Assembly (NCBI RefSeq): GCF_902459745.1
Contig: NZ_CABPSJ010000004.1
Span: forward strand, 660,962 to 724,961
Length of the DNA: 64,000 nt
From: Pandoraea communis
GTDB taxonomy: Bacteria; Pseudomonadota; Gammaproteobacteria; Burkholderiales; Burkholderiaceae
Direction of reading: 5' to 3'
Shown here: in pieces, positions 1-64,000 of the stretch
How positions within the stretch are numbered: position 1 is the stretch's first letter
Layout of the letters: each line of letters begins with the position of its first letter
Notes under the pieces: generated by a model
Database searches by the model: none
The model's input: only the letters and a program-made list of their open reading frames with translations
Told to the model about the DNA's origin: nothing
Made by a program: the position numbers and the translations under genes

Positions 1-960
1 GTGCCATTCGGCATAGAAGCCGGCGGCGCGAAGCTTCTCGCGGAATTGCTCGTTGTTCGGTGCGTTGAACACGAGACCCTTCTGCTTGAGTTCGGCCATG
101 ACGCCGTCGTTGAGCTTGCGCACGTCGTCGCGTTGCGCCATCGCTGCGGCGTTCACGTTGGCGGTGACGATCGCCTGCAAGTCCTTGGGCAGCTTGTCCC
201 ATTTCTGCTTGTTGGCGAGGAACCAGAAGCCGTCCCACATGTGGTTCGTCATCGACACGTACTTCTGCACTTCATACAGCTTGGCCGTGGTCAGCAGCGC
301 GAGCGGATTCTCCTGCGCTTCAACGATGTGCGTCTGCAAGGCCGAATACACTTCGGCGAAGTTGATCGACGTCGGCGACGAGTCGAAGGCACGGAACATC
401 GACGTCCATAGCGGGCTCGTCGGCACGCGGATCTTCAGGCCCTTGAGGTCGGCCGGCGAGTTGATCGGGCGGCTGCTCGTGGTGATCTGGCGGTAACCGT
501 TTTCCCAGATCTTGTCGAAGGCGAACACCGATGTCTTGGCGATCTGGCCGCGCACGTGCGCCCCGAGGTCGCCGTCCATCGCCGCCCACACCTGACCGTA
601 ATCCTTGAACGCGAAGCCCACGCCCGAAATCTGCGCCGAGGGCACCAGCGTGCCGAGAATCAGCGGCGAGAGCGTGAAGTAATCGATGGCGCCCGAACGG
701 ATCTGGCTCAGCATGTCGCTATCGGTGCCGAGCTGGTTGTTCGGGTAAATCTGGAAGTCGATACGGCCCTTCGATTGCTCTGCGATTTTCTGCGCCATCT
801 CTTTGGCGCGAATGTTCATCGGATGGCTGATGGGCAGGTTGTTGGCGAACTTCAGCGTGAATTCTGCGGCGCGGGCCTGCGTCTGATACAACCCCGTGGC
901 GGCAGCGGCCGAAGTGGCGGCCACAACCTTGATGAAGTGGCGGCGGTCCATATTGCTCAT
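1..960 (-). CDS. TRAP transporter solute-binding protein, DctP family (3' end cut by window edge)
   Basis: Reads as a periplasmic solute receptor of a tripartite ATP-independent periplasmic (TRAP) transporter, which hands organic acids to a DctQM membrane pair. The reverse-strand frame is open from ATG at 960 to the window edge (320 codons, C-terminus missing). It begins with a twin-arginine type leader (MDRRHFIK, then an Ala-rich stretch ending near TQARAAE), followed by the family opening FTLKFANNLPISHP and later the typical segment LKGLKIRVPTSP. An AGGAGA ribosome site lies 7-8 bases upstream. It diverges from the thiolase operon and has its own sigma54-like promoter at 1093-1108. The ligand cannot be read from sequence; the neighbours suggest a carboxylate that is later CoA-activated. 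The dctQ and dctM genes would lie to the left of the window. Confidence 0.9.
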   Translation of the reverse strand, partial: MSNMDRRHFIKVVAATSAAAATGLYQTQARAAEFTLKFANNLPISHPMNIRAKEMAQKIAEQSKGRIDFQIYPNNQLGTDSDMLSQIRSGAIDYFTLSPLILGTLVPSAQISGVGFAFKDYGQVWAAMDGDLGAHVRGQIAKTSVFAFDKIWENGYRQITTSSRPINSPADLKGLKIRVPTSPLWTSMFRAFDSSPTSINFAEVYSALQTHIVEAQENPLALLTTAKLYEVQKYVSMTNHMWDGFWFLANKQKWDKLPKDLQAIVTANVNAAAMAQRDDVRKLNDGVMAELKQKGLVFNAPNNEQFREKLRAAGFYAEWH

Positions 961-1092
961 ACTGCATGTCTCCTGATTATTGGTTTGGTGACTGCGTCTG
1001 ATGCGCGAGGCGTGCTGTCGTGTTGCCATGCAATGCCCCGGCCAACTCCTAATGCAAGCGTGAAGCGACTCGCAAGTGGCTTGGCTATCTTA

Positions 1093-1108
1093 CGCAAGTC
1101 GAATGCCA
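1093..1108 (-). promoter_or_regulatory. sigma54-type -24/-12 promoter for the TRAP gene
   Basis: Reverse strand reads TGGCATTCGACTTGCG: GG and GC elements separated by exactly 10 bases, close to the consensus TGGCAC-N5-TTGC. The transcription start would fall near 1081, about 120 bases ahead of the TRAP start codon. It is paired with a similar promoter facing the other way at 1568-1583. Confidence 0.6.
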
Positions 1109-1285
1109 GATCGCAGTCCGGGCGGGAAAACCCTTATCTTGTTAAGCACTCATGAAGTCCCGCGTCTGTCGGGTTGCCTCGCTGCGCTTCCTTTTATCTG
1201 GCGGAACCCGCCGTGGCGGTACGTCGGCGCCGCGAGCGCCGTTTGCTGCATCTGCGAGCGGAGTCCGATCGGCACCCGGATGCGG

Positions 1286-1365
1286 TGCGACACCTGTCGC
1301 ATTTGGCGCCCGCCTTGCGACACCTGTCGCATGTGATCGACGACAGCGATGCGACAGGTGTCGCA
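1286..1365. promoter_or_regulatory. Three 16-bp palindromes, probable enhancer (UAS) sites of a sigma54 activator
   Basis: TGCGACACCTGTCGCA occurs at 1286-1301 and 1316-1331, and its reverse complement at 1350-1365. Each has perfect 7-bp arms TGCGACA/TGTCGCA around two bases. The start-to-start spacings are 30 and 34 bp, about three helical turns. The block lies roughly 200-280 bp upstream of the -24/-12 elements on both sides, the usual range for enhancer-binding proteins. No sigma54 activator gene is in this window, so the protein that binds is unknown. Confidence 0.7.
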
Positions 1366-1567
1366 TGCCGCCGTGCCCGGCCGGTTGTGTTGCAGCACAG
1401 CAAATACATTTCGTTTGGTGTGCATCCGAATTCACTTGATGCCGTAGTGGATGCGGCTTTACGCTTACGTCAATTGCGAAAGCGCCACAAGCGCGAGCAT
1501 CGCAATCGAGCTGCAATGCGCCGTGGATGCCGTTAGCGCGTCATCGGCGTGGGGAGGTGCCCATGTC

Positions 1568-1583
1568 TGGCATCGAAATTGCT
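1568..1583 (+). promoter_or_regulatory. sigma54-type -24/-12 promoter for the thiolase operon
   Basis: TGGCATCGAAATTGCT has GG and GC exactly 10 bases apart and the TTGCT of the -12 element. A transcript would start near 1594, 30 bases before the thiolase start codon at 1624. This also argues against the longer reading frame that begins at 1549. Confidence 0.7.
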
Positions 1584-1623
1584 CACCGGAGTCTGGATGA
1601 CCCCATTTTTCCGGAGACACTTC

Positions 1624-2790
1624 ATGGTTGCTGCATGCCTTACCGGCTGGGCCCACTCCCAGTTCGGAAAACTCGACAACGTCGATGCCGAAGTCTTGCT
1701 GGCCGACGTCGCACAAGCTGCGCTCGACGACGCGGGCCTTGCGCCCGAACAGATCGATTCCATTCACGTCGGCACTTTCAATGGCGGTTTCCTGTATCAG
1801 GACTTTCCGTCGTCGCTCGTTTTCAACCGAATTCCCGGCCTGCGCTTCAAACCGGCCACGCGCTACGAGAATGCGTGCGCGACGGGGTCGGCCGCCGTGT
1901 ATGGCGGACTGCAATCCATCGAAGCGGGCAAAGCCACGCACGTGCTCGTGATCGGCTTCGAGAAGATGACCGAGCTGGCGACGCCGCAGGTCGGCGAGGT
2001 GTTGCTCAAATGTTCCTACGCACGCGAAGAGGCCGACATTCCGGGCGGTTTTGCGGGCGTGTTCGGCACCATTGCACAAGCGTACTTCGACCGCTATGGC
2101 GACCAGTCCGACGCCCTCGCACGCATTGCGGCGAAGAACCATCGCAACGGTTCGGTCAATCCCTACGCACACATGCGTCGGGACTTCGGTTACGACTTCT
2201 GCCGCAATGTCTCCGAGAAGAATCCGTTTGTGGCCGGGCCGCTCAAGCGTACCGATTGCTCGATGGTGTCGGACGGAGCTGCCGCGCTCGTGATCTCGTC
2301 TGCCGACGTGGCGCGCACGATGCCCAAGGCCGTCGGCTTTCGCGCGGCGGTGCAGGTCAACGACTACTTGCCGCTCTCGCGTCGTGACCCGCTGGCGTTT
2401 GAAGGCGGACAGCACGCCTGGCGTCAGGCACTGGGCGTTGCCGGCGTCTCGCTCAAAGACCTGTCGCTGGTCGAGACACATGACTGTTTCACCATCGCCG
2501 AACTCATCGAGTACGAGGCGATGGGGCTCGCCAAGCCGGGGCAGGGTGCAAACGTGGTGGCCGAGGGGTTGACCGAAAAGAACGGTCTGCTGCCGGTCAA
2601 TCCGTCGGGCGGGTTGAAGGCAAAGGGGCACCCGGTCGGGGCGACAGGCGTCTCCATGCACGTCATGGCCGCCATGCAACTGACAGGGTCTGCGGGTGAG
2701 ATGCAGATCCCGAACGCGAAGCTCGCGGGCGTTTTCAACATGGGCGGGGCGGCAGTGGCGAACTACGTGAGCATTCTCGAAGCGCGCTGA
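1624..2790 (+). CDS. Thiolase family protein, SCP2-type acyl-CoA thiolase / acetyl-CoA acetyltransferase
   Basis: Condensing or thiolytic enzyme acting on CoA esters; 388 aa. The nucleophile motif YENACATGSAAV places the reactive Cys at residue 85. The C-terminal active-site His lies in GGLKAKGHPVGATG (about residue 336). The motif VETHDCFT and the ending FNMGGAA, rather than a C-G-G motif, are typical of the SCP2/sterol-carrier type subgroup. The start at 1624 (GGAGA upstream) fits the sigma54 promoter; an in-frame upstream start at 1549 would lie before the predicted transcript start. It is first in an operon with an acyl-CoA ligase and two PPC-domain genes. SCP2-type thiolases often need a small partner protein, usually an OB-fold DUF35 protein, which is absent here. 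Substrate unknown. Confidence 0.88.
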   Translation: MVAACLTGWAHSQFGKLDNVDAEVLLADVAQAALDDAGLAPEQIDSIHVGTFNGGFLYQDFPSSLVFNRIPGLRFKPATRYENACATGSAAVYGGLQSIEAGKATHVLVIGFEKMTELATPQVGEVLLKCSYAREEADIPGGFAGVFGTIAQAYFDRYGDQSDALARIAAKNHRNGSVNPYAHMRRDFGYDFCRNVSEKNPFVAGPLKRTDCSMVSDGAAALVISSADVARTMPKAVGFRAAVQVNDYLPLSRRDPLAFEGGQHAWRQALGVAGVSLKDLSLVETHDCFTIAELIEYEAMGLAKPGQGANVVAEGLTEKNGLLPVNPSGGLKAKGHPVGATGVSMHVMAAMQLTGSAGEMQIPNAKLAGVFNMGGAAVANYVSILEAR

Positions 2791-2882
2791 TACGTTGCAC
2801 GACAGTGTCAGGCAGGTTGCCCGGCGTTGGCCGGGCAAGACAGACAGCAAGACTGAGAAAGAAGAAAGAGGAGACGAGCGAA

Positions 2883-4460
2883 ATGCTCAAGAAGGTCATG
2901 AATCTCGGCCGGCTGCTGGCCGACGTTGCCCGGCGTCATCCTGACGAACCCGGCGTGATCATCGGTGAGAAGGTCAGCACGTGGGGCGAGATCGACGCCC
3001 GCGTGAACGCCGCCGTCGATGCCTTGCGCAAGCTGGGTGTGCGCCGTGGCGACAAGCTGCTGGTGCATTCGCGCAACAACTTGCCCATCTTCGAGAGCGC
3101 GTGGATCGCCTTTCGGCTGGGCGCGGTCTGGGTGCCGACGAACTTCCGTATCACCCCACCGGAAGCCGCATATCTGGGGCAATCGAGCGGCGCCTGCGTG
3201 ATGATCTACGACGCGGGCTTCGAGGGGCATGTCGACGCTGTGCGTGCCGCCTCGCCGGCGTTGCGCCATGTCATTGCGCTGGGCGCGCCGCGCGCGGGTG
3301 AGATGCACTACGAGACACTGGTGGCCGAACACCTCGGCGCCCCCGGCTATGAAGCGGAAGTCGAGTACGAAGACCCGTTGTGGTTCTTCTACACATCGGG
3401 CACGACCGGCCATCCGAAGGCGGGTGTGCTCTCGCATGGGCAGATGGCTTTCGTCGTCACCAATCATTTGGCCGATCTGATGCCCGGCATCACTTACCGC
3501 AGCCGCTCGATGGTGGTGGCGCCGCTCTCGCACGGGGCGGGCATTCACGCCATCGTGAATACGGCACGCGGGGCGGCCAGCGTGCTGCTGCCGGGCGAGA
3601 AGATGGACGCGGAGCAGGTCTGGCAGGCCATCGAGCGTTATCGCGTCGACAACATGTTCACGGTGCCGACCATCGTCAAGATGCTGGTCGAAGACCCGGC
3701 GGTGGATCGCTACGACCATAGCTCGTTGCGCTTTGTGATCTATGCCGGGGCGCCGATGTATCGCGCGGATCAGAAATACGCGCTGCAAAAGCTGGGCCGA
3801 GTGCTGGTGCAGTACTACGGTCTGGGCGAGGTGACGGGCAACATCACGGTACTGCCGCCGTGGCTGCACAGCGACGACGACAACGCGCCCGACGCGCGCA
3901 TCGGCACTTGCGGTGTGCCGCGCACAGGCATGGAGGTGGCGATTCTCGACGAGCATGGCGAGCGTCAGCCACCGTTCGCCTCAGGCGAGATCTGTGTGCG
4001 CGGGCCGGCGGTCTTCATGGGGTATCACAACAATCCGGACGCGAACGCCAAGGCGTTCAAGGACGACTGGTTCCACACTGGCGATCTCGGGCATGTGGAT
4101 GCGCAGGGTTTCCTGTACATCACGGGACGCGCCTCGGACATGTACATCTCGGGGGGCTCGAACGTCTACCCGCGCGAGATCGAGGAAGCGTTGCTCACGC
4201 ACCCGGCCGTGTCGGAGTGCGCGGTGCTTGGCGTGCCCGACCCCAAGTGGGGCGAGAGCGGGCTCGCAGTGGTGGTCGCACGGGAGGGCATGGCAGCTCA
4301 GGCCGATGAACTGCTCGGACATCTCGAAGCGCGCATTGCCCGCTACAAGTGGCCGCGTCGCTTCATTTTCTGGAATGCCATGCCCAAGTCGGGCTACGGC
4401 AAGATCGTGAAGAAGCAAATCAAGACGATGCTCGAAGAGCAAGGAGACTATCGACTATGA
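2883..4460 (+). CDS. AMP-forming acyl-CoA synthetase (acid-CoA ligase)
   Basis: Activates a carboxylic acid to its CoA ester through an acyl-adenylate; 525 aa, usual family length. Visible ANL-superfamily motifs are FFYTSGTTGHPKAG (P-loop-like), YYGLGEVTG, DWFHTGDLG, and the catalytic Lys region YGKIVKK near the C-terminus. An AGGAG site sits about ten bases before the ATG at 2883; a longer in-frame reading to 2805 has no support. It follows the thiolase by 92 bases and its stop overlaps the start of the next gene (ATGA), so translation is coupled. With the TRAP receptor opposite, the simplest reading is uptake of an organic acid, CoA activation here, and thiolysis by the upstream gene. The exact acid is not identifiable. 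Confidence 0.88.
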   Translation: MLKKVMNLGRLLADVARRHPDEPGVIIGEKVSTWGEIDARVNAAVDALRKLGVRRGDKLLVHSRNNLPIFESAWIAFRLGAVWVPTNFRITPPEAAYLGQSSGACVMIYDAGFEGHVDAVRAASPALRHVIALGAPRAGEMHYETLVAEHLGAPGYEAEVEYEDPLWFFYTSGTTGHPKAGVLSHGQMAFVVTNHLADLMPGITYRSRSMVVAPLSHGAGIHAIVNTARGAASVLLPGEKMDAEQVWQAIERYRVDNMFTVPTIVKMLVEDPAVDRYDHSSLRFVIYAGAPMYRADQKYALQKLGRVLVQYYGLGEVTGNITVLPPWLHSDDDNAPDARIGTCGVPRTGMEVAILDEHGERQPPFASGEICVRGPAVFMGYHNNPDANAKAFKDDWFHTGDLGHVDAQGFLYITGRASDMYISGGSNVYPREIEEALLTHPAVSECAVLGVPDPKWGESGLAVVVAREGMAAQADELLGHLEARIARYKWPRRFIFWNAMPKSGYGKIVKKQIKTMLEEQGDYRL

Positions 4461-4993
4461 AACCTGCGCTTTCACGGATCTATCGGCATGCAGGCGCCCC
4501 CACGTTACCCCGTGTGGAAGACTGCGTGTTGAGCGGGCAGCACGAACTGCGCGTGACGATCCGGTCTGGTGCGAATCTCGGAGAGGCCTTACGCGCGGCG
4601 TTATCCCGCTATGCGTATGGCGGCGGCGTCGGCCGCTTCTGCGCGGGCACCGCGCGAGGTCTGCGGTATCACATGATAGAGAACACCGCTGACACGGAGC
4701 GCCCCTTCGGCTATGGGGCGCCGGTCGACGAAACCCGGGAGGTGGATCTGATCGGCGGTGCGATCACGGTCGGCCGTACGGCCGACGGTGCCACGCTGTT
4801 GCATTGCCATGCGGGGTTTTCCGACCCGTGTGGCGAATTGCATGGCGGTCATCTGATTCTCGATCACACCTGGGCCGGAGACGAGCCTGTGGTGATTCGC
4901 CTGTGTCTGTTCGAGCACGGCGGCTACGTGACCGCCGATGACGACGAGACGCGCTTTCACCTGCTCCATCCCGTCGCCGGAGGCCTCTCATGA
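4457..4993 (+). CDS. PPC/DUF296-domain protein (first of a tandem pair)
   Basis: 178-aa cytoplasmic protein resembling the PPC (plants and prokaryotes conserved, DUF296) fold, best seen in LLHCHAGFSDPCGELHGGHL, the histidine- and GGH-containing strand pair of that family. No signal peptide or membrane segment. The start at 4457 overlaps the ligase stop by four bases and has an AGGAG about nine bases upstream. The function of stand-alone PPC proteins in bacteria is poorly known; trimeric assembly is typical. Its place between an acyl-CoA ligase and a second PPC gene, in an operon with a thiolase, suggests a role in acyl-CoA metabolism, possibly as accessory or partner protein. That role is inference. 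Confidence 0.7.
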   Translation: MKPALSRIYRHAGAPTLPRVEDCVLSGQHELRVTIRSGANLGEALRAALSRYAYGGGVGRFCAGTARGLRYHMIENTADTERPFGYGAPVDETREVDLIGGAITVGRTADGATLLHCHAGFSDPCGELHGGHLILDHTWAGDEPVVIRLCLFEHGGYVTADDDETRFHLLHPVAGGLS

Positions 4994-5403
4994 GTACAGC
5001 GCTGGATGTTCCGGTGGCCATCGAGAACGGCACGCTGGGCAGGTTGGTCGTGGCACGTCTCAAACCGAATCAGGACCTGACGGAGAGCATCGAGGCGCTG
5101 TGCGCGGAGCATGGCATCTCGCGGGCCATCGTGCGCGGCGCGGTGGGGAGTCTGATTGACGCACGTCTGGCATTTCGCGCGGGTGACGGCTGGCGTGAGC
5201 AACTGGTGAGCGGCCCCGGCGTGGAAATCCTCAATGTGTTCGGCGAGGTGGATGTCCGGCCCGATGCCGCGCACACGCTGCCCATGCTGCACGGCATGGT
5301 GGCGGACACGGAGGGACGCATGTTCGCAGGACGCTTCGTGCGTGGCGGCAATCTGTCGTTCATCACGATCGAAGTGACGTTGCAGGAGTGGTTGCCCGCG
5401 TAG
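4990..5403 (+). CDS. PPC/DUF296-domain protein (second of a tandem pair)
   Basis: 137-aa protein with a clearer PPC-domain signature than its neighbour: GVEILNVFGEV, then MLHGMVADTEGRMFAGRF, then a final strand FITIEVTLQEW. It starts inside the stop of the preceding gene (ATGA overlap 4990-4993), so the pair is translationally coupled. It is the last gene of the thiolase operon and is followed after 29 bases by a terminator hairpin. Two different PPC proteins in a row could form a mixed oligomer. No catalytic residues can be assigned. Confidence 0.75.
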   Translation: MSTALDVPVAIENGTLGRLVVARLKPNQDLTESIEALCAEHGISRAIVRGAVGSLIDARLAFRAGDGWREQLVSGPGVEILNVFGEVDVRPDAAHTLPMLHGMVADTEGRMFAGRFVRGGNLSFITIEVTLQEWLPA

Positions 5404-5432
5404 TCGCCGCCAGCGACGTGCCGCGTGAGGCG

Positions 5433-5461
5433 AATGGGGAGTCCGGGGACTCCCCATTTTT
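5433..5461 (+). terminator. Rho-independent terminator of the thiolase operon
   Basis: Perfect 12-bp arms AATGGGGAGTCC / GGACTCCCCATT, directly followed by a T run (5457-5461). It ends on the stop codon of the convergent hydrolase gene. Confidence 0.85.
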
Positions 5462-6240
5462 CAATGAGGTTGAGCGGCGGTTTCGCTGTCGCTTCGCAAG
5501 AAGGATTCGATCGCGGCGACCAGCGCGAGAGGCGTCTCGTTCATCGGGTAGTGGCCGGCGTTGCCGAGAACTTCGACGCTGGCGTGCACATAGCGTTGCA
5601 AGTACGTCTGCGTCATGAGTGCGGTGTTGAACGTCGGATCGTTTTCGCCAATCAGCACCTTGACCGGCAGCGTGCTTTGAAGCGCATCGCTGAAGTCCGT
5701 GTCGGCCCAGGCGCGGAAATAGGCCGCGAATGCCTGTGCGGACGAATGCGCCGCCGAGTATTGCGCCTTCCATGCAATCCATGACGGCGGCAGACGCAGG
5801 CCCGTACTGCGCGCGATGATCGTCTTGCGATGGTCCAGCGATGTCGCCGCGTCTTCGAACAGCGCGCGCCGGGTGGCGTCGAACGGTACGCCGCCGCAGG
5901 GCACCGGGGCGACGGGCACGAGTTTGCGTATGCGGTGAGGGGCGAGGGCCGCGACCTTCTCGATGGCCATGCCGCCCATCGAATGGCCGATCAGGCTGAA
6001 GGTGGACAGACCGAGGGTATCGGCCAGATCGATGGTGTCCTGCGCGATCTCGGCGATCGTATAGGCGCCGGGGGTGTCGCGCATGCCGCCGTAGCCGCGG
6101 TAGTCCATAAAGACGTAACTGAACTCGTCATGTGACAACCACGGTTCGCACTCATGAAATGAACGAGCGTCGCCGAACCAGCCATGCAGCACGATGACGG
6201 CATGCGGGCCGTGACCGGCGCGGTGATAGGTATTGGGCAT
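5461..6240 (-). CDS. Alpha/beta-fold hydrolase
   Basis: 259-aa single-domain hydrolase. The oxyanion-hole segment is VLHGWFGD, the nucleophile elbow GHSMGG (Ser), the acid GENDPTF (Asp) and the base GNAGHYPMNE (His), in the expected order. No signal peptide. The start is placed at ATG 6240 (MPNTYHRAG), preceded by GGAG; the frame is open further upstream, but that part is Arg-rich and lies in the divergent promoter gap. The gene is divergent from an AraC-type regulator only 127 bases away, which probably controls it. The substrate is not evident; esterase, lactonase or C-C hydrolase are all possible. Confidence 0.85.
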   Translation of the reverse strand: MPNTYHRAGHGPHAVIVLHGWFGDARSFHECEPWLSHDEFSYVFMDYRGYGGMRDTPGAYTIAEIAQDTIDLADTLGLSTFSLIGHSMGGMAIEKVAALAPHRIRKLVPVAPVPCGGVPFDATRRALFEDAATSLDHRKTIIARSTGLRLPPSWIAWKAQYSAAHSSAQAFAAYFRAWADTDFSDALQSTLPVKVLIGENDPTFNTALMTQTYLQRYVHASVEVLGNAGHYPMNETPLALVAAIESFLRSDSETAAQPH

Positions 6241-6367
6241 TTTGACTCCGGGAGCGGGTGTTGAGACATCCGGCGCACGCAATGGCGGCCGGATAACGAC
6301 GCTAATCGTAGTGACCCTGCGGCGTGCCCGATGCCGATGCCGGGTCGTTAGCTGTAGAATCCGGGCC

Positions 6368-7147
6368 ATGCGAAATACGCTGATCGATCCCTACGAACAT
6401 TTGCCGCGAAGCGTGGTGGTCACGGCCAACGACTACCCGGCGGGACTCACATTTCCCGAGCATGCCCACGCGCGCGGGCAATTCGCGTTCGCGTCGCGAG
6501 GCTTGATTACGGTGTCGACGCCGCAGGGCCGGTGGTTCGTGCCGCCGCAACGTGCCTGCTGGGTACCTGCCGGTGTCTCGCACGCCATGACGATGAGCGG
6601 CCCGGTGACCATGCTCAATACCTTCGTGACGCCGCATGCCTCGGGGGCCGCCGGTTTGCCGGATCGCTGCTGCGTGTATGGGGTTTCGCCATTGCTCAGG
6701 CAGTTGCTGGAAGACGCCGTCGATCTGCCGCCGATGTATGACGAAGACGCGCGCGACGGCAAACTCATGGCGTTGCTGATTGCCGAGATGGCCGCGATGC
6801 CGCGTCTGTCGTTACATGCGCCGCTGCCTGACGATGCGCAACTCGCAAGCGTTTGCCGGGCGGTATTCGCCGCGCCCTCGATGACGACCGGTCTCGACGA
6901 GGCGGCGGCCATGGCATCGATGAGCCGTCGCACATTCACGCGCCGGTTTCGTGAGCAGACGGGCGTGAGTTTTGCCGAATGGCGTCAACAGGTCTGTTTG
7001 CTGGCCGCGATTGCGCGGCTGAACGACGGGCAATCCGTGACGCGTGTCGCGCTCGATCTGGGGTATGGGAGTCCGAGCGCGTTCACGGCGGCGTTTCGCC
7101 ATGTGCTGGGTGCGGTGCCCAGCCGGTATCTCGCGGGGTCGGATTGA
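6368..7147 (+). CDS. AraC/XylS-family transcriptional regulator with N-terminal cupin
   Basis: 259 aa. The N-terminal cupin-like ligand domain (about residues 10-90) contains HAHARGQFAFASRG, typical of the AraC_binding group. The C-terminal part (about 160-255) holds the two helix-turn-helix motifs, including MSRRTFTRRFREQTGVSFAEWR and VALDLGYGSPSAFTAAFRH. The start at 6368 gives a normal-sized protein; the longer frame from 6233 would run into the neighbouring gene. It is divergent from the alpha/beta hydrolase and likely activates it in response to a small molecule. Confidence 0.88.
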   Translation: MRNTLIDPYEHLPRSVVVTANDYPAGLTFPEHAHARGQFAFASRGLITVSTPQGRWFVPPQRACWVPAGVSHAMTMSGPVTMLNTFVTPHASGAAGLPDRCCVYGVSPLLRQLLEDAVDLPPMYDEDARDGKLMALLIAEMAAMPRLSLHAPLPDDAQLASVCRAVFAAPSMTTGLDEAAAMASMSRRTFTRRFREQTGVSFAEWRQQVCLLAAIARLNDGQSVTRVALDLGYGSPSAFTAAFRHVLGAVPSRYLAGSD

Positions 7148-7169
7148 GCGCTTGCGATCTGTGAGATTC

Positions 7170-7204
7170 ATCGGGGCGCCTCGGATGAGTGCGCCCCGAT
7201 GGGT
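7170..7204 (+). terminator. Terminator-like hairpin after the AraC gene
   Basis: Ten-base arms ATCGGGGCGC / GCGCCCCGAT around an 11-base loop, followed by TGGGTTTGT. The T tract is short, so termination may be partial. It lies between convergent genes. Confidence 0.55.
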
Positions 7205-7231
7205 TTGTGCTGTCGCGTGTGAGGTCTCGGA

Positions 7232-8449
7232 TCAGGGAACCGTAGGCTGCACCAGTCCGTCTTCACGGAACATGTGTTTGATGCCGCGTACCGCCTGACG
7301 AATGCGCGACTCGTTTTCGATCAACGCGAAGCGCACATATTCGTCTCCGTACTCTCCGAAGCCGATACCCGGCGAGACCGAGACCTTGGCCTGCGCAAGC
7401 AGCTTCTTTGCGAATTCGAGCGAGCCGAGCGCGCGGTACGGTTCCGGAATGCGCGCCCAGATGTACATCGACGCGCGCGGCAGATCGACCGCCCAGCCGG
7501 CTTCCGTCAATCCTTTGTAGAGCACATCGCGGCGGCGCTGATACTGGGCGCGAATCTCTTCGACGCACTGCTGATCGCCCTCGAGTGCGGCGATGGCCGC
7601 GACCTGCAAGGGCGTGAACGTGCCGTAGTCGTGATAGCTCTTGATGCGGGCGAGGGCAGAGACCAGATCGGCATTGCCGACCATGAAGCCGATGCGCCAG
7701 CCGGCCATGTTGTAGCTCTTCGAGAGCGTGAAAAATTCGACGGCCACGTCCTTCGCGCCAGGCACCTGCATGATCGAGGGCGCTTTGTAGCCGTCGTAGA
7801 CGATATCGGCGTAGGCCAGATCGTGCACCACGAGAATGTCGTGTTTGCGGGCCAGATCGACCACGCGCTCGAAGAATTCGAGTTCGACGCACTGTGCCGT
7901 GGGGTTCGACGGGAAGCCGAGAATCACCATCTTCGGCTTCGGATGGCTCTCGCGAATGCCGCGCTCGAGTTCGGTGAAGAAGTCGATGCCGGGTGTCATC
8001 GGCACGGAGCGGATGTTCGCCCCCGCGATGACCGCGCCGTAGATGTGGATCGGATACGATGGATTCGGCACGAGCACCGTGTCGCCCTGATCCAGCGTGG
8101 CGAGCATCAGGTGGGCGAGACCTTCCTTCGATCCGATGGTGACGATGGCTTCGCGCTCGGGATCGAGATCCACGTCATAGCGATCCTTGTACCAGCGCGT
8201 GATCGCGCGGCGCAGACGTGGAATGCCGCGCGAGGTCGAATAACCGTGCGTGTCGGGGCGTTGTGCGACTTCGACGAGCTTGCTGACGATATGCGGCGGG
8301 GTCGCGCCATCGGGATTGCCCATCGACAGATCGATGATGTCCTCGCCACGGCGGCGTGCCGCCATCTTCAGCTCGGCGGTGATGTTGAAAACGTAGGGGG
8401 GAAGGCGATTGATGCGCGTAAAGCTGCGCGAGCTCTGGGAGCTGGACAT
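7232..8449 (-). CDS. alaC: PLP-dependent class I/II aminotransferase, AlaC-like
   Basis: 405-aa fold-type I aminotransferase; transfers an amino group to a keto acid, with alanine/glutamate as the likely pair for AlaC-type enzymes. The PLP Lys lies in [13 protein letters not shown]; the PLP-binding Asp is in [14 protein letters not shown]. The opening [16 protein letters not shown] with DLSMGNPDG is typical of the AlaC/MalY-like group. The start at 8449 ([10 protein letters not shown]) is chosen because the upstream in-frame extension to 8509 is Arg-rich; its ribosome site AGGAT is modest. Stand-alone gene, divergent from emrE. Other group members act as diaminopimelate aminotransferases, so substrate specificity is uncertain. 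Confidence 0.85.
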
Positions 8450-8628
8450 GGCAATCCTGGAACGTAAGCGCCCGGAACCGTCCGAGCGACGCCGGTGTGC
8501 TGGCCACACCGTGACGGCGACTTTAGCGCGGCGCGGCCCCCTTAGGCAAGCGTTTTTTTGCGCGACGCGGCGCGGAATCCGTCGGTTATGATGGGCGCCT
8601 CTTGAGTTCGCGCATACGAGGAATTTCG

Positions 8629-8958
8629 ATGGCGTATCTGTACCTGCTGGTGGCGATCGTGGCGGAGGTGATTGCGACGTCGGCGCTCAAGGCATCGGAG
8701 GGATTCACGCGGGTCGGGCCGGTGGTGCTGGTCGTCGTGGGTTACGGCGTGGCGTTCTACATGCTCTCGCTCACGCTGCGCACGATCCCCGTGGGCATCG
8801 CCTACGCGATGTGGTCGGGGCTGGGCATTGTGCTCATTTCGATAGCGTCGCGCGTGCTCTTCGGACAGAAGCTTGACGCGCCCGCCATGGTCGGCATGGC
8901 GCTCATCGTCGCGGGTGTTCTGGTGATGAATCTCTGGTCGAAATCGTCCGCACATTGA
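8629..8958 (+). CDS. emrE: Small multidrug resistance (SMR) efflux protein, EmrE-type
   Basis: 109-aa inner-membrane protein with four hydrophobic segments, the exact size of EmrE. The essential acidic residue is Glu13 in [12 protein letters not shown], equivalent to Glu14 of EmrE, and [16 protein letters not shown] is a near match to the EmrE helix 3 signature. As a proton-coupled dual-topology dimer it should export quaternary ammonium and other cationic compounds. The start at 8629 follows GAGGAA. Single gene, convergent with ornithine aminotransferase (12-base gap). Confidence 0.92.
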
Positions 8959-8970
8959 CGGGCGTTGCCG

Positions 8971-10176
8971 TTACACGTCTGTCTCGGCCTCGGCCAGCAC
9001 GGCCTTGAGCGCAGAGATGCAGGTGTCGATCTCGGCACGTTCGATGACGAGTGGCGGTGCGAGACGCAACACCGTCGCACGCGTTTCCTTCGCCAGTACG
9101 CGACGGCGCAGCATGCGCAGTGAGAGGTCGTGCGCATCGGCGCGTGCCGGATCGATTTCGATGCCGGCCCAGAGGCCGCGTCCTCGCACTTCGCGAATGA
9201 GGGGCGAGTGTATTGCGTGCAGTCGCGAGAGCAGGTATTCGCCCATTTCGGCACTTCTTCCCGGCAGGTCTTCGTCGGCCATGACGTCGAGCGCTTCCAG
9301 CGCGACGGTGGCGGCCAGTGCGTTGCCGCCGAAGGTCGAGCCGTGGCTGCCGGGCTCGAACAGGTCGATGATGTCGCGTCGTGCGACGAAGGCAGACACG
9401 GGCAGCAGGCCGCCGCCGAGGGCTTTGCCGAGCATGACGCCGTCGGGCACGATGTTCTCGTGTTGAAAGGCGAACCAGCGGCCGGTGCGCCCGAGTCCCG
9501 ATTGGATTTCGTCGAGCAGCATGAGCACGTTTTGTTCGGTGCATAGCTGGCGCAGGGCACGCAGGAAACCGTCGGGCGGCAGCACGATGCCGCTTTCGCC
9601 CTGAATCGTCTCGAAGAGTACGGCGCAGGTGTAGGGCGTGATGGCGGCGCGCACCGCCTCGATATCTCCGAAGGGAACGCGGACAAATCCGGGAGCGAAG
9701 GGGCCGAAGTCGGCGCGATAGGCGGGTTCGGAGGAGAAGCCGACGATGGTGGTGGTGCGTCCGTGGAAGTTGCCGTCGGCGACGATGATTTCCGCCTGAT
9801 CTGCGGGGATGCGTTTGACGCTGTAGCCCCAGCGACGGGCGGCCTTGATTGCCGTTTCGACGGCTTCCGCACCGGTGTTCATGGGTAGCGCGCCGCCGAG
9901 TGTCGTGAGGTCGCACAGACGTTCGAGAAAGGCGCCAAGCCGGTCGGTGTAAAAGGCACGGGAGACGACGGCGAGGCGTTGTGCCTGAGCGGTGAGCGCG
10001 GCGACCAGACGCGGATGCGCGTGGCCGTGGCTGACGGCGGAGTAGGCGCTCATCATGTCGAGATAGCGATTGCCGTCGACATCCCAGACCCAGACGCCTT
10101 TGGCGTGAGAAAGCACCACAGGAAGCGGTGCGTAGTTATGGGCGCCAAAGCGTTGTTCGCGTTCGATTTCGTTCAT
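8971..10176 (-). CDS. rocD: Ornithine--oxo-acid aminotransferase
   Basis: 401-aa PLP enzyme of the class III aminotransferases, converting ornithine and 2-oxoglutarate to glutamate semialdehyde and glutamate in arginine/ornithine breakdown. The family run includes MMSAYSAVSHGHAHP, MNTGAEAVETAIKAARRWGY, LLDEIQSGLGRTG and the PLP-Lys segment LGKALGGGLLPVSAF. The start at 10176 has GGAGG eight bases upstream; an earlier in-frame start at 10191 overlaps that ribosome site. Stand-alone unit, no arginine-pathway neighbours in the window. Confidence 0.92.
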   Translation of the reverse strand: MNEIEREQRFGAHNYAPLPVVLSHAKGVWVWDVDGNRYLDMMSAYSAVSHGHAHPRLVAALTAQAQRLAVVSRAFYTDRLGAFLERLCDLTTLGGALPMNTGAEAVETAIKAARRWGYSVKRIPADQAEIIVADGNFHGRTTTIVGFSSEPAYRADFGPFAPGFVRVPFGDIEAVRAAITPYTCAVLFETIQGESGIVLPPDGFLRALRQLCTEQNVLMLLDEIQSGLGRTGRWFAFQHENIVPDGVMLGKALGGGLLPVSAFVARRDIIDLFEPGSHGSTFGGNALAATVALEALDVMADEDLPGRSAEMGEYLLSRLHAIHSPLIREVRGRGLWAGIEIDPARADAHDLSLRMLRRRVLAKETRATVLRLAPPLVIERAEIDTCISALKAVLAEAETDV

Positions 10177-10400
10177 GACGCGCTCCTCCACGCAAGTAGT
10201 CTAGATGCGAACGGGATGGAGCGCAAAGGGGGCATATCCCGAAGTGGCGCCAATGAAATTGGCATGCGTGTGCGCTATAATTGCGGATTACTCGAATGTG
10301 ATGCGCAAATGGCAGCGCGGGCAATTGCGATTCAGGCGCTTCACGACCTTCATCACATCGAGACCCGCCGGCAGCGACGCTCGGTCGCCGCCATCACGCA

Positions 10401-10477
10401 CTGCCCATAGCTCAGTTGGATAGAGCATCGGCCTTCTAAGCCGACGGTCGGGGGTTCGAATCCCTCTGGGCAGGCCA
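10401..10477 (+). tRNA. tRNA-Arg (anticodon TCT), CCA encoded
   Basis: 77-nt cloverleaf: acceptor CTGCCCA/TGGGCAG, D-arm GCTC...GAGC, anticodon stem TCGGC/GCCGA with loop CTTCTAA (anticodon TCT), T-arm GGGGG-TTCGAAT-CCCTC, discriminator G and encoded CCA. Reads the rare AGA codon. Its 3' end is followed 76 bases later by a phage-type integrase remnant, so this gene has probably served as an integration target. Confidence 0.97.
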
Positions 10478-10552
10478 GCAACGTCAAGGGCTTACGTTCG
10501 CCCGCTTCCATCGAGTCGCGTGTTCATCACACTTTCATCACAGTGAGGACGC

Positions 10553-10627
10553 ATGGCGACTATCCGAAAGCTCGGCGCGAAATGGCAATGCCAAGTGCGA
10601 GAAAAGGGACACCGTGCCTCTGCGTGA
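10553..10627 (+). pseudogene. Integrase (tyrosine recombinase) N-terminal remnant
   Basis: ATG at 10553 with GTGAGGAC upstream opens 24 codons, MATIRKLGAKWQCQVREKGH then RASA and a stop. This is the characteristic first strand of phage/island integrases (MATIRKRG-x-W-Q-A-Q-V-R). Everything after residue ~20 is gone; the sequence then enters the end of the chloride channel gene. The position just after a tRNA gene fits the debris of an excised or decayed genomic island. Confidence 0.7.
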
Positions 10628-10641
10628 GGCTGGAACGTGTC

Positions 10642-12405
10642 TTAATTCCGGCAGCAGTCCAATTCGCTCAATTGCACACAGGCGTCGAGCAAGGTGGACT
10701 TGTGAACCACGCCGAGCAACTGGCGGGTGTCGCCATCGACGGCGGGAAGACGCTCGCCCTGATGCTGCATGAAGCGCTGGAGCGCGTCGGTCAGCGACAT
10801 GTCCGGTGTGATGACTTGCAGGAATTCCTCGCGCAAGACGTCGCGCGCGGTACGTCCTGTCATGTCGTTGCCCTTGTGCATCGCCGACGCGATGTCTTGC
10901 AACGCCACGACGCCAAGATACGTGCCGACGGCATCCACGATATAAACGTACCTGACCGGATATTCCAGGAACACCTTGGAGATATCGTCGAACGTGGCGT
11001 CGAGCGTCAACACCGTTTCTGCTGGCCGGATCAGCTCACGCATACGGATGCCGCGCAGCCGCAGACGAGCGCCTGCGTCGCGATGACGCTTGATGGTCAC
11101 CTCGTACATCGACGCCTCGCCGCGCGAGCGCGCCACGAAATATGCCACTACGCATGCCAGCATCAGCGGCAGTACCGCCTGATAGCTCAGCGTCATCTCG
11201 AAGATCATCAGGATTGCCATCAACGGGGCGCTCGTCGAGGCCGCCAGGAACGCCCCCATGCCGACCATCACATACGCAAACGGGCCGGATGTTGCCCCCG
11301 GCCACAACGTGTGGACCAGTGCTCCGACGAGATAGCCGATGGCCGCGCCCACGAACAGCGTCGGTGTGAAGACGCCGCCGACCGCCCCGGAGCCGGTCGT
11401 CAGCGCGGTCGCGATCACCTTGAACACGAGAATCGTCAGAACCGTGCTCCACGCCCATTGGTCGTGCAACAGCGCGTTGACCACGCTATAGCCGTTGCCC
11501 CACACCTGCGGTACCCAGATCGACAGCAAGCCGACGCCGAGGCCACCCAGCGCCAGACGTAGCGGTAACGGAATCGACAGCCGCCGGAAGCCGCGCTTCG
11601 ACACGTTCAGCAATCTCAGGAAGGGCGGGGACAGCGCACCGCACAGCAGGCCCAGCGCCAGGAAGCACAGCACTTCGATGCCATAGATCGGCGGGAACGC
11701 CGGCATTTCGTACGCCGGCTTATAACCCGGTAGCTCCCGCATGGCGATGTTGGCCACGACGGACGCCACCAGAATCGGCCCGAAACTGCCCATGGCGATC
11801 GAGCCGATGACGATTTCGGTGACGAAGAAGGCACCCGCGATCGGGGCGTTGTAAGCACTCGTCAGACCCGCTGCGGCGCCGCAGGCCACGAGAATGCGCA
11901 GGCGCGCAGGCTCGAAGTGAACGGCACGGCCCACCAGCGAAGACGCCAGCGCGGCGAGCTGCACCATCGAGCCTTCCCGGCCGATCGATCCGCCGGAGGC
12001 AATCGTGAACAGCGACGAGATGCTGCGCAGCAGGCTCTGACGCACGGGCAGGCGTCCCTCGCCGAGCGTGACCGCTTCCATGTAGTCCGACGAGGCGCCT
12101 GACGGCACATGCCGGGCCCAGACGAGAAAACCGCCGGCGATCAGGCCGCCAACGGTCGGGAAGGCGACGCGCAGGTACCAGGGAAGGCCCTCGGCCATCT
12201 CGACGAGCGACCCGCTGGTGTTGCCGGTCAGCCACCATTGCAGCCCGTGAATGCTCTCGCGAAACGCCAGCGTGGCCAGCGCGCCAAGCACGCCGCAAAT
12301 GGCGGCCCACAGCAGCAGGGTGTGGTCCTCGGACGGGCGTAGCCAGCGTGTGGCGCGCAGCCGCCAGCGCAACAGCGTGACAAGTTTGTGATGCGAATGC
12401 GACAT
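10642..12405 (-). CDS. clcB: ClcB-like voltage-gated chloride channel with C-terminal CBS domains
   Basis: 587-aa integral membrane ClC-family protein, probably a Cl-/H+ antiporter or channel. The first ~430 residues hold the ClC helices: YMEAVTLGEGRLPVRQSLLR, the gating-Glu motif GGSIGREGSM, YNAPIAGAFFVTEI, and the selectivity motif GSGAVGGVFTPTLFVG. The last ~130 residues form two CBS modules (MRELIRPAETVLTLDATFDD and FLQVITPDMSLTDALQRFM), a regulatory nucleotide-binding pair that E. coli ClcB lacks but Burkholderiales relatives have. The start at 12405 gives MSHSHHK; the longer frame to 12444 is possible. Single gene, convergent with the tRNA/integrase remnant. Confidence 0.88.
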   Translation of the reverse strand: MSHSHHKLVTLLRWRLRATRWLRPSEDHTLLLWAAICGVLGALATLAFRESIHGLQWWLTGNTSGSLVEMAEGLPWYLRVAFPTVGGLIAGGFLVWARHVPSGASSDYMEAVTLGEGRLPVRQSLLRSISSLFTIASGGSIGREGSMVQLAALASSLVGRAVHFEPARLRILVACGAAAGLTSAYNAPIAGAFFVTEIVIGSIAMGSFGPILVASVVANIAMRELPGYKPAYEMPAFPPIYGIEVLCFLALGLLCGALSPPFLRLLNVSKRGFRRLSIPLPLRLALGGLGVGLLSIWVPQVWGNGYSVVNALLHDQWAWSTVLTILVFKVIATALTTGSGAVGGVFTPTLFVGAAIGYLVGALVHTLWPGATSGPFAYVMVGMGAFLAASTSAPLMAILMIFEMTLSYQAVLPLMLACVVAYFVARSRGEASMYEVTIKRHRDAGARLRLRGIRMRELIRPAETVLTLDATFDDISKVFLEYPVRYVYIVDAVGTYLGVVALQDIASAMHKGNDMTGRTARDVLREEFLQVITPDMSLTDALQRFMQHQGERLPAVDGDTRQLLGVVHKSTLLDACVQLSELDCCRN

Positions 12406-12597
12406 GGCCCTTTGCGGATTGATGCGGCGTGTGGCGCGAGCCACGGCCCGGTTGTCTCCCCATGCCCCCGTGTCGACGCATGGACGCTATTGTCGTCCGC
12501 GAGCAGAACCCGCGTTCCTCGCGCGACGCATTCGCCCGATCTGAATAGCGAGACAGTCGCTGTCGGTGCGGCTCGCCGCGTGCGCCGTTGGCGGCGC

Positions 12598-13731
12598 TTA
12601 CGCGTTGTACTGCACCACGCGGGTCAGCATGCTGCCGTCGTCCTGTACGCCGGCGGCTGGAATACGCACGCCCAGGCCGTCACCCCGGCCGGCGCTCGCC
12701 AGTCCGTCGTGCACCGCGCCCAGATCCTGCTCGGCCAGCGACTTCAGATGGTCATGAAATCCGTGGTACTCGGCGCTGACCACGTTGCGACGCGCGGCGG
12801 CGAAATGCAGCGTGACGGCTTGCGCCACGATGGTCGAAAAGCACTGTGGCGTGGACGTCACGCCTGCGGCCTGCGCTATTTCGTCGAGCGCGAGCCCCCC
12901 ACTCACTCCGCCGCACAGTGTCAGGCAATACTGGAGATGGGAGACCGCCTGGGCCTGGAGCAGCGCTTTGAACTCGGCAAGGCGATGGGCTGCCTCGCAC
13001 GCAATCACGGGCAGCGACGCATTGATTCGGCGCATACCGTCGATGTCGTCGAACGGCACAGGCGACTGGATGGCCGCCACGTTGACGCAGCGCAGATCGG
13101 CGATCCAATCGTCGCTCGTCGCGCTGTCGAGCTGATTGACGCCGTCGACCCACAGCAGGCCGTCCGGGCCAAGGGCATTGCGCACTGTGGCGATGCGGGC
13201 CAGATCGTCCGCCCACGCCACGCCGCCGATCTTCATCTTGACGTGACGAAAGCCGCGCGAGCGGTACCCCGCGATTTCGTCGTGCAGCGCGGTGAGCGGA
13301 TAGTCGTCCCGATACAGGGCACCGCTGGCGTAGGCCGGGGCGTCGGCGCTCTCGCCGCCAAGGGCTTGCCACAGCGGCATCTGCTGCGTACGGGCCCACG
13401 CGTCCCAGAGGGCTATGTCAAGGGCGCTGACGGCCGCAGCGCGCGCCCAGCCGTCGTCGGCGGGCAGCGCGGCGCACAGGCCAGCGGCCGCATCGCGCGG
13501 ATGCGCGATCTCGCAGCCCGCCGCTAGCGGGGCCACCACCCGACTCAGTTCGTCGAGCACCGAACGGCAGTCCGTATAGCGCGACCAGCCTTCGCCGATG
13601 CCCTGCACGCCGTCGGCGGTCTCGACGACAACTAGCGGCGCCTGACGCTCGCGCCAGCGGAATGCCGGATTCCAGGCCCGTCCGTCGAGCTGACGATGAA
13701 ACGCCAGCACCGTCACACGTACGATCTTCAT
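12598..13731 (-). CDS. Mandelate racemase/muconate lactonizing enzyme family protein (enolase superfamily)
   Basis: 377 aa with an N-terminal capping domain (1-~115) and a TIM barrel. The K-x-K motif is present (HVKMKIGG), as are the first metal ligand Asp (WVDGVNQ) and a Glu at the third position (VIACEAAHRL). At the second metal position the usual (I/V)E(E/Q)P reads AIQSPVPFDD, so the metal-binding Glu appears replaced by Gln. GGAGGG precedes the ATG at 13731. It is followed upstream in the operon by an ornithine-cyclodeaminase-like reductase and an amino acid ABC transporter, suggesting racemisation, epimerisation or dehydration of an amino or imino acid. Substrate not assignable. Confidence 0.8.
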   Translation of the reverse strand: MKIVRVTVLAFHRQLDGRAWNPAFRWRERQAPLVVVETADGVQGIGEGWSRYTDCRSVLDELSRVVAPLAAGCEIAHPRDAAAGLCAALPADDGWARAAAVSALDIALWDAWARTQQMPLWQALGGESADAPAYASGALYRDDYPLTALHDEIAGYRSRGFRHVKMKIGGVAWADDLARIATVRNALGPDGLLWVDGVNQLDSATSDDWIADLRCVNVAAIQSPVPFDDIDGMRRINASLPVIACEAAHRLAEFKALLQAQAVSHLQYCLTLCGGVSGGLALDEIAQAAGVTSTPQCFSTIVAQAVTLHFAAARRNVVSAEYHGFHDHLKSLAEQDLGAVHDGLASAGRGDGLGVRIPAAGVQDDGSMLTRVVQYNA

Positions 13732-13763
13732 GTTTGCCTGCCCTCCATCGCCGCTGCGCCGCG

Positions 13764-14693
13764 TCAGCCTGCGGCGCGCATCAGATTGGCCACGGCCACG
13801 CGGCTCGCCGCCAGATCCCACGCGGCCGTGCCGACACTCTTCACGACGATCGGACGTGAGAAGTCCGGCGTCTGACCGAACGCCGTCGCCAGCGGGATCA
13901 CCGTGTTCCAGTCGACGCCGGCGCGCATCAGGTCGCCGGCCTCGACCGACACGCCAACCGGATCGTCGACGTAGATCGTGCTGGCATCCAGCGTAGCCTT
14001 GCCGATTTCGGCCATCTCCGGCTTGAAGGCGCCCACGCCCACCACCACACGACCCGGCCGGCCCACCTCGTCGTAGACCGGTTCGAGGCTGGTCGTCACC
14101 GTGATCACAGCATCTACGGTTTCGGGGATGCGTAGCGGATCGGCCGGGACGGCATTGGGGAAGGTTTCGCGCATCTCATTGCAGAACGCCTCGGCGATCG
14201 CGAGGCTCGTGCCTCGGACCAGTAGCCGGGCATCCGGGAAGATGGCCGCGATGGCCCGAACGTGATGGCGGGCCTGCGTGCCCGTGCCGTACATCAGAAT
14301 CTCGCGCGGCGCATGCGGCAGGCAGGTACGAATGCCCAGCATCGTGACGGCGGCTGTGCGGCGGCCGGTCACTTCGGGGCCGTCGAGCAGGGCCAGCGTC
14401 CTGCCCGTGACGGCATCCAGCACGGTGACCTGACCGTTGATGGTCGGCAGGCCGCGCCCGGTATTGGCTGGCACCACGGTGATCAGCTTGTGGGCGACAA
14501 GATCGTCGGCCACGGCCGGCATGCTGAGCATCACACCCTGCTGCATCGGCACGACCAGCCGCTCGGGACTGGCGATCTTGCCGGCGGTGTACTCGATCAT
14601 GGCGTCGCGCACCGCGTCGAGCAGGGTGGGGTAGTCGAGCAGACGGGCGGTCTGTGCCTGATCGCAGACGGCGAGGGTTTCAGTAGCGGACAT
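13764..14693 (-). CDS. Ornithine cyclodeaminase / delta1-pyrroline-2-carboxylate reductase family protein
   Basis: 309-aa NAD(P)-dependent enzyme of the mu-crystallin/ornithine cyclodeaminase group. Family marks are SPERLVVPMQQGVMLSMPA, HKLITVVPANTGRGLPTING, the Rossmann run ILMYGTGTQARHHVRAI and VYVDD-type segment IYVDDPVGVSVEAGDL. In bacteria with hydroxyproline or D-amino acid catabolism such genes encode delta1-pyrroline-2-carboxylate reductase. No strong ribosome site precedes the ATG at 14693; an in-frame ATG at 14738 is the alternative start. It sits between the ABC ATPase and the enolase-superfamily gene, all on one strand, so a shared imino acid pathway (proline or hydroxyproline type) is the leading guess. 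Confidence 0.82.
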   Translation of the reverse strand: MSATETLAVCDQAQTARLLDYPTLLDAVRDAMIEYTAGKIASPERLVVPMQQGVMLSMPAVADDLVAHKLITVVPANTGRGLPTINGQVTVLDAVTGRTLALLDGPEVTGRRTAAVTMLGIRTCLPHAPREILMYGTGTQARHHVRAIAAIFPDARLLVRGTSLAIAEAFCNEMRETFPNAVPADPLRIPETVDAVITVTTSLEPVYDEVGRPGRVVVGVGAFKPEMAEIGKATLDASTIYVDDPVGVSVEAGDLMRAGVDWNTVIPLATAFGQTPDFSRPIVVKSVGTAAWDLAASRVAVANLMRAAG

Positions 14694-14796
14694 GGGGCGG
14701 GGCTGGGCTTTGTCGGTGTATGGCGTCACGCCATCCATTGCGGGGCCGGCGCGTGTGCTTGTGGTGCACGCGGGGCGCGGCCGCCTGCAACAGACG

Positions 14797-15525
14797 TCAG
14801 TGGCTGCGAATGTCGGAGAGAAACGCCTGCGCGCGCGGGTGTTTCGGGGCGGTAAAGAACGTTTGCGGATCGGCGCGCTCGAGTAGCGTGCCGCCGTCCA
14901 TGAACCAGATGGTGTCGGCCACGTCGCGCGCGAACTTCATCTCGTGGGTGACGCAGACCATCGTCATGCCCTCGCGCGCGAGATCCTTCATGACGGCCAG
15001 CACTTCGCCGACCATCTCCGGATCGAGCGCACTGGTCGGCTCGTCGAACAGCATCACCGGCGGCTTCATCGCCAGCGCGCGGGCAATCGCCACGCGTTGT
15101 TGCTGGCCGCCCGAGAGTTGGCCGGGATGCGCGTCGGCCTTGTGGGCCATGTTCACGCGCTCGAGAATCGCGTGCGCTTCGTCAATGGCGGTCTTGCGGT
15201 CGATGTCACCGACCCACAGCGGCGCGGCAACGACGTTCTCGAGCACCGACAGGTGGGGAAACAGGTTGAACTGCTGGAACACGAAGCCGACGTGGCTGCG
15301 GAAGCGGTTCAGATCGAGGCCGCGGGCATGGATGTCCTGACCGTCGACGCTGATCTGGCCGTTGTCGATCTCTTCGAGACGGTTGATGGTGCGGATCATC
15401 GTCGACTTGCCGGAGCCCGACGGGCCACACACCACCACGACTTCACCGCGACGGACTTCGGCGTCGATGTCGCGCAGCGCATGGTAGTCGCCGTACCACT
15501 TATTGACCTTGGAGAAGCGGATCAT
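14797..15525 (-). CDS. Amino acid ABC transporter ATP-binding protein (GlnQ/GltL type)
   Basis: 242-aa ABC ATPase of the polar amino acid family. Walker [11 protein letters not shown]-loop [10 protein letters not shown], signature LSGGQQQR, Walker [14 protein letters not shown] and switch His (VTHEM) are all present. The start ATG at 15525 overlaps the permease stop by four bases. Energises import by the two permeases and the binding protein next to it. Confidence 0.92.
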
Positions 15526-16271
15526 GAAGGAACTCCCTGGCGGCGCGCGCTGCGTGCTCGCACGGATGACGGCTTACGGGCGCCGGCCGCCGAACGTCGC
15601 GCGGCGATGCGCGCTTCGAGCCGGCGGGCAAACTGGGTAATCGAGAAGCACAGCACGAAGTACACGATGGAAAGCAGGAAGTAGACCTTGAACGGCTCCG
15701 TGAGCAGCGCGTTGTTGACCTGGCTGGCCGCATACGTCAGTTCTTGCACACCGATGATGAAGCCGAGCGAGGTGTCCTTGAGCGCCGTGACGAACTGGCC
15801 GACCATACTCGGCAGCATGTTGTAGAGCGCTTGCGGCAGCACTATGCGGCGCATGCGAACGTGGTAGCTCATGCCGAGGGCCTGAGCCGCTTCGGTCTGC
15901 CCCTTGGGCAGAGCCTCGATGCCGGCGCGCACGATCTCGGCGAGATACACCGCCTCGAAGATCACCAGTGTGCAGGCCATCGTGGTGAAGCCCGCCACCG
16001 GGCGGCCGACGATCGCCGGCAACACGAAGTACGCGCCAAAGACCAGCATCACCAGCGGAATGCTGCGCACCAGATACCGGAAGCCGATGGCCGGCCGGCG
16101 GATCCAGGCGAACGGACTCAACTGGGCCAGCGCCAGCACGATGCTCAGCGGAAACGCCAGGCCGATGCCGATGATCGACAGCAGTACGGTGGCGGCGAGG
16201 CCGCCCAGCGGGCCGTTCGGATACGCGCCGATGAGCAGCAGCACGCCGTAGTCGCGCAAGATGTCGAGCAT
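15522..16271 (-). CDS. Amino acid ABC transporter permease (GltK type)
   Basis: 249-aa inner-membrane permease of the His/Glu/Gln family with about five membrane segments and the EAA loop [17 protein letters not shown] followed by [14 protein letters not shown], which contacts the ATPase. The C-terminal ~35 residues are unusually rich in Arg and Ala. It ends four bases inside the ATPase gene and starts three bases after the partner permease stops, so the three are co-translated. Confidence 0.9.
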
Positions 16272-16274
16272 GGC

Positions 16275-16973
16275 TTACCTCCCCGGCAGGCGCGTGCGGC
16301 GCGCAACGACCGCACCCAGCCACATCAACGACAGGGCGATCACGACGTAGATGGCCGTACTGATGCCGAACACGTCGAACGTCAGGAACGTGCGGTTGGC
16401 GATGTCCTTGGTCACATATGTGAGTTCGACCACGCCGATCACCATCGCCAGGCTCGTCGTCTTGACCAGCAGGATGCTGCCCGAGACGAGCGGCGGAATG
16501 GCATGACGCATCGCCTGCGGCAGCACCACGCGGCGCATCGAGCCGAGATAGCTCAGACCGATGGCGCGGGCGGCTTCGTGCTGGCCCCACGGCACGCTGC
16601 GCAAACCGCTGCGGATGTCTTCGGAAATGTAGGCGCCGTAGTACAGCGCGATGGCCACGACCGACAGGTAAAACTCGCCATGGTTGGCGTTGAGCCAGTC
16701 CTGCACGACATCGGGCAGCAACTGCGGCACACCGAAGTACCACAGGAAAATGTGGACCAGCGGCGGCACGTTGCGCTGGTATTCGACGAACACAACCACC
16801 AGCCATTCGAGCACACGCACACGCGTCATGCGTAGCGTGGCGAGCACAATGCCCACGAGGAACGCCGTCGCCCAACTGGCGATCGCGAGCACCAGGGTGC
16901 CCGCGACGCCTTGCAGCAGCAAATGCCCGTTCTCGCCGGTGAGGATCGTTTGAAACGCGGACAGGGTGCTCAC
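16275..16973 (-). CDS. Amino acid ABC transporter permease (GltJ type)
   Basis: 232-aa inner-membrane partner permease. The EAA loop is SVPWGQHEAARAIGLSYLGS with RVVLPQAMRHAIPPLVSG, and the N-terminal segment VEYQRNVPPLVHIFLWYFGV is typical of GltJ-like subunits. Forms a heterodimer with the 15522-16271 permease. Follows the binding protein gene by 54 bases. Confidence 0.9.
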   Translation of the reverse strand: MSTLSAFQTILTGENGHLLLQGVAGTLVLAIASWATAFLVGIVLATLRMTRVRVLEWLVVVFVEYQRNVPPLVHIFLWYFGVPQLLPDVVQDWLNANHGEFYLSVVAIALYYGAYISEDIRSGLRSVPWGQHEAARAIGLSYLGSMRRVVLPQAMRHAIPPLVSGSILLVKTTSLAMVIGVVELTYVTKDIANRTFLTFDVFGISTAIYVVIALSLMWLGAVVARRTRLPGR

Positions 16974-17027
16974 GGGATACGCCGCTGAAGAGCACTCAGA
17001 TGGGGCGGTCGGACCATGGCCGTCACG

Positions 17028-17855
17028 TCAGCCCTTGATCGGCTGGATCGTGAATGTGCGCTGCAGCTTGTACTGCGAGCCGTTGCCGAGCCACTTGTCG
17101 AAAATCTGGCGCGCTTCTCCCGACGTTTCCAAGCCGTGTAACGCATCGTTGACGGCTTTGAGCATGCCCGGCTCGGTCTTGCGCACGCCGATGCCCCACA
17201 CTTCCTGGCCCACCGGCGGCTCCACCGTCTTGAACTTGCCGGCATTGGCGCCGAGCTTACTGATCAGACGGCGCGAGACCACTTCCGACACGCTGAACGC
17301 ATCGACCTTGCCCTGCACTAGCGCCATGAAGGCCGTTGGCGTGTCTTCGAAACCGACCAGCGTTGCCTGCGGCACCGTCTTGCGAACGAAGCCCTCGGTG
17401 ATGCCACCCTTGGTGAAGCTCACGCGCTTGCCGTTCAGGTCGGTGGCGCTTTTGTAGCCCTTGTCGGCACGTACCACCAGCTTGTGCTCGCTCACGTAAT
17501 AGCCGTCGCTGAACGCGACCTGTTCGGCACGCTGCGGCGAGTAGCCCAGGCCGGCGACCAGCAGGTCGAGACGGCCTTGCTGCAATTCGGGAATGCGGGC
17601 TTCGATGGCCACCGGACGCACTTCCGCCTTCACGCCAAGCTGTTTGGCAACGGCATTGCACATGTCGACGTCGTAGCCGACCACCTCCCGGTTCGGGGCC
17701 GTATAACCATAGGGCTCGAACGTGGCGAGCACGCCGCACGTCAGCGTGCCGCGCGCCTTCACGTCAGACAACTGATCGGCCGAGGCGGCGCTACTCGCGC
17801 TCAAGAAGCCGCACGCACCGAGTACTGCTACCAGTAAACGCGTCTTGAACTGCAT
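17028..17855 (-). CDS. Amino acid ABC transporter periplasmic substrate-binding protein
   Basis: 275 aa with a Sec signal peptide (MQFKTRLLVAVLGACGFLSA to about ASA-DQ). The mature protein is a bacterial family 3 solute-binding protein (GTLTCGVLATFEPYGY, VVGYDVDMCNAVAKQLGV, VDAFSVSEVVSRRL). First gene of a six-gene unit reading leftward (binding protein, two permeases, ATPase, reductase, enolase-family enzyme). It is divergent from a FadR-type regulator; a candidate operator lies 112 bases upstream. Ligand class polar or cyclic amino acid, not determinable more closely. Confidence 0.92.
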   Translation of the reverse strand: MQFKTRLLVAVLGACGFLSASSAASADQLSDVKARGTLTCGVLATFEPYGYTAPNREVVGYDVDMCNAVAKQLGVKAEVRPVAIEARIPELQQGRLDLLVAGLGYSPQRAEQVAFSDGYYVSEHKLVVRADKGYKSATDLNGKRVSFTKGGITEGFVRKTVPQATLVGFEDTPTAFMALVQGKVDAFSVSEVVSRRLISKLGANAGKFKTVEPPVGQEVWGIGVRKTEPGMLKAVNDALHGLETSGEARQIFDKWLGNGSQYKLQRTFTIQPIKG

Positions 17856-17966
17856 GTTCTTTCTCCAGATGGGTCGCTGTCGCGCTTTTTTGGTTCATTA
17901 AGGGAACCAAAATGCTGAAAGGTGGAAGGAATTTCAGTCGATGCGAGGTATCTGGATTGGATGCTA

Positions 17967-17979
17967 GACCAAATTGGAC
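17967..17979. promoter_or_regulatory. Candidate GntR/FadR operator, transporter side
   Basis: GACCAAATTGGAC is an imperfect palindrome, and a close match (GACCAGATTGGTA) lies at 18177-18189 near the regulator gene. FadR-type GntR proteins bind short TGG/CCA palindromes. Recurrence of the motif in one divergent gap supports a shared operator. Confidence 0.45.
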
Positions 17980-18176
17980 TTGTAATCAACCAGTCAAAAA
18001 TAAAAACACTCTCTCGAGAGCGGTAACCGGAAATCGGTGAAATATGGTGGATTGGGCAAAGATAGTGCAATAGTGACGAGTTTCTGGCTGTATGCGAAAT
18101 GCGGTGATAGGCGTGCGGTGGGTCCTGTTACACCGTGCGGGCCCCTTGGAATTGGTCGAATTTGGGCTATTATTCT

Positions 18177-18189
18177 GACCAGATTGGTA
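18177..18189. promoter_or_regulatory. Candidate GntR/FadR operator, regulator side
   Basis: GACCAGATTGGTA, with core ACCA-N3-TGGT, lies about 110 bases ahead of the regulator start codon. A half-site TTGGTC is visible at 18153-18158. Suggests autoregulation together with control of the transporter operon. Confidence 0.45.
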
Positions 18190-18300
18190 ATGTGGTGTGG
18201 CGAGCGTTCGCCATGGGTCGGGCGGACTGGCGGCCCGCCGGATCGGCCTCGGCTGCGCGAGCGCGCCTCGCAGACAGATCAACAGATGAAGGGGGGAGTT

Positions 18301-19041
18301 ATGACGTCAGCACGTCCCGAACTGGACGGCGAGTTTCGGCCGTTGCAGATCTATCAGCAAGTGTCGGAAAAGATTCGCGCAGAGATTCGCGCTGGCCGGT
18401 TTGCGCCCGAGGCGCGTCTGCCGTCCGAGCGTGAGTTGGCTTCCCGGTTCGGTGTCGGCCGACCCGCGGTGCGCGAAGCGATCGGTGCGCTCCAGAACGA
18501 AGGGCTGGTCGTTACGCGTCGCAACTCGGGCACTTACGTCGTGCCGGGCGCAGCGCAGATCCTTGCTACAAGCCCGGCGAGCGGCTCGGCGTATGACGTG
18601 GACGCGGATTTCAGCCCGACATCGACGCTCGATGCCCGCCTGATCCTGGAGCCGGCGATCGCCCGCAAGGCCGCAAGCCAAGGTAAGCGAGACCGCATGG
18701 CCGAGCAGTTCCTCGATCAGATGGAAACCATTCAGGACATCAGCGACCCGGAGCAACGTGCGCTGTGGAACAACAGCGACCGGCTGTTCCATCGGCAACT
18801 CGCGATCATGACCGGCGACGCCCTGCTCGTGCGCATTGCCGAAGAAGTGGCAAAAACGATGGATCAGGCACTGTGGAAGCGGATCAAGGACGACGGCATT
18901 TACGATGCCAATCGCATCCATCTCTATGCGGCGGAGCATCGCATGATCTACGAGGCGATTGTGCAACGCGATGCCGAGAGCGCGGGGTTCTATGTCGAGC
19001 AGCATATTCAGCGAGTGCGTCGCGATATTGCGCCGAAGTGA
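18301..19041 (+). CDS. GntR-family regulator, FadR subfamily (FCD domain)
   Basis: 246 aa. N-terminal winged helix (about 15-85): IYQQVSEKIRAEIRAGRF, LPSERELASRFGVGRPAVRE, NEGLVVTRRNSGTYV. The C-terminal all-helical FCD ligand domain (about 110-240) shows LDARLILEPAIARKAA and a conserved His in EAIVQRDAESAGFYVEQHI. The start at 18301 follows GGGGGGAG directly; the reading frame upstream to 18037 is not needed. Divergent from the amino acid transporter operon and likely its repressor, with a metabolite of that pathway as inducer. Confidence 0.9.
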   Translation: MTSARPELDGEFRPLQIYQQVSEKIRAEIRAGRFAPEARLPSERELASRFGVGRPAVREAIGALQNEGLVVTRRNSGTYVVPGAAQILATSPASGSAYDVDADFSPTSTLDARLILEPAIARKAASQGKRDRMAEQFLDQMETIQDISDPEQRALWNNSDRLFHRQLAIMTGDALLVRIAEEVAKTMDQALWKRIKDDGIYDANRIHLYAAEHRMIYEAIVQRDAESAGFYVEQHIQRVRRDIAPK

Positions 19042-19122
19042 GCGTCGGAAGCTGGGGGGCGAGTTTCTCGAAATGGTGTGTGGAGCCGGTGTCAAGCTCG
19101 AAAAAATGCACCTCAGAGGTGT
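19042..19122 (-). repeat. Left copy of an ~80-bp inverted repeat flanking the chemoreceptor gene
   Basis: Read on the reverse strand it runs CACCTCTGAGGTGCATTTTT ... CACCATTTCGAG ... CCCCCAGCTTCCGACGC. This matches 21116-21194 read forward at roughly 85 percent identity by eye. The two copies face each other on either side of the chemoreceptor gene. Confidence 0.75.
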
Positions 19123-19135
19123 GAAAGCGGGTTTC

Positions 19136-19253
19136 GATCAGGTCTCCGGCGACGCCGAATCCCGACGGCCCTTGAATCGTCTTGATGAGTGGCGACGGCG
19201 GTGTGCGCAAGAATTGATTCGCGACCAGGGTGACCTGAATTTCCTCGCGGCGC
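19136..19253 (-). pseudogene. Partial duplicate of yaiI (UPF0178), decayed
   Basis: The reverse strand encodes [20 protein letters not shown] then LIKTIQGPSGFGV-AGDL, nearly identical at the DNA level to codons ~25-75 of yaiI (21484-21966). It differs by a few substitutions and a 30-base deletion between two GCCG repeats. It has no start region and runs directly into the repeat at 19042-19122. Confidence 0.8.
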
Positions 19254-19256
19254 AGC

Positions 19257-19288
19257 AAAAAAAGCCCGCCGATTGGCGGGCTTTTTTC
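19257..19288. terminator. Bidirectional rho-independent terminator
   Basis: A run, AGCCCGCC-GATT-GGCGGGCT, T run: a strong symmetric hairpin usable from both sides, between the GntR gene (forward) and the chemoreceptor gene (reverse). Confidence 0.9.
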
Positions 19289-19337
19289 GTGTGTCGCCGC
19301 AGACGAACGGCCGACTAAAGCACGGAGTGCCGTGTGC

Positions 19338-20963
19338 TCAGGCCACCAACCTCAACGCGTTGTCTTGTGCCAGCGCCGGTTCGTCCCGGCGCGGCCCCGT
19401 ACTGCGCGCGCCGATGCCATCGGCACGCAACCTGAAGAACGCGGCCGTGCTGGCCAGCGCTTGCGCCTGTTCCTGAAGCGCTCGGGCCGCAGCGGCCGAC
19501 TGCTCGACAAGCGCCGCGTTCTGTTGCAGCCCCTGATCCATTTCATTGACGGCGATGCTGACCTGCCCCACGCCCTGGCTCTGCTCCCGCGAAGCTGCAG
19601 TGATCTCGTCCATGATGGCGCGCACGCGGCTCACTGCATCGATGATCTCGCTCATCGTCGCACCGGCCTGCTGCACCTGCCCGGCACCCGTGGCGATGCG
19701 CTGCGTCGAGTTTTCGATCAGTTCCTTGATTTCCTTGGCTGCCGCCGACGAGCGCTGTGCAAGCGTGCGCACTTCGCCAGCCACCACGGCGAAACCGCGG
19801 CCCTGCTCGCCTGCACGTGCCGCCTCGACGGCCGCGTTCAGCGCCAGGATGTTGGTCTGGAACGCAATGCCCTCGATCATCGACGTAATCTCCGAAATCG
19901 CCGCCGAGCCTTTGCTGATCTCGTCCATCGTACTGACCACCGACGACACCACGTCATGCCCCTTGCGCGCAATGCCCGAGGCGGACGACGACAGTTCGCT
20001 CGCCCGCTCAGCGTTCTCCGCATTCTGACGTACCGTGCTGGCCAACTCCTCCGCACTCGACGCGGTCTCTTCCACCGAGGCCGCCTGCCCTTCGGTGCGT
20101 GCCGACAGGTCGGCATTGCCCGCTGCAACTTCACGCGTGGCGTTGGCAATGGCAACGCTGCCGTCGCGAATCGACTCGACGGTGTGCGTCAGGCTCGCCT
20201 GCATCGCCACCAATCCTTGCAGCATGCGGCCCATCTCGTCTTGCGAGCGCACCTGGATGTCGTGGGTCAGGTCACCATGCGCAATGGCTTCGAAGTGCCC
20301 GATCGCTTCATTGACAGGCCCCAGGATTGCGCGGCGGAGCATCAGCCAGCTAAGGGCCGCCGCGAGCACACCGATCAGGATCGCAACGATGCTGCCAGCG
20401 CGAAACAATTGATAGTGGCTCTGTGCGGCGTCGAAGGTCTCCTTCGCCTGATTCAATTGATAGGTCTTGAGCGCCTGCGCAGCCGTCTGCATACGGGTGT
20501 AGATGGTGCCGACGTTCACCATCAGCTTGAGGATCTCGTCACGATCTCCACGCACGGTCGCTTCGCGGAACTGCGTCAGCACGTCTTCAGTGGCACGATA
20601 CTGCGTGGTTACCTCAGCGGCCAGCTTGTCTTCGCCGGCGTCGCGCGGCAAGCTCAGGTAGCGGGCCCAAGCCTCTTCTGCGCCGGTGGCCACTTCTTTT
20701 TCCTTCGTATACATGAGCTTCGCATCGTCCGAACCCGGATTGATTGCCGCCCGGTCCAGCGACGTGCGCTGGCGGCCAACCAGGATCGTCATCTCTCCCA
20801 CAGCAATGGACTTGGGCATTTGTTCAGCGTAAGTAACGCGATTGGCGTCGTTACTGTCGTGCATACCGACGAGGCCGAAAGCACCGATGGCGATCAGCAG
20901 TACGCCGAGAAATGCCATCGAAGCGGCCAGGCGGCCGTTTATTGAAAGACGGGAGAACCGCAT
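19338..20963 (-). CDS. Methyl-accepting chemotaxis protein (Tar/Tsr-like topology)
   Basis: 541-aa chemoreceptor. TM1 at about 14-34 ([19 protein letters not shown]), a ~155-residue periplasmic four-helix sensor with Tar-like spacing, TM2 at about 190-210 ([20 protein letters not shown]), then HAMP and the cytoplasmic coiled coil. The signalling tip reads [20 protein letters not shown] followed by [14 protein letters not shown]. The C-terminus ends RLVA with no NWETF-type CheR tether. The start at 20963 ([12 protein letters not shown]) has AAGGAC upstream. A sigma28-like promoter lies 100 bases before it, linking it to the flagellar regulon. Ligand unknown. Confidence 0.92.
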
Positions 20964-21061
20964 GGTGTGTCCTTGCACTTTCCCGAACGTAGGGACGTCC
21001 GGAGGATTGGAGGATATCTGCAGCGCAGGGGCATTCGTTCGAAACCACCTGCATTCGAGGG

Positions 21062-21088
21062 TTTACGGCGATATATTAAATATATTTA
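21062..21088 (-). promoter_or_regulatory. sigma28 (FliA)-type promoter of the chemoreceptor gene
   Basis: Reverse strand TAAA, 15 bases, then GCCGTAAA, against the consensus TAAA-N15-GCCGATAA. Correct spacing and six of eight -10 bases. It lies about 100 bases before the chemoreceptor start codon. Confidence 0.6.
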
Positions 21089-21115
21089 GGAGCGCCCTGA
21101 CGAAATCCATTTCCG

Positions 21116-21194
21116 CACCTCTGCGGTGCATTTTCCGGCTTGACACTGACCCCACGCACCATTTCGAGCAAGTCGAGCCCCCAGCTTTCGACGC
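21116..21194 (+). repeat. Right copy of the ~80-bp inverted repeat
   Basis: CACCTCTGCGGTGCATTTTC ... TTGACAC ... CACCATTTCGAG ... CCCCCAGCTTTCGACGC. Inverted relative to 19042-19122, with the chemoreceptor gene in between. It contains no reading frame of its own. Confidence 0.75.
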
Positions 21195-21258
21195 AGATGG
21201 CAAAGGTGGTCGTCTTTTGGGCTTTAACCACGCGGCTCCATTGTGGGAGTGCTAAGAG

Positions 21259-21414
21259 ATGCTGGCGTTGTCCGTCAACGACTTATTTTGTCAACCTGCG
21301 GGTGTGTACTTCGGGGCGACGGCAAGCGTGAATGTGGGGAGCCTGGTGGCGGCCGCGCACGGCATTGCGGACGGCGACCTGCTTTTTTGCAAACGGGGGC
21401 GTGCCGAAGCGTAA
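21259..21414 (+). CDS. Possible 51-aa small protein
   Basis: Open frame MLALSVNDLFCQPAGVYFGA... ending LLFCKRGRAEA, preceded by GGGAG at a suitable distance. It lies in the otherwise empty stretch between the repeat and yaiI. I recognise no family; it could equally be chance. Confidence 0.25.
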   Translation: MLALSVNDLFCQPAGVYFGATASVNVGSLVAAAHGIADGDLLFCKRGRAEA

Positions 21415-21483
21415 ATTCCCGGCGCTGCGGAAGATCAACGATGGCTTATGATGACTTCTCCAACGCTTTCGAAGTCACCCAAA

Positions 21484-21966
21484 ATGCAAGTTTTCGTCGA
21501 CGCCGACGCCTGTCCCGCCGTCATCAAGGAAATTCTGTTTCGCGCGGCGCGCCGCGAGGAAATTCAGGTCACCCTGGTCGCGAATCAATTCTTGCGTACA
21601 CCGCCGTCGCCATTCATCAAGACGATTCAGGTGCCGTCGGGATTCGACGTCGCCGACGCGCGCATCGTCGAATTGGTCACTGCCGGAGACCTGGTGATTA
21701 CCGGGGATATCCCGCTCGCGGCGGCGGTGCTCGACAAGGGCGGGAATGCGCTCGATCCGCGAGGGAGCTGGTTCTCGCCAGACAATATCCGGGAACGTTT
21801 GTCCGTTCGCGACATGATGGATCAGCTTCGCATCGCCGGCATCGACACGGGCGGACCCGCGCCCTTCAGCCCCCGCGACGGCAAAGCGTTTGCGGGGGAG
21901 TTCGATCGCTTCCTCACTCGTTATCGCGCATCGGGCAACGCCATCAAAAGAACATCTCAAGATTGA
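21484..21966 (+). CDS. yaiI: YaiI/YqxD family protein (UPF0178, DUF188)
   Basis: 160-aa cytoplasmic protein of the UPF0178 family, a PIN-like fold of unproven nuclease or RNA-related function. The hallmark opening [20 protein letters not shown] and the segments [19 protein letters not shown] and [16 protein letters not shown] are all present. The start at 21484 matches the family start (VDADACP within the first ten residues); in-frame ATGs at 21448/21451 would add 11-12 residues. Its 3' end overlaps the 3' end of the convergent autotransporter gene by 23 bases. A truncated duplicate exists at 19136-19253. Confidence 0.88.
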
Positions 21967-24193
21967 GCCCGACGTGGGTGCGTGCCCCGACGTCGGCGCC
22001 GGCCACACCGTTGACGAACGCCGAAACCTTTGCCTTTCGATTCACCCGGTAGCCTACCCGGGCGCCATACTCCACCCAATTGAGGCGGTTCGACACTTGC
22101 GGCGAGAGTGCACCCACGCCGCCGACGTTCAACTGTGAGCCGTCACGGTAGCTGAAGCCATGCGCCCACGCGCCCCAGATCGCGGCGTCGATGGTCGAGG
22201 TGAAAGCATGCACCCACTTCTCGCGGAGTTTGAGCACGTTCATCGTGGACGACGACGCCGGCATGCTCGCCTCGAACGGGTTGGCCGGTGACAGCACCTC
22301 GCTGTACGACCCCGTATGCAATACCTGGCGTCCGATTTCAAGGGATTGCGTCAGTTGATCGTTCGCCGTCACGTTGATCAGCATGCCGAGACGCGCAAAT
22401 CCATAGGCTTGTCTGCCCGACGCACTGCCGCTGCCCGTCGCGGTGCCCGAGCCGTTTGCATAGTTGCGGGAGAAGCGGTAATTGCTGTCGGGCGAGTAGA
22501 AGCCGCCAGCTTCGCCGAACCACCCGATCCGGTCGTCGAGCATATAGGCGTAGCGCAGCTTGGCCGCTGCCGTAAAGGCCCCCTTCATCTCCGTATCCGA
22601 ATAGCTCTCCGACGCATAGCCAAGGCCCGCGACAAGTTCGAACGGCGCCAGATTCAAATGCCCCGTGATCCCCGCAGCCAGCGAGCCGACCGAGCCGAAC
22701 GCCGACACCCCGCTCGGCGCGCCCGACGGCGCGCCTTCCCCCAGCATCTGGTCGGCGAAGCCGTGCATCTGCCCCATGACGCTTTGACGCCCCTTGCCGA
22801 CCTGATTGGCCGAGGCTTGCACCGACGCCGGCGTGGTGACACCCGCGATCACGGGAAGCACAGGGGCGGCTGGCGAGGGCGATCCGGGGCTCGGCGTGCT
22901 TGCCGCAGGGTTCTGCGGGGTGGCAGGCTCCGTTGCGGGAGGCGGCAACACCGTCGCATCGATATACCGGATGAGATAAGCCTGGCCGATGCCGTTTGTC
23001 GCCGGCCCGCTGCCGCTTCCAACGATGTACTGCCCGTTCGATGACAGGCCCGATACGCTGCTCAGGGTGATACCGGACATGCGCACCCCGGCATTGGCCA
23101 GCAGCGTTTGCAGATCCTGCATCCCCGTGGCGCGGGTCCAGCGAAAAACACGAAGGTCGCTGTTGGACGTTTGCGCGAGCCCCACGATCACAGACCCGCT
23201 GGCGTTGACGGCGCTCGCCAAGGACTGAGGGCCGCCCAGCGTTCCCAGATCGGCCATGCCCGTCGCGCCAGTCCAGCGAAAGGCGTGGACGGCGGTGTTG
23301 CCCGGCATCGCGGCAGCGCCGACGAAAACGGAACCATCGGCACTCATGCCGTAGAAGTAGGCGGTGTCCCCGCCAAATGTGCCGATATCTTTCATGCCCG
23401 TGGCGCTTGTCCAGCGAAACACCCGCGTTGCGTTGCTTATCGTGTTCGCCTTACCTGCCACGACGGCACCGTCGGCACTGACCGCCGACGCACTCGAGCT
23501 TCCGCCGTCGAGCGCCCCCAGATCCTGCATCGCTGTGGCGGCCGTCCATCGGAAAGCGCGTAACACATTGCCGCTAGTCGAGGCCTCGCCTACGACGACA
23601 CCGCCGTCGGCACTCACGGCAGATGCCGAGGAATTGTTGCCGCCCAGCGTACCCAGATCCGCCATGCCGCCGGCGGCTGTCCAGCGAAAGGCGTGCGTGT
23701 TGCCTATGGCTGCCGGATACGAACTGCCTACGATGACAGCGCCATCGGCACTGACGGCCGTTGCGTCGGAGGACACGCCGCCAAGGGTGCCGAGACTCTG
23801 CATCCCTGCGGCGGTTGTCCAGCGAAAGGCGACCACACTGCCATTGGACGCGGTCGTGGAGCGGCCGACGACGACGTTACCGTCGGCACTGACCGAAGTC
23901 ACGTCGGAAAAGCGGCCGCCGAGCGTGCCGAGGTTCTGCATACCCGTGGCGGTTGTCCAGCGAAAGGCCTGTGTGTCGGTGAGAACCGTCGCTGTCCCGA
24001 TCACGGCGGAACCGTCGGCGCTGATGCCTGTGGCACTCGACGCGCTGCCGCTACTTGGTCCGAGGAAAATGGGTGCGTCTGCGATCACGACGCCGGCCGC
24101 GAATGCTGCCGGGGTGAATAGCGCACCGATCGATAGGGCAACGAGCGAAATACGCGGGTGAGCGCTTCGACGGGACGAGAGGATGGGGTTCAT
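21944..24193 (-). CDS. HAF-repeat autotransporter (type Va secreted surface protein)
   Basis: 749 aa. Signal peptide in the first ~38 residues (ending PAAFAAG). Residues ~45-365 hold seven HAF repeats of about 40 residues built on (A/V)FRWT-x-ATGM-x-x-LGTLGG and VSADG-x-VVVG. A Pro/Ala/Ser linker (about 395-440, [20 protein letters not shown]) leads to a C-terminal autotransporter beta-barrel of ~270 residues that ends LNLEMFF, with the terminal Phe recognised by the BAM machinery. So the HAF passenger is displayed or released at the cell surface. The ATG at 24193 is chosen over a TTG at 24208. The function of HAF passengers is unknown. Confidence 0.85.
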
Positions 24194-24309
24194 CGTTGAG
24201 GACCGCAAAAAAACACGATCTTCCTCGAATCGAAAATCTCATACCCGGCCCCACGTCCCGGAAAACTTGACCGCCGATCCCACGGCTGACGTTGACCTGC
24301 CCGTCTGGC

Positions 24310-25377
24310 TCAGGACGATGCCGCCGTGCGCGTCGGCGGTGTGCGTTGAATGCCTTCGAGCCACCCTCGCACGGTGGCCTCATCACCCGGCGATGCCGGT
24401 TCGACGGGCTTGCGATCCGTGGTCTGTCTCGCGCTGGCGCGCACTTCGCGCGGACTGACACCGAATCGCCGGCGGAAGGCGCGGCTGAACACGCTCTCGC
24501 TCGAGAAACCGTAGCGAAAAGCAATCTCGATAATGCTGATGCGATTGCCTGTGGATAGCAGCAATTCGTCAAAGCACCTGTCGAGCCTGCGCGCCTGAAT
24601 ATAGGCCTGTACTCCGCCATCCGCCTGAAACAATCGATACAGGCCGGACCGTGAAACGCCCATCGCCGCTGAGATTTGCTCCGGAGATAGCGCATCGGTC
24701 GTCAGATAGCGATCGATGTGATCTCGAATCAGCCGCTTGACGCCATCCCGGATGACCTGCTGCGCGTCGCCTGCGTTGTCTAGCAGCTTCGACTGCGCAC
24801 CGCCGAGCAGAATCAGACCGGCATTCACGGAGGCCGCCATTTCTTCGCTTGTCAGCGTCGGGGCGCTTTTCAACAACTCAGTCAGATGCGATGCCAGCAA
24901 GCGGGTTGCGCCTAATTCAGGGGCGAGCACCGCGCCATGCAGCTTCTGGTCGCGTAGCGACGTTGGGAGACGGTCGCGCGGTACGGTGAGCGTGATGGTC
25001 GAGAACGACGTGGTGCGGCTGTTGACCGTCTGCCCCAGATCCAGTACGCCGATCGATCCTGCCGCTGCGTTGACCGCGCGCTTGCCGTATTCGCCCTGAA
25101 CGCCTCCCGAGGTGAAAAGCTGAATCAGCAGATGATCCACGTGGCTTCGCCGGATATCCATCGCGTTGCGCCGATGATCCATCGTGGCAGAGCAGGCGCT
25201 GCGGCTGATTAGGCAATCTCCCAGATGCGTGCCGCTCATCTCGCCCATGAAGCCGTGCGGACTTGCCTCGATTCGCACGTCGACATACGGACGCACCAAC
25301 GCACGCCAAACCTCCGGCGCTTCCGGAAGCGCCCGGCTGTCGAACCGGGCGACGAACTGCCGTGACGCGTCGCGCAT
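24310..25377 (-). CDS. AraC-family transcriptional regulator
   Basis: 355 aa. The N-terminal ~200 residues resemble the AraC_binding_2 ligand domain (HVDHLLIQLFTSGGVQGEY, TVPRDRLPTSL). The C-terminal pair of helix-turn-helices is at about 235-330: ISAAMGVSRSGLYRLFQADG and EIAFRYGFSSESVFSRAFRR, followed by FGVSPREVRA. The ribosome site GAGGAGG lies about ten bases upstream. It begins four bases after the LysR gene stops, so the two regulators form one transcription unit. The next gene on the strand is the HAF autotransporter, 116 bases on. Which of these it controls is unknown. Confidence 0.88.
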   Translation of the reverse strand: MRDASRQFVARFDSRALPEAPEVWRALVRPYVDVRIEASPHGFMGEMSGTHLGDCLISRSACSATMDHRRNAMDIRRSHVDHLLIQLFTSGGVQGEYGKRAVNAAAGSIGVLDLGQTVNSRTTSFSTITLTVPRDRLPTSLRDQKLHGAVLAPELGATRLLASHLTELLKSAPTLTSEEMAASVNAGLILLGGAQSKLLDNAGDAQQVIRDGVKRLIRDHIDRYLTTDALSPEQISAAMGVSRSGLYRLFQADGGVQAYIQARRLDRCFDELLLSTGNRISIIEIAFRYGFSSESVFSRAFRRRFGVSPREVRASARQTTDRKPVEPASPGDEATVRGWLEGIQRTPPTRTAASS

Positions 25378-25381
25378 TGGC

Positions 25382-26254
25382 TCAGGCCTCCTCTGAAATC
25401 ACCCGTAACAACTCGGCAAACCGCGCATCGCACCAGCGCATCACGTCGTTGGGTTCTCGCCCAAAACGCCAGAGCATACGCACGGGCAACTGCGGCAGAC
25501 CGAGATCGTCGCAGCGCAATTCGTGAAGGTCTTCGTACTCCGCAATATCGATAGGGAGAACGGCCCAGCCGAGTTTGTCGACGACCATGCTGGCAATCAC
25601 GTGGGAACTGTCTGCCCGCCAGATCGCCGGGCTGAGCTGCAATGGGGTGAAGTCGTCCATCTGCAACAGAATCTGCCGGTACTTCGCCAAATCGCCGCGT
25701 GTCACCTGATCGCGATAGGCCAGCGGATGATCGCCTGCGACGAATACGCCCTGCACAGCCGATCCGACGTATTTGTGTCCCAGCGCGGACGAAATCGCGC
25801 CGCGATCCACGTGAAAGCCCATGTCCGCTCGCTGCTTCTCGACATACTCCGCAACTTCCGTCGACGTGCCGTAGAGCAGCGTCAACTCAAGGTAGGCGAA
25901 CTGGTGAGCGAGATCCCGCACCAGTTCGCTCACCGCCTGATACGGCAGCGCCTCATCGAGTGCCAGCGACAACTGCGGCTGCTCGCCGAACGCCAAGGCA
26001 TTCGCGCGATGGTTCAGGCCCTCGGCCTGCCGCAGCAGTTCCTTGGCCTCGAGCAGCATCACCTCACCCTGATCGGTGAGTCTCGCATTGCGGCGACTCC
26101 GGTCGAATAGTTCAAATCCCAAATCGGCTTCGAGCAGCGAAATCGCCGTACTCACCGCCGACTGGGCTTTGCCGAGCCGGCGGGCGGCAGCCGATATCGA
26201 GCCTTCTTCCGAAGCCGCCACAAAATAGCGCAATTGTTCTATTGTCCAGTTCAT
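25382..26254 (-). CDS. LysR-family transcriptional regulator
   Basis: 290 aa with the N-terminal LysR helix-turn-helix (MNWTIEQLRYFVAASEEGSI, AARRLGKAQSAVSTAISLLE, FELFDRSRRNARLT) and a two-lobed effector domain from about 90. Divergent from the RND efflux operon across a 302-base gap, an arrangement seen for efflux regulators of Burkholderiales, so it is the likely activator of that pump. Downstream it is coupled to an AraC gene. Confidence 0.88.
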   Translation of the reverse strand: MNWTIEQLRYFVAASEEGSISAAARRLGKAQSAVSTAISLLEADLGFELFDRSRRNARLTDQGEVMLLEAKELLRQAEGLNHRANALAFGEQPQLSLALDEALPYQAVSELVRDLAHQFAYLELTLLYGTSTEVAEYVEKQRADMGFHVDRGAISSALGHKYVGSAVQGVFVAGDHPLAYRDQVTRGDLAKYRQILLQMDDFTPLQLSPAIWRADSSHVIASMVVDKLGWAVLPIDIAEYEDLHELRCDDLGLPQLPVRMLWRFGREPNDVMRWCDARFAELLRVISEEA

Positions 26255-26556
26255 TCATCCATTTTATAGATAGGTTCCAACTTTTTCTAACAGTAATTTC
26301 GAGGCAGAATCGTGCTTCTCCAATGTAAAACGCCAGATTGAAACGCCAGCATAGGCGAGGCGGCAGACGACCGGATCTCCCGGTCCGGTGGTCTCAGGTA
26401 AAGACCTCCTTCGCGCAACGCGCACCTGCCACCCACGGCGCTCCTGGAGAGATGTGGGCCCCCGGTTCCCCACCACTGGCTTCGCCACTGGTTGACGTCG
26501 CGCACCGAACGCGGCATCGACACCCTGACCGGATGTCGTAAATCCAATGCTCTTAC
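26255..26556. other. Divergent regulatory gap between LysR gene and RND efflux operon
   Basis: 302 bases with no gene. An AT-rich part next to the LysR start (26255-26330) should hold promoters. The rest is GC-rich with several short repeats: CGCCAG twice at 26326-26352, an imperfect palindrome around CCGGATCTCCCGGTCCGG (26373-26390), and GCCACTGG/CCACTGG at about 26479-26497. No operator can be named with confidence. Confidence 0.5.
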
Positions 26557-27825
26557 ATGTCACCGAAAATCGATAACCGAACCCGTTTCGGAATGCTAAC
26601 TGGCGTGTCCGCCAGCCTGATCGCCAGTGTTCTCTTGCTCGCCGCCTGCTCGGATCGCGGCAAGAAAGACGCCGCCGATGCTACGCCCGAAGCCGTCGTG
26701 CGCACGGTCGAGCGTCGCGCCGAACCGCTGACGACCCAACAACCGGGCCGCCTGGAGGCCTACCGCAGCGCCGACGTGCGCGCTCGTGCGGGCGGTGTCG
26801 TCATCGAGCGCCGTTATCAGGAAGGTCAGAAAGTCGCCAAGGGCGACGTGCTGTTCCGCATCGACCCGCAACCGCTGTCTGCTGCGCTCGATGCCGCTCG
26901 CGGTGCGCTCGCCAAGGCGCAGGCCGAACACGATTCGGCACGCGACAAGATCGAGCGCTATCGCGGCTTGCTCGAAGAGCGCGCTATCAGCGCCCGCGAA
27001 GACGCCGAGTCACGTGCGGCTGAAGCCCGCGCGCGCGCAGACGTGCTTGCGGCCCGCGCAGAAGTCCGCAAGGCGGAACTCAACCTCGGCTATACGAGTG
27101 TTGTCTCGCCCATCGCGGGGCGCGTGCGTCGAGCCGAAGTGACCGAAGGCGCTCTCGTCGGACTCGACTCGGCCACGTTGCTCACACGCGTGGAGCAGAT
27201 CGATCCGATCTACGTGAACTTCTCGCAACCGGCCGCGGAGGTCTACGCCATGACGCGTGATCTGCGCGCGGGCAAGCTGCAACACGGCAGCGAGTCGGCT
27301 GCGCCGCAGGTGCATGTGACGTTGCCCGATGGGCGAGAGTACACGTTGCCCGGCAAGCTGCTCTTCACCGATCTGGCCGTCGACCCCGGCACGGACACTA
27401 TCGCCATGCGCGCCTTGCTGCCGAACCCGGACGGCGTGCTGCTACCCGGCGCGTTCGTGAAGGTGAGCATGCAAGGGGCCGTCAACCCGAACGTCGTACG
27501 TGTGCCCCGCGAATCGCTCACGCGCACGGTCGATGGCGCCGTGGTGCGCGTGGTCGATGCGCAAGGCGAGGTGCGCGATACGAAGGTGCATGCCGAAGCG
27601 ATCGACGGCCGCGACTGGCTGGTGACGGACGGCCTCAAGGGCGGCGAGAAGGTCATCGTGCACAACGTCGCGCAGTTCTCCGACGGCATGCAAGTCAAGC
27701 TCAAGGCCGACACCACGGAAAGTGCCGCCAAGCCGGAAGCCCCCCGTGATGCGAAGCCGCAAGACAACGCCAAACCGGTAGCGCCCGCGCGCGCCGGTCC
27801 GGCCTCCAAAGCGGAGACGCAATAA
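26557..27825 (+). CDS. RND efflux periplasmic adaptor (membrane fusion protein)
   Basis: 422-aa lipoprotein adaptor linking the inner-membrane pump to the outer-membrane channel. Lipobox LLAAC (Cys at 31), lipoyl/barrel-sandwich halves (RARAGGVVIERRYQEGQKV, NLGYTSVVSPIAGRVRRAEV), a Glu/Arg/Ala-rich coiled-coil hairpin at about 100-175, and beta-barrel plus membrane-proximal segments. The C-terminal ~45 residues are a Lys/Ala/Pro-rich tail. The ribosome site is weak at 26557; ATG 26593 would shorten the leader by 12 residues and still give a lipoprotein. First of three genes. Confidence 0.9.
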   Translation: MSPKIDNRTRFGMLTGVSASLIASVLLLAACSDRGKKDAADATPEAVVRTVERRAEPLTTQQPGRLEAYRSADVRARAGGVVIERRYQEGQKVAKGDVLFRIDPQPLSAALDAARGALAKAQAEHDSARDKIERYRGLLEERAISAREDAESRAAEARARADVLAARAEVRKAELNLGYTSVVSPIAGRVRRAEVTEGALVGLDSATLLTRVEQIDPIYVNFSQPAAEVYAMTRDLRAGKLQHGSESAAPQVHVTLPDGREYTLPGKLLFTDLAVDPGTDTIAMRALLPNPDGVLLPGAFVKVSMQGAVNPNVVRVPRESLTRTVDGAVVRVVDAQGEVRDTKVHAEAIDGRDWLVTDGLKGGEKVIVHNVAQFSDGMQVKLKADTTESAAKPEAPRDAKPQDNAKPVAPARAGPASKAETQ

Positions 27826-27827
27826 CC

Positions 27828-30800
27828 ATGGCTCGTTTCTTTATCGATCGCCCGGTCTTTGCCTGGGTGATTTCCCTGTTGATAACGCTGGTGGGTGTGC
27901 TCGCGATCCGGGCGCTGCCCGTCGCGCAGTACCCTGACATCGCGCCGCCGACGGTCAGCGTGTGGAGCAGCTATCCGGGCGCGTCGGCGAAAGTGGTCGA
28001 AGACTCCGTAACGGCGCTCATCGAGCGCCAGATGAACGGCGCACCGGGGCTGATGTACACGTCGGCGTCCAGCGGTAACGGCCGCTCGTCGGTCAACCTC
28101 ACCTTCCGCCAGGGCACCAGTCTCGATCTGGCTGCGGTGGAGGTACAGAATCGTCTGAAGACCATCGAATCGCGTTTGCCTGAAGTCGTGCGTCGCGATG
28201 GTGTCGTCGTGGAGCGTGCTGCGGACAATATTCACATGGTGGTTACGCTGGCGTCGGCCAATCCGGCGATCAGCGAGTTCGACCTTGGGGAGATTGCGTC
28301 GGCACAGGTCGTCAATCAGCTAAGGCGTGTGCCGGGTGTCGGGCAGGTGCAGGTTTGGGGCACCGAAAAGGCCATTCGCATCTGGCCGGATCCGGCGAAG
28401 CTTGTCGCACTCGACCTGACTGCGCCGGACGTTGTCTCGAAGGTTCGCGCCTACAACGCACGCGTGACGGTCGGCGACATCGGTGCAGGCGGAACGCCTG
28501 CGTCAGCCCCGATCAATGCCAACGTGGTGTCGGACAGTGCATTGTCGACGCCGGAAGCGTTTGCCGACATTCCGCTGCGCGTGCGCGCGGATGGCTCGGC
28601 CATCCGCCTTGGCGATGTCGCGCGCGTGGAACTGGGCGCCGCCGATTACAGCTATTCGTCGCGTGTGGACGGCATGCCGGCAACGGCGATGGGCATCAAA
28701 CTGGCGGCGGGTTCGAACGCTGTGGATGTGATGAAGGCGGTGCGTAAGGTCATGGACGAACAATCGGCACTGTTTCCGGCCGGCGTCTCATATCAGATTC
28801 CCTACGAAACCGCGTCGTTCGTGAAGGTCTCGATCCAGAAGGTCGTCATGACGCTGCTCGAGGCCGTGGTGCTGGTGTTTCTCGTGATGTATCTGTTCAT
28901 GCAGAACCTGCGCGCCACGCTGATCCCGACGCTTGTCGTGCCGGTGGCCTTGTTGGGTACCTTCGGCGTGCTGCTGGGACTCGGGTACTCGATCAACACG
29001 CTCACCATGTTCGGCATGGTGCTGGCCATCGGCATTCTGGTCGACGATGCCATCGTCGTGGTCGAAAACACCGAGCGGATCATGGTCGAGGAGGGCCTCT
29101 CGCCCTATGCGGCTACGGTCAAGGCGATGTCGCAGATCAGCGGGGCCATCGTGGGGATCACGGTGGTGCTGGTCACGGTGTTCGTGCCAATGGCGTTTTT
29201 CTCGGGTGCGGTGGGTAACATCTACCGGCAGTTCGCGCTCACGCTGGCGGTGTCGATCGGGTTCTCGGCGTTCCTCGCACTGTCGCTCACGCCTGCACTT
29301 TGTGCCACGCTGCTGCGTCCGATTGCGGCCGATCACCATCAGAAGCGCGGCTTCTTCGGCTGGTTCAACCGTACGTTCGCCCTCGGCACCGAGCGCTACA
29401 CGCGCACGGTCAGCAAGACGCTGCACCGTCCGTGGCGTGCGTACTTGGTCTATGGCATCGTGCTGATCGCCGTGCCGTTGGCGTTCATGCGTCTGCCGTC
29501 GGCGTTCATTCCCGAGGAAGACACGGGTAGCTTCATGGTGATGGCGTCTGAGCCGCAGGGAGCAACATTGCCCGAAGCGATGACCGCGCTCAAGCGCATC
29601 GAGAGCTATCTGATGAAGGACGAGCCGGTCAAGCACGTCTTTGTGCTGGGCGGATGGAATGAGTTTGGCTCGGGGCCGGGCGGCGGGATGCTGTACGTCA
29701 CGCTCAAGGACTGGCATGAGCGCACGTCGAAGCACGACAGCGTGCAGGCCGTCGTTGACCGCGTCAACGAGAAGTTCGCCGGTCAGCCCGATCGGATGAT
29801 GATGGCGATGAACAGCCCGGCGCTGCCGGAACTTGGGTCGTCGAACGGCTTCAATCTGCGTTTGCAGGACCGCGCGGGCGTTGGCAAGGAAACGTTCATT
29901 GCCGCGCGCGACGAACTACTGCACAAGGCCGCGCAAGACCCGGTGCTCAAGAACGTGATCTTCGCCGGTCAGGGCGACGTGCCGCAGATTGACGTCACCA
30001 TCGACCGGCGCAAGATGGAAGCGCTCAAGGTCAACATGGACGACGTCAACACGACGCTGGCCACCATGTTTGGCTCAGACTACGTGGGCGATTTCATGCT
30101 GGGTGCGGAAAATCGCAGGGTGATCGTGCAGGCGGACGGCAAACAACGCGTCTCGCCGGAGGACATCGGCAATCTGCGCGTGCGCAACGCCAACGGTGAG
30201 ATGGTGCCGCTCTCGGCATTCGTCTCGCTCAAGTGGAAGCTCGGCTCGCCGCAGCTCAGACGCTACAACAGCTATCCGTCGTTCACGATTCAGGGCGAAG
30301 CCGCTCCCGGCAAGAGCAGCGGTGAAGCGATGGCGCGCATGGAGCAACTGATGGCCGAGCTGCCCAAGGGCATTGGTTATGAGTGGAGCGGGCAGTCGCT
30401 CGAAGAGCGCATTTCGGGAGCGCAGGCGCCGATGTTGTTCGCCTTGTCGGTGCTGATCGTGTTCCTCGCGCTCGCTGCGCTGTATGAAAGCTGGGCCATT
30501 CCGGCGGCCGTGATCATGGTGGTGCCGCTCGGGGTGATTGGCGCGCTTGGTGCCGTAAGCCTGATGGGCATGCCCAACGATATCTACTTCAAGGTGGGGC
30601 TGATCGCCACCATCGGTCTGTCGGCGAAGAACGCGATTCTGATCGTGGAAGTCGCCAACGATATGGCGAAGCAGGGCATGACCTGGCTCGATGCGGCGGT
30701 GGAGGCGGCGCGCTTGCGTCTGCGCCCGATCGTGATGACGTCGCTCGCGTTCGGTTTCGGCGTGGTGCCCCTGGCAATCGCCTCGGGCCCGGCGTCGGGA

Positions 30801-30974
30801 GCGCAACGTGCCATCGGTGTGGCGGTGCTCGGCGGGATCGTGACGGCCACGGTGCTGGCGATCTTCCTGGTGCCGCTGTTTTTCCTGTTGGTCGGCCGCT
30901 TTGTGCGCCGGCCGGAGACAGAGAGTACGGACGCGTCGCGCGATGGCGCGCCGGCCGTCGAGGGGAAGGTATGA
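27828..30974 (+). CDS. RND multidrug efflux pump, HAE1 family
   Basis: 1048-aa proton-driven inner-membrane exporter, full length for the AcrB/MexB/MexF family with 12 membrane helices and two large periplasmic loops. The opening MARFFIDRPVFAWVISLLIT is diagnostic. The TM4 proton-relay pair is GILVDDAIVVVENTERI (two Asp), and TM10 carries a matching Lys (ATIGLSAKNAILIVE). It begins two bases after the adaptor stop and overlaps the channel gene by four bases. Works with the adaptor and outer-membrane factor to export drugs or toxic metabolites; substrate range not predictable. Confidence 0.95.
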   Translation: MARFFIDRPVFAWVISLLITLVGVLAIRALPVAQYPDIAPPTVSVWSSYPGASAKVVEDSVTALIERQMNGAPGLMYTSASSGNGRSSVNLTFRQGTSLDLAAVEVQNRLKTIESRLPEVVRRDGVVVERAADNIHMVVTLASANPAISEFDLGEIASAQVVNQLRRVPGVGQVQVWGTEKAIRIWPDPAKLVALDLTAPDVVSKVRAYNARVTVGDIGAGGTPASAPINANVVSDSALSTPEAFADIPLRVRADGSAIRLGDVARVELGAADYSYSSRVDGMPATAMGIKLAAGSNAVDVMKAVRKVMDEQSALFPAGVSYQIPYETASFVKVSIQKVVMTLLEAVVLVFLVMYLFMQNLRATLIPTLVVPVALLGTFGVLLGLGYSINTLTMFGMVLAIGILVDDAIVVVENTERIMVEEGLSPYAATVKAMSQISGAIVGITVVLVTVFVPMAFFSGAVGNIYRQFALTLAVSIGFSAFLALSLTPALCATLLRPIAADHHQKRGFFGWFNRTFALGTERYTRTVSKTLHRPWRAYLVYGIVLIAVPLAFMRLPSAFIPEEDTGSFMVMASEPQGATLPEAMTALKRIESYLMKDEPVKHVFVLGGWNEFGSGPGGGMLYVTLKDWHERTSKHDSVQAVVDRVNEKFAGQPDRMMMAMNSPALPELGSSNGFNLRLQDRAGVGKETFIAARDELLHKAAQDPVLKNVIFAGQGDVPQIDVTIDRRKMEALKVNMDDVNTTLATMFGSDYVGDFMLGAENRRVIVQADGKQRVSPEDIGNLRVRNANGEMVPLSAFVSLKWKLGSPQLRRYNSYPSFTIQGEAAPGKSSGEAMARMEQLMAELPKGIGYEWSGQSLEERISGAQAPMLFALSVLIVFLALAALYESWAIPAAVIMVVPLGVIGALGAVSLMGMPNDIYFKVGLIATIGLSAKNAILIVEVANDMAKQGMTWLDAAVEAARLRLRPIVMTSLAFGFGVVPLAIASGPASGAQRAIGVAVLGGIVTATVLAIFLVPLFFLLVGRFVRRPETESTDASRDGAPAVEGKV

Positions 30975-32434
30975 CGACGTTTCGACCCCGCTTGCGCGGG
31001 ATATCCGCCGCGGGTGTGTGTCTGCTCGCGTTACTGGGCGGATGCACGCTGGCGCCTACGTATGAGCGCCCGGCAGCCCCGATGCCCACGACCTACGAAG
31101 CGGCCCCGTCGGGCAGCGACGTGCGGCTGGCGCTGGCCAGCCCACTCGCGGCCGATGCGGACTGGGCCGACGTGTTCACCGATCCGGGCTTGCGCACGCT
31201 GATTCGCCAAGCGCTCGACCAGAATCGCGACCTGCGTCTGGCGTCGCTGCGTGTGCAGGAAGCGCGCGCGCTTTACGGCATCGAAGCCGCTAATCTGCTG
31301 CCGAGCGTGAAGGCCGGCGGCACGTTCTCCCGTCAGCGCTATTCCGGTTCGACGGGCTCGCTCAATGGCGGCAACAACACCGCGGGCGGCTATGTGGCCA
31401 ACGACCTGCGCGCGACGGCGGGCGTGAGCGCGTTCGAACTCGACTTCTTCGGACGTGTTCGCAGCCTGAGCGATGCCGCTCTGCAAGAGTATCTGGCGAG
31501 CGAAGAAGCCCAACGTGCGGCGCAGGTGAGTCTCGTGGCGGAAGTGGCCACGTCCTACATCGGGCTCGTGGCCATCAACGAACAGATCGCTTACGCGCGT
31601 GAGGTGCTGACGGCTCGGGAAGAAGGCATTCGCGTCATTCGTCTGCGTGCCGAACGCGGACTGGTCGACGATCTCGATCTGAACACCGAGACCACACAGG
31701 TCGAAGTGGCGCGGGCGGCGCTGGCCGAGCGCGAGCGTCAGCGCAGCGAGATCGTGCACGCGTTGCAGGTGCTCACCGGCGATGTCGGTGCAAAGCCGGT
31801 GGCCGCCGCCACGCTCGACGACACCTTCGTGGTGCCTGTCGCGGCCGGGCTGCCGTCGTCGTTGTTGATGCGTCGTCCGGACATTCGCCAGGCGGAAGCG
31901 CGATTGCGCGCCGCCAACGCGAATATCGGTGCAGCGCGCGCCGCGTTCTTTCCGTCGATCAAGCTGACGACGGACATTGGTACGGCCAGTTCGCGCTTTG
32001 CGGATCTGTTCAGTGCGGGCACCGGCGTGTGGACGTTCATGCCGCAGATTACCGTGCCGATCTTCGAAGGCGGTCGCAACATGCAGGGGCTGAATCTGGC
32101 GAACGTGCGCAAGGAGATGGCCGTCGTGTCGTACGAGCGTGCGATACAGACGGCGTTCGCCGAAGTGGACGATGCGCTTGCTGCACAGCAACTGCTGACG
32201 CGCCAGTTTCAGGCACAAAGGCGGGTGTCGGACGGCGAGCGCGAACGACTTCGTCTGGCCAAGCGCCGCTATGTCAACGGGGTAGCGAGCTACCTCGAAC
32301 TGCTCGACGCGCAACGCAGCGAGTTTCAGGCCGCGCAACAGTTGATCGACGTGAAGCAGCGGGTGCTGGTCAATCAAGTGGCGCTGTATCGCGCATTGGG
32401 CGGTGGTTGGCAGCCGGAGACGGGCGAGTCCTGA
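30971..32434 (+). CDS. RND efflux outer-membrane channel, NodT-type OMF lipoprotein
   Basis: 487-aa TolC-like outer-membrane factor. Lipobox LLGGC (Cys25), then TLAPTYERPAAP, typical of OprM-type lipoproteins; two OEP repeats (about 70-260 and 290-470) form the alpha-barrel, with DLDLNTETTQVEVARAAL and LLMRRPDIRQAEARLRAANA as markers. Overlaps the pump gene by four bases (ATGA). Ends the operon; a terminator follows. Confidence 0.93.
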   Translation: MTTFRPRLRGISAAGVCLLALLGGCTLAPTYERPAAPMPTTYEAAPSGSDVRLALASPLAADADWADVFTDPGLRTLIRQALDQNRDLRLASLRVQEARALYGIEAANLLPSVKAGGTFSRQRYSGSTGSLNGGNNTAGGYVANDLRATAGVSAFELDFFGRVRSLSDAALQEYLASEEAQRAAQVSLVAEVATSYIGLVAINEQIAYAREVLTAREEGIRVIRLRAERGLVDDLDLNTETTQVEVARAALAERERQRSEIVHALQVLTGDVGAKPVAAATLDDTFVVPVAAGLPSSLLMRRPDIRQAEARLRAANANIGAARAAFFPSIKLTTDIGTASSRFADLFSAGTGVWTFMPQITVPIFEGGRNMQGLNLANVRKEMAVVSYERAIQTAFAEVDDALAAQQLLTRQFQAQRRVSDGERERLRLAKRRYVNGVASYLELLDAQRSEFQAAQQLIDVKQRVLVNQVALYRALGGGWQPETGES

Positions 32435-32460
32435 CGCGGTACCGTTCGTCCGCGATAATG

Positions 32461-32498
32461 AAAAACCCCGCCGGGTCTCATGATCCGGCGGGGTTTTG
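32461..32498 (+). terminator. Rho-independent terminator of the RND operon
   Basis: AAAAACCCCGCCGG ... CCGGCGGGGTTTTG: strong GC stem with A and T tracts on either side, also usable in reverse for the convergent MFS gene. Confidence 0.9.
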
Positions 32499-32546
32499 CT
32501 ATGGGGGAACGCGATCGACGCCCGCGCTGGCCCATCGACGTCAAGG

Positions 32547-33722
32547 TCAAGACGTGGATCGCGCTTCTGAAAGCCTTTGTGGAACGGGCGTTGGCGGCGC
32601 CAGACGCCGCAGCGTTAGTGCTGCCCCCGCGATCAGCAAACCGATAACGAGCGACACCCAGAGAATGGCCGCATCGCCCCAATGCTCGCGCGCCACGGCA
32701 TACCCCCAAGGCGCCACGGCCGACAGCGCGAACGCCGGCGTGAGCAGGGTGCCCAGCGCACGCGCGTAGGCGTCGTGCGCGAAGAGTTCGAGCGGCAGGC
32801 CGGCGCGCAGCAGTGTGGCCAGACCGTTCAAGGCCCCATACGTGAAAATGAAGACCCCTGCGGCGTACATCGACGACATGCCCGCAAGTCCCAGCGCGAA
32901 GCACAGCGGCAGTCCGCAGCCGACCACGAGGTTGAGTCTGACCGCGCTCGTCTGACGCGGCGTAAGCCATTCGAGTGTGCGCGCGCACACCTGTCCCAAT
33001 CCCCACAAGGCGGCGAGTCCGACCGGCAGGCCGTGAGCACCGAGCAGGGACGTCAGATGGGCTGCCAGCCCCGACGACAGAATCGACACCAGCGCCATGA
33101 CGGCACAGTAAAGCAGGGCGGGCGCCCAGGGCAGCGGCGAGCGTGGCTGGCGGGCCGCATGGGCGGCCGGCATCCGGGAGGGTGTCGGCGGCAGGCTGCG
33201 CAGCAATGCCCAGGCGAGCAGGCCGATGAGGCCATAGACCAGCACTCCCGTGCGCCATCCCCACGTATCGCCCAGCCAGTTGCCCAGCGGCCAGAAGACG
33301 GTCGTCGCCAGTCCCCCCATGAGCGTGATCTGTGTCATCGGCCGGCGTGCAGCAGACCCGTAGCACGCGGCGAGGGTGGCGAACGCGGCGTCGTACAGCG
33401 AGAGACGCATGCCGACGCCGAGCAGGCACCACGCCGCATAGAACTGAACGAGGGTTGTGCTCGTGGCAAGCGTTGCGCAGCCCGCCGAGCAGACGAGCGT
33501 GCCGGTGCACATGACGCGGCGCCCCCCCATCCGTTCGAGCCAGCGGCCCGATAGCGGCGAGACGGCGGCCATCACCAGCATGGCAAGCGATGGGCCGGCA
33601 AACACCCAGGTTTGCGGCCAGCCGGTCGTTTGTGCGATACGCCATGCGAAGGCGCCGGGCAGGTAGAAGCTCACGCCCCAGTTGATCAATTGCGCGAGAC
33701 CGAGGGTGATGGCGGTGGGCAT
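32547..33722 (-). CDS. Major facilitator superfamily (MFS) transporter
   Basis: 391-aa inner-membrane protein with about 12 hydrophobic segments and the MFS loop 2-3 motif in GRWLERMGGRRVMCTG. No strong ribosome site at 33722, but the reading begins with the first membrane helix (ITLGLAQLINWGVSFYLPGA), as in YbfB/OxlT-like carriers. Divergent from a LysR gene, which probably governs it. Substrate unknown. Confidence 0.85.
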   Translation of the reverse strand: MPTAITLGLAQLINWGVSFYLPGAFAWRIAQTTGWPQTWVFAGPSLAMLVMAAVSPLSGRWLERMGGRRVMCTGTLVCSAGCATLATSTTLVQFYAAWCLLGVGMRLSLYDAAFATLAACYGSAARRPMTQITLMGGLATTVFWPLGNWLGDTWGWRTGVLVYGLIGLLAWALLRSLPPTPSRMPAAHAARQPRSPLPWAPALLYCAVMALVSILSSGLAAHLTSLLGAHGLPVGLAALWGLGQVCARTLEWLTPRQTSAVRLNLVVGCGLPLCFALGLAGMSSMYAAGVFIFTYGALNGLATLLRAGLPLELFAHDAYARALGTLLTPAFALSAVAPWGYAVAREHWGDAAILWVSLVIGLLIAGAALTLRRLAPPTPVPQRLSEARSTS

Positions 33723-33820
33723 GTGGCAGGGAACATAGGCGGCAGTGAAGCCGCTGGAGTGGGGGGCGAAGACACGCCTGCATGGTGCGCCAACACCATC
33801 TCTTGGTAAAGTCTTGGCAT

Positions 33821-33837
33821 CTTATCCGGTTCATAAG
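33821..33837. promoter_or_regulatory. Candidate LysR operator
   Basis: CTTATCCGGTTCATAAG: 5-bp perfect arms with a T-N11-A core, the LysR-type motif, 13 bases before the LysR start codon and in the gap to the MFS gene. Confidence 0.55.
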
Positions 33838-33849
33838 GAAAACTTTGAG

Positions 33850-34743
33850 ATGCGCCGCCTGAATCTGGATCAACTTCACACGTTTTCCGAAGTCGTCGAT
33901 GCCGGGAGCTTTTCCGCGGCTGCCGCCCGTCTCGATCTTTCGCAACCTGCCGTCAGCCTTCAGGTTCGCCAACTGGAGCAAAGGCTGAATGTCCGGCTGA
34001 TCGAGCGAGTCGGCAAGCGGCTCAAGCCGACGTCCGCCGGACTCACGTTGCTCGAGCACGCTCGCCGCATCGACAGCGCCGTCGAAGACGCCATGCAGGC
34101 GCTGACGAGCCACGCGAGCGACGTGGCGGGAGAAGTGGCGATCGGGACCGGGGCGACGGCCTGCATTCATCTGTTGCCGCCGATTCTGCGCGCGATGCGC
34201 AAACGCCATCCGATGCTCGACATTCGCGTGAGTACCGGCAACACCGACGACGTGGTGACCGCCGTGACGGAGAACCGGCTGGATATCGGACTCGTCACGT
34301 TGCCTGCCGCAGGGCGCAGCCTTCACATCACGCCGGTGTTACGCGACGAGTTCGTTGCCATCGCTCCCGCCGGCGATCAGGGTTGGGCGGCAGAGGTCAC
34401 GCCGCAAAGGCTCGCGGCAGCACCGATGGTCGCTTTCGCCTCGGGGAGCAGCACGCGGTTGTTGATCGACGAGTGGTTCCTGCAAGCCGGATGGCGAGTG
34501 CGTCCGGTCATGGCGCTGGGCAGCATCGAAGCGATCAAGGAAATGGTGGCGGCGGGATTGGGTTACAGCATCGTGCCGCGCATGTCGGTAGGGGCGGCAC
34601 ATTACCGCCGTGGCTTACGCATTTCGACGCTCACTCCCGAACTATCGAGAACGCTTGCGATTGTCGTGCGTCAGGACAAACCGCTTGCCCCGGGACTGCG
34701 AAAGGTCATGTCGGCGTTGGAGGCGCTGAGCCACGCCGCATGA
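33850..34743 (+). CDS. LysR-family transcriptional regulator
   Basis: 297 aa. N-terminal winged helix MRRLNLDQLHTFSEVVDAGS, SAAAARLDLSQPAVSLQVRQ, LNVRLIERVGKRLKPT; effector domain from about 90 (GEVAIGTGATACIHLLPPIL). The ATG at 33850 is the usual LysR start; the reading frame upstream is non-coding in character. Divergent from the MFS transporter with a T-N11-A palindrome between them. Confidence 0.9.
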   Translation: MRRLNLDQLHTFSEVVDAGSFSAAAARLDLSQPAVSLQVRQLEQRLNVRLIERVGKRLKPTSAGLTLLEHARRIDSAVEDAMQALTSHASDVAGEVAIGTGATACIHLLPPILRAMRKRHPMLDIRVSTGNTDDVVTAVTENRLDIGLVTLPAAGRSLHITPVLRDEFVAIAPAGDQGWAAEVTPQRLAAAPMVAFASGSSTRLLIDEWFLQAGWRVRPVMALGSIEAIKEMVAAGLGYSIVPRMSVGAAHYRRGLRISTLTPELSRTLAIVVRQDKPLAPGLRKVMSALEALSHAA

Positions 34744-34890
34744 TTTGGATGGGGAAATGATTGGCACTCCACTTAAAATGGACTTGTCGTTTCACAGGGA
34801 CAAATTACTGCCCGCAATCGACAAGGCTGGGACTACAATGCGCGAATATCGGCAATTCGCCGGCAATCGTCAAGAAACGTGCAATTTGCA

Positions 34891-35658
34891 ATGCATCATA
34901 ATCTTTACCGGTATGAGGGGCTGCTCGGTGCCCGCTCGGTCGAGGCACTCGACGCAGAGTTTCAGAATCTGAGGCACACGCTCGGATATGACGCGCTGTT
35001 TTACGCGCCGCTCCTGCCGCGTCGGGAACGAGAGGCCGCAGCATTTCAGATTGAAGATCAGTGGATTTCGGCGCAGGGTATGCCGAGCCGGCATATTTTT
35101 ACGACATTTCCAGCGTCGTGGATCGAGCGTTATCAAGCCGCACGCTATGCTGAAGTCGATCCGATTCTGATTGCGGCCAATTTGTCGCCGCTCCCGATTC
35201 TTTGGCGGACTTTTCTTGCTCAGAAGCGGCCGCATCCGATTTTCGCGGATGCCCGCGAGCATGGTCTCGCGTCCGGGGTGTCGATTCCAATCTACGGTGC
35301 CGCAGGTGAGCGCGCAATCTTCAGCGCCGCGACGGCAAAGTCGCCCGAAGAATCAGCCGAGCACGAAGCCCGCATGATCGGAGAGATTTATCTGACCGCG
35401 GTGTACTTTCATCAGGCGATTCAGCAACTCGACATGCAATGGGTGGCGAGTCGCAGCGTTGGAAAGCTCAGTCCGCGCGAAATCGAGAGTCTGCTGTGGG
35501 CGGCGCGCGGTAAAACGGCGTGGGAGATCGGCTTGATTTTGAAGATCTCCGAACACACCGTGACGTTTCATATCAATAACGCCAAGCGCAAGCTCGGTGC
35601 CGTCAATCGACATCAGGCGATTGCCGCAGCAATCAGCGGCGGTTTGATTTCACCCTGA
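34891..35658 (+). CDS. LuxR-type quorum-sensing regulator without a neighbouring luxI (LuxR solo)
   Basis: 255 aa. N-terminal autoinducer-binding domain (about 15-165) with all six residues typical of acyl-homoserine-lactone receptors at TraR-like spacing: Trp and Tyr in SWIERY, Asp-Pro in VDPIL, Trp in ILWRTF, Gly in GLASGV. C-terminal LuxR helix-turn-helix at about 190-250 (LSPREIESLLWAARGKTAWE, HTVTFHINNAKRKLG). The start is uncertain: ATG 34891, or GTG 34879 four codons earlier. No LuxI-type synthase gene is in the window. This gene and its flanks are lower in GC than the rest, a hint of transfer. It probably answers signals made elsewhere in the genome or by other bacteria. Confidence 0.88.
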   Translation: MHHNLYRYEGLLGARSVEALDAEFQNLRHTLGYDALFYAPLLPRREREAAAFQIEDQWISAQGMPSRHIFTTFPASWIERYQAARYAEVDPILIAANLSPLPILWRTFLAQKRPHPIFADAREHGLASGVSIPIYGAAGERAIFSAATAKSPEESAEHEARMIGEIYLTAVYFHQAIQQLDMQWVASRSVGKLSPREIESLLWAARGKTAWEIGLILKISEHTVTFHINNAKRKLGAVNRHQAIAAAISGGLISP

Positions 35659-35762
35659 TTCTTCCTCGATTGACCCCGGCTCGTGAGTGATTTTTACAGT
35701 CGCTCACGAGGCGACTTTCATCCGGCCTTCTTGCCCGGCGGCTTCGGCCACTTTCCATTCAG

Positions 35763-35800
35763 TGAAATAACACGATCTTCGAGCGATCGGCGTTATTTCA
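35763..35800. terminator. Hairpin after the LuxR gene
   Basis: Nine-base perfect arms TGAAATAAC / GTTATTTCA with further inner pairing (CGATC / GATCG). AT-rich stem and only a short T stretch afterwards (TTTC), so it is a weak terminator or an operator. Confidence 0.35.
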
Positions 35801-35842
35801 TTTCGACTTCCCCGCAATTTCGGCGTTGAATTTGGCCGAATT

Positions 35843-35865
35843 CACACTATTTCCGAAATAGTGTG
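35843..35865. promoter_or_regulatory. 23-bp palindrome between luxR solo and DUF4148 gene
   Basis: Perfect 10-base arms CACACTATTT / AAATAGTGTG around CCG. It lies 120 bases ahead of the DUF4148 start codon. The symmetry fits a dimeric activator such as the adjacent LuxR protein, although it does not resemble the classical lux box. Confidence 0.45.
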
Positions 35866-35984
35866 TTGTGGTTTTAGGGCTGGTTCATTAGTAAGGGAAA
35901 ACTATAATTAATTCATGGCGAAAACTGATTGATTGGCGGTTTTCGTGTCCATGAGCGTCATATGAACGATAAAAGGAGTTTTCC

Positions 35985-36254
35985 ATGAAAAAGAACCTGT
36001 TGACTGCGGTCGCGCTCGTTGGCCTGACGATGGCGGCTGGCTCGGCATTTGCGGCAGATCAGAGCCAAACGGGTGGTGTGACCCGTGCCCATGTGCGCGC
36101 TGAGTTGCAAGCTGCGCGTGAACTTGGTCTTTCGCCGGTGACGGAATTCAATTTCCCGTACACCTACGAGCAGTCGGTTCAGTTGCAGAAGCTGACGGCA
36201 AAGATTGAAGCGCAAAACCAAGTCGACGCGCCGAAAGCGCCGTCCGCCAACTAA
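35985..36254 (+). CDS. DUF4148 family small periplasmic protein
   Basis: 89 aa. Clear Sec signal peptide (MKKNLLTAVALVGLTMAAGS then AFAADQ), leaving a ~65-residue mature protein with the DUF4148 core TRAHVRAELQAARELG and FNFPYTYEQSVQLQK. The family is common in Burkholderiales, usually in several copies per genome, with unknown function. Strong AAAGGAG ribosome site. Probably regulated through the palindrome upstream. Confidence 0.85.
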   Translation: MKKNLLTAVALVGLTMAAGSAFAADQSQTGGVTRAHVRAELQAARELGLSPVTEFNFPYTYEQSVQLQKLTAKIEAQNQVDAPKAPSAN

Positions 36255-36385
36255 ACGGCGCTCGGATAAGCGCTGAGATTATCGATAGCAGTTCCGGATT
36301 CGCCGACGGCCCGCCCGACTCACCATCAAGTCCTGTCCGCGCCGCGCGATTCCACTCACCGACGCCGATGTGCGTCACCTGCCAC

Positions 36386-36418
36386 AGCCCCGCACGAGGA
36401 TTCGTTCCCGACGGGGCT
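36386..36418 (+). terminator. Weak terminator-like hairpin
   Basis: AGCCCCG ... CGGGGCT arms seven bases long with a 19-base loop, followed by TGTGTGTTTC. It could end the DUF4148 transcript but lacks a clean T run. The surrounding 36255-36477 stretch shows no gene. Confidence 0.35.
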
Positions 36419-36477
36419 TGTGTGTTTCTGGAGGGGCGGCGTCAAGAAGACGCCACTTCCCCTCACATCTCAATCGG

Positions 36478-37992
36478 TCAATGGGTAGACAGTGCCGGTG
36501 AGGCGGGTGTGTCGCCACCTGCCGGCGTCGAACGGGATTGGGCCAGCGACGTCTTGTCGTTCGCCGCGCTCGATTGCCAGCCCCCGCCTAGTGCCAGGAA
36601 CAGATTGACCTGATCCATGGCAACCAGCGTTTCCGAGGCGGCCAGTGCTGCCTCGGCGTTGGCGTGGGTGCGTTCGGCGTCGAGGCTGGTCAGAAACGGC
36701 GCGCGACCAGCCTGATAGAGCTTGTGATTCTGCTCGGCAGCGGCGCGCGACTTGTCGCGAGCGTCGCGCAGGGCGTCGCCGCGTTGCAGCTCGCGAGTGT
36801 AAGCGGAGAGGGTCGTCTGCGTTTCCTGTAATGCCTTCAACACCACGCCATCGAAATGGGCGAGGGCGGCATCGGCGCCGGCTTCCATACCTTGGATATG
36901 GGCACGCACACCGTTGGTTGGCAGCGACCACGTAATCATCGGTCCCACGGTCCATTGCTCCGTGCGGCCTTGCCCGAAGTGTTCCAGCATCCCGCTCGCG
37001 CCGATCGAGGCGCCCAGGCGGATCGACGGATAGAGGTCGGCCGTGGCGACCCCGATCTTCGCCGTGGCCGACGCCAGTTCGCGCTCCGCCTGACGTACGT
37101 CGGGGCGGCGCTTGAGCAGCGCCGTGCCGTCGCCGACCGGCAGCGGGTGATTCAACTGAGGAATGCGGCGGCACTGTGAGGCGTTGGCGTCGAGCGTGCC
37201 GGGCACCTTGCCGAGCATCACCGCAAGCCGATAGGTTGCGGCTTCATGCTGCGCCTGGAAATGCGGCAGGGCGGCACGCAGTGTGTCGGCCTGCGCCTGA
37301 GCGCGCAGCAGATCGGTGGATTGATCGCGACCCGCGTCGACCAACTTGCGCGTTATCGCTACGCTCTTTTCCTGCAATTGCAATTGCTCGTCGGCGATGT
37401 CGTACTCTTGATTGGCCGCGCAGCTTTGCACATAGGCGCGCACCGTTTCGGCGGCCACACTCACGCGAGCGACATCCAGCGCTGCCTGACTGGCTTCGGC
37501 GGCGGCGAGTGCGGCTTCGTCCGCACGCGCCAGCTTGCCGAAAAAATCGATCTGGTAAGAGATGGACAGCGCCGCTGCGGCCAGATTGATCACGGGCAGC
37601 TTGTCTTCCTTCAGGAAACTCTCGCCGGAAAGCTGGGCGCGTCCTCCGTTAGCCTGCACGCCGCCCTGCGGAAAGTTCTCCGACTGGACTTCGTGATACA
37701 TCGCAATCGCACGCTGCACGTTGGCGAGCGCCACGCGAACGTCCGTGTTCGCGGCAAGCGCCTCTTTGACGAGCGCGTCGAGTTTCGGGTCGTCGTAGAG
37801 TTGCCACCAATCGTCGGGCACGGCGCCAATTGACACGGCGCGTTGTGTGGCGTTCGCGATGGGGCCGTTGGCCTCGTGCGAGCGCATCACCGAGTTTTCC
37901 GGCAGATGGTAGTCGGGGCCGACGGTCGTGCATCCCGCGACTAGCGCGGCGGCCGCCGCCACCGCACTCATCAGGCGTAATCGTGTACTCAC
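36478..37992 (-). CDS. Efflux outer-membrane factor, NodT-type lipoprotein
   Basis: 504-aa TolC-like channel with lipobox LVAGC (Cys21) and CTTVGPDYHLPE, two OEP domains, and the marker LLKRRPDVRQAERELASATA. Last gene of the marR-FUSC-DUF1656-hlyD-OMF operon; its start overlaps the adaptor stop by four bases. Provides the outer-membrane exit for the FUSC-type pump. The C-terminal ~30 residues are Ser/Ala/Pro-rich and variable. Confidence 0.92.
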   Translation of the reverse strand: MSTRLRLMSAVAAAAALVAGCTTVGPDYHLPENSVMRSHEANGPIANATQRAVSIGAVPDDWWQLYDDPKLDALVKEALAANTDVRVALANVQRAIAMYHEVQSENFPQGGVQANGGRAQLSGESFLKEDKLPVINLAAAALSISYQIDFFGKLARADEAALAAAEASQAALDVARVSVAAETVRAYVQSCAANQEYDIADEQLQLQEKSVAITRKLVDAGRDQSTDLLRAQAQADTLRAALPHFQAQHEAATYRLAVMLGKVPGTLDANASQCRRIPQLNHPLPVGDGTALLKRRPDVRQAERELASATAKIGVATADLYPSIRLGASIGASGMLEHFGQGRTEQWTVGPMITWSLPTNGVRAHIQGMEAGADAALAHFDGVVLKALQETQTTLSAYTRELQRGDALRDARDKSRAAAEQNHKLYQAGRAPFLTSLDAERTHANAEAALAASETLVAMDQVNLFLALGGGWQSSAANDKTSLAQSRSTPAGGDTPASPALSTH

Positions 37993-38951
37993 CGCCGGGC
38001 TCCTGCTCGGGCGCCGGTCTCGCGTGCGGCGGCCAGCGTCGTGGGCGCGGCATCCGCCTGTTTCGACTGACCGGCCGTGTCCTGCTGACTTTCCACGACG
38101 CTCACCGTCGCGGTGCGGCCGGCGACCAGGCGCATATCTTTGGGCACGTCGTCGAGCGCAATGCGCACCGGAATGCGCTGGGCAAGACGTACCCAGTTGA
38201 AGGTGGGGTTGATGTTGGGCAGCATCGATGCGCCGCTCGTGCGATCGCGGTCTTCGATCCCGGCGACGATACTCTGCACATGGCCGTGCAGGACATGTCG
38301 CTCGCCCATCAGGCGCACTTCGACTTTGTCGCCGATATGGATGCCGCGCATCTTGGTCTCTTCGAAGTAGCCTTCGACGTGCAGCGAGTTCGCATCGACC
38401 ATGGAGAGCACCGGGCGGCCGGTGATGACATAGTCGCCCACCCGAGGCAGACGGTCGTTCAGGTAGCCGTCGGCAGGGGCGAGAACGCGTGTGCGCTCGA
38501 GGTTGAGCTTCGCGAGTTGCACGGCCGTTTCGGCTTGCGCGACGGCCGCTTCGCCGGATTCGACCTTGGCCTGACCGGCCTCTACCACTTCCTTGGCGAC
38601 GACTTCCGTCAACTGATGGTTGCGGGCGTTTTCGCGGCGGGCCTGAGCGAGCGTGGCGCGCTGCGCGGCGACATTGGCTTCGGCCTGATGCAACGCAAGC
38701 GTGTAGCGGTCGCGGTCGATCACGAACAGCAGATCGCCGCGGTGCACCTGCTGGTTGTCCTTGACCTCGACGTCGGTGATGAGGCCGGAGACATCGGGCG
38801 CGACCTGCACGATGTCGGCGCGAATGCGCCCGTCACGTGTCCATGGCGCGACGGTGTAGTAGTCCCACAAGTGCAGCAGCACGAAGACCGCGACGCAAGA
38901 TACCGCAAGCGTCAGCACAACGGAGCCGAGAGAGCGAAGTTTCAGTTTCAT
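37989..38951 (-). CDS. HlyD/EmrA-type membrane fusion protein (AaeA-like)
   Basis: 320 aa. One N-terminal membrane anchor (VVLTLAVSCVAVFVLLHLWD), two lipoyl halves (IVQVAPDVSGLITDVEVKDN and RTRVLAPADGYLNDRLPRVG), a coiled-coil hairpin at about 90-150, and a C-terminal beta-barrel. The small size and the order FUSC, DUF1656, adaptor match the AaeAB aromatic carboxylic acid efflux system. Four-base overlaps with both neighbours indicate coupled translation. Confidence 0.9.
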   Translation of the reverse strand: MKLKLRSLGSVVLTLAVSCVAVFVLLHLWDYYTVAPWTRDGRIRADIVQVAPDVSGLITDVEVKDNQQVHRGDLLFVIDRDRYTLALHQAEANVAAQRATLAQARRENARNHQLTEVVAKEVVEAGQAKVESGEAAVAQAETAVQLAKLNLERTRVLAPADGYLNDRLPRVGDYVITGRPVLSMVDANSLHVEGYFEETKMRGIHIGDKVEVRLMGERHVLHGHVQSIVAGIEDRDRTSGASMLPNINPTFNWVRLAQRIPVRIALDDVPKDMRLVAGRTATVSVVESQQDTAGQSKQADAAPTTLAAARETGARAGARR

Positions 38952-39157
38952 GGTTGGCAGGCGCGCGCGATGGCGACGATGCCGCCCAGCGCGATGATGT
39001 ACACAGCAAGGTTGAATAACGAACGATGCCAGACGAGTTTGTAAAAGCCGATGCGCGCGAGCATGAAGCGCAGCGCGCCCGTCAGCACGAAAGCCACGAT
39101 CATCAGGGCCAGCAGCGTCGGCACGAATACGCCGTAGATATCGATCTCACCGCTCAT
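38948..39157 (-). CDS. DUF1656 small membrane protein (AaeX-like)
   Basis: 69-aa protein with two membrane helices (FVPTLLALMIVAFVLTGALR and LFNLAVYIIALGGIVAIARA). DUF1656 proteins almost always sit between a FUSC permease and its HlyD adaptor, as here, and correspond to AaeX of enterobacteria. Overlaps both neighbours by four bases. Role unproven, presumably a pump accessory. Confidence 0.9.
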   Translation of the reverse strand: MSGEIDIYGVFVPTLLALMIVAFVLTGALRFMLARIGFYKLVWHRSLFNLAVYIIALGGIVAIARACQP

Positions 39158-41163
39158 TGAACACTCACGGGGCGTGTGGCCGGGAACAACGCTACGTGGA
39201 TGTCCATGAGCGAAGCGCGCGCACTGCGCGAGGCCTGATCGCTATGGGCCACCAGCGAGCGCAGCGCGCCCAGCAGTTTGTCGTGCAGCGGGGTGCCGGG
39301 CTCGCTCACCTGTTCGTCGAGTCGCGCTCGATAAAAGCGCGCCACGTCGGTGAGCACGGCCTCGACGGCCTCGCGCTGCGATGGATTCAGATGTGGCAGC
39401 TCGCGCTGCAATGCCAGTGCCGAGAGTTCGACGCGCACTTCGGTAAAGCCGTCGCTCGACGTTTCGCTCTCGCTCGCGGCCAGACGCGGTACCAGTTGGC
39501 CGAGGCGGTCGAGCAGTCGCGCGCGCAGGCGGTCATGCTCGGCCACCGAGCGGCCGATGGCGTTCTTCGCAATGTCGCGCCAGCTCGCGTGAATCAGGCG
39601 GCGCATGGCCACTCGGGTGCCGAACGGCCTTGTTTGTAACGTCCAGATCAGAGCGAACAGCACGCCGGCCAGACCGGCGATATTGTTGTTGAAGAACGCC
39701 TGGAAGTCGGCGCTGTAGCCGCCCTGAATGCCGACAAAGCTTGCCGTATTGACCGCAACGGGCATGGCCACCATCGCAAAGCGAGGCTGCGGGATGAACG
39801 TGCCGACCAGCAGGTACGGCACGGCAAACATCGCTACGAGCAAACCGAAGTCATGCGCATTCGTCAGGATGAAGAACACATAGATGGCGGCGAGTACCAC
39901 GCACACGGCCGTCGCCCAGAAAAACGAGCGGATGAACGGTGCGGGCTCATCCGTTGCCGCGAAGAAGCAGCAGGCGACGGCGCAGAGCGAGACACCGGCG
40001 GCGCCGTCGTTCCAGCCGGTGTAGATCCACGCCATGCCCATGAGGAACGTGCACAGCGCGGCCGAAACGGTTGAGAACAAGAGCAGCCCGTGGTCGTAGT
40101 GGCGTGCGCCACCCAACTCCCAGTGCTGGAAAGCCGGCGTCCATTCATGGCCGCGGTTCTGATCGTCGAGCTGGCCGAAACGGCGTTGCAGCGACGCGCA
40201 GTCCTGCCAGAGTTGCACCAGCGAGCGCAGCCGGTCCTCGGTGGCGGCGACCAGCGCGCCATACCAGTCCGAGGCTTCTCCGGCCGATTGCGGCGGACTC
40301 AGCAAGTGAGCCGGGGCGGGCGACGGCGCGCCGCGCCGCAGCCATGCGACCACGTCCGCCATCTTCGCTTCGAGCGCTTCGGGCGCGCCGTTCGGGTGCT
40401 CGCGTAACGTATGCACGAGCGACGCCACCGTCGAGAGCACTGGCATCATCATGGTCATGCGCCCGCGTAACTCCCGCGCGTCGCGCACGCGCTCCGACGT
40501 GTCGGCATCGTACGAAAGCTGGCTGATCAACTGGTCCAGCGCCAGAATGTCGGCCGCCATACGGTGGCGGCTCATGTGGCGCGTTGTCTTGCCTTCCGGG
40601 TCGGCCGAGAGCATGTCGGCCGTCCAGCGCGCGGCGTCGGTGAGCCAGCGTGCCGAGCGGTCGTGCAACACCTTGGCCACGCTCGTGGGCAGGATTACGG
40701 CGCCGACCACGCTCGCGCAGACGATACCAAGAATGATCTCCTCGGCACGCGCCACCGCGATATCGAAGATGCCGTCGGGCGTACCGACCGCTGGCAAGGC
40801 GATCAGCGGCAGCGTGTACGACGCCAGCAGAAACACATAACTGCGTGGCGAACGGTGCAGCAGACAAATGTAGAGCAGGGTGCCGGTCCACAGCCCGACG
40901 GCCGCCATCAGCAGCACCGGGTAGTTGACGAGCGCGGGGACCAGGACAACGGACGCGCCCGCGCCGAGCAGCGTGCCGAGCACGCGATACAGCGCCTTGG
41001 AGCGTGTGGCGCCGGTGAGCGGGTGCGACACGATGTAGACCGTGGCCATCGCCCAGTACGGGCGCGGCAAGCCGATGGCCAGCGCGATGTAGAGCGCCAG
41101 CATCGAGGCGGCGAACGCCTTGATCGAGAAAATCCAGTCGCGTGAGGATGGCCAGTTGAGCAC
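39154..41163 (-). CDS. FUSC family transporter, AaeB-like aromatic acid exporter
   Basis: 669-aa inner-membrane protein with the FUSC architecture: about five to six helices at 10-170 (FAASMLALYIALAIGLPRPY), a soluble middle (~175-350), a second membrane block at ~355-500, and a cytoplasmic tail. Family length and order match AaeB, the p-hydroxybenzoate efflux pump. Starts three bases after the MarR stop. Likely exports aromatic or other weak acids when they build up, which fits the CoA-dependent acid catabolism nearby. Confidence 0.88.
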   Translation of the reverse strand: MLNWPSSRDWIFSIKAFAASMLALYIALAIGLPRPYWAMATVYIVSHPLTGATRSKALYRVLGTLLGAGASVVLVPALVNYPVLLMAAVGLWTGTLLYICLLHRSPRSYVFLLASYTLPLIALPAVGTPDGIFDIAVARAEEIILGIVCASVVGAVILPTSVAKVLHDRSARWLTDAARWTADMLSADPEGKTTRHMSRHRMAADILALDQLISQLSYDADTSERVRDARELRGRMTMMMPVLSTVASLVHTLREHPNGAPEALEAKMADVVAWLRRGAPSPAPAHLLSPPQSAGEASDWYGALVAATEDRLRSLVQLWQDCASLQRRFGQLDDQNRGHEWTPAFQHWELGGARHYDHGLLLFSTVSAALCTFLMGMAWIYTGWNDGAAGVSLCAVACCFFAATDEPAPFIRSFFWATAVCVVLAAIYVFFILTNAHDFGLLVAMFAVPYLLVGTFIPQPRFAMVAMPVAVNTASFVGIQGGYSADFQAFFNNNIAGLAGVLFALIWTLQTRPFGTRVAMRRLIHASWRDIAKNAIGRSVAEHDRLRARLLDRLGQLVPRLAASESETSSDGFTEVRVELSALALQRELPHLNPSQREAVEAVLTDVARFYRARLDEQVSEPGTPLHDKLLGALRSLVAHSDQASRSARASLMDIHVALFPATRPVSVQ

Positions 41164-41166
41164 GGT

Positions 41167-41640
41167 CTACTTCTTCGGGGGCTCCATCTCGAGCACGCCC
41201 ACATCGGGGCTCGCTACGCTGGAAATGGCTTCGAACACGCGCAACACCGCTTCGAAATCCTCGCGCGGAATGTTTGCGAAAACTTTCGCGCGCAACTGGC
41301 TGAGTTCGATTTCGAGCTTCTCGGCGAGCGCTTCGCCGGCCTGCGTGAGCCGCAACGCATTGGCGCGGCGGTCGCTGGCGTCGACTTCACGCAGCACGAG
41401 TCCGGCTGCGCACAACTGATCGAGCAAGCGCACCAGAGACGCGCCTTCGAGCCCGACGTATTCGGCAAGCTCGACCTGACGCACTCCCTGACCAAGACGG
41501 CGGATGAACAGCAATGGGCCGGCGCTCGCCGCGGAAATTCCATATTCGACGATCGCGCCCTGCGAAATCTGACGCCATTGCTTGCCCGCCAGCAGCAGAT
41601 GGCTGGTAAAGACGAAGCGGAGCGATTCTAACGAGGTCAT
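41167..41640 (-). CDS. MarR-family repressor of the FUSC efflux operon
   Basis: 157 aa with the MarR winged helix (VELAEYVGLEGASLVRLLDQ, LVLREVDASDRRANALRLTQ) between N- and C-terminal dimerisation helices. First gene of the efflux operon. A TATAAT -10 element at 41649-41654 (reverse strand) lies so close to the ATG that the transcript would have almost no leader. A palindrome at 41657-41683 overlaps the promoter, so it very probably represses its own operon and is released by the exported acid. Confidence 0.9.
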   Translation of the reverse strand: MTSLESLRFVFTSHLLLAGKQWRQISQGAIVEYGISAASAGPLLFIRRLGQGVRQVELAEYVGLEGASLVRLLDQLCAAGLVLREVDASDRRANALRLTQAGEALAEKLEIELSQLRAKVFANIPREDFEAVLRVFEAISSVASPDVGVLEMEPPKK

Positions 41641-41656
41641 GGTGAAAGATTATATG

Positions 41657-41683
41657 TTAACTAATAATTAGGATGCTAGTTAA
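41657..41683. promoter_or_regulatory. MarR operator overlapping the efflux operon promoter
   Basis: Perfect arms TTAACTA / TAGTTAA around 13 bases that include a second pair of TAAT-like half sites. It is adjacent to the TATAAT at 41649-41654 and covers the -35 region, the usual place for MarR repression. Confidence 0.65.
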
Positions 41684-41835
41684 TGGCTTATTGCATCGGG
41701 CGGTGAGATTTGCTGGGAGGCAAGCCCGGCAAGGGCTTGCGGGTCATTCATGGTCGCGGCCGGAGACGCTGCGCCGAACGCTTTTCGTCAGTTGCGCTTG
41801 TTTTATTTTTTGTCGGACGCCATACGACCTGACTT

Positions 41836-42372
41836 TCAGGTGCGTGAGGCATCTGCCTTGGCGGTGTCTGTCGTTTCGCTCTCCGATCCGGAGATCTCGT
41901 CAATCTGCTTCATGTTCTCGAGCAGCTTGAGCAGGTAGTGCAGGGTGTGGGTGATATCCCCCGTCGAGAACTCGTCCAGCGCCCGTTCGTAATAGTCGTG
42001 AATGCGCGGCACGGCCTCACGGTGCCAGACATGGTGACCGTGCTCGGTCATCGTGATGCGGCGTGAGCGCCGGTCGCGTCCGTCAGGTGTGCTGACGATG
42101 TGGCCGTCGCGTTCCATGCGGCTGATCAGGCCGGACAGGTTCTGGCGGCTCACCATCAGATAGCGGGCCAGATCGCCCACGCTCATGCCGTCGGGGACTT
42201 CCGGCCGGGACAGTGCCCCCAGCACGGCCCACTGTTGCGTCGTCAGACCAAGACTCTCCACCGCTCTCGTGCCGGTTTTGTGCAACATATTTGCGCATTG
42301 GTAAAGCCGGAAAAACAACCGGTTAGCCAACTCCATACGCGTAATTTCTGTATTTTTCTTAGGGTTTTCCAT
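41836..42372 (-). CDS. MarR-family regulator, probable BadR-like control of the ring-cleavage operon
   Basis: 178 aa. MarR core with LTTQQWAVLGALS, LARYLMVSRQNLSGLISRME and the wing STPDGRDRRSRRITMTEHG. The start at 42372 (MENPKKNTEI) removes a non-MarR-like N-terminal extension to 42432. Divergent from badH and sharing its control gap, which holds a 20-bp palindrome on the badH promoter. In Rhodopseudomonas palustris the cyclohexanecarboxylate genes are repressed by the MarR protein BadR; position and context make this a functional counterpart, with a CoA ester as likely effector. Confidence 0.85.
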   Translation of the reverse strand: MENPKKNTEITRMELANRLFFRLYQCANMLHKTGTRAVESLGLTTQQWAVLGALSRPEVPDGMSVGDLARYLMVSRQNLSGLISRMERDGHIVSTPDGRDRRSRRITMTEHGHHVWHREAVPRIHDYYERALDEFSTGDITHTLHYLLKLLENMKQIDEISGSESETTDTAKADASRT

Positions 42373-42396
42373 GTCGATAACTCCGCATTTGCATGC

Positions 42397-42444
42397 TTGC
42401 GCATCGCCGATCTCGTGTCTAGTATACGTCAATATGTTGACGTA
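42397..42444 (+). promoter_or_regulatory. badH operon promoter with overlapping MarR operator
   Basis: Promoter TTGCGC (42397-42402), 17 bases, TAGTAT (42420-42425). The palindrome TACGTCAATATGTTGACGTA (42425-42444) has perfect 8-base arms and starts on the last base of the -10 element, covering the transcription start. A bound MarR dimer would block initiation. Confidence 0.7.
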
Positions 42445-42517
42445 ATTTGATCGGCGGGCGGGTCTCTTGCGAGGTCAGCAAGGATACCGCGCCCGCCAGC
42501 GACTCTGGAGGCAGGAC

Positions 42518-43285
42518 ATGCAGCGGTTCGAAGGCAAGACCGTCATTGTGACGGGTGGCGGGGGCGGGATCGGCGGGGCAACATGCCATCGGTTGGGAGG
42601 CGAGGGGGCGGCCGTGGCCGTGTTCGATCGCGACTTGGCAGCGGCACAGCGTGTCGCCGGGGAAATTGTCGAAGCGGGGGGGCAAGCGCAAGCGTTTGCG
42701 TGCGACATCACCGTGCGCGAGCAGGTCGACTCGGCGGTCGCCGCCGTCTCGCACGCGTTCGGTCCGGTGAGCGTGCTTGTCAATAACGCCGGCTGGGACA
42801 TCTTCAAGCCCTTTACCAAGACGGCGCCTGCCGAGTGGGAACGGCTGATTGCCATCAACCTGGTTGGCGCGTTGCACATGCATCACGCGGTGTTACCCGA
42901 GATGGTGGCGCGGCGCAGCGGGCGGATCGTCAACATCGCGTCCGACGCCGCGCGGGTCGGCTCCTCCGGCGAGGCAGTCTATGCAGCCTGTAAAGGCGGA
43001 ATCGTGGCGTTCTCGAAAACGATCGCCCGCGAACATGCGCGCCACGGCATCACTGTGAACGTGGTGTGTCCGGGGCCGACCGACACGGCGCTGTTTGCCG
43101 ACTACAAGGAAGGCGCAGGCAACCCCGAGAAGCTGGTTGAGGCATTCACGAAGGCGATTCCGTTGGGCCGCATCGGCCAGGCGAGCGATCTGCCCGGCGC
43201 GATTGCTTTCTTCGCCAGCGACGACGCTGCGTTCGTCACCGGTCAGGTGCTGAGCGTGTCGGGCGGACTCACGATGAACGGCTGA
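42518..43285 (+). CDS. badH: 2-hydroxycyclohexanecarboxyl-CoA dehydrogenase (SDR family)
   Basis: 255-aa short-chain dehydrogenase. Cofactor motif TGGGGGIGGA, NNAG, catalytic Ser in NIASDAARVGSSGEAVYAAC and Y-x3-K as YAACK, then the C-terminal GQVLSVSGGLTMNG. Together with BadI next door this fits the NAD-dependent oxidation of 2-hydroxy- to 2-ketocyclohexanecarboxyl-CoA. The start at 42518 follows CTGGAGGCAGG. First gene of the ring-cleavage operon. SDR sequence alone would not fix the substrate; the assignment leans on the BadI neighbour. Confidence 0.8.
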   Translation: MQRFEGKTVIVTGGGGGIGGATCHRLGGEGAAVAVFDRDLAAAQRVAGEIVEAGGQAQAFACDITVREQVDSAVAAVSHAFGPVSVLVNNAGWDIFKPFTKTAPAEWERLIAINLVGALHMHHAVLPEMVARRSGRIVNIASDAARVGSSGEAVYAACKGGIVAFSKTIAREHARHGITVNVVCPGPTDTALFADYKEGAGNPEKLVEAFTKAIPLGRIGQASDLPGAIAFFASDDAAFVTGQVLSVSGGLTMNG

Positions 43286-43352
43286 CGTTTCCCCATCACG
43301 ACGATGCCGCACACGGCCGAACGTCAAGCGGCCGGCGGCGAGGATCAAGACA

Positions 43353-44135
43353 ATGAACTACGAAGACATTCTGTATGAAGTGCGTAACGGCGCGGCGTGG
43401 ATCACGATCAACCGCCCGGACAAGATGAATGCGTTTCGCGGGCGCACCTGCGACGAACTGATTCACGCGATCAACAAAGCGGGTTACGACAGGGAGATCG
43501 GCAGCATCGTGCTCGCCGGTGCGGGCGAGAAAGCGTTCTGCACGGGCGGCGACCAGTCGGCGCATGAAGGGCAGTACGACGGACGCGGCACCATCGGTTT
43601 GCCGATGGAGGAACTGCACAACGCGATTCGCGACGTCCCCAAACCGGTCATCGCTCGTGTGCAGGGATATGCGATTGGTGGCGGCAACGTCATCTGCACC
43701 TTATGCGACTTTACGATCGCGTCGGAAAAGGCGGTATTCGGCCAGGTCGGGCCGAAGGTCGGCTCGGTCGATCCCGGCTTCGGCACCGCGTTTCTGGCGC
43801 GCGTGGTCGGCGAGAAGAAGGCTCGCGAAATCTGGTACCTGTGCCGTCGCTATACGGCGGGCGAGGCGCTGACGATGGGGCTGGTGAACACGGTCGTGCC
43901 CCACGAGCAGCTCGATGCCGAAGTGCAGAAATGGTGCGACGAGATCATGGAGCGCAGCCCGACGGCGATCGCCATCGCGAAGCGCTCGTTCAACATGGAC
44001 ACCGCACAGCAGGCAGGCATCGCCGGCATGGGCATGTACGCGCTCAAGCTCTATTACGAGACGGAAGAATCGCGCGAGGGTGTGCGCGCGTTTCAGGAAA
44101 AGCGCAAGCCCGACTTCCGCAAGTACGCCAAATAA
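43353..44135 (+). CDS. badI: 2-ketocyclohexanecarboxyl-CoA hydrolase (ring-cleaving, crotonase family)
   Basis: 260-aa crotonase-fold enzyme that hydrolytically opens the ring of 2-ketocyclohexanecarboxyl-CoA to pimeloyl-CoA. It matches what I recall of R. palustris BadI very closely through its length: INRPDKMNAFRGRTCDELI, CTGGDQSAHEGQYDGRGT, PKPVIARVQGYAIGGGN, FGQVGPKVGSVDPGFGTAFL and SFNMDTAQQAGIAGMGMYAL, ending KPDFRKYAK. This degree of match makes it the anchor for naming the operon. Ribosome site GAGG before ATG 43353. Confidence 0.92.
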   Translation: MNYEDILYEVRNGAAWITINRPDKMNAFRGRTCDELIHAINKAGYDREIGSIVLAGAGEKAFCTGGDQSAHEGQYDGRGTIGLPMEELHNAIRDVPKPVIARVQGYAIGGGNVICTLCDFTIASEKAVFGQVGPKVGSVDPGFGTAFLARVVGEKKAREIWYLCRRYTAGEALTMGLVNTVVPHEQLDAEVQKWCDEIMERSPTAIAIAKRSFNMDTAQQAGIAGMGMYALKLYYETEESREGVRAFQEKRKPDFRKYAK

Positions 44136-44150
44136 GCGAGGAACACCGCG

Positions 44151-45305
44151 ATGCTCAATCCGTATCTCGATGACGATCTCGCGGCGCTGGCCGAGCACAC
44201 GCAGCGCTTTGCCCAGGCGCGCATCGCGCCCGGTTTTCAGGCGCGCGACAAAACGCGTGTGCTTGACCGTCCGCTCATGCGAGAGATGGGGGAAATGGGG
44301 CTGATTGCGCCCGAGCTGCCGGAAGTCTACGGCGGCCAGGGCATGGGGCGTCTTGCCGCCGGGGTGATTCACGAGGCCATCGCGCGCGCGGATCTCAGCA
44401 TGTCGTACGTCAACCTGCTGGCCTCGCTCAACGGTCAGATTCTGGCCGAGCATGGCAAGCCGGAAGTGGTGACGCCGTGGCTGGAGAAGCTCACGCGCGG
44501 CGAGACGCTGCTGGCTATCGCACTGACCGAACCCCGCGGCGGCTCCGATGCCGCGAACCTGCGCATGCGTGCTGACTTTGACGGCACGCATTACGTGCTC
44601 AACGGCGAGAAAACATCGATCTCGGCGGCCGATCAGGCAGACGCGGCCGTTGTCTTCGCCCGGACCGGCGAGGTGTCTGAACTCGCGCGCGGCATCTCGG
44701 CATTTTTTGTGCCGCTCGACCTGCCGGGCGTCACGCGGCAGCGCTTCGACTGTCATGGGCAGCGGGCCATCGGGCGCGGTTCCTTGTTCTTCGAGAACGT
44801 CCGAATTCCCGCCGACCATGTGCTCGGCACGCCCGGCGAGGGCTTCGTGCAGGTGATGCAGGGGTTCGATTTCTCGCGGGCGCTGATCGGCCTGCAGGTG
44901 CTGGCCGTTGCAAGAGCGGCGCTGGACGAGACATGGGAATACGTCGCCCAGCGCGAGGCGTTCGGCAAGCCGCTCTCGGCATTTCAGGGCGTGTCGCATC
45001 CGCTGGCGGACTTCGATACCCAGGTCGAGGCGGCGAGGCTGCTTTGCCTGCAAACGCTGTGGCTCAAGGACCGTGGCTTGCCGCACAGTGCCGAAGCGGC
45101 GATGTGCAAATGGTGGGGGCCGAAACTGGCTTACGACACGATTCACCAGTGCCTGTTGATGTTCGGACACGGCGGTTACGACCGTGGCGTGATGGAGCAG
45201 CGGCTGCGCGACGTGCTCGGGTTCCAGATCGGCGACGGCACGGCCCAGATCATGAAGACGATCGTTGCGCGCACCCGGGCGGGCAGGCAGGCCGTGCCGA
45301 TCTGA
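44151..45305 (+). CDS. aliB: Acyl-CoA dehydrogenase, probable cyclohexanecarboxyl-CoA dehydrogenase
   Basis: 384-aa FAD enzyme with the three acyl-CoA dehydrogenase domains (LLAIALTEPRGGSDAANLRM; FDFSRALIGLQVLAVARAAL; FGKPLSAFQGVSHPLADFD). Where most members have a C-terminal YEGT with the catalytic Glu, this one reads IGDGTAQ, an Asp. Directly follows badI, so the likely step is oxidation of cyclohexanecarboxyl-CoA to the 1-ene, as AliB does. The second dehydrogenase at 47064 is the other candidate for this step, so the assignment is tentative. Confidence 0.68.
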   Translation: MLNPYLDDDLAALAEHTQRFAQARIAPGFQARDKTRVLDRPLMREMGEMGLIAPELPEVYGGQGMGRLAAGVIHEAIARADLSMSYVNLLASLNGQILAEHGKPEVVTPWLEKLTRGETLLAIALTEPRGGSDAANLRMRADFDGTHYVLNGEKTSISAADQADAAVVFARTGEVSELARGISAFFVPLDLPGVTRQRFDCHGQRAIGRGSLFFENVRIPADHVLGTPGEGFVQVMQGFDFSRALIGLQVLAVARAALDETWEYVAQREAFGKPLSAFQGVSHPLADFDTQVEAARLLCLQTLWLKDRGLPHSAEAAMCKWWGPKLAYDTIHQCLLMFGHGGYDRGVMEQRLRDVLGFQIGDGTAQIMKTIVARTRAGRQAVPI

Positions 45306-45379
45306 GGGCATTGGCGCGGGCGGTAGTCGCGGCATCACCATAACGATACGAACGACACGACAGCACAGGAGACGATGCA

Positions 45380-47050
45380 ATGGAATTTGACGCGGTGTTG
45401 CTTCCCCCAAGGCGCGAGCAGAGCGTGGCACGTGGCTGGTGGCCCGAACGGACGATTAATGATGCACTCGATGCTGCGGTGGCGGCGTCGCCCGGCAAGA
45501 TCGCACTGACGGCCGTGTCGACAGCCACGGGGCAGACCCAGTGCCTCACCTACGCCGCGCTCGCGGACGGTGCCGAGCGTCTGGCGCTGGGGTTGATGCG
45601 GCGTGGCGTAGGCCGTGGCGATGTCGTTGCCTGCCAGTTGCCCAACGGCTGGCAGTTCGCGTTGACTTATCTGGCTTGCGCGCGGATCGGTGCAGTGCTC
45701 AATCCGCTGATGCACATCTTTCGTGAGCGGGAGCTGTCGTTCATGTTGCGGCATGGCGAGGCGAAGGTGTTCATCGTGCCCCGCCAGTTTCGGGGGTTCG
45801 ATCATGCCGCGATGGCGCGAGCCCTGCAGCCGGATTTGCCTGACCTGCGGCACGTCATCGTGGTCGATGGCGAAGGTCTCGGCGACGATAGTTTCGATGC
45901 CGTGCTCATGGCGGGCGAACCTGCTGCATCGCGCACCGAGCAGGCCGCCATGCGGGCGGCACGAGCCCATCCGGACGACGTCATGCAGTTGATGTACACC
46001 TCGGGGACGACGGGCGAGCCCAAAGGCGTGATGCACAGCGCGAATACCACGTTCTCGAACATTCTCGCCTATGCCGAGCGTATGCGCCTCTGCCGCGACG
46101 ACGTCATCCTCATGGGCTCGCCCCTCGCGCACCAGACCGGCTTCATGTACGGACTCATGATGCCGGTGATTCTCGGGGCGAGCGCCGTGATGCTCGATAT
46201 CTGGGACCCGGCCAATGCGGTGCGGCTCATCCGCGAGCATGGCGTGACGTTCACGATGGCTTCGACCCCGTTCCTCTCCGATCTGACGAAAGCGGTGGCG
46301 GCCGCCGGCGTGCGTGTGCCTAGCCTGCGTGCATTCCTGTGTGCGGGGGCGCCGATTCCCGGCCCCGTCGTCGAGCAGGCGCGTAGCGTGCTGGGCGCGA
46401 AAATCGTCTCGGCATGGGGGATGACGGAGAACGGCGCGGTCACGCTGACGCGTCTCGACGATGACGACGTGCGGGCCTCGACGACCGACGGTTGCCCGCT
46501 TCCCGGCGTGGAGTTGCGAGTGGTCGATGCGCAGAACGACGAGTTGCCCGCCGGTGAGACGGGGCGTCTGCTCGTGCGGGCCTGCTCGAATTTCGGTGGC
46601 TACCTGAAGCGCGCGCAATGGAACGGCACCGACGATAACGGCTGGTTCGACACCGGCGACATGGCATGGCTCGACGCGACCGGCTACGTGCGTATTGCCG
46701 GGCGCAGCAAGGACGTGATCATTCGCGGCGGCGAGAACATCCCCGTCGTCGAAATCGAAGCGCTCCTGTACCGGCATCCGGCGGTCGCCTCGGTGGCTAT
46801 CGTTGCGTATCCGGACGAGCGTCTTGGCGAGCGCGCCTGCGCGGTCATCGTGCCGCGTGCCGGCGAGTCGATCGACCTCGCGACGGTGACTGATTTCCTC
46901 GCGTCGCACAAGGTTGCCCGGCAGTACTGGCCCGAGCGGATCGACGTTCGCGACACGCTCCCGACGACACCCACGGGTAAGATACAAAAATTCAAGCTGC
47001 GCGAAATGCTCGACGCATCTCGCGCAGAAACGATTGAACGCACACCTTGA
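45380..47050 (+). CDS. aliA: Cyclohexanecarboxylate-CoA ligase type AMP-binding enzyme
   Basis: 556-aa acyl-CoA synthetase. ATP motif LMYTSGTTGEPKGVMH, GMTENGAVTLT, GWFDTGDMAW, and C-terminal catalytic Lys in PTTPTGKIQKFKLRE. Size and operon position fit AliA, which activates cyclohexanecarboxylate to start the pathway. It differs clearly from the ligase at 2883-4460, so the window carries two distinct acid-CoA ligases. AGGAG ribosome site. Confidence 0.78.
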   Translation: MEFDAVLLPPRREQSVARGWWPERTINDALDAAVAASPGKIALTAVSTATGQTQCLTYAALADGAERLALGLMRRGVGRGDVVACQLPNGWQFALTYLACARIGAVLNPLMHIFRERELSFMLRHGEAKVFIVPRQFRGFDHAAMARALQPDLPDLRHVIVVDGEGLGDDSFDAVLMAGEPAASRTEQAAMRAARAHPDDVMQLMYTSGTTGEPKGVMHSANTTFSNILAYAERMRLCRDDVILMGSPLAHQTGFMYGLMMPVILGASAVMLDIWDPANAVRLIREHGVTFTMASTPFLSDLTKAVAAAGVRVPSLRAFLCAGAPIPGPVVEQARSVLGAKIVSAWGMTENGAVTLTRLDDDDVRASTTDGCPLPGVELRVVDAQNDELPAGETGRLLVRACSNFGGYLKRAQWNGTDDNGWFDTGDMAWLDATGYVRIAGRSKDVIIRGGENIPVVEIEALLYRHPAVASVAIVAYPDERLGERACAVIVPRAGESIDLATVTDFLASHKVARQYWPERIDVRDTLPTTPTGKIQKFKLREMLDASRAETIERTP

Positions 47051-47063
47051 GGACGAGTAGCAA

Positions 47064-48233
47064 ATGACATCGAAGGGACTGGATAGCGAATCGTTCGAGC
47101 TGTTGCTCGCGGCGGTGCAACGTTTCATCCGCGAGCGGCTGGTGCCTGCCGAGAACGACGTGGAGGAGCACGACGACGTGCCCGCCGCGATCGTCGACGA
47201 AATGAAGGAGATGGGTCTGTTCGGTCTGTCGATCCCCGAGGAATTCGGCGGCATCGGCTTGTCGATGGAACAGGAAGTGCGCGTGGCTTACGAGTTCGGG
47301 CAGACGTCGCTGGCGTTTCGCTCGGTGTTCGGCACCAATGTCGGGATCGGCTCCCAGGGCATTCTGATGGACGGCACCGAGGCGCAGAAGCGCGATTTGC
47401 TGCCGCGTGTGGCGAGCGGAGATCTGATCATGTCGTTCGCGCTCACGGAGCCCGACGCGGGGTCGGACCCGGCGGCCCTCAAGACGCGCGCCGTGCTCGA
47501 CGGTGACACGTACGTGCTCGATGGCGTGAAGCGGTTCATTACCAACGCACCGCGCGCGGGGGCTTTCACTTTGATGGCGCGCACCGGCGGCGAAGGGGCG
47601 GGCGGCATCTCGGCCTTCATCGTGCCGGCCGACACGCCGGGGCTGTCGCTCGGCAAGCCCGACAAGAAGATGGGCCAGCGCGGTACGAAGACCTGCGACG
47701 TTGTGCTGCAAGGTGCACGCGTGCCTGCGGCGAATATCATCGGCGGCGAGGCCGGCAAGGGGTTCAAGACGGCCATGAAGGTGCTCGATCGCGGCCGTCT
47801 GCATGTGGCGGCGCTCTCTTGCGGCATGGCGCAGCGGATTCTCGACGAGGCGGTGGCCTACGCGCGCGAACGCAAGCAATTCGGTCAGCGCATCGGCGAC
47901 TTCCAGCTCGTGCAGGCGATGCTCGCGGACAGTCAGGCGGAACACTATGCGGGATGGTCGATGGTGCAGGACTGCGCCGCGCGCTACGACGCCAAGCCCG
48001 CGGGCAAGCGCGACGCCGATGTGAGCATGCGGGCATCGTGCGCCAAGCTGTTCTGTACGGAGATGGTCGGCCGCGTGGCCGATCGCGGCGTGCAGATACA
48101 CGGCGGGGCGGGTTACATCAACGAGTACAAGGTCGAGCGCTTCTATCGCGACGTGCGCCTGCTTCGTCTGTATGAAGGCACAACGCAGATTCAGCAACTG
48201 ATCATCGGCCGCGCGCTCATGCAGGACGACTGA
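47064..48233 (+). CDS. Acyl-CoA dehydrogenase (second copy in the ring-cleavage operon)
   Basis: 389 aa, a canonical short/medium-chain type: FALTEPDAGSDPAALKTRAV, RKQFGQRIGDFQLVQAMLAD, IHGGAGYINEYKVERFYRDV and the catalytic Glu motif LYEGTTQIQQL. Last gene of the operon. It could act on pimeloyl-CoA formed by BadI, or be the true ring dehydrogenase. No enoyl-CoA hydratase of the BadK type follows, so that step must be supplied from elsewhere. Confidence 0.85.
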   Translation: MTSKGLDSESFELLLAAVQRFIRERLVPAENDVEEHDDVPAAIVDEMKEMGLFGLSIPEEFGGIGLSMEQEVRVAYEFGQTSLAFRSVFGTNVGIGSQGILMDGTEAQKRDLLPRVASGDLIMSFALTEPDAGSDPAALKTRAVLDGDTYVLDGVKRFITNAPRAGAFTLMARTGGEGAGGISAFIVPADTPGLSLGKPDKKMGQRGTKTCDVVLQGARVPAANIIGGEAGKGFKTAMKVLDRGRLHVAALSCGMAQRILDEAVAYARERKQFGQRIGDFQLVQAMLADSQAEHYAGWSMVQDCAARYDAKPAGKRDADVSMRASCAKLFCTEMVGRVADRGVQIHGGAGYINEYKVERFYRDVRLLRLYEGTTQIQQLIIGRALMQDD

Positions 48234-48290
48234 CGAGCCGCGACCCGCCGGCATACTCCGCCGGTGTGCCCTGCCGGCGGCACGCGAGGG

Positions 48291-48348
48291 CGCATCATCC
48301 TGGTGCGTGCAAGGCGGGTGCGGTACCGCCTTGCACTGCTGCGGTGCA
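48291..48348. promoter_or_regulatory. Two NtrC-like enhancer sites upstream of nirB
   Basis: TGCACTGCTGCGGTGCA (48332-48348) has TGCAC-N7-GTGCA, the full NtrC consensus. CGCATCATCCTGGTGCG (48291-48307) is a weaker version 41 bp upstream. Both are 90-160 bp before the -24/-12 element, the usual enhancer range. Confidence 0.7.
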
Positions 48349-48439
48349 GCAGTTTTCTCTCTGGCTTCGGACGTTTCCCATAGACATTTCTCCTCTTTCG
48401 CCTTACCTGGCAAAGCTCTGCCGATAGTAAGGACATGGC

Positions 48440-48454
48440 TGGCACGCTTGTTGC
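48440..48454 (+). promoter_or_regulatory. sigma54 promoter of the nitrate assimilation operon
   Basis: TGGCACGCTTGTTGC matches the -24/-12 consensus TGGCACG-N4-TTGC exactly. Transcription should begin near 48465, leaving a leader of about 160 bases before nirB. Confidence 0.85.
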
Positions 48455-48464
48455 GTTAGCGTAA

Positions 48465-48626
48465 AGGCCAGCGGCAAAGGCGTCGCCGGCAACGAATTCA
48501 GGTGCGGCGTCGGGCGAGATGGCCTGCGACGTACCCACAGGACAACGGCGTCCCTCCGTGCTTCGGCACGGACGGACGCCGTTTTGTTTTTCGGGCGCTG
48601 CACGCGTTGCAACAGGAGAAGACAGC
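48465..48626 (+). promoter_or_regulatory. Nitrate-responsive leader RNA with ANTAR hairpin(s) and attenuator
   Basis: Near the 5' end, GCGGC-AAAGGC-GTCGC (48471-48486) forms a 5-bp stem with a six-base loop having A at position 1 and G at position 4, the signature of ANTAR-protein RNA targets. A second hairpin at 48508-48531 (CGTCG/CGACG, inner GGC/GCC, loop GAGATG) is a poorer match. A strong terminator follows at 48544-48591, ahead of nirB. The operon itself encodes the ANTAR protein NasT and its nitrate sensor NasS, so antitermination by NasT when nitrate is present is the expected mechanism. Confidence 0.7.
48544..48591 (+). terminator. Attenuator terminator in the nirB leader
   Basis: AACGGCGTCC / GGACGCCGTT outer stem of 10 bp, a 2x2 internal mismatch, CCGTGC / GCACGG inner stem with TTCG loop, then TTTTGTTTTT. 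It ends 36 bases before the nirB start, after the promoter, so it must be bypassed for expression. Confidence 0.88.
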
Positions 48627-51077
48627 ATGCGCAAACCTCGTCTGGTCGTGATTGGCAATGGCATGGCGGGCATCCGCACGCTCGAAGAATTGCTGGAGAT
48701 CGCGCCGCATCAGTACGACATCACCGTGTTCGGCGCGGAGCCGCACCCGAACTACAACCGCATCCTGCTCTCGCCGGTGCTTGCGGGAGAACAGGTGTTC
48801 GCCGACATCGTGCTCAACCCGCTCGACTGGTATGCGGAAAAGGGCATCACGCTGCATCTGGGCAAGGAAGTCACGCAGATCGACCGGCCGCGCCGTGTGG
48901 TGCGCTGTGCCGACGGCACCGAAGCGCCGTACGATCGTCTGCTCATCGCCACCGGCTCCAGCCCGTTCATCCTGCCGGTGCCGGGCAAGGATCTCGACGG
49001 GGTCATCAGCTATCGCGACATTCGCGACACCGAGATCATGATCGAGACGGCGCGCCTGAAGCGTCATGCGGTCGTGATCGGTGGTGGCCTGCTCGGCCTG
49101 GAAGCGGCCAACGGTCTCAAGTTGCGCGGCATGGACGTGACCGTCGTGCATCTGGCCGATACCTTGCTCGAACGTCAGCTCGACAGCACGGCGGGCAAGC
49201 TCCTGCAACGCTCGCTCGAAGCGCGCGGTCTCGCGTTCCGGCTGTCGCATCAAACGTCCGCCATTCTCGACGACGGCAATGGTGCCGTGCGCGCCGTGCA
49301 GTTCAGCGACGGCGAAACCGTTGCCGCCGACCTTGTCGTGATGGCAGCCGGCATCCGGCCGAATACGGCGCTGGCCGAAGCGGCCGGGCTGTATTGCTCG
49401 CGCGGGATTGTCGTGTCCGACACGCTGCAAACTTACGATCCTCGCATCTACGCCGTGGGCGAGTGCGTGAGCCATCGCGGTGTGGCCTACGGTCTCGTGG
49501 CGCCGCTGTTCGAACAGGCCAAGGTCTGCGCGAACCACCTCGCGCTCATGGGCATTGGCAGCTATCGCGGCTCGGTGATGTCGACGAAGCTCAAGGTCAC
49601 GGGCATCGATCTGTTCTCGGCAGGCGACTTTCTCGGCGGCGAAGGCACCGAAGAAATCGTGCTGTCCGATCCGGCGAGCGGCGTCTACAAGAAACTCGTG
49701 ATTCGCGACGACAAGCTCGTCGGCGCGTGCCTGTACGGCGACACGGCCGACGGTGCCTGGTACTTCAAGCTGCTGCGCGAAGGGCGCACACTGGGCGAAT
49801 TGCGCGAGCGCATCATGTTCGGCGAGTCGAGTGTGGGCGACGTCGGCACGCAGGGGCAGAACCGCGCGTCGGCCATGTCCGATAGCGACGAAGTCTGCGG
49901 ATGCAACGGTGTGTGCAAAGGCACCATCGTCAAGGCGATCACCGAGAAGGGCTTGTTCACGCTGGACGAAGTGAAGAAGCACACCAAGGCCGCCAGTTCC
50001 TGCGGCTCGTGCGCCGGGCTGTGCGAACAGATTCTGATGAGCACCCTGGGCTCGACCTACGATGCCGCGCCGAAGGAAAAGGCCGTGTGCGGCTGCACGG
50101 ATCTGTCGCACGCCGACGTGCGCCGCGCGGTGCGTGAGCATCACCTCACCACGCATCGCGCCGCCTTCGACTTCCTCGAATGGCGCACCCCCAACGGCTG
50201 CGCGACGTGCCGTCCCGCACTGAACTACTACATGCTGAGCACGTGGCCGAAAGAGGCGGTCGATGATCCGCAAAGCCGCTTCGTCAACGAGCGCGTGCAC
50301 GCCAACATTCAGAAGGACAACACGTTCTCGGTCATCCCGCAGATGAAGGGCGGTGTGACGAATGCGAGCGAGTTACGCCGCATCGCTGACGTGGCGGACA
50401 AGTATCAGATTCCGATGGTCAAAGTCACGGGCGGTCAGCGTATCGATCTGCTCGGTGTGAAAAAGGAAGACCTCGTGAATGTCTGGCGCGATCTGGGCAT
50501 GCCGTCGGGACACGCCTACGGCAAGTCGATCCGCACCGTGAAGACGTGCGTGGGCAGCGAGTTCTGCCGCTTCGGCACGCAGAACAGCACGCAGATGGGG
50601 ATCGATCTCGAGACGATGCTCGCGAACATGTGGTCGCCGCACAAGGTGAAGCTGGCCGTGTCGGGCTGTCCGCGCAACTGTGCCGAAGCGGGGATCAAGG
50701 ACGTAGGCGTGATCGCCGTCGATTCGGGCTGGGAGCTGTATGTCGGCGGCAACGGCGGCATCAAGACCGAAGTGGCGCAATTCCTCGTCAAGGTGAAGAC
50801 GGCCGAAGAGGTCAAGGAGTATACGGGAGCCTTCCTGCAGCTCTATCGCGAAGAAGCCTATTACCTCGACCGCACGGTGCATTACCTCGATCGCGTGGGT
50901 CTCGACTACGTGAAGCAGCGCGTGGTGAACGACGCGGCCAACCGCCGCGCGCTCTACGAGCGGTTGCTGTTCTCGCTCGACGGCCTGCCCGACCCGTGGC
51001 AAGCGCGCATCGAGGGGGCGCAAGCCAACGAATACCGTCCGCTCGCGCCGCTGGGCGTGGCACCTGCGATGGCCTGA
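48627..51077 (+). CDS. nirB: Assimilatory nitrite reductase [NAD(P)H], large subunit
   Basis: 816-aa flavo-siroheme-iron-sulfur enzyme reducing nitrite to ammonium in the cytoplasm. N-terminal FAD domain (LVVIGNGMAGIRTLEELLEI), NAD(P) domain (VVIGGGLLGLEAANGLKLRG), BFD-like [2Fe-2S] domain (CGCNGVCKG then SSCGSCAGLC), then the nitrite/sulfite reductase ferredoxin-like and siroheme/[4Fe-4S] region with CVGSEFC and SGCPRNC. The start at 48627 has AGGAG; the longer frame to 48519 runs through the terminator hairpin and is not real. Works with NirD and with siroheme made via the SUMT gene below. Confidence 0.96.
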   Translation: MRKPRLVVIGNGMAGIRTLEELLEIAPHQYDITVFGAEPHPNYNRILLSPVLAGEQVFADIVLNPLDWYAEKGITLHLGKEVTQIDRPRRVVRCADGTEAPYDRLLIATGSSPFILPVPGKDLDGVISYRDIRDTEIMIETARLKRHAVVIGGGLLGLEAANGLKLRGMDVTVVHLADTLLERQLDSTAGKLLQRSLEARGLAFRLSHQTSAILDDGNGAVRAVQFSDGETVAADLVVMAAGIRPNTALAEAAGLYCSRGIVVSDTLQTYDPRIYAVGECVSHRGVAYGLVAPLFEQAKVCANHLALMGIGSYRGSVMSTKLKVTGIDLFSAGDFLGGEGTEEIVLSDPASGVYKKLVIRDDKLVGACLYGDTADGAWYFKLLREGRTLGELRERIMFGESSVGDVGTQGQNRASAMSDSDEVCGCNGVCKGTIVKAITEKGLFTLDEVKKHTKAASSCGSCAGLCEQILMSTLGSTYDAAPKEKAVCGCTDLSHADVRRAVREHHLTTHRAAFDFLEWRTPNGCATCRPALNYYMLSTWPKEAVDDPQSRFVNERVHANIQKDNTFSVIPQMKGGVTNASELRRIADVADKYQIPMVKVTGGQRIDLLGVKKEDLVNVWRDLGMPSGHAYGKSIRTVKTCVGSEFCRFGTQNSTQMGIDLETMLANMWSPHKVKLAVSGCPRNCAEAGIKDVGVIAVDSGWELYVGGNGGIKTEVAQFLVKVKTAEEVKEYTGAFLQLYREEAYYLDRTVHYLDRVGLDYVKQRVVNDAANRRALYERLLFSLDGLPDPWQARIEGAQANEYRPLAPLGVAPAMA

Positions 51078-51087
51078 GGAGATCACC

Positions 51088-51453
51088 ATGACGCTATCCG
51101 AACCGATCTGGCTGCATGTGTGCGACGTCGATGAGATCCCGCGTTTGGGCACGCGCGTGCTGCCCCATCCGACCGGCGATATCGCCCTGTTTCGCACTGA
51201 GAGCGATAACGTTTTCGCACTGCGTGACAAATGCCCGCACAAGGGGGGCGCGCTGTCGCAGGGCATCGTGCACGGCGAGAAGGTGACGTGTCCGCTGCAT
51301 GCCTGGAACATCGATCTGAACACCGGCGAAGCCTGCGCGCCCGATGTGGGTTGCGCGCAGCGCTTTGCCGTGCGGATCGACGCGGGCGAAGTGTATTTGT
51401 CGCTCGACGACGCGACGCGTGCCGAGGCAGCCGAAGCCGCGGCTGCCGCTTGA
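51088..51453 (+). CDS. nirD: Nitrite reductase [NAD(P)H] small subunit
   Basis: 121-aa Rieske-type protein. The [2Fe-2S] ligands are visible as CPHKGG and CPLHAW, and the fold runs from WLHVCDVDEIPRLGTRVL to VDAGEVYLSLD-like strands. Ala/Glu-rich C-terminus. Ten bases after nirB, same operon. Confidence 0.95.
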   Translation: MTLSEPIWLHVCDVDEIPRLGTRVLPHPTGDIALFRTESDNVFALRDKCPHKGGALSQGIVHGEKVTCPLHAWNIDLNTGEACAPDVGCAQRFAVRIDAGEVYLSLDDATRAEAAEAAAAA

Positions 51454-51478
51454 CTCTCTTGCCATTGCCGGAGCCCTT

Positions 51479-54193
51479 ATGACCACCCTCACGCAAACCA
51501 CCTGCTGCTACTGCGGTGTCGGTTGCGGCATGCTCGTGGAGAGCGACGGCGAGCGCATCGTCGGTGTGCAGGGCGACCCGGCGCATCCGGCGAACTTCGG
51601 GCGTCTGTGCAGCAAGGGCATGACCTTGCCGCTCACTGCCCAGTCGCTCGCCGGTCGTGTGCTGATGCCCGAGCTTCGCAGCACGCGCGATGCCGCACGC
51701 GCGCCCGCGACATGGAACGATGCGCTGGAAACGGTGGCCTCGCGCTTTGCCGACGTCATCCGCCGTCACGGGCCGGATGCCGTCGCGTTCTATGTGTCGG
51801 GACAGTTGCTGACCGAGGACTACTACGTCTTCAACAAGCTGGCCAAGGGGCTGGTGCGTACCAACAACATCGACACGAATTCGCGGCTATGCATGTCGAG
51901 CGCCGTGAGCGGCTACAAGATGGCGTTCGGCGCCGACGGCCCGCCTACGTGCTACGACGATCTCGAAGCGGCCCGCACGGTGCTATTCGCGGGCAGCAAT
52001 ATGGCGTACGCGCACCCGGTGTTGTTCCGGCGGCTCGAAGCGGCGAAGGCGGCCGATCCGTCGATCCGCTGGATCGTCGTGGACCCGCGCCGCACCGACA
52101 CCGCCGCCATGGCCGATCTGCATCTGGCCATTGTGCCCGGCACCGACGTCGCGCTGTTTCACGGCATGTTGCATCACCTCATCTGGGAAGGGCGCATCGA
52201 TCGTGGATACATCGATGCGCATACGGAAGGGTTCGACGCCCTCAAGCAGGTGCTGCGGGCCTACCCGCCGCAACTCGTGGCGGATATCTGCGGCATTGAA
52301 GCGTCCGCGTTGCGGCAGGCGGCCGACTGGTTTGGCGAAAGCCCGGCGGCGCTCTCGCTTTATTGCATGGGGCTGAATCAGTCGAGCCACGGCACCGAAA
52401 AGAACCTCGCCCTCATCCATCTGCATCTGGCCACCGCACAGATCGGCCGCGCAGGCGCCGGACCGTTCTCGCTCACGGGACAGCCCAACGCCATGGGGGG
52501 ACGCGAAGTTGGCGGGATGGCCACGATGCTCGCCGCACATCGTGAGATCGGCAACGCGTCGCATCGTGCGGAAGTCGAGCGGTTGTGGGGCGTGCAGGGG
52601 CTCTCCGATAGGCCTGGCCTGCCCGCCGTCGAGATGTTCGACGCCGTGCGCGACGGGCGCATCAAGGCGATCTGGATCGCGTGCACGAACCCCGTGCATT
52701 CGATGCCGGACAGCGAACGCGTGCGCCAGGCGCTGGCAAAGGCGGAATTCGTCGTGGTACAGGAAGCCTTTCACCAGACAGATACCGTGCCTTATGCCGA
52801 CGTGTTGCTGCCGGCGTCAAGTTGGGGCGAGAAGGCGGGCACGGTCACGAACTCGGAGCGTCGCATCTCACGCGTGCGGGCGGCAGTGCCGGCACCGGGC
52901 GCAGCGCGGGCAGACTGGTGGATTGCCAGCGAAGTTGCCCGCCGTCTTGCGCCCAAGCTCGATGCATCGCCGGCGCCGTTCGCGTTTTCCTCCATCGAGA
53001 CGATTTTCGACGAGCACCGTGCGCTGACAGCCGGGCGTGACCTGGACATCGGCGGCATCGATTACACGATGCTCGAATCGCGCGGCCCCCAGCAGTGGCC
53101 GTTTCCGGCAGGGGCGTCGCACGGGCAAGCACGCCGGTACGAGGACGGTGTATTCGCCACCGGCGACGGTCGGGCGCGCTTTCACGCGTTCGAATACCGC
53201 CCCGTGGCCGAGCCGATCAATGCGCGCCATCCGCTACGTCTGATTACTGGACGCCTGCGCGATCAGTGGCATGGCATGAGCCGTACGGGGCGGGTGGGGC
53301 AGGCGTTCGAACATGCGCCGGAACCGGCGCTTACGATGCACCCGGCCGATGCCGCGCGCCGCAGCTTGCGCGCAGGGGATTTCGTGCGGCTGTCGAGCCG
53401 TCGCGGCGAACGGGTGCTGACGCTGAGCGTGAGCGACGACGTCGCGTCGGGCACGGTGTTCGTGCCCATGCACTGGAGCGGGCAGTTCCTCGGCGGCGGG
53501 GGCGTGAACGATACAACCCTCGGCGCGGTAGACAAATACTCAAAGCAGCCGGAGCTGAAGCACGCTGCGGTGCGTGTCGATCCGCTTACGCTGCCATGGC
53601 GCGTGGCGGCGGTGCGTCGCGGCGACGCGTTGCAACTGCATGCGGCGGTGCAGCCGTTGCTGGCCGAGCGGCGCTTCGCGACGGTGCGTCTGGAGGGGGA
53701 CGACCGGATTGTGGTCGCCGCAGCAGACGACCAGCCCGATGCGGCATGGCTTGAGCGTTTGCACACCGCGCTGGGCCTGCCACGCGACGAGTCGCTGCTG
53801 GAGTACCGCGACGCTCGCCGGGCGATGACCAGGCGGGTGGCATGGCGCGAGACATGGATCGACGGCGTGCTGGTCGCCGGCAGCGAGGCGGATGTCGCCG
53901 TGTCGGCGTCGCTGCTCGCTCGTGTGCGCGAAACGTCGCCGTGGACGCGCGCGCGTCATGCCGTTTTCGTGGCGGACAGCGGGCCAGCCAGGCCGCGCGA
54001 TCGCACCGTATGTCAGTGCAAGTCGGTGACGGCGTCGAGCATCGACGCGGCCATCGGCGCCGGGGCGGACCTGACGCAACTCAAAGCGACACTCGGCTGC
54101 GGTACGGTTTGCGGCTCGTGCGTGCCGGAGTTGCAGCGCATGTGCGCGACATCGGGCAAGGTGGCGCAGCCGATGGCGACGAACGCCGCTTGA
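51479..54193 (+). CDS. nasA: Assimilatory nitrate reductase catalytic subunit
   Basis: 904-aa molybdopterin (bis-MGD) oxidoreductase reducing nitrate to nitrite in the cytoplasm. N-terminal [4Fe-4S] motif TTCCYCGVGCGM ... GRLCSKG, no Tat leader, as expected for a cytoplasmic Nas enzyme. Moco-binding segments include NSRLCMSSAVSGYKMAFGAD and GPFSLTGQPNAMGGREVGGM, and the C-terminal molydopterin dinucleotide domain (LITGRLRDQWHGMSRTG). The last ~65 residues form a BFD-like [2Fe-2S] domain (CQCKSVTASSIDAAI, CGTVCGSCVPEL). The start at 51479 with GGAG upstream replaces a longer frame that overlaps nirD. Confidence 0.95.
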   Translation: MTTLTQTTCCYCGVGCGMLVESDGERIVGVQGDPAHPANFGRLCSKGMTLPLTAQSLAGRVLMPELRSTRDAARAPATWNDALETVASRFADVIRRHGPDAVAFYVSGQLLTEDYYVFNKLAKGLVRTNNIDTNSRLCMSSAVSGYKMAFGADGPPTCYDDLEAARTVLFAGSNMAYAHPVLFRRLEAAKAADPSIRWIVVDPRRTDTAAMADLHLAIVPGTDVALFHGMLHHLIWEGRIDRGYIDAHTEGFDALKQVLRAYPPQLVADICGIEASALRQAADWFGESPAALSLYCMGLNQSSHGTEKNLALIHLHLATAQIGRAGAGPFSLTGQPNAMGGREVGGMATMLAAHREIGNASHRAEVERLWGVQGLSDRPGLPAVEMFDAVRDGRIKAIWIACTNPVHSMPDSERVRQALAKAEFVVVQEAFHQTDTVPYADVLLPASSWGEKAGTVTNSERRISRVRAAVPAPGAARADWWIASEVARRLAPKLDASPAPFAFSSIETIFDEHRALTAGRDLDIGGIDYTMLESRGPQQWPFPAGASHGQARRYEDGVFATGDGRARFHAFEYRPVAEPINARHPLRLITGRLRDQWHGMSRTGRVGQAFEHAPEPALTMHPADAARRSLRAGDFVRLSSRRGERVLTLSVSDDVASGTVFVPMHWSGQFLGGGGVNDTTLGAVDKYSKQPELKHAAVRVDPLTLPWRVAAVRRGDALQLHAAVQPLLAERRFATVRLEGDDRIVVAAADDQPDAAWLERLHTALGLPRDESLLEYRDARRAMTRRVAWRETWIDGVLVAGSEADVAVSASLLARVRETSPWTRARHAVFVADSGPARPRDRTVCQCKSVTASSIDAAIGAGADLTQLKATLGCGTVCGSCVPELQRMCATSGKVAQPMATNAA

Positions 54194-54283
54194 GCACGGA
54201 TTTCCGGCGTTCGATCCCGAACGCTATGACAGAACTTGAATTGGGCGACATGCAGGATATCGAGGATTTGAGGGAGAACGATC

Positions 54284-55087
54284 ATGAAGAACGGCAAAGT
54301 CACCCTGCTCAGCGCGGGTCCCGGCGCGCTCGATCTGCTCACGTTGCGCGCGGCACGCGTGCTCGGCGAGGCCGACGTGCTGCTTGTGGACGATCTGGCC
54401 AATCCGGAGATCGCCACGCTCGCACCGCAGGCCCGTGTGATTGCCGTGGGCAAGCGCGGCGGCTGCCGGTCGACCCCGCAGGCTTTCATCGAACGGCTGA
54501 TGTGCCGGTTCGCGCGGGCCGGTGCGCATGTGGTGCGCGTGAAGGGGGGCGACGCGCTCATGTTCGGGCGTGCGGGCGAGGAAATCTCGGCGCTGCGTCG
54601 CGCCGGCGTGCCGGTGGAGATCGTCAACGGGGTGTCGGCGGCCTTCGCAGCGGCGGCCGGCCTCGGCATGTCGCTCACGCATCGCGACCACTGCGCGGGC
54701 GTGACTTTCGTCACCGCACACCGGCAGGACGGCAGCGCGCCCAACTGGGCGGCGCTCGCCGCGACGGGCACCACGCTGGCGATCTACATGGGGGTGAATC
54801 GGGTCGAAGCGCTGGCCGAGACGTTGATGGCACACCTCGATGCGACGACACCGGCAGCGGCTGTGCAGTGGGCCGGCACGCCGCAAGAGCGCCGGCTGGT
54901 AACGTCGTTGGGACGTCTGGCGGCCGACGTGCGCGCCGGGCGCTTCGCCAGCCCGGCCATCCTGCTCGTGGGCGGCGCGGTCGGTGAGGCATCGCTGATG
55001 GCAGCGCCCGGCGGGATGGGCGTCGGCGTGGCGGCGGGGACCGCCTGCGCAGACGTCGCGCCGGACGTCATCGCACGAGCGGCCTGA
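54284..55087 (+). CDS. cobA: Uroporphyrinogen-III C-methyltransferase (SUMT) for siroheme
   Basis: 267-aa SAM-dependent methyltransferase making precorrin-2, the first step to the siroheme needed by NirB. Motifs GPGALDLLTLRAARVLGEAD, VGKRGG, VVRVKGGDALMFGRAGEE and VPVEIVNGVSAAFAAAA are diagnostic. It lacks the CysG dehydrogenase/ferrochelatase domain, so those steps come from elsewhere. Last structural gene of the operon before the regulators. Confidence 0.92.
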   Translation: MKNGKVTLLSAGPGALDLLTLRAARVLGEADVLLVDDLANPEIATLAPQARVIAVGKRGGCRSTPQAFIERLMCRFARAGAHVVRVKGGDALMFGRAGEEISALRRAGVPVEIVNGVSAAFAAAAGLGMSLTHRDHCAGVTFVTAHRQDGSAPNWAALAATGTTLAIYMGVNRVEALAETLMAHLDATTPAAAVQWAGTPQERRLVTSLGRLAADVRAGRFASPAILLVGGAVGEASLMAAPGGMGVGVAAGTACADVAPDVIARAA

Positions 55088-55102
55088 CGCGTTATATCTT
55101 TT

Positions 55103-55759
55103 ATGGCCATACCTCCCCGCGACCCCCGCAAACCCGTCGTCCCTGTGGACACCTCTGCTGTCGAGACGGCAGGCGTGCAGGGCGTGCTGCGCGTGTTGCT
55201 CGTCACCGATACCGACAAGCCGATCGGCGAGTTGCGGGCGGCGCTTGCGCGTCTGGGCTGCGAGATGCTGGCGGAGGTCGCGAAGCCGCAGGCGTTGCCG
55301 CGTGTGGTGGAGAGCGAGCGTCCGGATGTGGTCATCATCGACACCGAATCGCCGTCGCGCGACACGCTCGAACAACTTGCCGTGATGAATGCGGCGGCCC
55401 CGCGCCCCGTGCTGATGTTCTCGGCCGACGGTAATCAGTCGCTGATTCGCGCGGCCGTGGATGCGGGCGTCACGGCGTACTCCGTCGAAGGACTGGCCGC
55501 CGACCGGCTCGCACCGATTCTCGAAGTCGCGCTTGCGCGTTTCGCCCATGAGGAAAAGTTGCGGGCACGGCTGGTCAAAGCCGAGAGCGAACTGGCCGAC
55601 CGCAAGCTGATCGACCGTGCCAAGCGGCTGCTCATGGATCGACGCAAGATTTCCGAGCAGGAGGCGTATGCCATTCTGCGCAAACGGGCGATGGATCAGG
55701 GCGAGAAGCTCGTCGAAGTGGCGCGCCAACTCGTCTCGATTGCCGAATTACTGGGGTAG
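55103..55759 (+). CDS. nasT: NasT: ANTAR-domain transcription antiterminator
   Basis: 218 aa. An N-terminal extension of ~30 residues, a receiver-like domain (about 30-150: VLRVLLVTDTDKPIGELRAA, PDVVIIDTESPSRD), a linking coiled coil, and the C-terminal ANTAR RNA-binding domain (about 160-215: ELADRKLIDRAKRLLMDRRK, SEQEAYAILRKRAMDQGEKL). In NasST systems nitrate-free NasS holds NasT; with nitrate NasT is freed to bind leader hairpins and prevent termination. Fifteen bases after cobA, so part of the operon it should control. Confidence 0.9.
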   Translation: MAIPPRDPRKPVVPVDTSAVETAGVQGVLRVLLVTDTDKPIGELRAALARLGCEMLAEVAKPQALPRVVESERPDVVIIDTESPSRDTLEQLAVMNAAAPRPVLMFSADGNQSLIRAAVDAGVTAYSVEGLAADRLAPILEVALARFAHEEKLRARLVKAESELADRKLIDRAKRLLMDRRKISEQEAYAILRKRAMDQGEKLVEVARQLVSIAELLG

Positions 55760-55768
55760 ACACTGCTC

Positions 55769-56959
55769 ATGTCGACGTCATCATGGTTAGCTTCTGACGC
55801 GCAATCGCCGGACCTTATTTCGGACGATATGCCGGAAAAACGGCATCTGCGCGTAGGGTTCGTCGCGTTGTCCGATGCGGCGCCGCTGGTCGTGGCGAAG
55901 CGTCTGGAACTGGGGCACGAGCACGGACTGACGCTGGAGTTGAGCCGTGAATCGTCGTGGGCCGCCGTGCGCGACAAGTTGCTCACGGGCGAGCTGGACG
56001 CCGCGCATTCGTTGTACGGTCTTGTGTACGGGGTGCAGTTGGGCATTGGCGGGCCGCGCGAGGACATGGCGGTGCTCATGGTGCTCAATCGCAACGGGCA
56101 GGCCGTGACGGTGACGCCGTCGCTGGCCGATGCGATGGCGCGCACGGGCGACTTGCGTGAGGCGCTGGTGTCGCTCGGGCGCAAGCCGGTTTTCGCACAG
56201 ACCTTCCCGACGGGCACGCATGCAATGTTTCTGAACTACTGGTTTGCGGCGCAGGGCATCGATCCGCTCTCGGAGGTGTCGAGCATCGTCATTCCTCCGG
56301 CACACATGGTCGCTGCGATGGAGGAGGGGGGACTCGACGGCTTTTGCTGCGGCGAGCCGTGGCACGCGGTGGCCCAGGCACGCGGTCTGGGGCGCACGGT
56401 GGCGGTGTCGAGTGACATCTGGCCGAATCACCCTGAAAAGGTGCTCGCCTGCCGCCGGGATTTCGTCGCCCGTTACCCGAAGACGGCACAGGCGCTGGTG
56501 CGCACGCTACTCAGTGCGTGCCGCTGGCTGGATATGCCCGGGCATCGGGCGGAAGCGGCAGGATGGCTCGCCGAACCGGCATGGGTCGGCGCGCCGCGCG
56601 ATCTGATCGCGGCACGTCTGTTGGGGGACTTCGGACGCATGCAGGGGCGGCACGCTTTGCTCGCCGTGAGTTTCTTCGACGAGGGGGCGGTGAATTACCC
56701 GCATCCGTCTGACGGGATGTGGTTCATCTCGCAATATCGCCGCTGGGGCATGGTGGGCGCCGAGGCGTTGGCGGGGGCCGCCCGGACGGCGAACGAGGTG
56801 AATCAGACCGCGCTGTTCGAGGCGGCGGCACGGGCCGAAGGGGTGCCGGTGGTGTCCTTGCCCGCTAGCGAGGTGCTTTGCGACGGCAGGGTTTGGGACG
56901 CCGCAAGTGCGGCCGATCTGGGGGCTTACGTCGACGGATTCGCTATTCGGGCGCGGTGA
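55769..56959 (+). CDS. nasS: NasS: cytoplasmic nitrate/nitrite sensor, NrtA-like
   Basis: 396-aa relative of the nitrate-binding proteins NrtA/NasF/CmpA (HLRVGFVALSDAAPLVVAKR, DAAHSLYGLVYGVQLGIGG, DGFCCGEPWHAVAQARGLGR, DGMWFISQYRRWGM). It has no signal peptide or lipobox, which separates a cytoplasmic sensor from a transport receptor. Nine bases after nasT; the pair forms the nitrate-responsive NasST switch. Last gene of the operon. Confidence 0.9.
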   Translation: MSTSSWLASDAQSPDLISDDMPEKRHLRVGFVALSDAAPLVVAKRLELGHEHGLTLELSRESSWAAVRDKLLTGELDAAHSLYGLVYGVQLGIGGPREDMAVLMVLNRNGQAVTVTPSLADAMARTGDLREALVSLGRKPVFAQTFPTGTHAMFLNYWFAAQGIDPLSEVSSIVIPPAHMVAAMEEGGLDGFCCGEPWHAVAQARGLGRTVAVSSDIWPNHPEKVLACRRDFVARYPKTAQALVRTLLSACRWLDMPGHRAEAAGWLAEPAWVGAPRDLIAARLLGDFGRMQGRHALLAVSFFDEGAVNYPHPSDGMWFISQYRRWGMVGAEALAGAARTANEVNQTALFEAAARAEGVPVVSLPASEVLCDGRVWDAASAADLGAYVDGFAIRAR

Positions 56960-57061
56960 GCGGCCAAGCGCTCACCGTCGGACGAGTCGGGCAGCAGGGC
57001 TGTGCGAGCGCGTCGCCGTCGCCGCCACGCGCCGGGCAGGCGCGCAGTGGCGGGGTTCAGG

Positions 57062-57403
57062 TCACACTTTCCTGACGAATTCCGACTTCAGGCTCATTGC
57101 ACCGAAGCCATCGATCTTGCAATCGATATCGTGGTCGCTGTCCACCAGCCGGATGTTCTTCACCTTGGTGCCCATCTTGATCACGCCGGCTGAGCCCTTC
57201 AGTTTCAGATCCTTGATGACGGTCACGGTGTCGCCGTTTTGCAGAACGGCGCCGGTGGCATCGCGGAAAACGCGCTCGGTGGCTTCGGCCGGGGCGGCGT
57301 CTTGTGCCGACCATTCATGAGCACATTCCGGGCAGATGTAGAGGCCTCCGTCTTCATAAGTGAATTCGGAGTGGCATTTCGGGCAAGGAGGAAGTGCGCT
57401 CAT
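57062..57403 (-). CDS. yjdM: YjdM/PhnA family zinc-ribbon protein
   Basis: 113 aa. N-terminal zinc ribbon CPKC ... CPEC (residues ~8-30) and the conserved C-terminal PhnA domain ([53 protein letters not shown]). Named for an alkylphosphonate-utilisation locus, but the function of YjdM is not established and it is not a phosphonoacetate hydrolase. Stand-alone gene, convergent with nasS. Confidence 0.92.
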
Positions 57404-57575
57404 ATGATGAAGTCCCTGAGGTGTGACAAAAGCAATTAGAGCGCGAGAGTATAACGCTGCCGGTACCCGGACATCCCTAATGGCTGCAAGACGACATAAT
57501 TGGGATACTTTAGTCGCCGATGATGGACGCTAAGGCAATCGCGGCAATCCCGGCTATCCAATTCCCGTCTTCGAC

Positions 57576-57989
57576 ATGCTCGACGAGCCCCTTTTTCCGA
57601 TTCGTACGGAGTGCCCGCCCGGTGCCTGCACCTGCGAGCGTGAGCGCCTCATGCAGGACCCGAACGGTGATCGCCGGATCTTGCGGTTGACGCAGGCGGA
57701 GGAGAAGCGACTGGTGGGCCATATCGAAAAGCTCGCCACCTACGCCGACTTGCTGCGCGTGGCAGAACGCATGGAGACCCAGCTTGGGGTTCGGCTGCGG
57801 ATCGCGCCGAGCCTCAACGAAGTCCGCACGGTCCGGGGCATCACGATCCAGTTGGAAGCACAGCCGGGGCTTTGCCGAAAGACGCACGCCGCGATTCCTG
57901 CCGCCATCCGCCGTTGTCTCGACCAGCGTCCCGAGATTGCCTACGCGATTCTGGACGCACAGGGTCTCTTCGGTACCGAGGATCAATGA
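57576..57989 (+). CDS. Conserved-looking hypothetical protein with Cys motif
   Basis: 137 aa, soluble, no signal peptide. N-terminal CPPGACTCERERL could bind a metal; the rest is helical and charged (LRLTQAEEKRLVGHIEKLAT, ADLLRVAERMETQLGVRL, and a C-terminal THAAIPAAIRRCLDQRPEIA). Codon usage looks coding and no competing frame is better. I do not recognise the family. It points toward the MarR-GNAT gene, with a thioesterase fragment between them on the other strand. Confidence 0.6.
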   Translation: MLDEPLFPIRTECPPGACTCERERLMQDPNGDRRILRLTQAEEKRLVGHIEKLATYADLLRVAERMETQLGVRLRIAPSLNEVRTVRGITIQLEAQPGLCRKTHAAIPAAIRRCLDQRPEIAYAILDAQGLFGTEDQ

Positions 57990-58076
57990 CCGTCCGACAG
58001 CGGCCGGTGTCGGCACTTCTCTCGCGCTGAAGCGTGAGGGGATCGCGCCCCCCTGCGGCTGTTCAGACCGCTTCAT

Positions 58077-58226
58077 CGCCCCTTCGCATAGCAGCCCGCC
58101 GTGCACGGTGCCCTGCTGATTGCCGTGAATTTCCACGTGCGTATTCAATTCGACGACGGCCAGCGCCTCGCCGATTTCGACGATTCGAAAGCCCCGCAAT
58201 TGGGAGATGGCGGTCGGGTAGCGCAT
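58077..58226 (-). pseudogene. N-terminal fragment of a PaaI-type hotdog thioesterase
   Basis: The reverse strand encodes about 50 residues, MRYPTAISQLRGFRIVEIGE, then AVVELNTHVEIHGNQQGTVH and GGLLCE, the recognised start of PaaI-like acyl-CoA thioesterases (H-x-N-x-x-GTVHGG). After GGLLCE the similarity stops and the frame continues as nonsense. The rest of the hotdog fold is missing. Confidence 0.65.
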
Positions 58227-58295
58227 GTGCGTCTTGTCGTCTTCACGAAGCGTTCCCGCGATTGCGTTTTGGTTACGTCGTCGCGCGTTGCATAA

Positions 58296-58332
58296 GTTGC
58301 GATGTGCAACTATATTGGTTGCAATTCGCAAC
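58296..58332. promoter_or_regulatory. Tandem palindromic operators of the MarR-GNAT gene
   Basis: GTTGCGATGTGCAAC (58296-58310) and GTTGCAATTCGCAAC (58318-58332) share GTTGC-N5-GCAAC. The centres are 22 bp apart, two helical turns, and the second site ends four bases before the start codon. Strong case for autoregulation by the MarR domain, and for control of whatever once stood on the opposite side. Confidence 0.75.
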
Positions 58333-58336
58333 CTTT

Positions 58337-59317
58337 ATGAGATGGCTCATGGACCTCGTCGATCTTCCCGGTAAGTCTCGCGAAGCGGAGATTCTGGAAC
58401 TCCGCGACTTCTCTCGCAGATTGGTTCGTGAACTGGGCTTCATGCGAACGACCCTGGCGGATAGCGATCTCGCGCCATCGGCGGTACACGCGATCATCGA
58501 AATCGGCGCTGCGCCGGGGATCACGGCCAAGGATCTCGGTAACATCCTCCGGCTGGACAAATCGAACACGAGCCGTCAGGTCGCCAAGCTCGAGGCCGGC
58601 GATCTGGTGAGGCGCGTGACGGCAAACGAAGACGCGCGCGTGTCTGAACTCTATCTGACGGATGCGGGACAGAAACTCCGCAAGAAGATCGACCGCTTTG
58701 CGACGGACCAGGTGTCGAATGCGCTGCGTCGCATCGTACCGGCCGATCAGGCAGCACTGGTTCGGTCTCTCGCGTTATACGCCGACGCGCTTGCGCAGGA
58801 CAATGCCGTACAAGCCGTGAATGACGATGAGGTGCCCGCACAAATCGTGCAAGGGTATCAACCGGGCTGCATCGGCGACATTGCCAGCTTGCACGCCCGG
58901 TTTTACGCGGAACATTGGGGATTCGGTGCGTTCTTCGAGAGGAAGGTGGCCACGGAGCTTGCCGAGTTCGCGGGGGCGTTGCCGGCCGACGGTAAGGCGT
59001 TGTGGTGCTACGTCGAAAATGGCCGGACGCTTGCGTCGCTCGCCATTGATGGAAACATGGCAACCGGCATCGCGCATTTGCGATGGTTCATTGTCGACGA
59101 TGCATTGCGTGGCTCCGGCGTTGGACGGCAATTGATGTCGCGAGCGATGCGCTTTGTCGACGAACGCTTTCGCGAGACCTACCTGTGGACGTTCAAGGGG
59201 CTGGACGCTGCCCGCCATCTGTATGAGTCGTTCGGCTTTCGATTGAGCGACGAATCCGAAGGCGAGCAATGGGGAACCAAGGTGGTCGAGCAGCGGTTTT
59301 GGCGTCGCGCCGGGTGA
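58337..59317 (+). CDS. MarR-GNAT fusion: helix-turn-helix domain plus N-acetyltransferase
   Basis: 326 aa. Residues ~10-150 form a MarR winged-helix repressor domain (TLADSDLAPSAVHAIIEIGA, AKDLGNILRLDKSNTSRQVA, ARVSELYLTDAGQKLRKKID). Residues ~170-320 form a GNAT acetyltransferase with the acetyl-CoA loop VDDALRGSGVGRQLMSRAM (R-x-x-G-x-G/A). Bifunctional regulators of this type exist in many bacteria, with little known about what they acetylate. Start at 58337; ATG 58349 is the alternative. Twin operators lie immediately upstream. Confidence 0.85.
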   Translation: MRWLMDLVDLPGKSREAEILELRDFSRRLVRELGFMRTTLADSDLAPSAVHAIIEIGAAPGITAKDLGNILRLDKSNTSRQVAKLEAGDLVRRVTANEDARVSELYLTDAGQKLRKKIDRFATDQVSNALRRIVPADQAALVRSLALYADALAQDNAVQAVNDDEVPAQIVQGYQPGCIGDIASLHARFYAEHWGFGAFFERKVATELAEFAGALPADGKALWCYVENGRTLASLAIDGNMATGIAHLRWFIVDDALRGSGVGRQLMSRAMRFVDERFRETYLWTFKGLDAARHLYESFGFRLSDESEGEQWGTKVVEQRFWRRAG

Positions 59318-59334
59318 GCGTCGAAATCGGCGGC

Positions 59335-59979
59335 TTACGCGAGCATTTCCAATGCGCCGGCCAGTGAAAGCACCGTTGTGCGCGAATCGAACGCCGTCGA
59401 AAAGAGATGATCGTGCACGACCTGATCGGGGTCGTAGCAACAGTCCTTGACCGTGAACAAACGGAAGTCGGCATCGCTCGCATACGCGATTGACGACAGC
59501 ATTACGCCGGTAGAGGCAATGCCCACCATGATCAGGGTATCGATTCCCCGTGCCGAGAGCCGGACTTGCAGGTCGGTGCCGAAGAACACGCTGGCGCGAT
59601 GCGCGACGATGAGTGGCTCATTGGCCCGTTGGCCGAGTTCGGGCGAGATCCGGTCGTCGACGAACAGACCTAGTTGCTTGATGCCTTGCCCATTCCGATT
59701 CAGTGGGCTGACTTCCGGATAGCCTGGGCTGAAGTGGATTTTCGCGAAATAGACGTCGACGCCTTTTGTCCGAGCGGCATCGCACAACTGACGTGTGTTG
59801 GCGAGCAATGTGGGGGCGACCGACGGGAACAGCGCCATGATGTCGGTTTGGTAGTGCATGACCAGAAGCGCGGTTTTCGCGGGGGAAAGGATCATGCTGA
59901 GTGCGCTGGCGGCACTGTCCACGCCCGATTGACGATCTGCCGAATCGGCGGCGGGCTCACGTTCAGCGGTAGGCGGCAT
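59335..59979 (-). CDS. Isochorismatase-fold protein of the cysteine hydrolase family (nucleophile replaced)
   Basis: About 214 aa from ATG 59979; ATG 59895 would give the bare domain (186 aa) and is also possible. The isochorismatase-like core is clear: TALLVMHYQTDIM, REPL-like EPLIVAHRASVFFGTDLQVR, GIDTLIMVGIASTGVMLSSI. At the position where cysteine hydrolases carry the nucleophile Cys, the sequence reads STGVML, so it belongs to the Cys-less subgroup and may not hydrolyse amides. Convergent with the MarR-GNAT gene (17-base gap). No partner genes suggest a substrate. Confidence 0.78.
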   Translation of the reverse strand: MPPTAEREPAADSADRQSGVDSAASALSMILSPAKTALLVMHYQTDIMALFPSVAPTLLANTRQLCDAARTKGVDVYFAKIHFSPGYPEVSPLNRNGQGIKQLGLFVDDRISPELGQRANEPLIVAHRASVFFGTDLQVRLSARGIDTLIMVGIASTGVMLSSIAYASDADFRLFTVKDCCYDPDQVVHDHLFSTAFDSRTTVLSLAGALEMLA

Positions 59980-60097
59980 AAGGCTACGCGATAGAGAGTG
60001 ATGGCCGACTCTATCACGGCCGCGCCGGGCTTCGCCTGCCTGAAGGCGGGCAGAGAGTGCCCGCCTCATGCCGTCCCAACGACTGGTATTGCGCGGT

Positions 60098-60439
60098 TCA
60101 GTCAACAATGAAGAGCTTGGCACCTGTCTTGGTATAGGACTGATGCGGTTCAGCGTTGTCGCCAACCTGATAACTCATGCCGGCCGTTAAAACGAACTTC
60201 CGCCCGTCTTCGAGGGTCGTTTCCAACTCACCTTCCATGCAGAAGAGAACATGCCCTTTTTGGCACCAATGGTCGGCAAGGTAGCCCGGGGTGTATTCCA
60301 CCATCCGCACACGGATTTGATTAGGCGCCTCGCCAAAAAATCGCGTGCGCCAATAAGCTACGCCTGTCTCACCTTGGTGCTCTGTCCTTTCGACTTCCGC
60401 CCAGTTTGTCGTGCCAAACGCAAATGCGTCCATTTTCAT
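60098..60439 (-). CDS. Small cupin-fold protein (DHCW-motif type)
   Basis: 113-aa single-domain beta-barrel. It contains TPGYLADHWCQKGHVLFCME, matching the D-H-x-C/W cupin group, followed by LTAGMSYQVGDNAEPHQSYT with a second His-bearing motif. No signal peptide. The ATG at 60439 is preceded by GGGAGAG; another ATG lies two codons later. The frame is open further upstream to 60595, but that part lacks family similarity. Function unknown; possibly a metal-dependent enzyme or sensor. Confidence 0.78.
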   Translation of the reverse strand: MKMDAFAFGTTNWAEVERTEHQGETGVAYWRTRFFGEAPNQIRVRMVEYTPGYLADHWCQKGHVLFCMEGELETTLEDGRKFVLTAGMSYQVGDNAEPHQSYTKTGAKLFIVD

Positions 60440-60753
60440 GCCGTCTCTCCCTGGTGATGTTGTTAAGCGATTGCCGAGTCGATTGTCAGCGATCCATGTG
60501 GCAATGTCGAACGTCCCTTCGCGACCGTTCAGCGTTCTCGGATCGGCGCGGACATCGCTCACGCATAGATCAATCTGGTGCGGGAATAGCGCCACCTCGT
60601 TTCAGAAGCCCGGTCCGGACGCCGATCACCGATTGGGGATCGACCTGCGCCGGGGCGTCTTCAAAGAAAACCGGTTCGCCTTACGTTGCGCCTAGTGGTT
60701 GCGGGTGCTGAGCGGCCACGAGTGTAGCTCCCGTGTAGCACCGTCCGGAACGC
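60440..60753. other. Non-coding stretch upstream of the cupin gene
   Basis: About 310 bases without a supported gene on either strand. It should contain the cupin promoter (reverse strand). No repeats or operators stand out. Confidence 0.5.
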
Positions 60754-60786
60754 AAAAAAGCCCTGATTTCGCTACGAAATCAAGGC
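60754..60786 (-). terminator. Terminator downstream of tRNA-fMet
   Basis: On the reverse strand GCCTTGATTTCG-TAG-CGAAATCAGGGC, 12 pairs including one G-T, then TTTTTT. It lies 15 bases after the tRNA 3' end. Confidence 0.9.
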
Positions 60787-60800
60787 ATTTTGCTGAATCT

Positions 60801-60877
60801 TGGTTGCGGGGACAGGATTTGAACCTGTGACCTTCGGGTTATGAGCCCGACGAGCTGCCAGACTGCTCCACCCCGCG
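60801..60877 (-). tRNA. Initiator tRNA-fMet (anticodon CAT), CCA encoded
   Basis: 77 nt on the reverse strand. Acceptor CGCGGGG / CCCCGCA leaves the first pair as C-A, the mark of the initiator. The anticodon stem has three consecutive G-C pairs (TCGGG-CTCATAA-CCCGA), T-arm with TTCAAAT, discriminator A, then CCA. Confidence 0.97.
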
Positions 60878-61016
60878 TCTGAAGAAATGAATATTACGGG
60901 TATTCTGTGCATCGTGTCAAGCATTTATGAAATTTGTTTTATGGACCCCTGACAAACATGCGCGAGGCGTGCATTTTCTCCGCGTCTTGCGCACGCGCTT
61001 CTTGTGGCGGACGCAG

Positions 61017-61205
61017 GACTTGCCGCTCGATCGCGGCATGATGGGCGACGGCGTCATCGATATTCCCGCTGCTCGGGCACTTGTCGAAGCGCAGGGATAC
61101 GACGGTATGCACGAAGTGGAGATCTTCTCGTCGCAGGATTGGTGGAAGCGTCCGCCCGACGAGGGGCTGGCGACTCGCAAAGCGCGCCATCTCGCTTGTT
61201 GTTGA
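61017..61205 (+). pseudogene. C-terminal fragment of a sugar phosphate isomerase/epimerase (xylose isomerase-like TIM barrel)
   Basis: Frame encoding DLPLDRGMMGDGVIDIPAAR, ALVEAQGYDGMHEVEIFSSQ, DWWKRPPDEGLATR and a stop. This is the recognisable end of IolE/hydroxypyruvate-isomerase-like TIM-barrel proteins (last two strands, with the metal-site Glu in EVEIFS). The ~230 residues before it are missing; upstream sequence is unrelated. It sits 140 bases from the 5' end of tRNA-fMet. Confidence 0.7.
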
Positions 61206-61272
61206 TTCGTGGGAGAGGGCGCTGAGGGGCGGCTGCCGTGTCACGGGGCGGCCGCCCGCCGGGGCGCGACGC

Positions 61273-62001
61273 TTACCAGCGAACGGTGACGCCGGCCTGC
61301 ACCGAGTGTGAGATCGACGCGGGATTCAGGCCGCGTTTGTAGCCGACGTCCAGATCGAGATCCTTGGTGGGACTGTAGATCGCGCCGACCAGCGCGTAGG
61401 CCGGTTTCGTTTGGGTGGTGGCGTTCGGATTGGTCGCGACGCCGATGTCGGCGACCAGACGCACCGTATCCGTCGCGCTGAAAAGCACGGCCGTGGAGGC
61501 GTTCCACAGGCTCTGCCGATTGCCGATGCCGTTGTTGTTCCAGGTGTAACCGGCGTTTGCGAGGAACGTCCAGCGATCGAGGTTGTATTGCATCAGCAGG
61601 TTCGCCCCGGTCGTCGCGCGGCCGTTGCCGAGACCTCGTTCCCGGCTGGCTGTCGGCAGTGTGATGAAGGGCTTCAGGCCAAGGCTCCATTGCTCGCCTT
61701 CGAGGAAGCGCCATTTGGCTTGCAACTGGAGGTCGGAGAAGCCGTTGGTCCAGCCGTCGCCGTCGGGGCGATTGCGTTGGTAAGGCGCCTGGATCGCAAC
61801 ATCGAGGTTGGGCAGCACGCCGTATGTCAGCGTGTTGCTCCATTGTTGCTGGCGCGACGTCTGCAGCGTGGTCCATTCGCTGTTCAGCTCAAGCTGCCAG
61901 TTGCCGGTGTCCTGCGTGCCGGTGTCGTCCGTGACGAGCGGGTTCATGGCCTGTGCGGCAAGTGGCGCCAAGGCGGCGGCGAGGATCAGATACTTCTTCA
62001 T
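61273..62001 (-). CDS. Outer-membrane protein of the phenol-degradation MetA-like family
   Basis: 242 aa. Signal peptide MKKYLILAAALAPLAAQA then MNPLVTDDTGTQDTGNWQLE, the typical opening of PF13557-type (MetA-pathway of phenol degradation) proteins. The rest is a series of amphipathic strands ending VQAGVTVRW, consistent with a small beta-barrel that ends in an aromatic residue. Such proteins are proposed to pass hydrophobic substrates, but evidence is thin. ATG 62001 has AGGAG at good distance; the TTG three bases earlier is not needed. Confidence 0.8.
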   Translation of the reverse strand: MKKYLILAAALAPLAAQAMNPLVTDDTGTQDTGNWQLELNSEWTTLQTSRQQQWSNTLTYGVLPNLDVAIQAPYQRNRPDGDGWTNGFSDLQLQAKWRFLEGEQWSLGLKPFITLPTASRERGLGNGRATTGANLLMQYNLDRWTFLANAGYTWNNNGIGNRQSLWNASTAVLFSATDTVRLVADIGVATNPNATTQTKPAYALVGAIYSPTKDLDLDVGYKRGLNPASISHSVQAGVTVRW

Positions 62002-62271
62002 CAAAAACTCCTGCGGGGCGGGGCGTTCGGTCGCGCGAAAGTCTGAAAATCCGTCGGGCGGATCGGATCGTACGGGGCGGGTATGACACCGTCAATCGAA
62101 CCGCGTCGAATGTGGCGTAATTGACATTTGTTTGCCCGGAGCGTTGCGCTCTCGCCCGCGGTGTGATCGGCCGATGGCATGAAGGGGCTGCGCCTATTGC
62201 CCGCGCGGTGATAGACTTCGGCCCCCTTCCCAGAGGCGCAAGACATTCCCGCGCGTCGCTTCCCGTCTGTC

Positions 62272-62730
62272 ATGCAAGCCAGAAGTCATCTCATATTCGG
62301 TATCGGCGCAATGTGGTTGATGCATCGCACCGGGTGGGCCGCTAGCGTTCATGCCTGGCCGCTGACACTCGTCGGCGCGTTGCTCCCCGACATCGATCAT
62401 CCAAAGAGTTTGCTGGGGCGCCGTGTCGCACCGCTTTCTCTGGCGATCTCCGGTGTGTTCGGGCATCGCGGTATGACGCATTCGCTATTGCTGCCCCTGC
62501 TGGCGGTCGTGGCCTGCCTGTATGGATGGGGACGTGTGCCCGCGTGGATGATTGCGCTATGCGCCGGCTATTTGTCTCACCTGCTGGCCGACTGGCTCAC
62601 ACCCTCCGGGGTGCCGCTTTGCTGGCCGCTGCGCACCCGTTTCCGTTCGCCGCTTTACGTGACGACGGGCTCGGCTGCGGAGTGGTGCGTTGCCGCCGCA
62701 CTCGCGTTCACCATGTGGCGATGGTGGTGA
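62272..62730 (+). CDS. YdjM-like metal-dependent inner-membrane hydrolase (DUF457)
   Basis: 152-aa membrane protein with about four hydrophobic segments and the conserved polar motifs of the YdjM/YvsG group: LLPDIDHPKS, GHRGMTHSLLL and GYLSHLLADWLTPSGVPLCW. The His/Asp residues probably bind a metal in the membrane. In E. coli ydjM is LexA-regulated; no clear LexA box is visible upstream here. Convergent with the kinase gene, 15 bases apart. Confidence 0.88.
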   Translation: MQARSHLIFGIGAMWLMHRTGWAASVHAWPLTLVGALLPDIDHPKSLLGRRVAPLSLAISGVFGHRGMTHSLLLPLLAVVACLYGWGRVPAWMIALCAGYLSHLLADWLTPSGVPLCWPLRTRFRSPLYVTTGSAAEWCVAAALAFTMWRWW

Positions 62731-62745
62731 GTGCGGGCGGGCGGA

Positions 62746-63765
62746 TCAGCGCCAGGTCAGCGGCGGTTCATCCATGAGGGCGACTTGTTCGCGCAGTTCA
62801 AGGATGCGGTCCTGCCAATAGCGCTGTGTGTTGAACCAGGGGAAGGCGGCAGGGAAGGCGGGGTCGTCCCAGCGGCGCGCCAGCCAAGCGCTGTAATGCA
62901 GCAGGCGCAGTGTTCGCAAGGCTTCAGTCAGGTGCAACTCGCGCGGGTTGAAGTCGGCAAAGTCTTCGTAGCCGGAGAGGACTTCGTCGAGCTGGGCGGT
63001 CATCTCGGGGCGCGTGCCTGAGAGCAGCATCCACAGATCCTGCATTGCCGGGGCCATGCAGGTGTCGTCGAAATCGACGAAGTGCGGGCCGGCGTCGGTC
63101 CACAAGATGTTGCCGGCGTGGCAGTCGCCGTGCACGCGCAGCAGCGTTACGTCCCCTGCACGCTCGTAGGCGCGGGCAATGCCGGCGAGCGCCAGATCGA
63201 CGATGCTGCGCCAGGCATCGCGCAGATCGGCCGGGATGAAGTCGTTCGTCCAAAGATAGTCGACGGGGGCGTGCCCGTAGCTGTCGATATTCAGGGTGAG
63301 GCGGTGCTGGAACGGCTGGGTGGCGCCGAGCGCGTGGATGCGCCCGAGAAAGCGGCCGAGCCAGTTGAGCGTGTCGGGATCTTGTAGTTCGGGGGCGCGG
63401 CCGCCGCGCCGAGGGAAGAGCGCAAAGCGGAAGCCCTCGAAGTGATGCAGGGTCTTGCCCTGAATCTCCAGAGGAGCGACGACGGGGATCTCGCGCTCTG
63501 CGAGCGCTTGCGTGAAGGCATGCTCTTCCAGAATGGCGTCGTCGGTCCAGCGCCCGGGGCGGTAGAACTTGGCGATCAGGGGCGGGCCGTCTTCCATCCC
63601 CACCTGATAGACGCGGTTCTCGTAACTGTTGAGTGCGAGCAGACGTCCGTCGCTGTAGCTCCCTAATTGCTCGACGGCGGAGATGACAACGTCGGGCAGG
63701 AGCGCGGCGAAGGGATGCAAGGGATGCGTGTGCCCGGGGGCGTCGGGGGAAAGATCGGTATTCAT
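62746..63765 (-). CDS. srkA: Stress response serine/threonine protein kinase, SrkA/YihE-type
   Basis: 339-aa aminoglycoside phosphotransferase-fold kinase. LNSYENRVYQVGMEDG then IAKFYRP (nucleotide Lys), catalytic loop LLRVHGDCHAGNILW, metal motif FVDFDDTCMAPAMQDLW. The match to the SrkA/RdoA family runs through the whole length. In E. coli it counters toxin-antitoxin mediated death under oxidative and Cpx-type stress. Stand-alone gene with no visible downstream partner (no dsbA neighbour, unlike E. coli). Confidence 0.9.
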   Translation of the reverse strand: MNTDLSPDAPGHTHPLHPFAALLPDVVISAVEQLGSYSDGRLLALNSYENRVYQVGMEDGPPLIAKFYRPGRWTDDAILEEHAFTQALAEREIPVVAPLEIQGKTLHHFEGFRFALFPRRGGRAPELQDPDTLNWLGRFLGRIHALGATQPFQHRLTLNIDSYGHAPVDYLWTNDFIPADLRDAWRSIVDLALAGIARAYERAGDVTLLRVHGDCHAGNILWTDAGPHFVDFDDTCMAPAMQDLWMLLSGTRPEMTAQLDEVLSGYEDFADFNPRELHLTEALRTLRLLHYSAWLARRWDDPAFPAAFPWFNTQRYWQDRILELREQVALMDEPPLTWR

Positions 63766-64000
63766 GCCCGCTATTGTGCCAAAGGCGTTGGGGCTGACGC
63801 TGGTTCGGCCGACCGTCTCGTCTCTATATATGGACGGAGACAGAGTGCTGCGGCGCGAAATGCAGGAATTTGCCGGTTTTTCAAAATAATTTCACAAAGG
63901 GCTTGCGCAGTTTGGCGAAGGTGACTAATATCTCGTCTCTCGCAACGACGGCGACGCAGCGAAAGCGGCGAAGCGGATTGGGGCGACGGGCTGGAAAGCC
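63766..64000. other. Non-coding right end of the window
   Basis: 235 bases with no supported gene. Holds the promoter region of the kinase gene (reverse) and an AT-rich spot (TTTTTCAAAATAATTTCAC, about 63877-63895). Nothing else recognisable. Confidence 0.5.

Follow-up and report, generated by a model that had tools for sequence, protein, structure and literature searches.

A predicted bidirectional sigma54 enhancer between the dctP and thiolase operons of Pandoraea communis and its relatives

Genes and promoter elements at the dctP/thiolase locus

The window analysed here, a stretch of 64,000 nucleotides, forms the end of contig C4 in the 5.7 Mb genome of Pandoraea communis. Near its start, the gene for a TRAP receptor, dctP, and a thiolase operon point away from each other, and the genes and the intergenic region between them contain the following features.

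1..960 (continuing past the window start), minus strand: dctP, TRAP receptor gene; Pfam PF03480 with a Tat signal
1029..1044, minus strand: P2, TGGCCGGGGCATTGCA, a second reverse -24/-12-like element and candidate proximal dctP promoter; score 13.5, GG-N10-GC in 25/28 dctP/thiolase regions
1093..1108, minus strand: P1, TGGCATTCGACTTGCG, the reverse -24/-12 element of dctP; GG-N10-GC and TGGCA...TTGCG in 28/28 regions of the genus
1124..1133, minus strand: box GGGTTTTCCC, about 16 bp upstream of P1; identical in 28/28 dctP/thiolase regions
1286..1301, no strand: palindrome 1, TGCGACACCTGTCGCA, presumed enhancer site with centre CC; position aligned in 28/28 rows, identity variable
1316..1331, no strand: palindrome 2, TGCGACACCTGTCGCA, presumed enhancer site with centre CC
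1350..1365, no strand: palindrome 3, TGCGACAGGTGTCGCA, presumed enhancer site with centre GG
1568..1583, plus strand: TGGCATCGAAATTGCT, forward -24/-12 element, promoter of the thiolase operon; score 14.7, GG-N10-GC in 28/28 regions
1624..2790, plus strand: thiolase gene; Pfam PF22691 and PF00108, start codon taken at 1624
2883..4460, plus strand: acyl-CoA synthetase-like (AMP-binding) gene; Pfam PF00501 and PF13193
4451..4993, plus strand: weak PCC-domain gene; PF03479 at 21.9 bits, below the cut-off of 25
4990..5403, plus strand: PCC-domain gene; PF03479 at 58.7 bits

The original prediction had named a TRAP receptor and a thiolase as the flanking genes, and Pfam matched both, the receptor being of the DctP family. 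The start codon of dctP was taken at 960, with GGAGA upstream, and a longer reading frame opens at 1029. Downstream of dctP, outside the window, follow a fused DctQM gene (PF06808 and PF04290) and then an SDR gene, the latter label being our own reading of the open reading frame.

Promoter elements were scored with a scheme of our own, built on the consensus TGGCAYG-N4-TTGCW. The predicted reverse and forward -24/-12 elements were located at 1093-1108 on the minus strand and 1568-1583 on the plus strand, and both show the exact GG-N10-GC spacing in a sequence close to TGGCAY-N5-TTGCW, the reverse element ending in G instead of the A/T of the consensus. The spacing alone is common, with 272 sites in the window scoring at least 11 of 15.2. 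The score of 14.7 is reached by a single site on the two strands of the window, namely the forward element, and a score of at least 13.9, which is that of the reverse element, by 3 sites.

The three central 16-bp palindromes were likewise present as exact copies, all of the form TGCGACA-N2-TGTCGCA and with centre-to-centre spacings of 30 and 34 bp. With promoter starts assumed to lie 12 bp after the GC, the palindrome centres are about 212-276 bp from the start at P1 and 237-301 bp from the forward start. By sequence and conservation, the presumed activator sites thus lie between two outward sigma54 promoters, as in a shared upstream activating sequence.

P2, at 1029-1044, had been overlooked in the original prediction. 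The dctP gene may own two sigma54 promoters, P1 and P2, and the conserved P2 and the invariant GGGTTTTCCC box are new details of the locus. One further occurrence of AAGGGTTTTCCC was found in the genome, near a gene that we read as rpsB; this second copy of the GGGTTTTCCC box precedes a ribosomal-protein-like gene, by eye in a T-rich inverted repeat, and explained nothing. A GGGTTTTCCC-like box was also seen in two genomes from outside the genus, in G047 (L232) close to the dctP promoter and in G037 (L231) ahead of the PCC-domain gene. The intergenic DNA gave no match to a plasmid collection.

To set the elements against chance, we simulated 300 windows of 64 kb with the same first-order composition, none of which contained an exact palindrome. 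With up to 2 mismatches allowed, the window keeps just these 3 palindromes, and shuffled sequences contained 0.56 on average and reached 3 or more in 2 of 100 cases, so that what exceeds chance is the exactness and clustering of the copies. The genome as a whole contains 4 exact palindromes versus 0 for the reversed pattern, and 43 versus 18 at up to 2 mismatches. The observation of three palindromes is well above chance. Abundance of the palindrome away from promoters had been named as a finding that would speak against the prediction, and the check was negative: 3 of the 4 exact genomic copies are in the window, 1 is between another divergent pair, and all are thus enclosed by divergent sigma54-like promoters. 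A single-mismatch palindrome at C8:86358 was discarded as a further candidate, as it appears to be intragenic and is not accompanied by a strong sigma54-like element (best score nearby 11.7).

The only other exact palindrome in the genome is located at C8:216457, between a phosphopantetheinyl-transferase-like (PPTase) gene on the minus strand and an aldo/keto reductase (AKR) gene on the plus strand. Outward -24/-12 elements are present on both sides, TGGCACTTAAATTGCT in reverse and TGGTTCGAAACTTGCA in forward orientation, and the C8 module (L011 8334-8736) contains partial copies in addition to the exact palindrome. The gene for an enhancer-binding protein, here called EBP-B, is located downstream of the AKR gene, about 1.4 kb from the palindrome.

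Conservation of the sites across Pandoraea

A search of 32 Pandoraea genomes yielded 73 exact palindromes, versus 3 for the reversed pattern, in 28 of the genomes. All except two of the palindromes (71/73) were located in two kinds of intergenic regions, 54 between dctP and thiolase genes and 17 between PPTase and AKR genes; the other 2 (L056, L087) are inside long reading frames and are about as many as expected from the reversed control (3). Counted as site clusters, 45 of 47 fall in the same two settings (28 dctP/thiolase and 17 PPTase/AKR), the 47 being made up of 45 clusters from the other genomes of the genus and the 2 of P. communis itself. Both promoters were kept in 28/28 dctP/thiolase and 17/17 PPTase/AKR regions, which argues for the use of both directions. 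The palindromes and promoters appear in the alignments as conserved islands amid variable DNA.

The number of sites was less constant. Three exact sites were present in 4/28 of the dctP/thiolase regions, three sites within 2 mismatches in 25/28 and one good site in 3/28. A strict three-dimer rule is therefore not upheld, and the regions depart from a NorR-like layout in which three sites are always present. We also searched the spacers between enhancer and promoters for IHF-like sites, allowing 1 mismatch to the consensus, and found none on either side in the 28 and 17 regions (0/28 and 0/17), with 0.5-2.2 per set in shuffled sequences. The IHF sites between enhancer and promoters that characterise an IHF-assisted, orp-like enhancer were thus not found.

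Candidate activators and their LysR-type neighbours

The genome of P. communis contains one sigma54 (rpoN) gene and 15 matches to the sigma54-interaction domain, of which 10 are near full length. A genome search with the palindrome had been suggested as a way to the matching activator. The genome has two paralogous enhancer-binding proteins as candidates, and each site cluster has the gene for one of them in its neighbourhood. The gene for EBP-A, at C4:650051-651286, lies outside the window and 11 kb from the window palindromes, and that for EBP-B is at C8:217824-218891. With 58% identity, the two are the most alike pair among the sigma54 activators of the genome. Both consist of an AAA+ core (PF00158), a lid (PF25601) and a Fis-type HTH (PF02954), and the Walker A, Walker B and arginine-finger motifs are present in both, with GAFSGA replacing GAFTGA in the L1 loop. 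According to PMC4641369, GAFSGA is one of the GAFTGA variants with which activity would be maintained. EBP-A accordingly has the features of a bacterial enhancer-binding protein (AAA+, Walker A/B, loop and Fis-type HTH), with the loop in its variant form. N-terminal to the AAA+ core, there was no Pfam domain in the 64 residues of EBP-A or the 26 residues of EBP-B, as in sensor-less activators of the PspF/SfnR-like type, which have no N-terminal regulatory domain. The HTHs of the two proteins have the pattern RWNISAA-R-LG-CR-SLYRKL--L-IPHVRD in common, unlike the other 8 in the genome, and EBP-A and EBP-B probably recognise the same site.

EBP-A was present in 30/32 Pandoraea genomes, 28 of which have exact dctP/thiolase sites and 2 of which (G003 and G028) have sites with 1-2 mismatches. 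EBP-B was present in 21/32 genomes, with exact PPTase/AKR sites in 17 and sites with 1-2 mismatches in 3, while in G026 the contig ends before the region. The sites were thus found in 30/30 genomes with EBP-A and in 20/20 readable genomes with EBP-B. As for the genomes with no exact palindrome, both loci are present in G003, G028 has EBP-A only and two sites with 1 mismatch, G026 has EBP-B only and no thiolase match, and G017, a genome of 1.2 Mb, has neither activator nor thiolase. G024 and G029 carry EBP-B-type genes and PPTase/AKR sites with 1-2 mismatches. The co-occurrence of EBP-A and its sites partly reflects one linked gene cluster that is kept or lost, in which activator gene and sites do not adjoin each other, the distance being 5.3 kb in G001 and G004 and 11 kb in P. 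communis.

A LysR-type gene is divergent from the EBP gene in all cases, 30/30 for EBP-A and 21/21 for EBP-B (51/51). The LysR genes are AlsR-like by their best NCBIfam model, for which they score below the cut-off, and none of the four regulators had an NCBIfam equivalog above cut-off among the models shown. Among the -24/-12 sites that point towards EBP-A or EBP-B from the DNA separating them from their LysR genes, none scores 13 or more, the best in the genus being 11.7. Transcription of both EBP genes thus probably starts at ordinary promoters, and the LysR proteins may control it. The intergenic DNA has conserved blocks that are compatible with such control, and the arrangement suggests a LysR-to-activator cascade conserved through Pandoraea.

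We also looked for the activators and the palindrome outside the genus. Of 200 genomes drawn from the family, with at most 9 candidates scored per genome, at least 25 had a strong EBP-A match, at least 22 of them in the genus. Three outsiders with such a match (G037, G047 and G065) have the same kind of gene cluster. In G037, exact palindromes lie in the thiolase-dctP gap and also ahead of a PCC-domain gene, and only the PCC-domain site has a good promoter. In G065, palindrome and promoter occur together ahead of the PCC-domain gene, and the dctP-thiolase gap has neither. A good promoter pair separates dctP and thiolase in G047, where three half-sites were recognised by eye and a palindrome was not found at up to 2 mismatches. 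None of these three genomes showed the full bidirectional layout, which was seen in Pandoraea only; the link of the activator family to TGTCGCA half-sites thus extends past the genus.

A scan of genome contigs for tandem palindromes gave 37 stretches. The 11 from Pandoraea are all by dctP or thiolase. None of the other 26 matched dctP, thiolase, transferase or reductase, and relatives of the regulators among these 26 amounted to an activator fragment with 36-37% identity and the LysR matches of a single Streptomyces. The palindrome was seen in tandem with 33-bp spacing at nine loci in Gammaproteobacteria. Its neighbour there is either a penicillinase-repressor gene, as tested in L161, or a response-regulator gene, as tested in L193, and it probably serves another regulator with the same site. 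A palindrome pair with a sigma54-like element was also seen upstream of E1-dehydrogenase genes in Comamonas terrae and a beta-proteobacterial MAG (L182 1322-1525; L166 5920-6082). These genes are acoA-like by our own labelling, and the acetoin activator AcoR possibly uses a similar site.

A shared enhancer for two operons

The reading that we favour, with a probability of roughly 0.8, is that the region is a bidirectional sigma54 enhancer at which EBP-A, bound to the palindromes, drives the dctP and thiolase operons by DNA looping. EBP-A would use its Fis-type HTH for binding, three EBP-A dimers, one on each palindrome, would form one AAA+ hexamer, and looping over about 210-300 bp would bring this hexamer into contact with sigma54-polymerase at P1, perhaps P2, and the thiolase promoter. 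One hexamer on three dimer sites has been proposed for NorR (PMC2941729), but in Pandoraea the third site is often degenerate, and this reading is therefore only suggestive. Since EBP-A has no recognisable sensor domain, the signal probably enters via the divergent AlsR-like LysR protein, which would determine how much EBP-A is present. From the layout we infer that a single activator fires in both directions and most likely switches on uptake and breakdown genes jointly, and the two operons may well act on a common substrate.

A more far-reaching version is possible, and we put it forward tentatively, as rather doubtful in its entirety. A single hexamer of a sensor-less activator on one palindrome cluster would be common to two outward promoters, or three with P2, and the operons would be co-activated or compete for the ring, with the signal entering only via the LysR-set amount. 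The module would have been duplicated in the genus, with EBP-A for TRAP/thiolase and EBP-B for PPTase/AKR and with the site unchanged, and would link gene sets with no obvious metabolic tie.

The palindromes could instead belong to another regulator, such as the LysR or GntR protein that the cluster encodes, an AcoR-like activator from elsewhere in the genome or a penicillinase-type repressor, with EBP-A acting at other sites. The palindrome does occur in tandem beside a penicillinase-repressor gene in Rheinheimera, and with a sigma54-like element upstream of E1-dehydrogenase genes in C. terrae and the beta-proteobacterial MAG; its presence beside unrelated regulators in other bacteria means that the motif is not private to the EBP-A/EBP-B family. 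We nevertheless consider a different owner in Pandoraea unlikely, as the sites track EBP-A and EBP-B across the genus, none of the other 8 sigma54 activators of P. communis is encoded next to an exact palindrome, and the conserved intergenic DNA that separates each EBP gene from its LysR gene does not resemble the palindrome. A penicillinase-type repressor is ruled out by the 0 matches to its domain in this genome.

Somewhat less likely still is an enhancer that works in one direction only, with the other promoter silent or constitutive. Support for either promoter comes from its sequence, and the distances are slightly asymmetric, being shorter towards P1 than towards the forward start, but both elements are kept in all 28 regions and the same bidirectional layout recurs at an independent locus in all 17. 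A chance resemblance of palindromes and GG-N10-GC elements that carry no regulatory meaning would find some ground in the frequency of GG-N10-GC in GC-rich DNA. It is already refuted by the conservation of the elements as islands in variable DNA and by the excess of exact palindromes over simulated windows and, in the genus, over the reversed pattern, and we regard it as extremely improbable.

One activator for divergent sigma54 operons is already known from hyc/hyp and orp, and the bidirectional enhancer proposed for Pandoraea is a further example. Judging from its title, a paper by Lutz from 1990 deals with divergent NtrA-dependent promoters. FhlA and ZraR carry N-terminal sensor or receiver domains, whereas EBP-A has no recognisable sensor. 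PMC3844500 lists two sigma54-promoter operons under one activator both for hycA/hypA (FhlA), about 130 bp apart, and for zraP/hydHG (ZraR). The likeness to hycA/hypA lies in this assignment of two sigma54-promoter operons to one activator, whereas the operons concern hydrogenase and zinc in those systems and transport with CoA-thioester metabolism in Pandoraea. In Desulfovibrio vulgaris, DVU2106 binds palindromes and drives the two divergent sigma54 operons orp1 and orp2. IHF is needed there (10-12 fold) and has its sites in the spacers, and the DVU2106 gene belongs to the orp cluster (PMC3897727). The Pandoraea locus resembles orp1/orp2 in having palindromes between two divergent sigma54 operons under one, here predicted, enhancer-binding protein, and differs in that no IHF-like site was found and that 5-11 kb separate the EBP-A gene from the palindromes.

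NorR carries a GAF sensor and binds to a different site. Its three intergenic enhancer sites in Escherichia coli are described as essential and as a scaffold for the oligomer in PMC2941729. The presence of three sites within one intergenic region is common to both systems; NorR activates the norVW promoter, whereas the Pandoraea region has two outward sigma54 promoters and three sites that are not strictly kept. A LysR-type regulator above a sensor-less sigma54 activator, as proposed here, is a likeness to CysB and SfnR. SfnR has no sensor domain, and CysB responds to the sulfur status of the cell and is not known as a dedicated, divergently encoded neighbour. In Pseudomonas putida, the LysR-type CysB reportedly stands above the sigma54 activator SfnR, judging from the titles of Endoh 2003 and Kouzuma 2008. 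Unlike CysB, the LysR genes of Pandoraea are AlsR-like and divergent neighbours of the EBP genes.

Among the matches listed from open-licence papers, judged by title or the start of the abstract, we found none on the palindrome motif or on a Pandoraea sigma-54/RpoN regulon, which hints weakly, for this literature, that the regulon is undescribed so far. From the analysis, a transport and CoA-thioester gene cluster that is kept in 30/32 genomes gains a probable regulator and regulon. With few exact genomic sites, two independent copies and an activator candidate that is clear, the locus is a compact natural system for a direct test of an old question, namely how a single distant activator ring can serve two sigma54 promoters.
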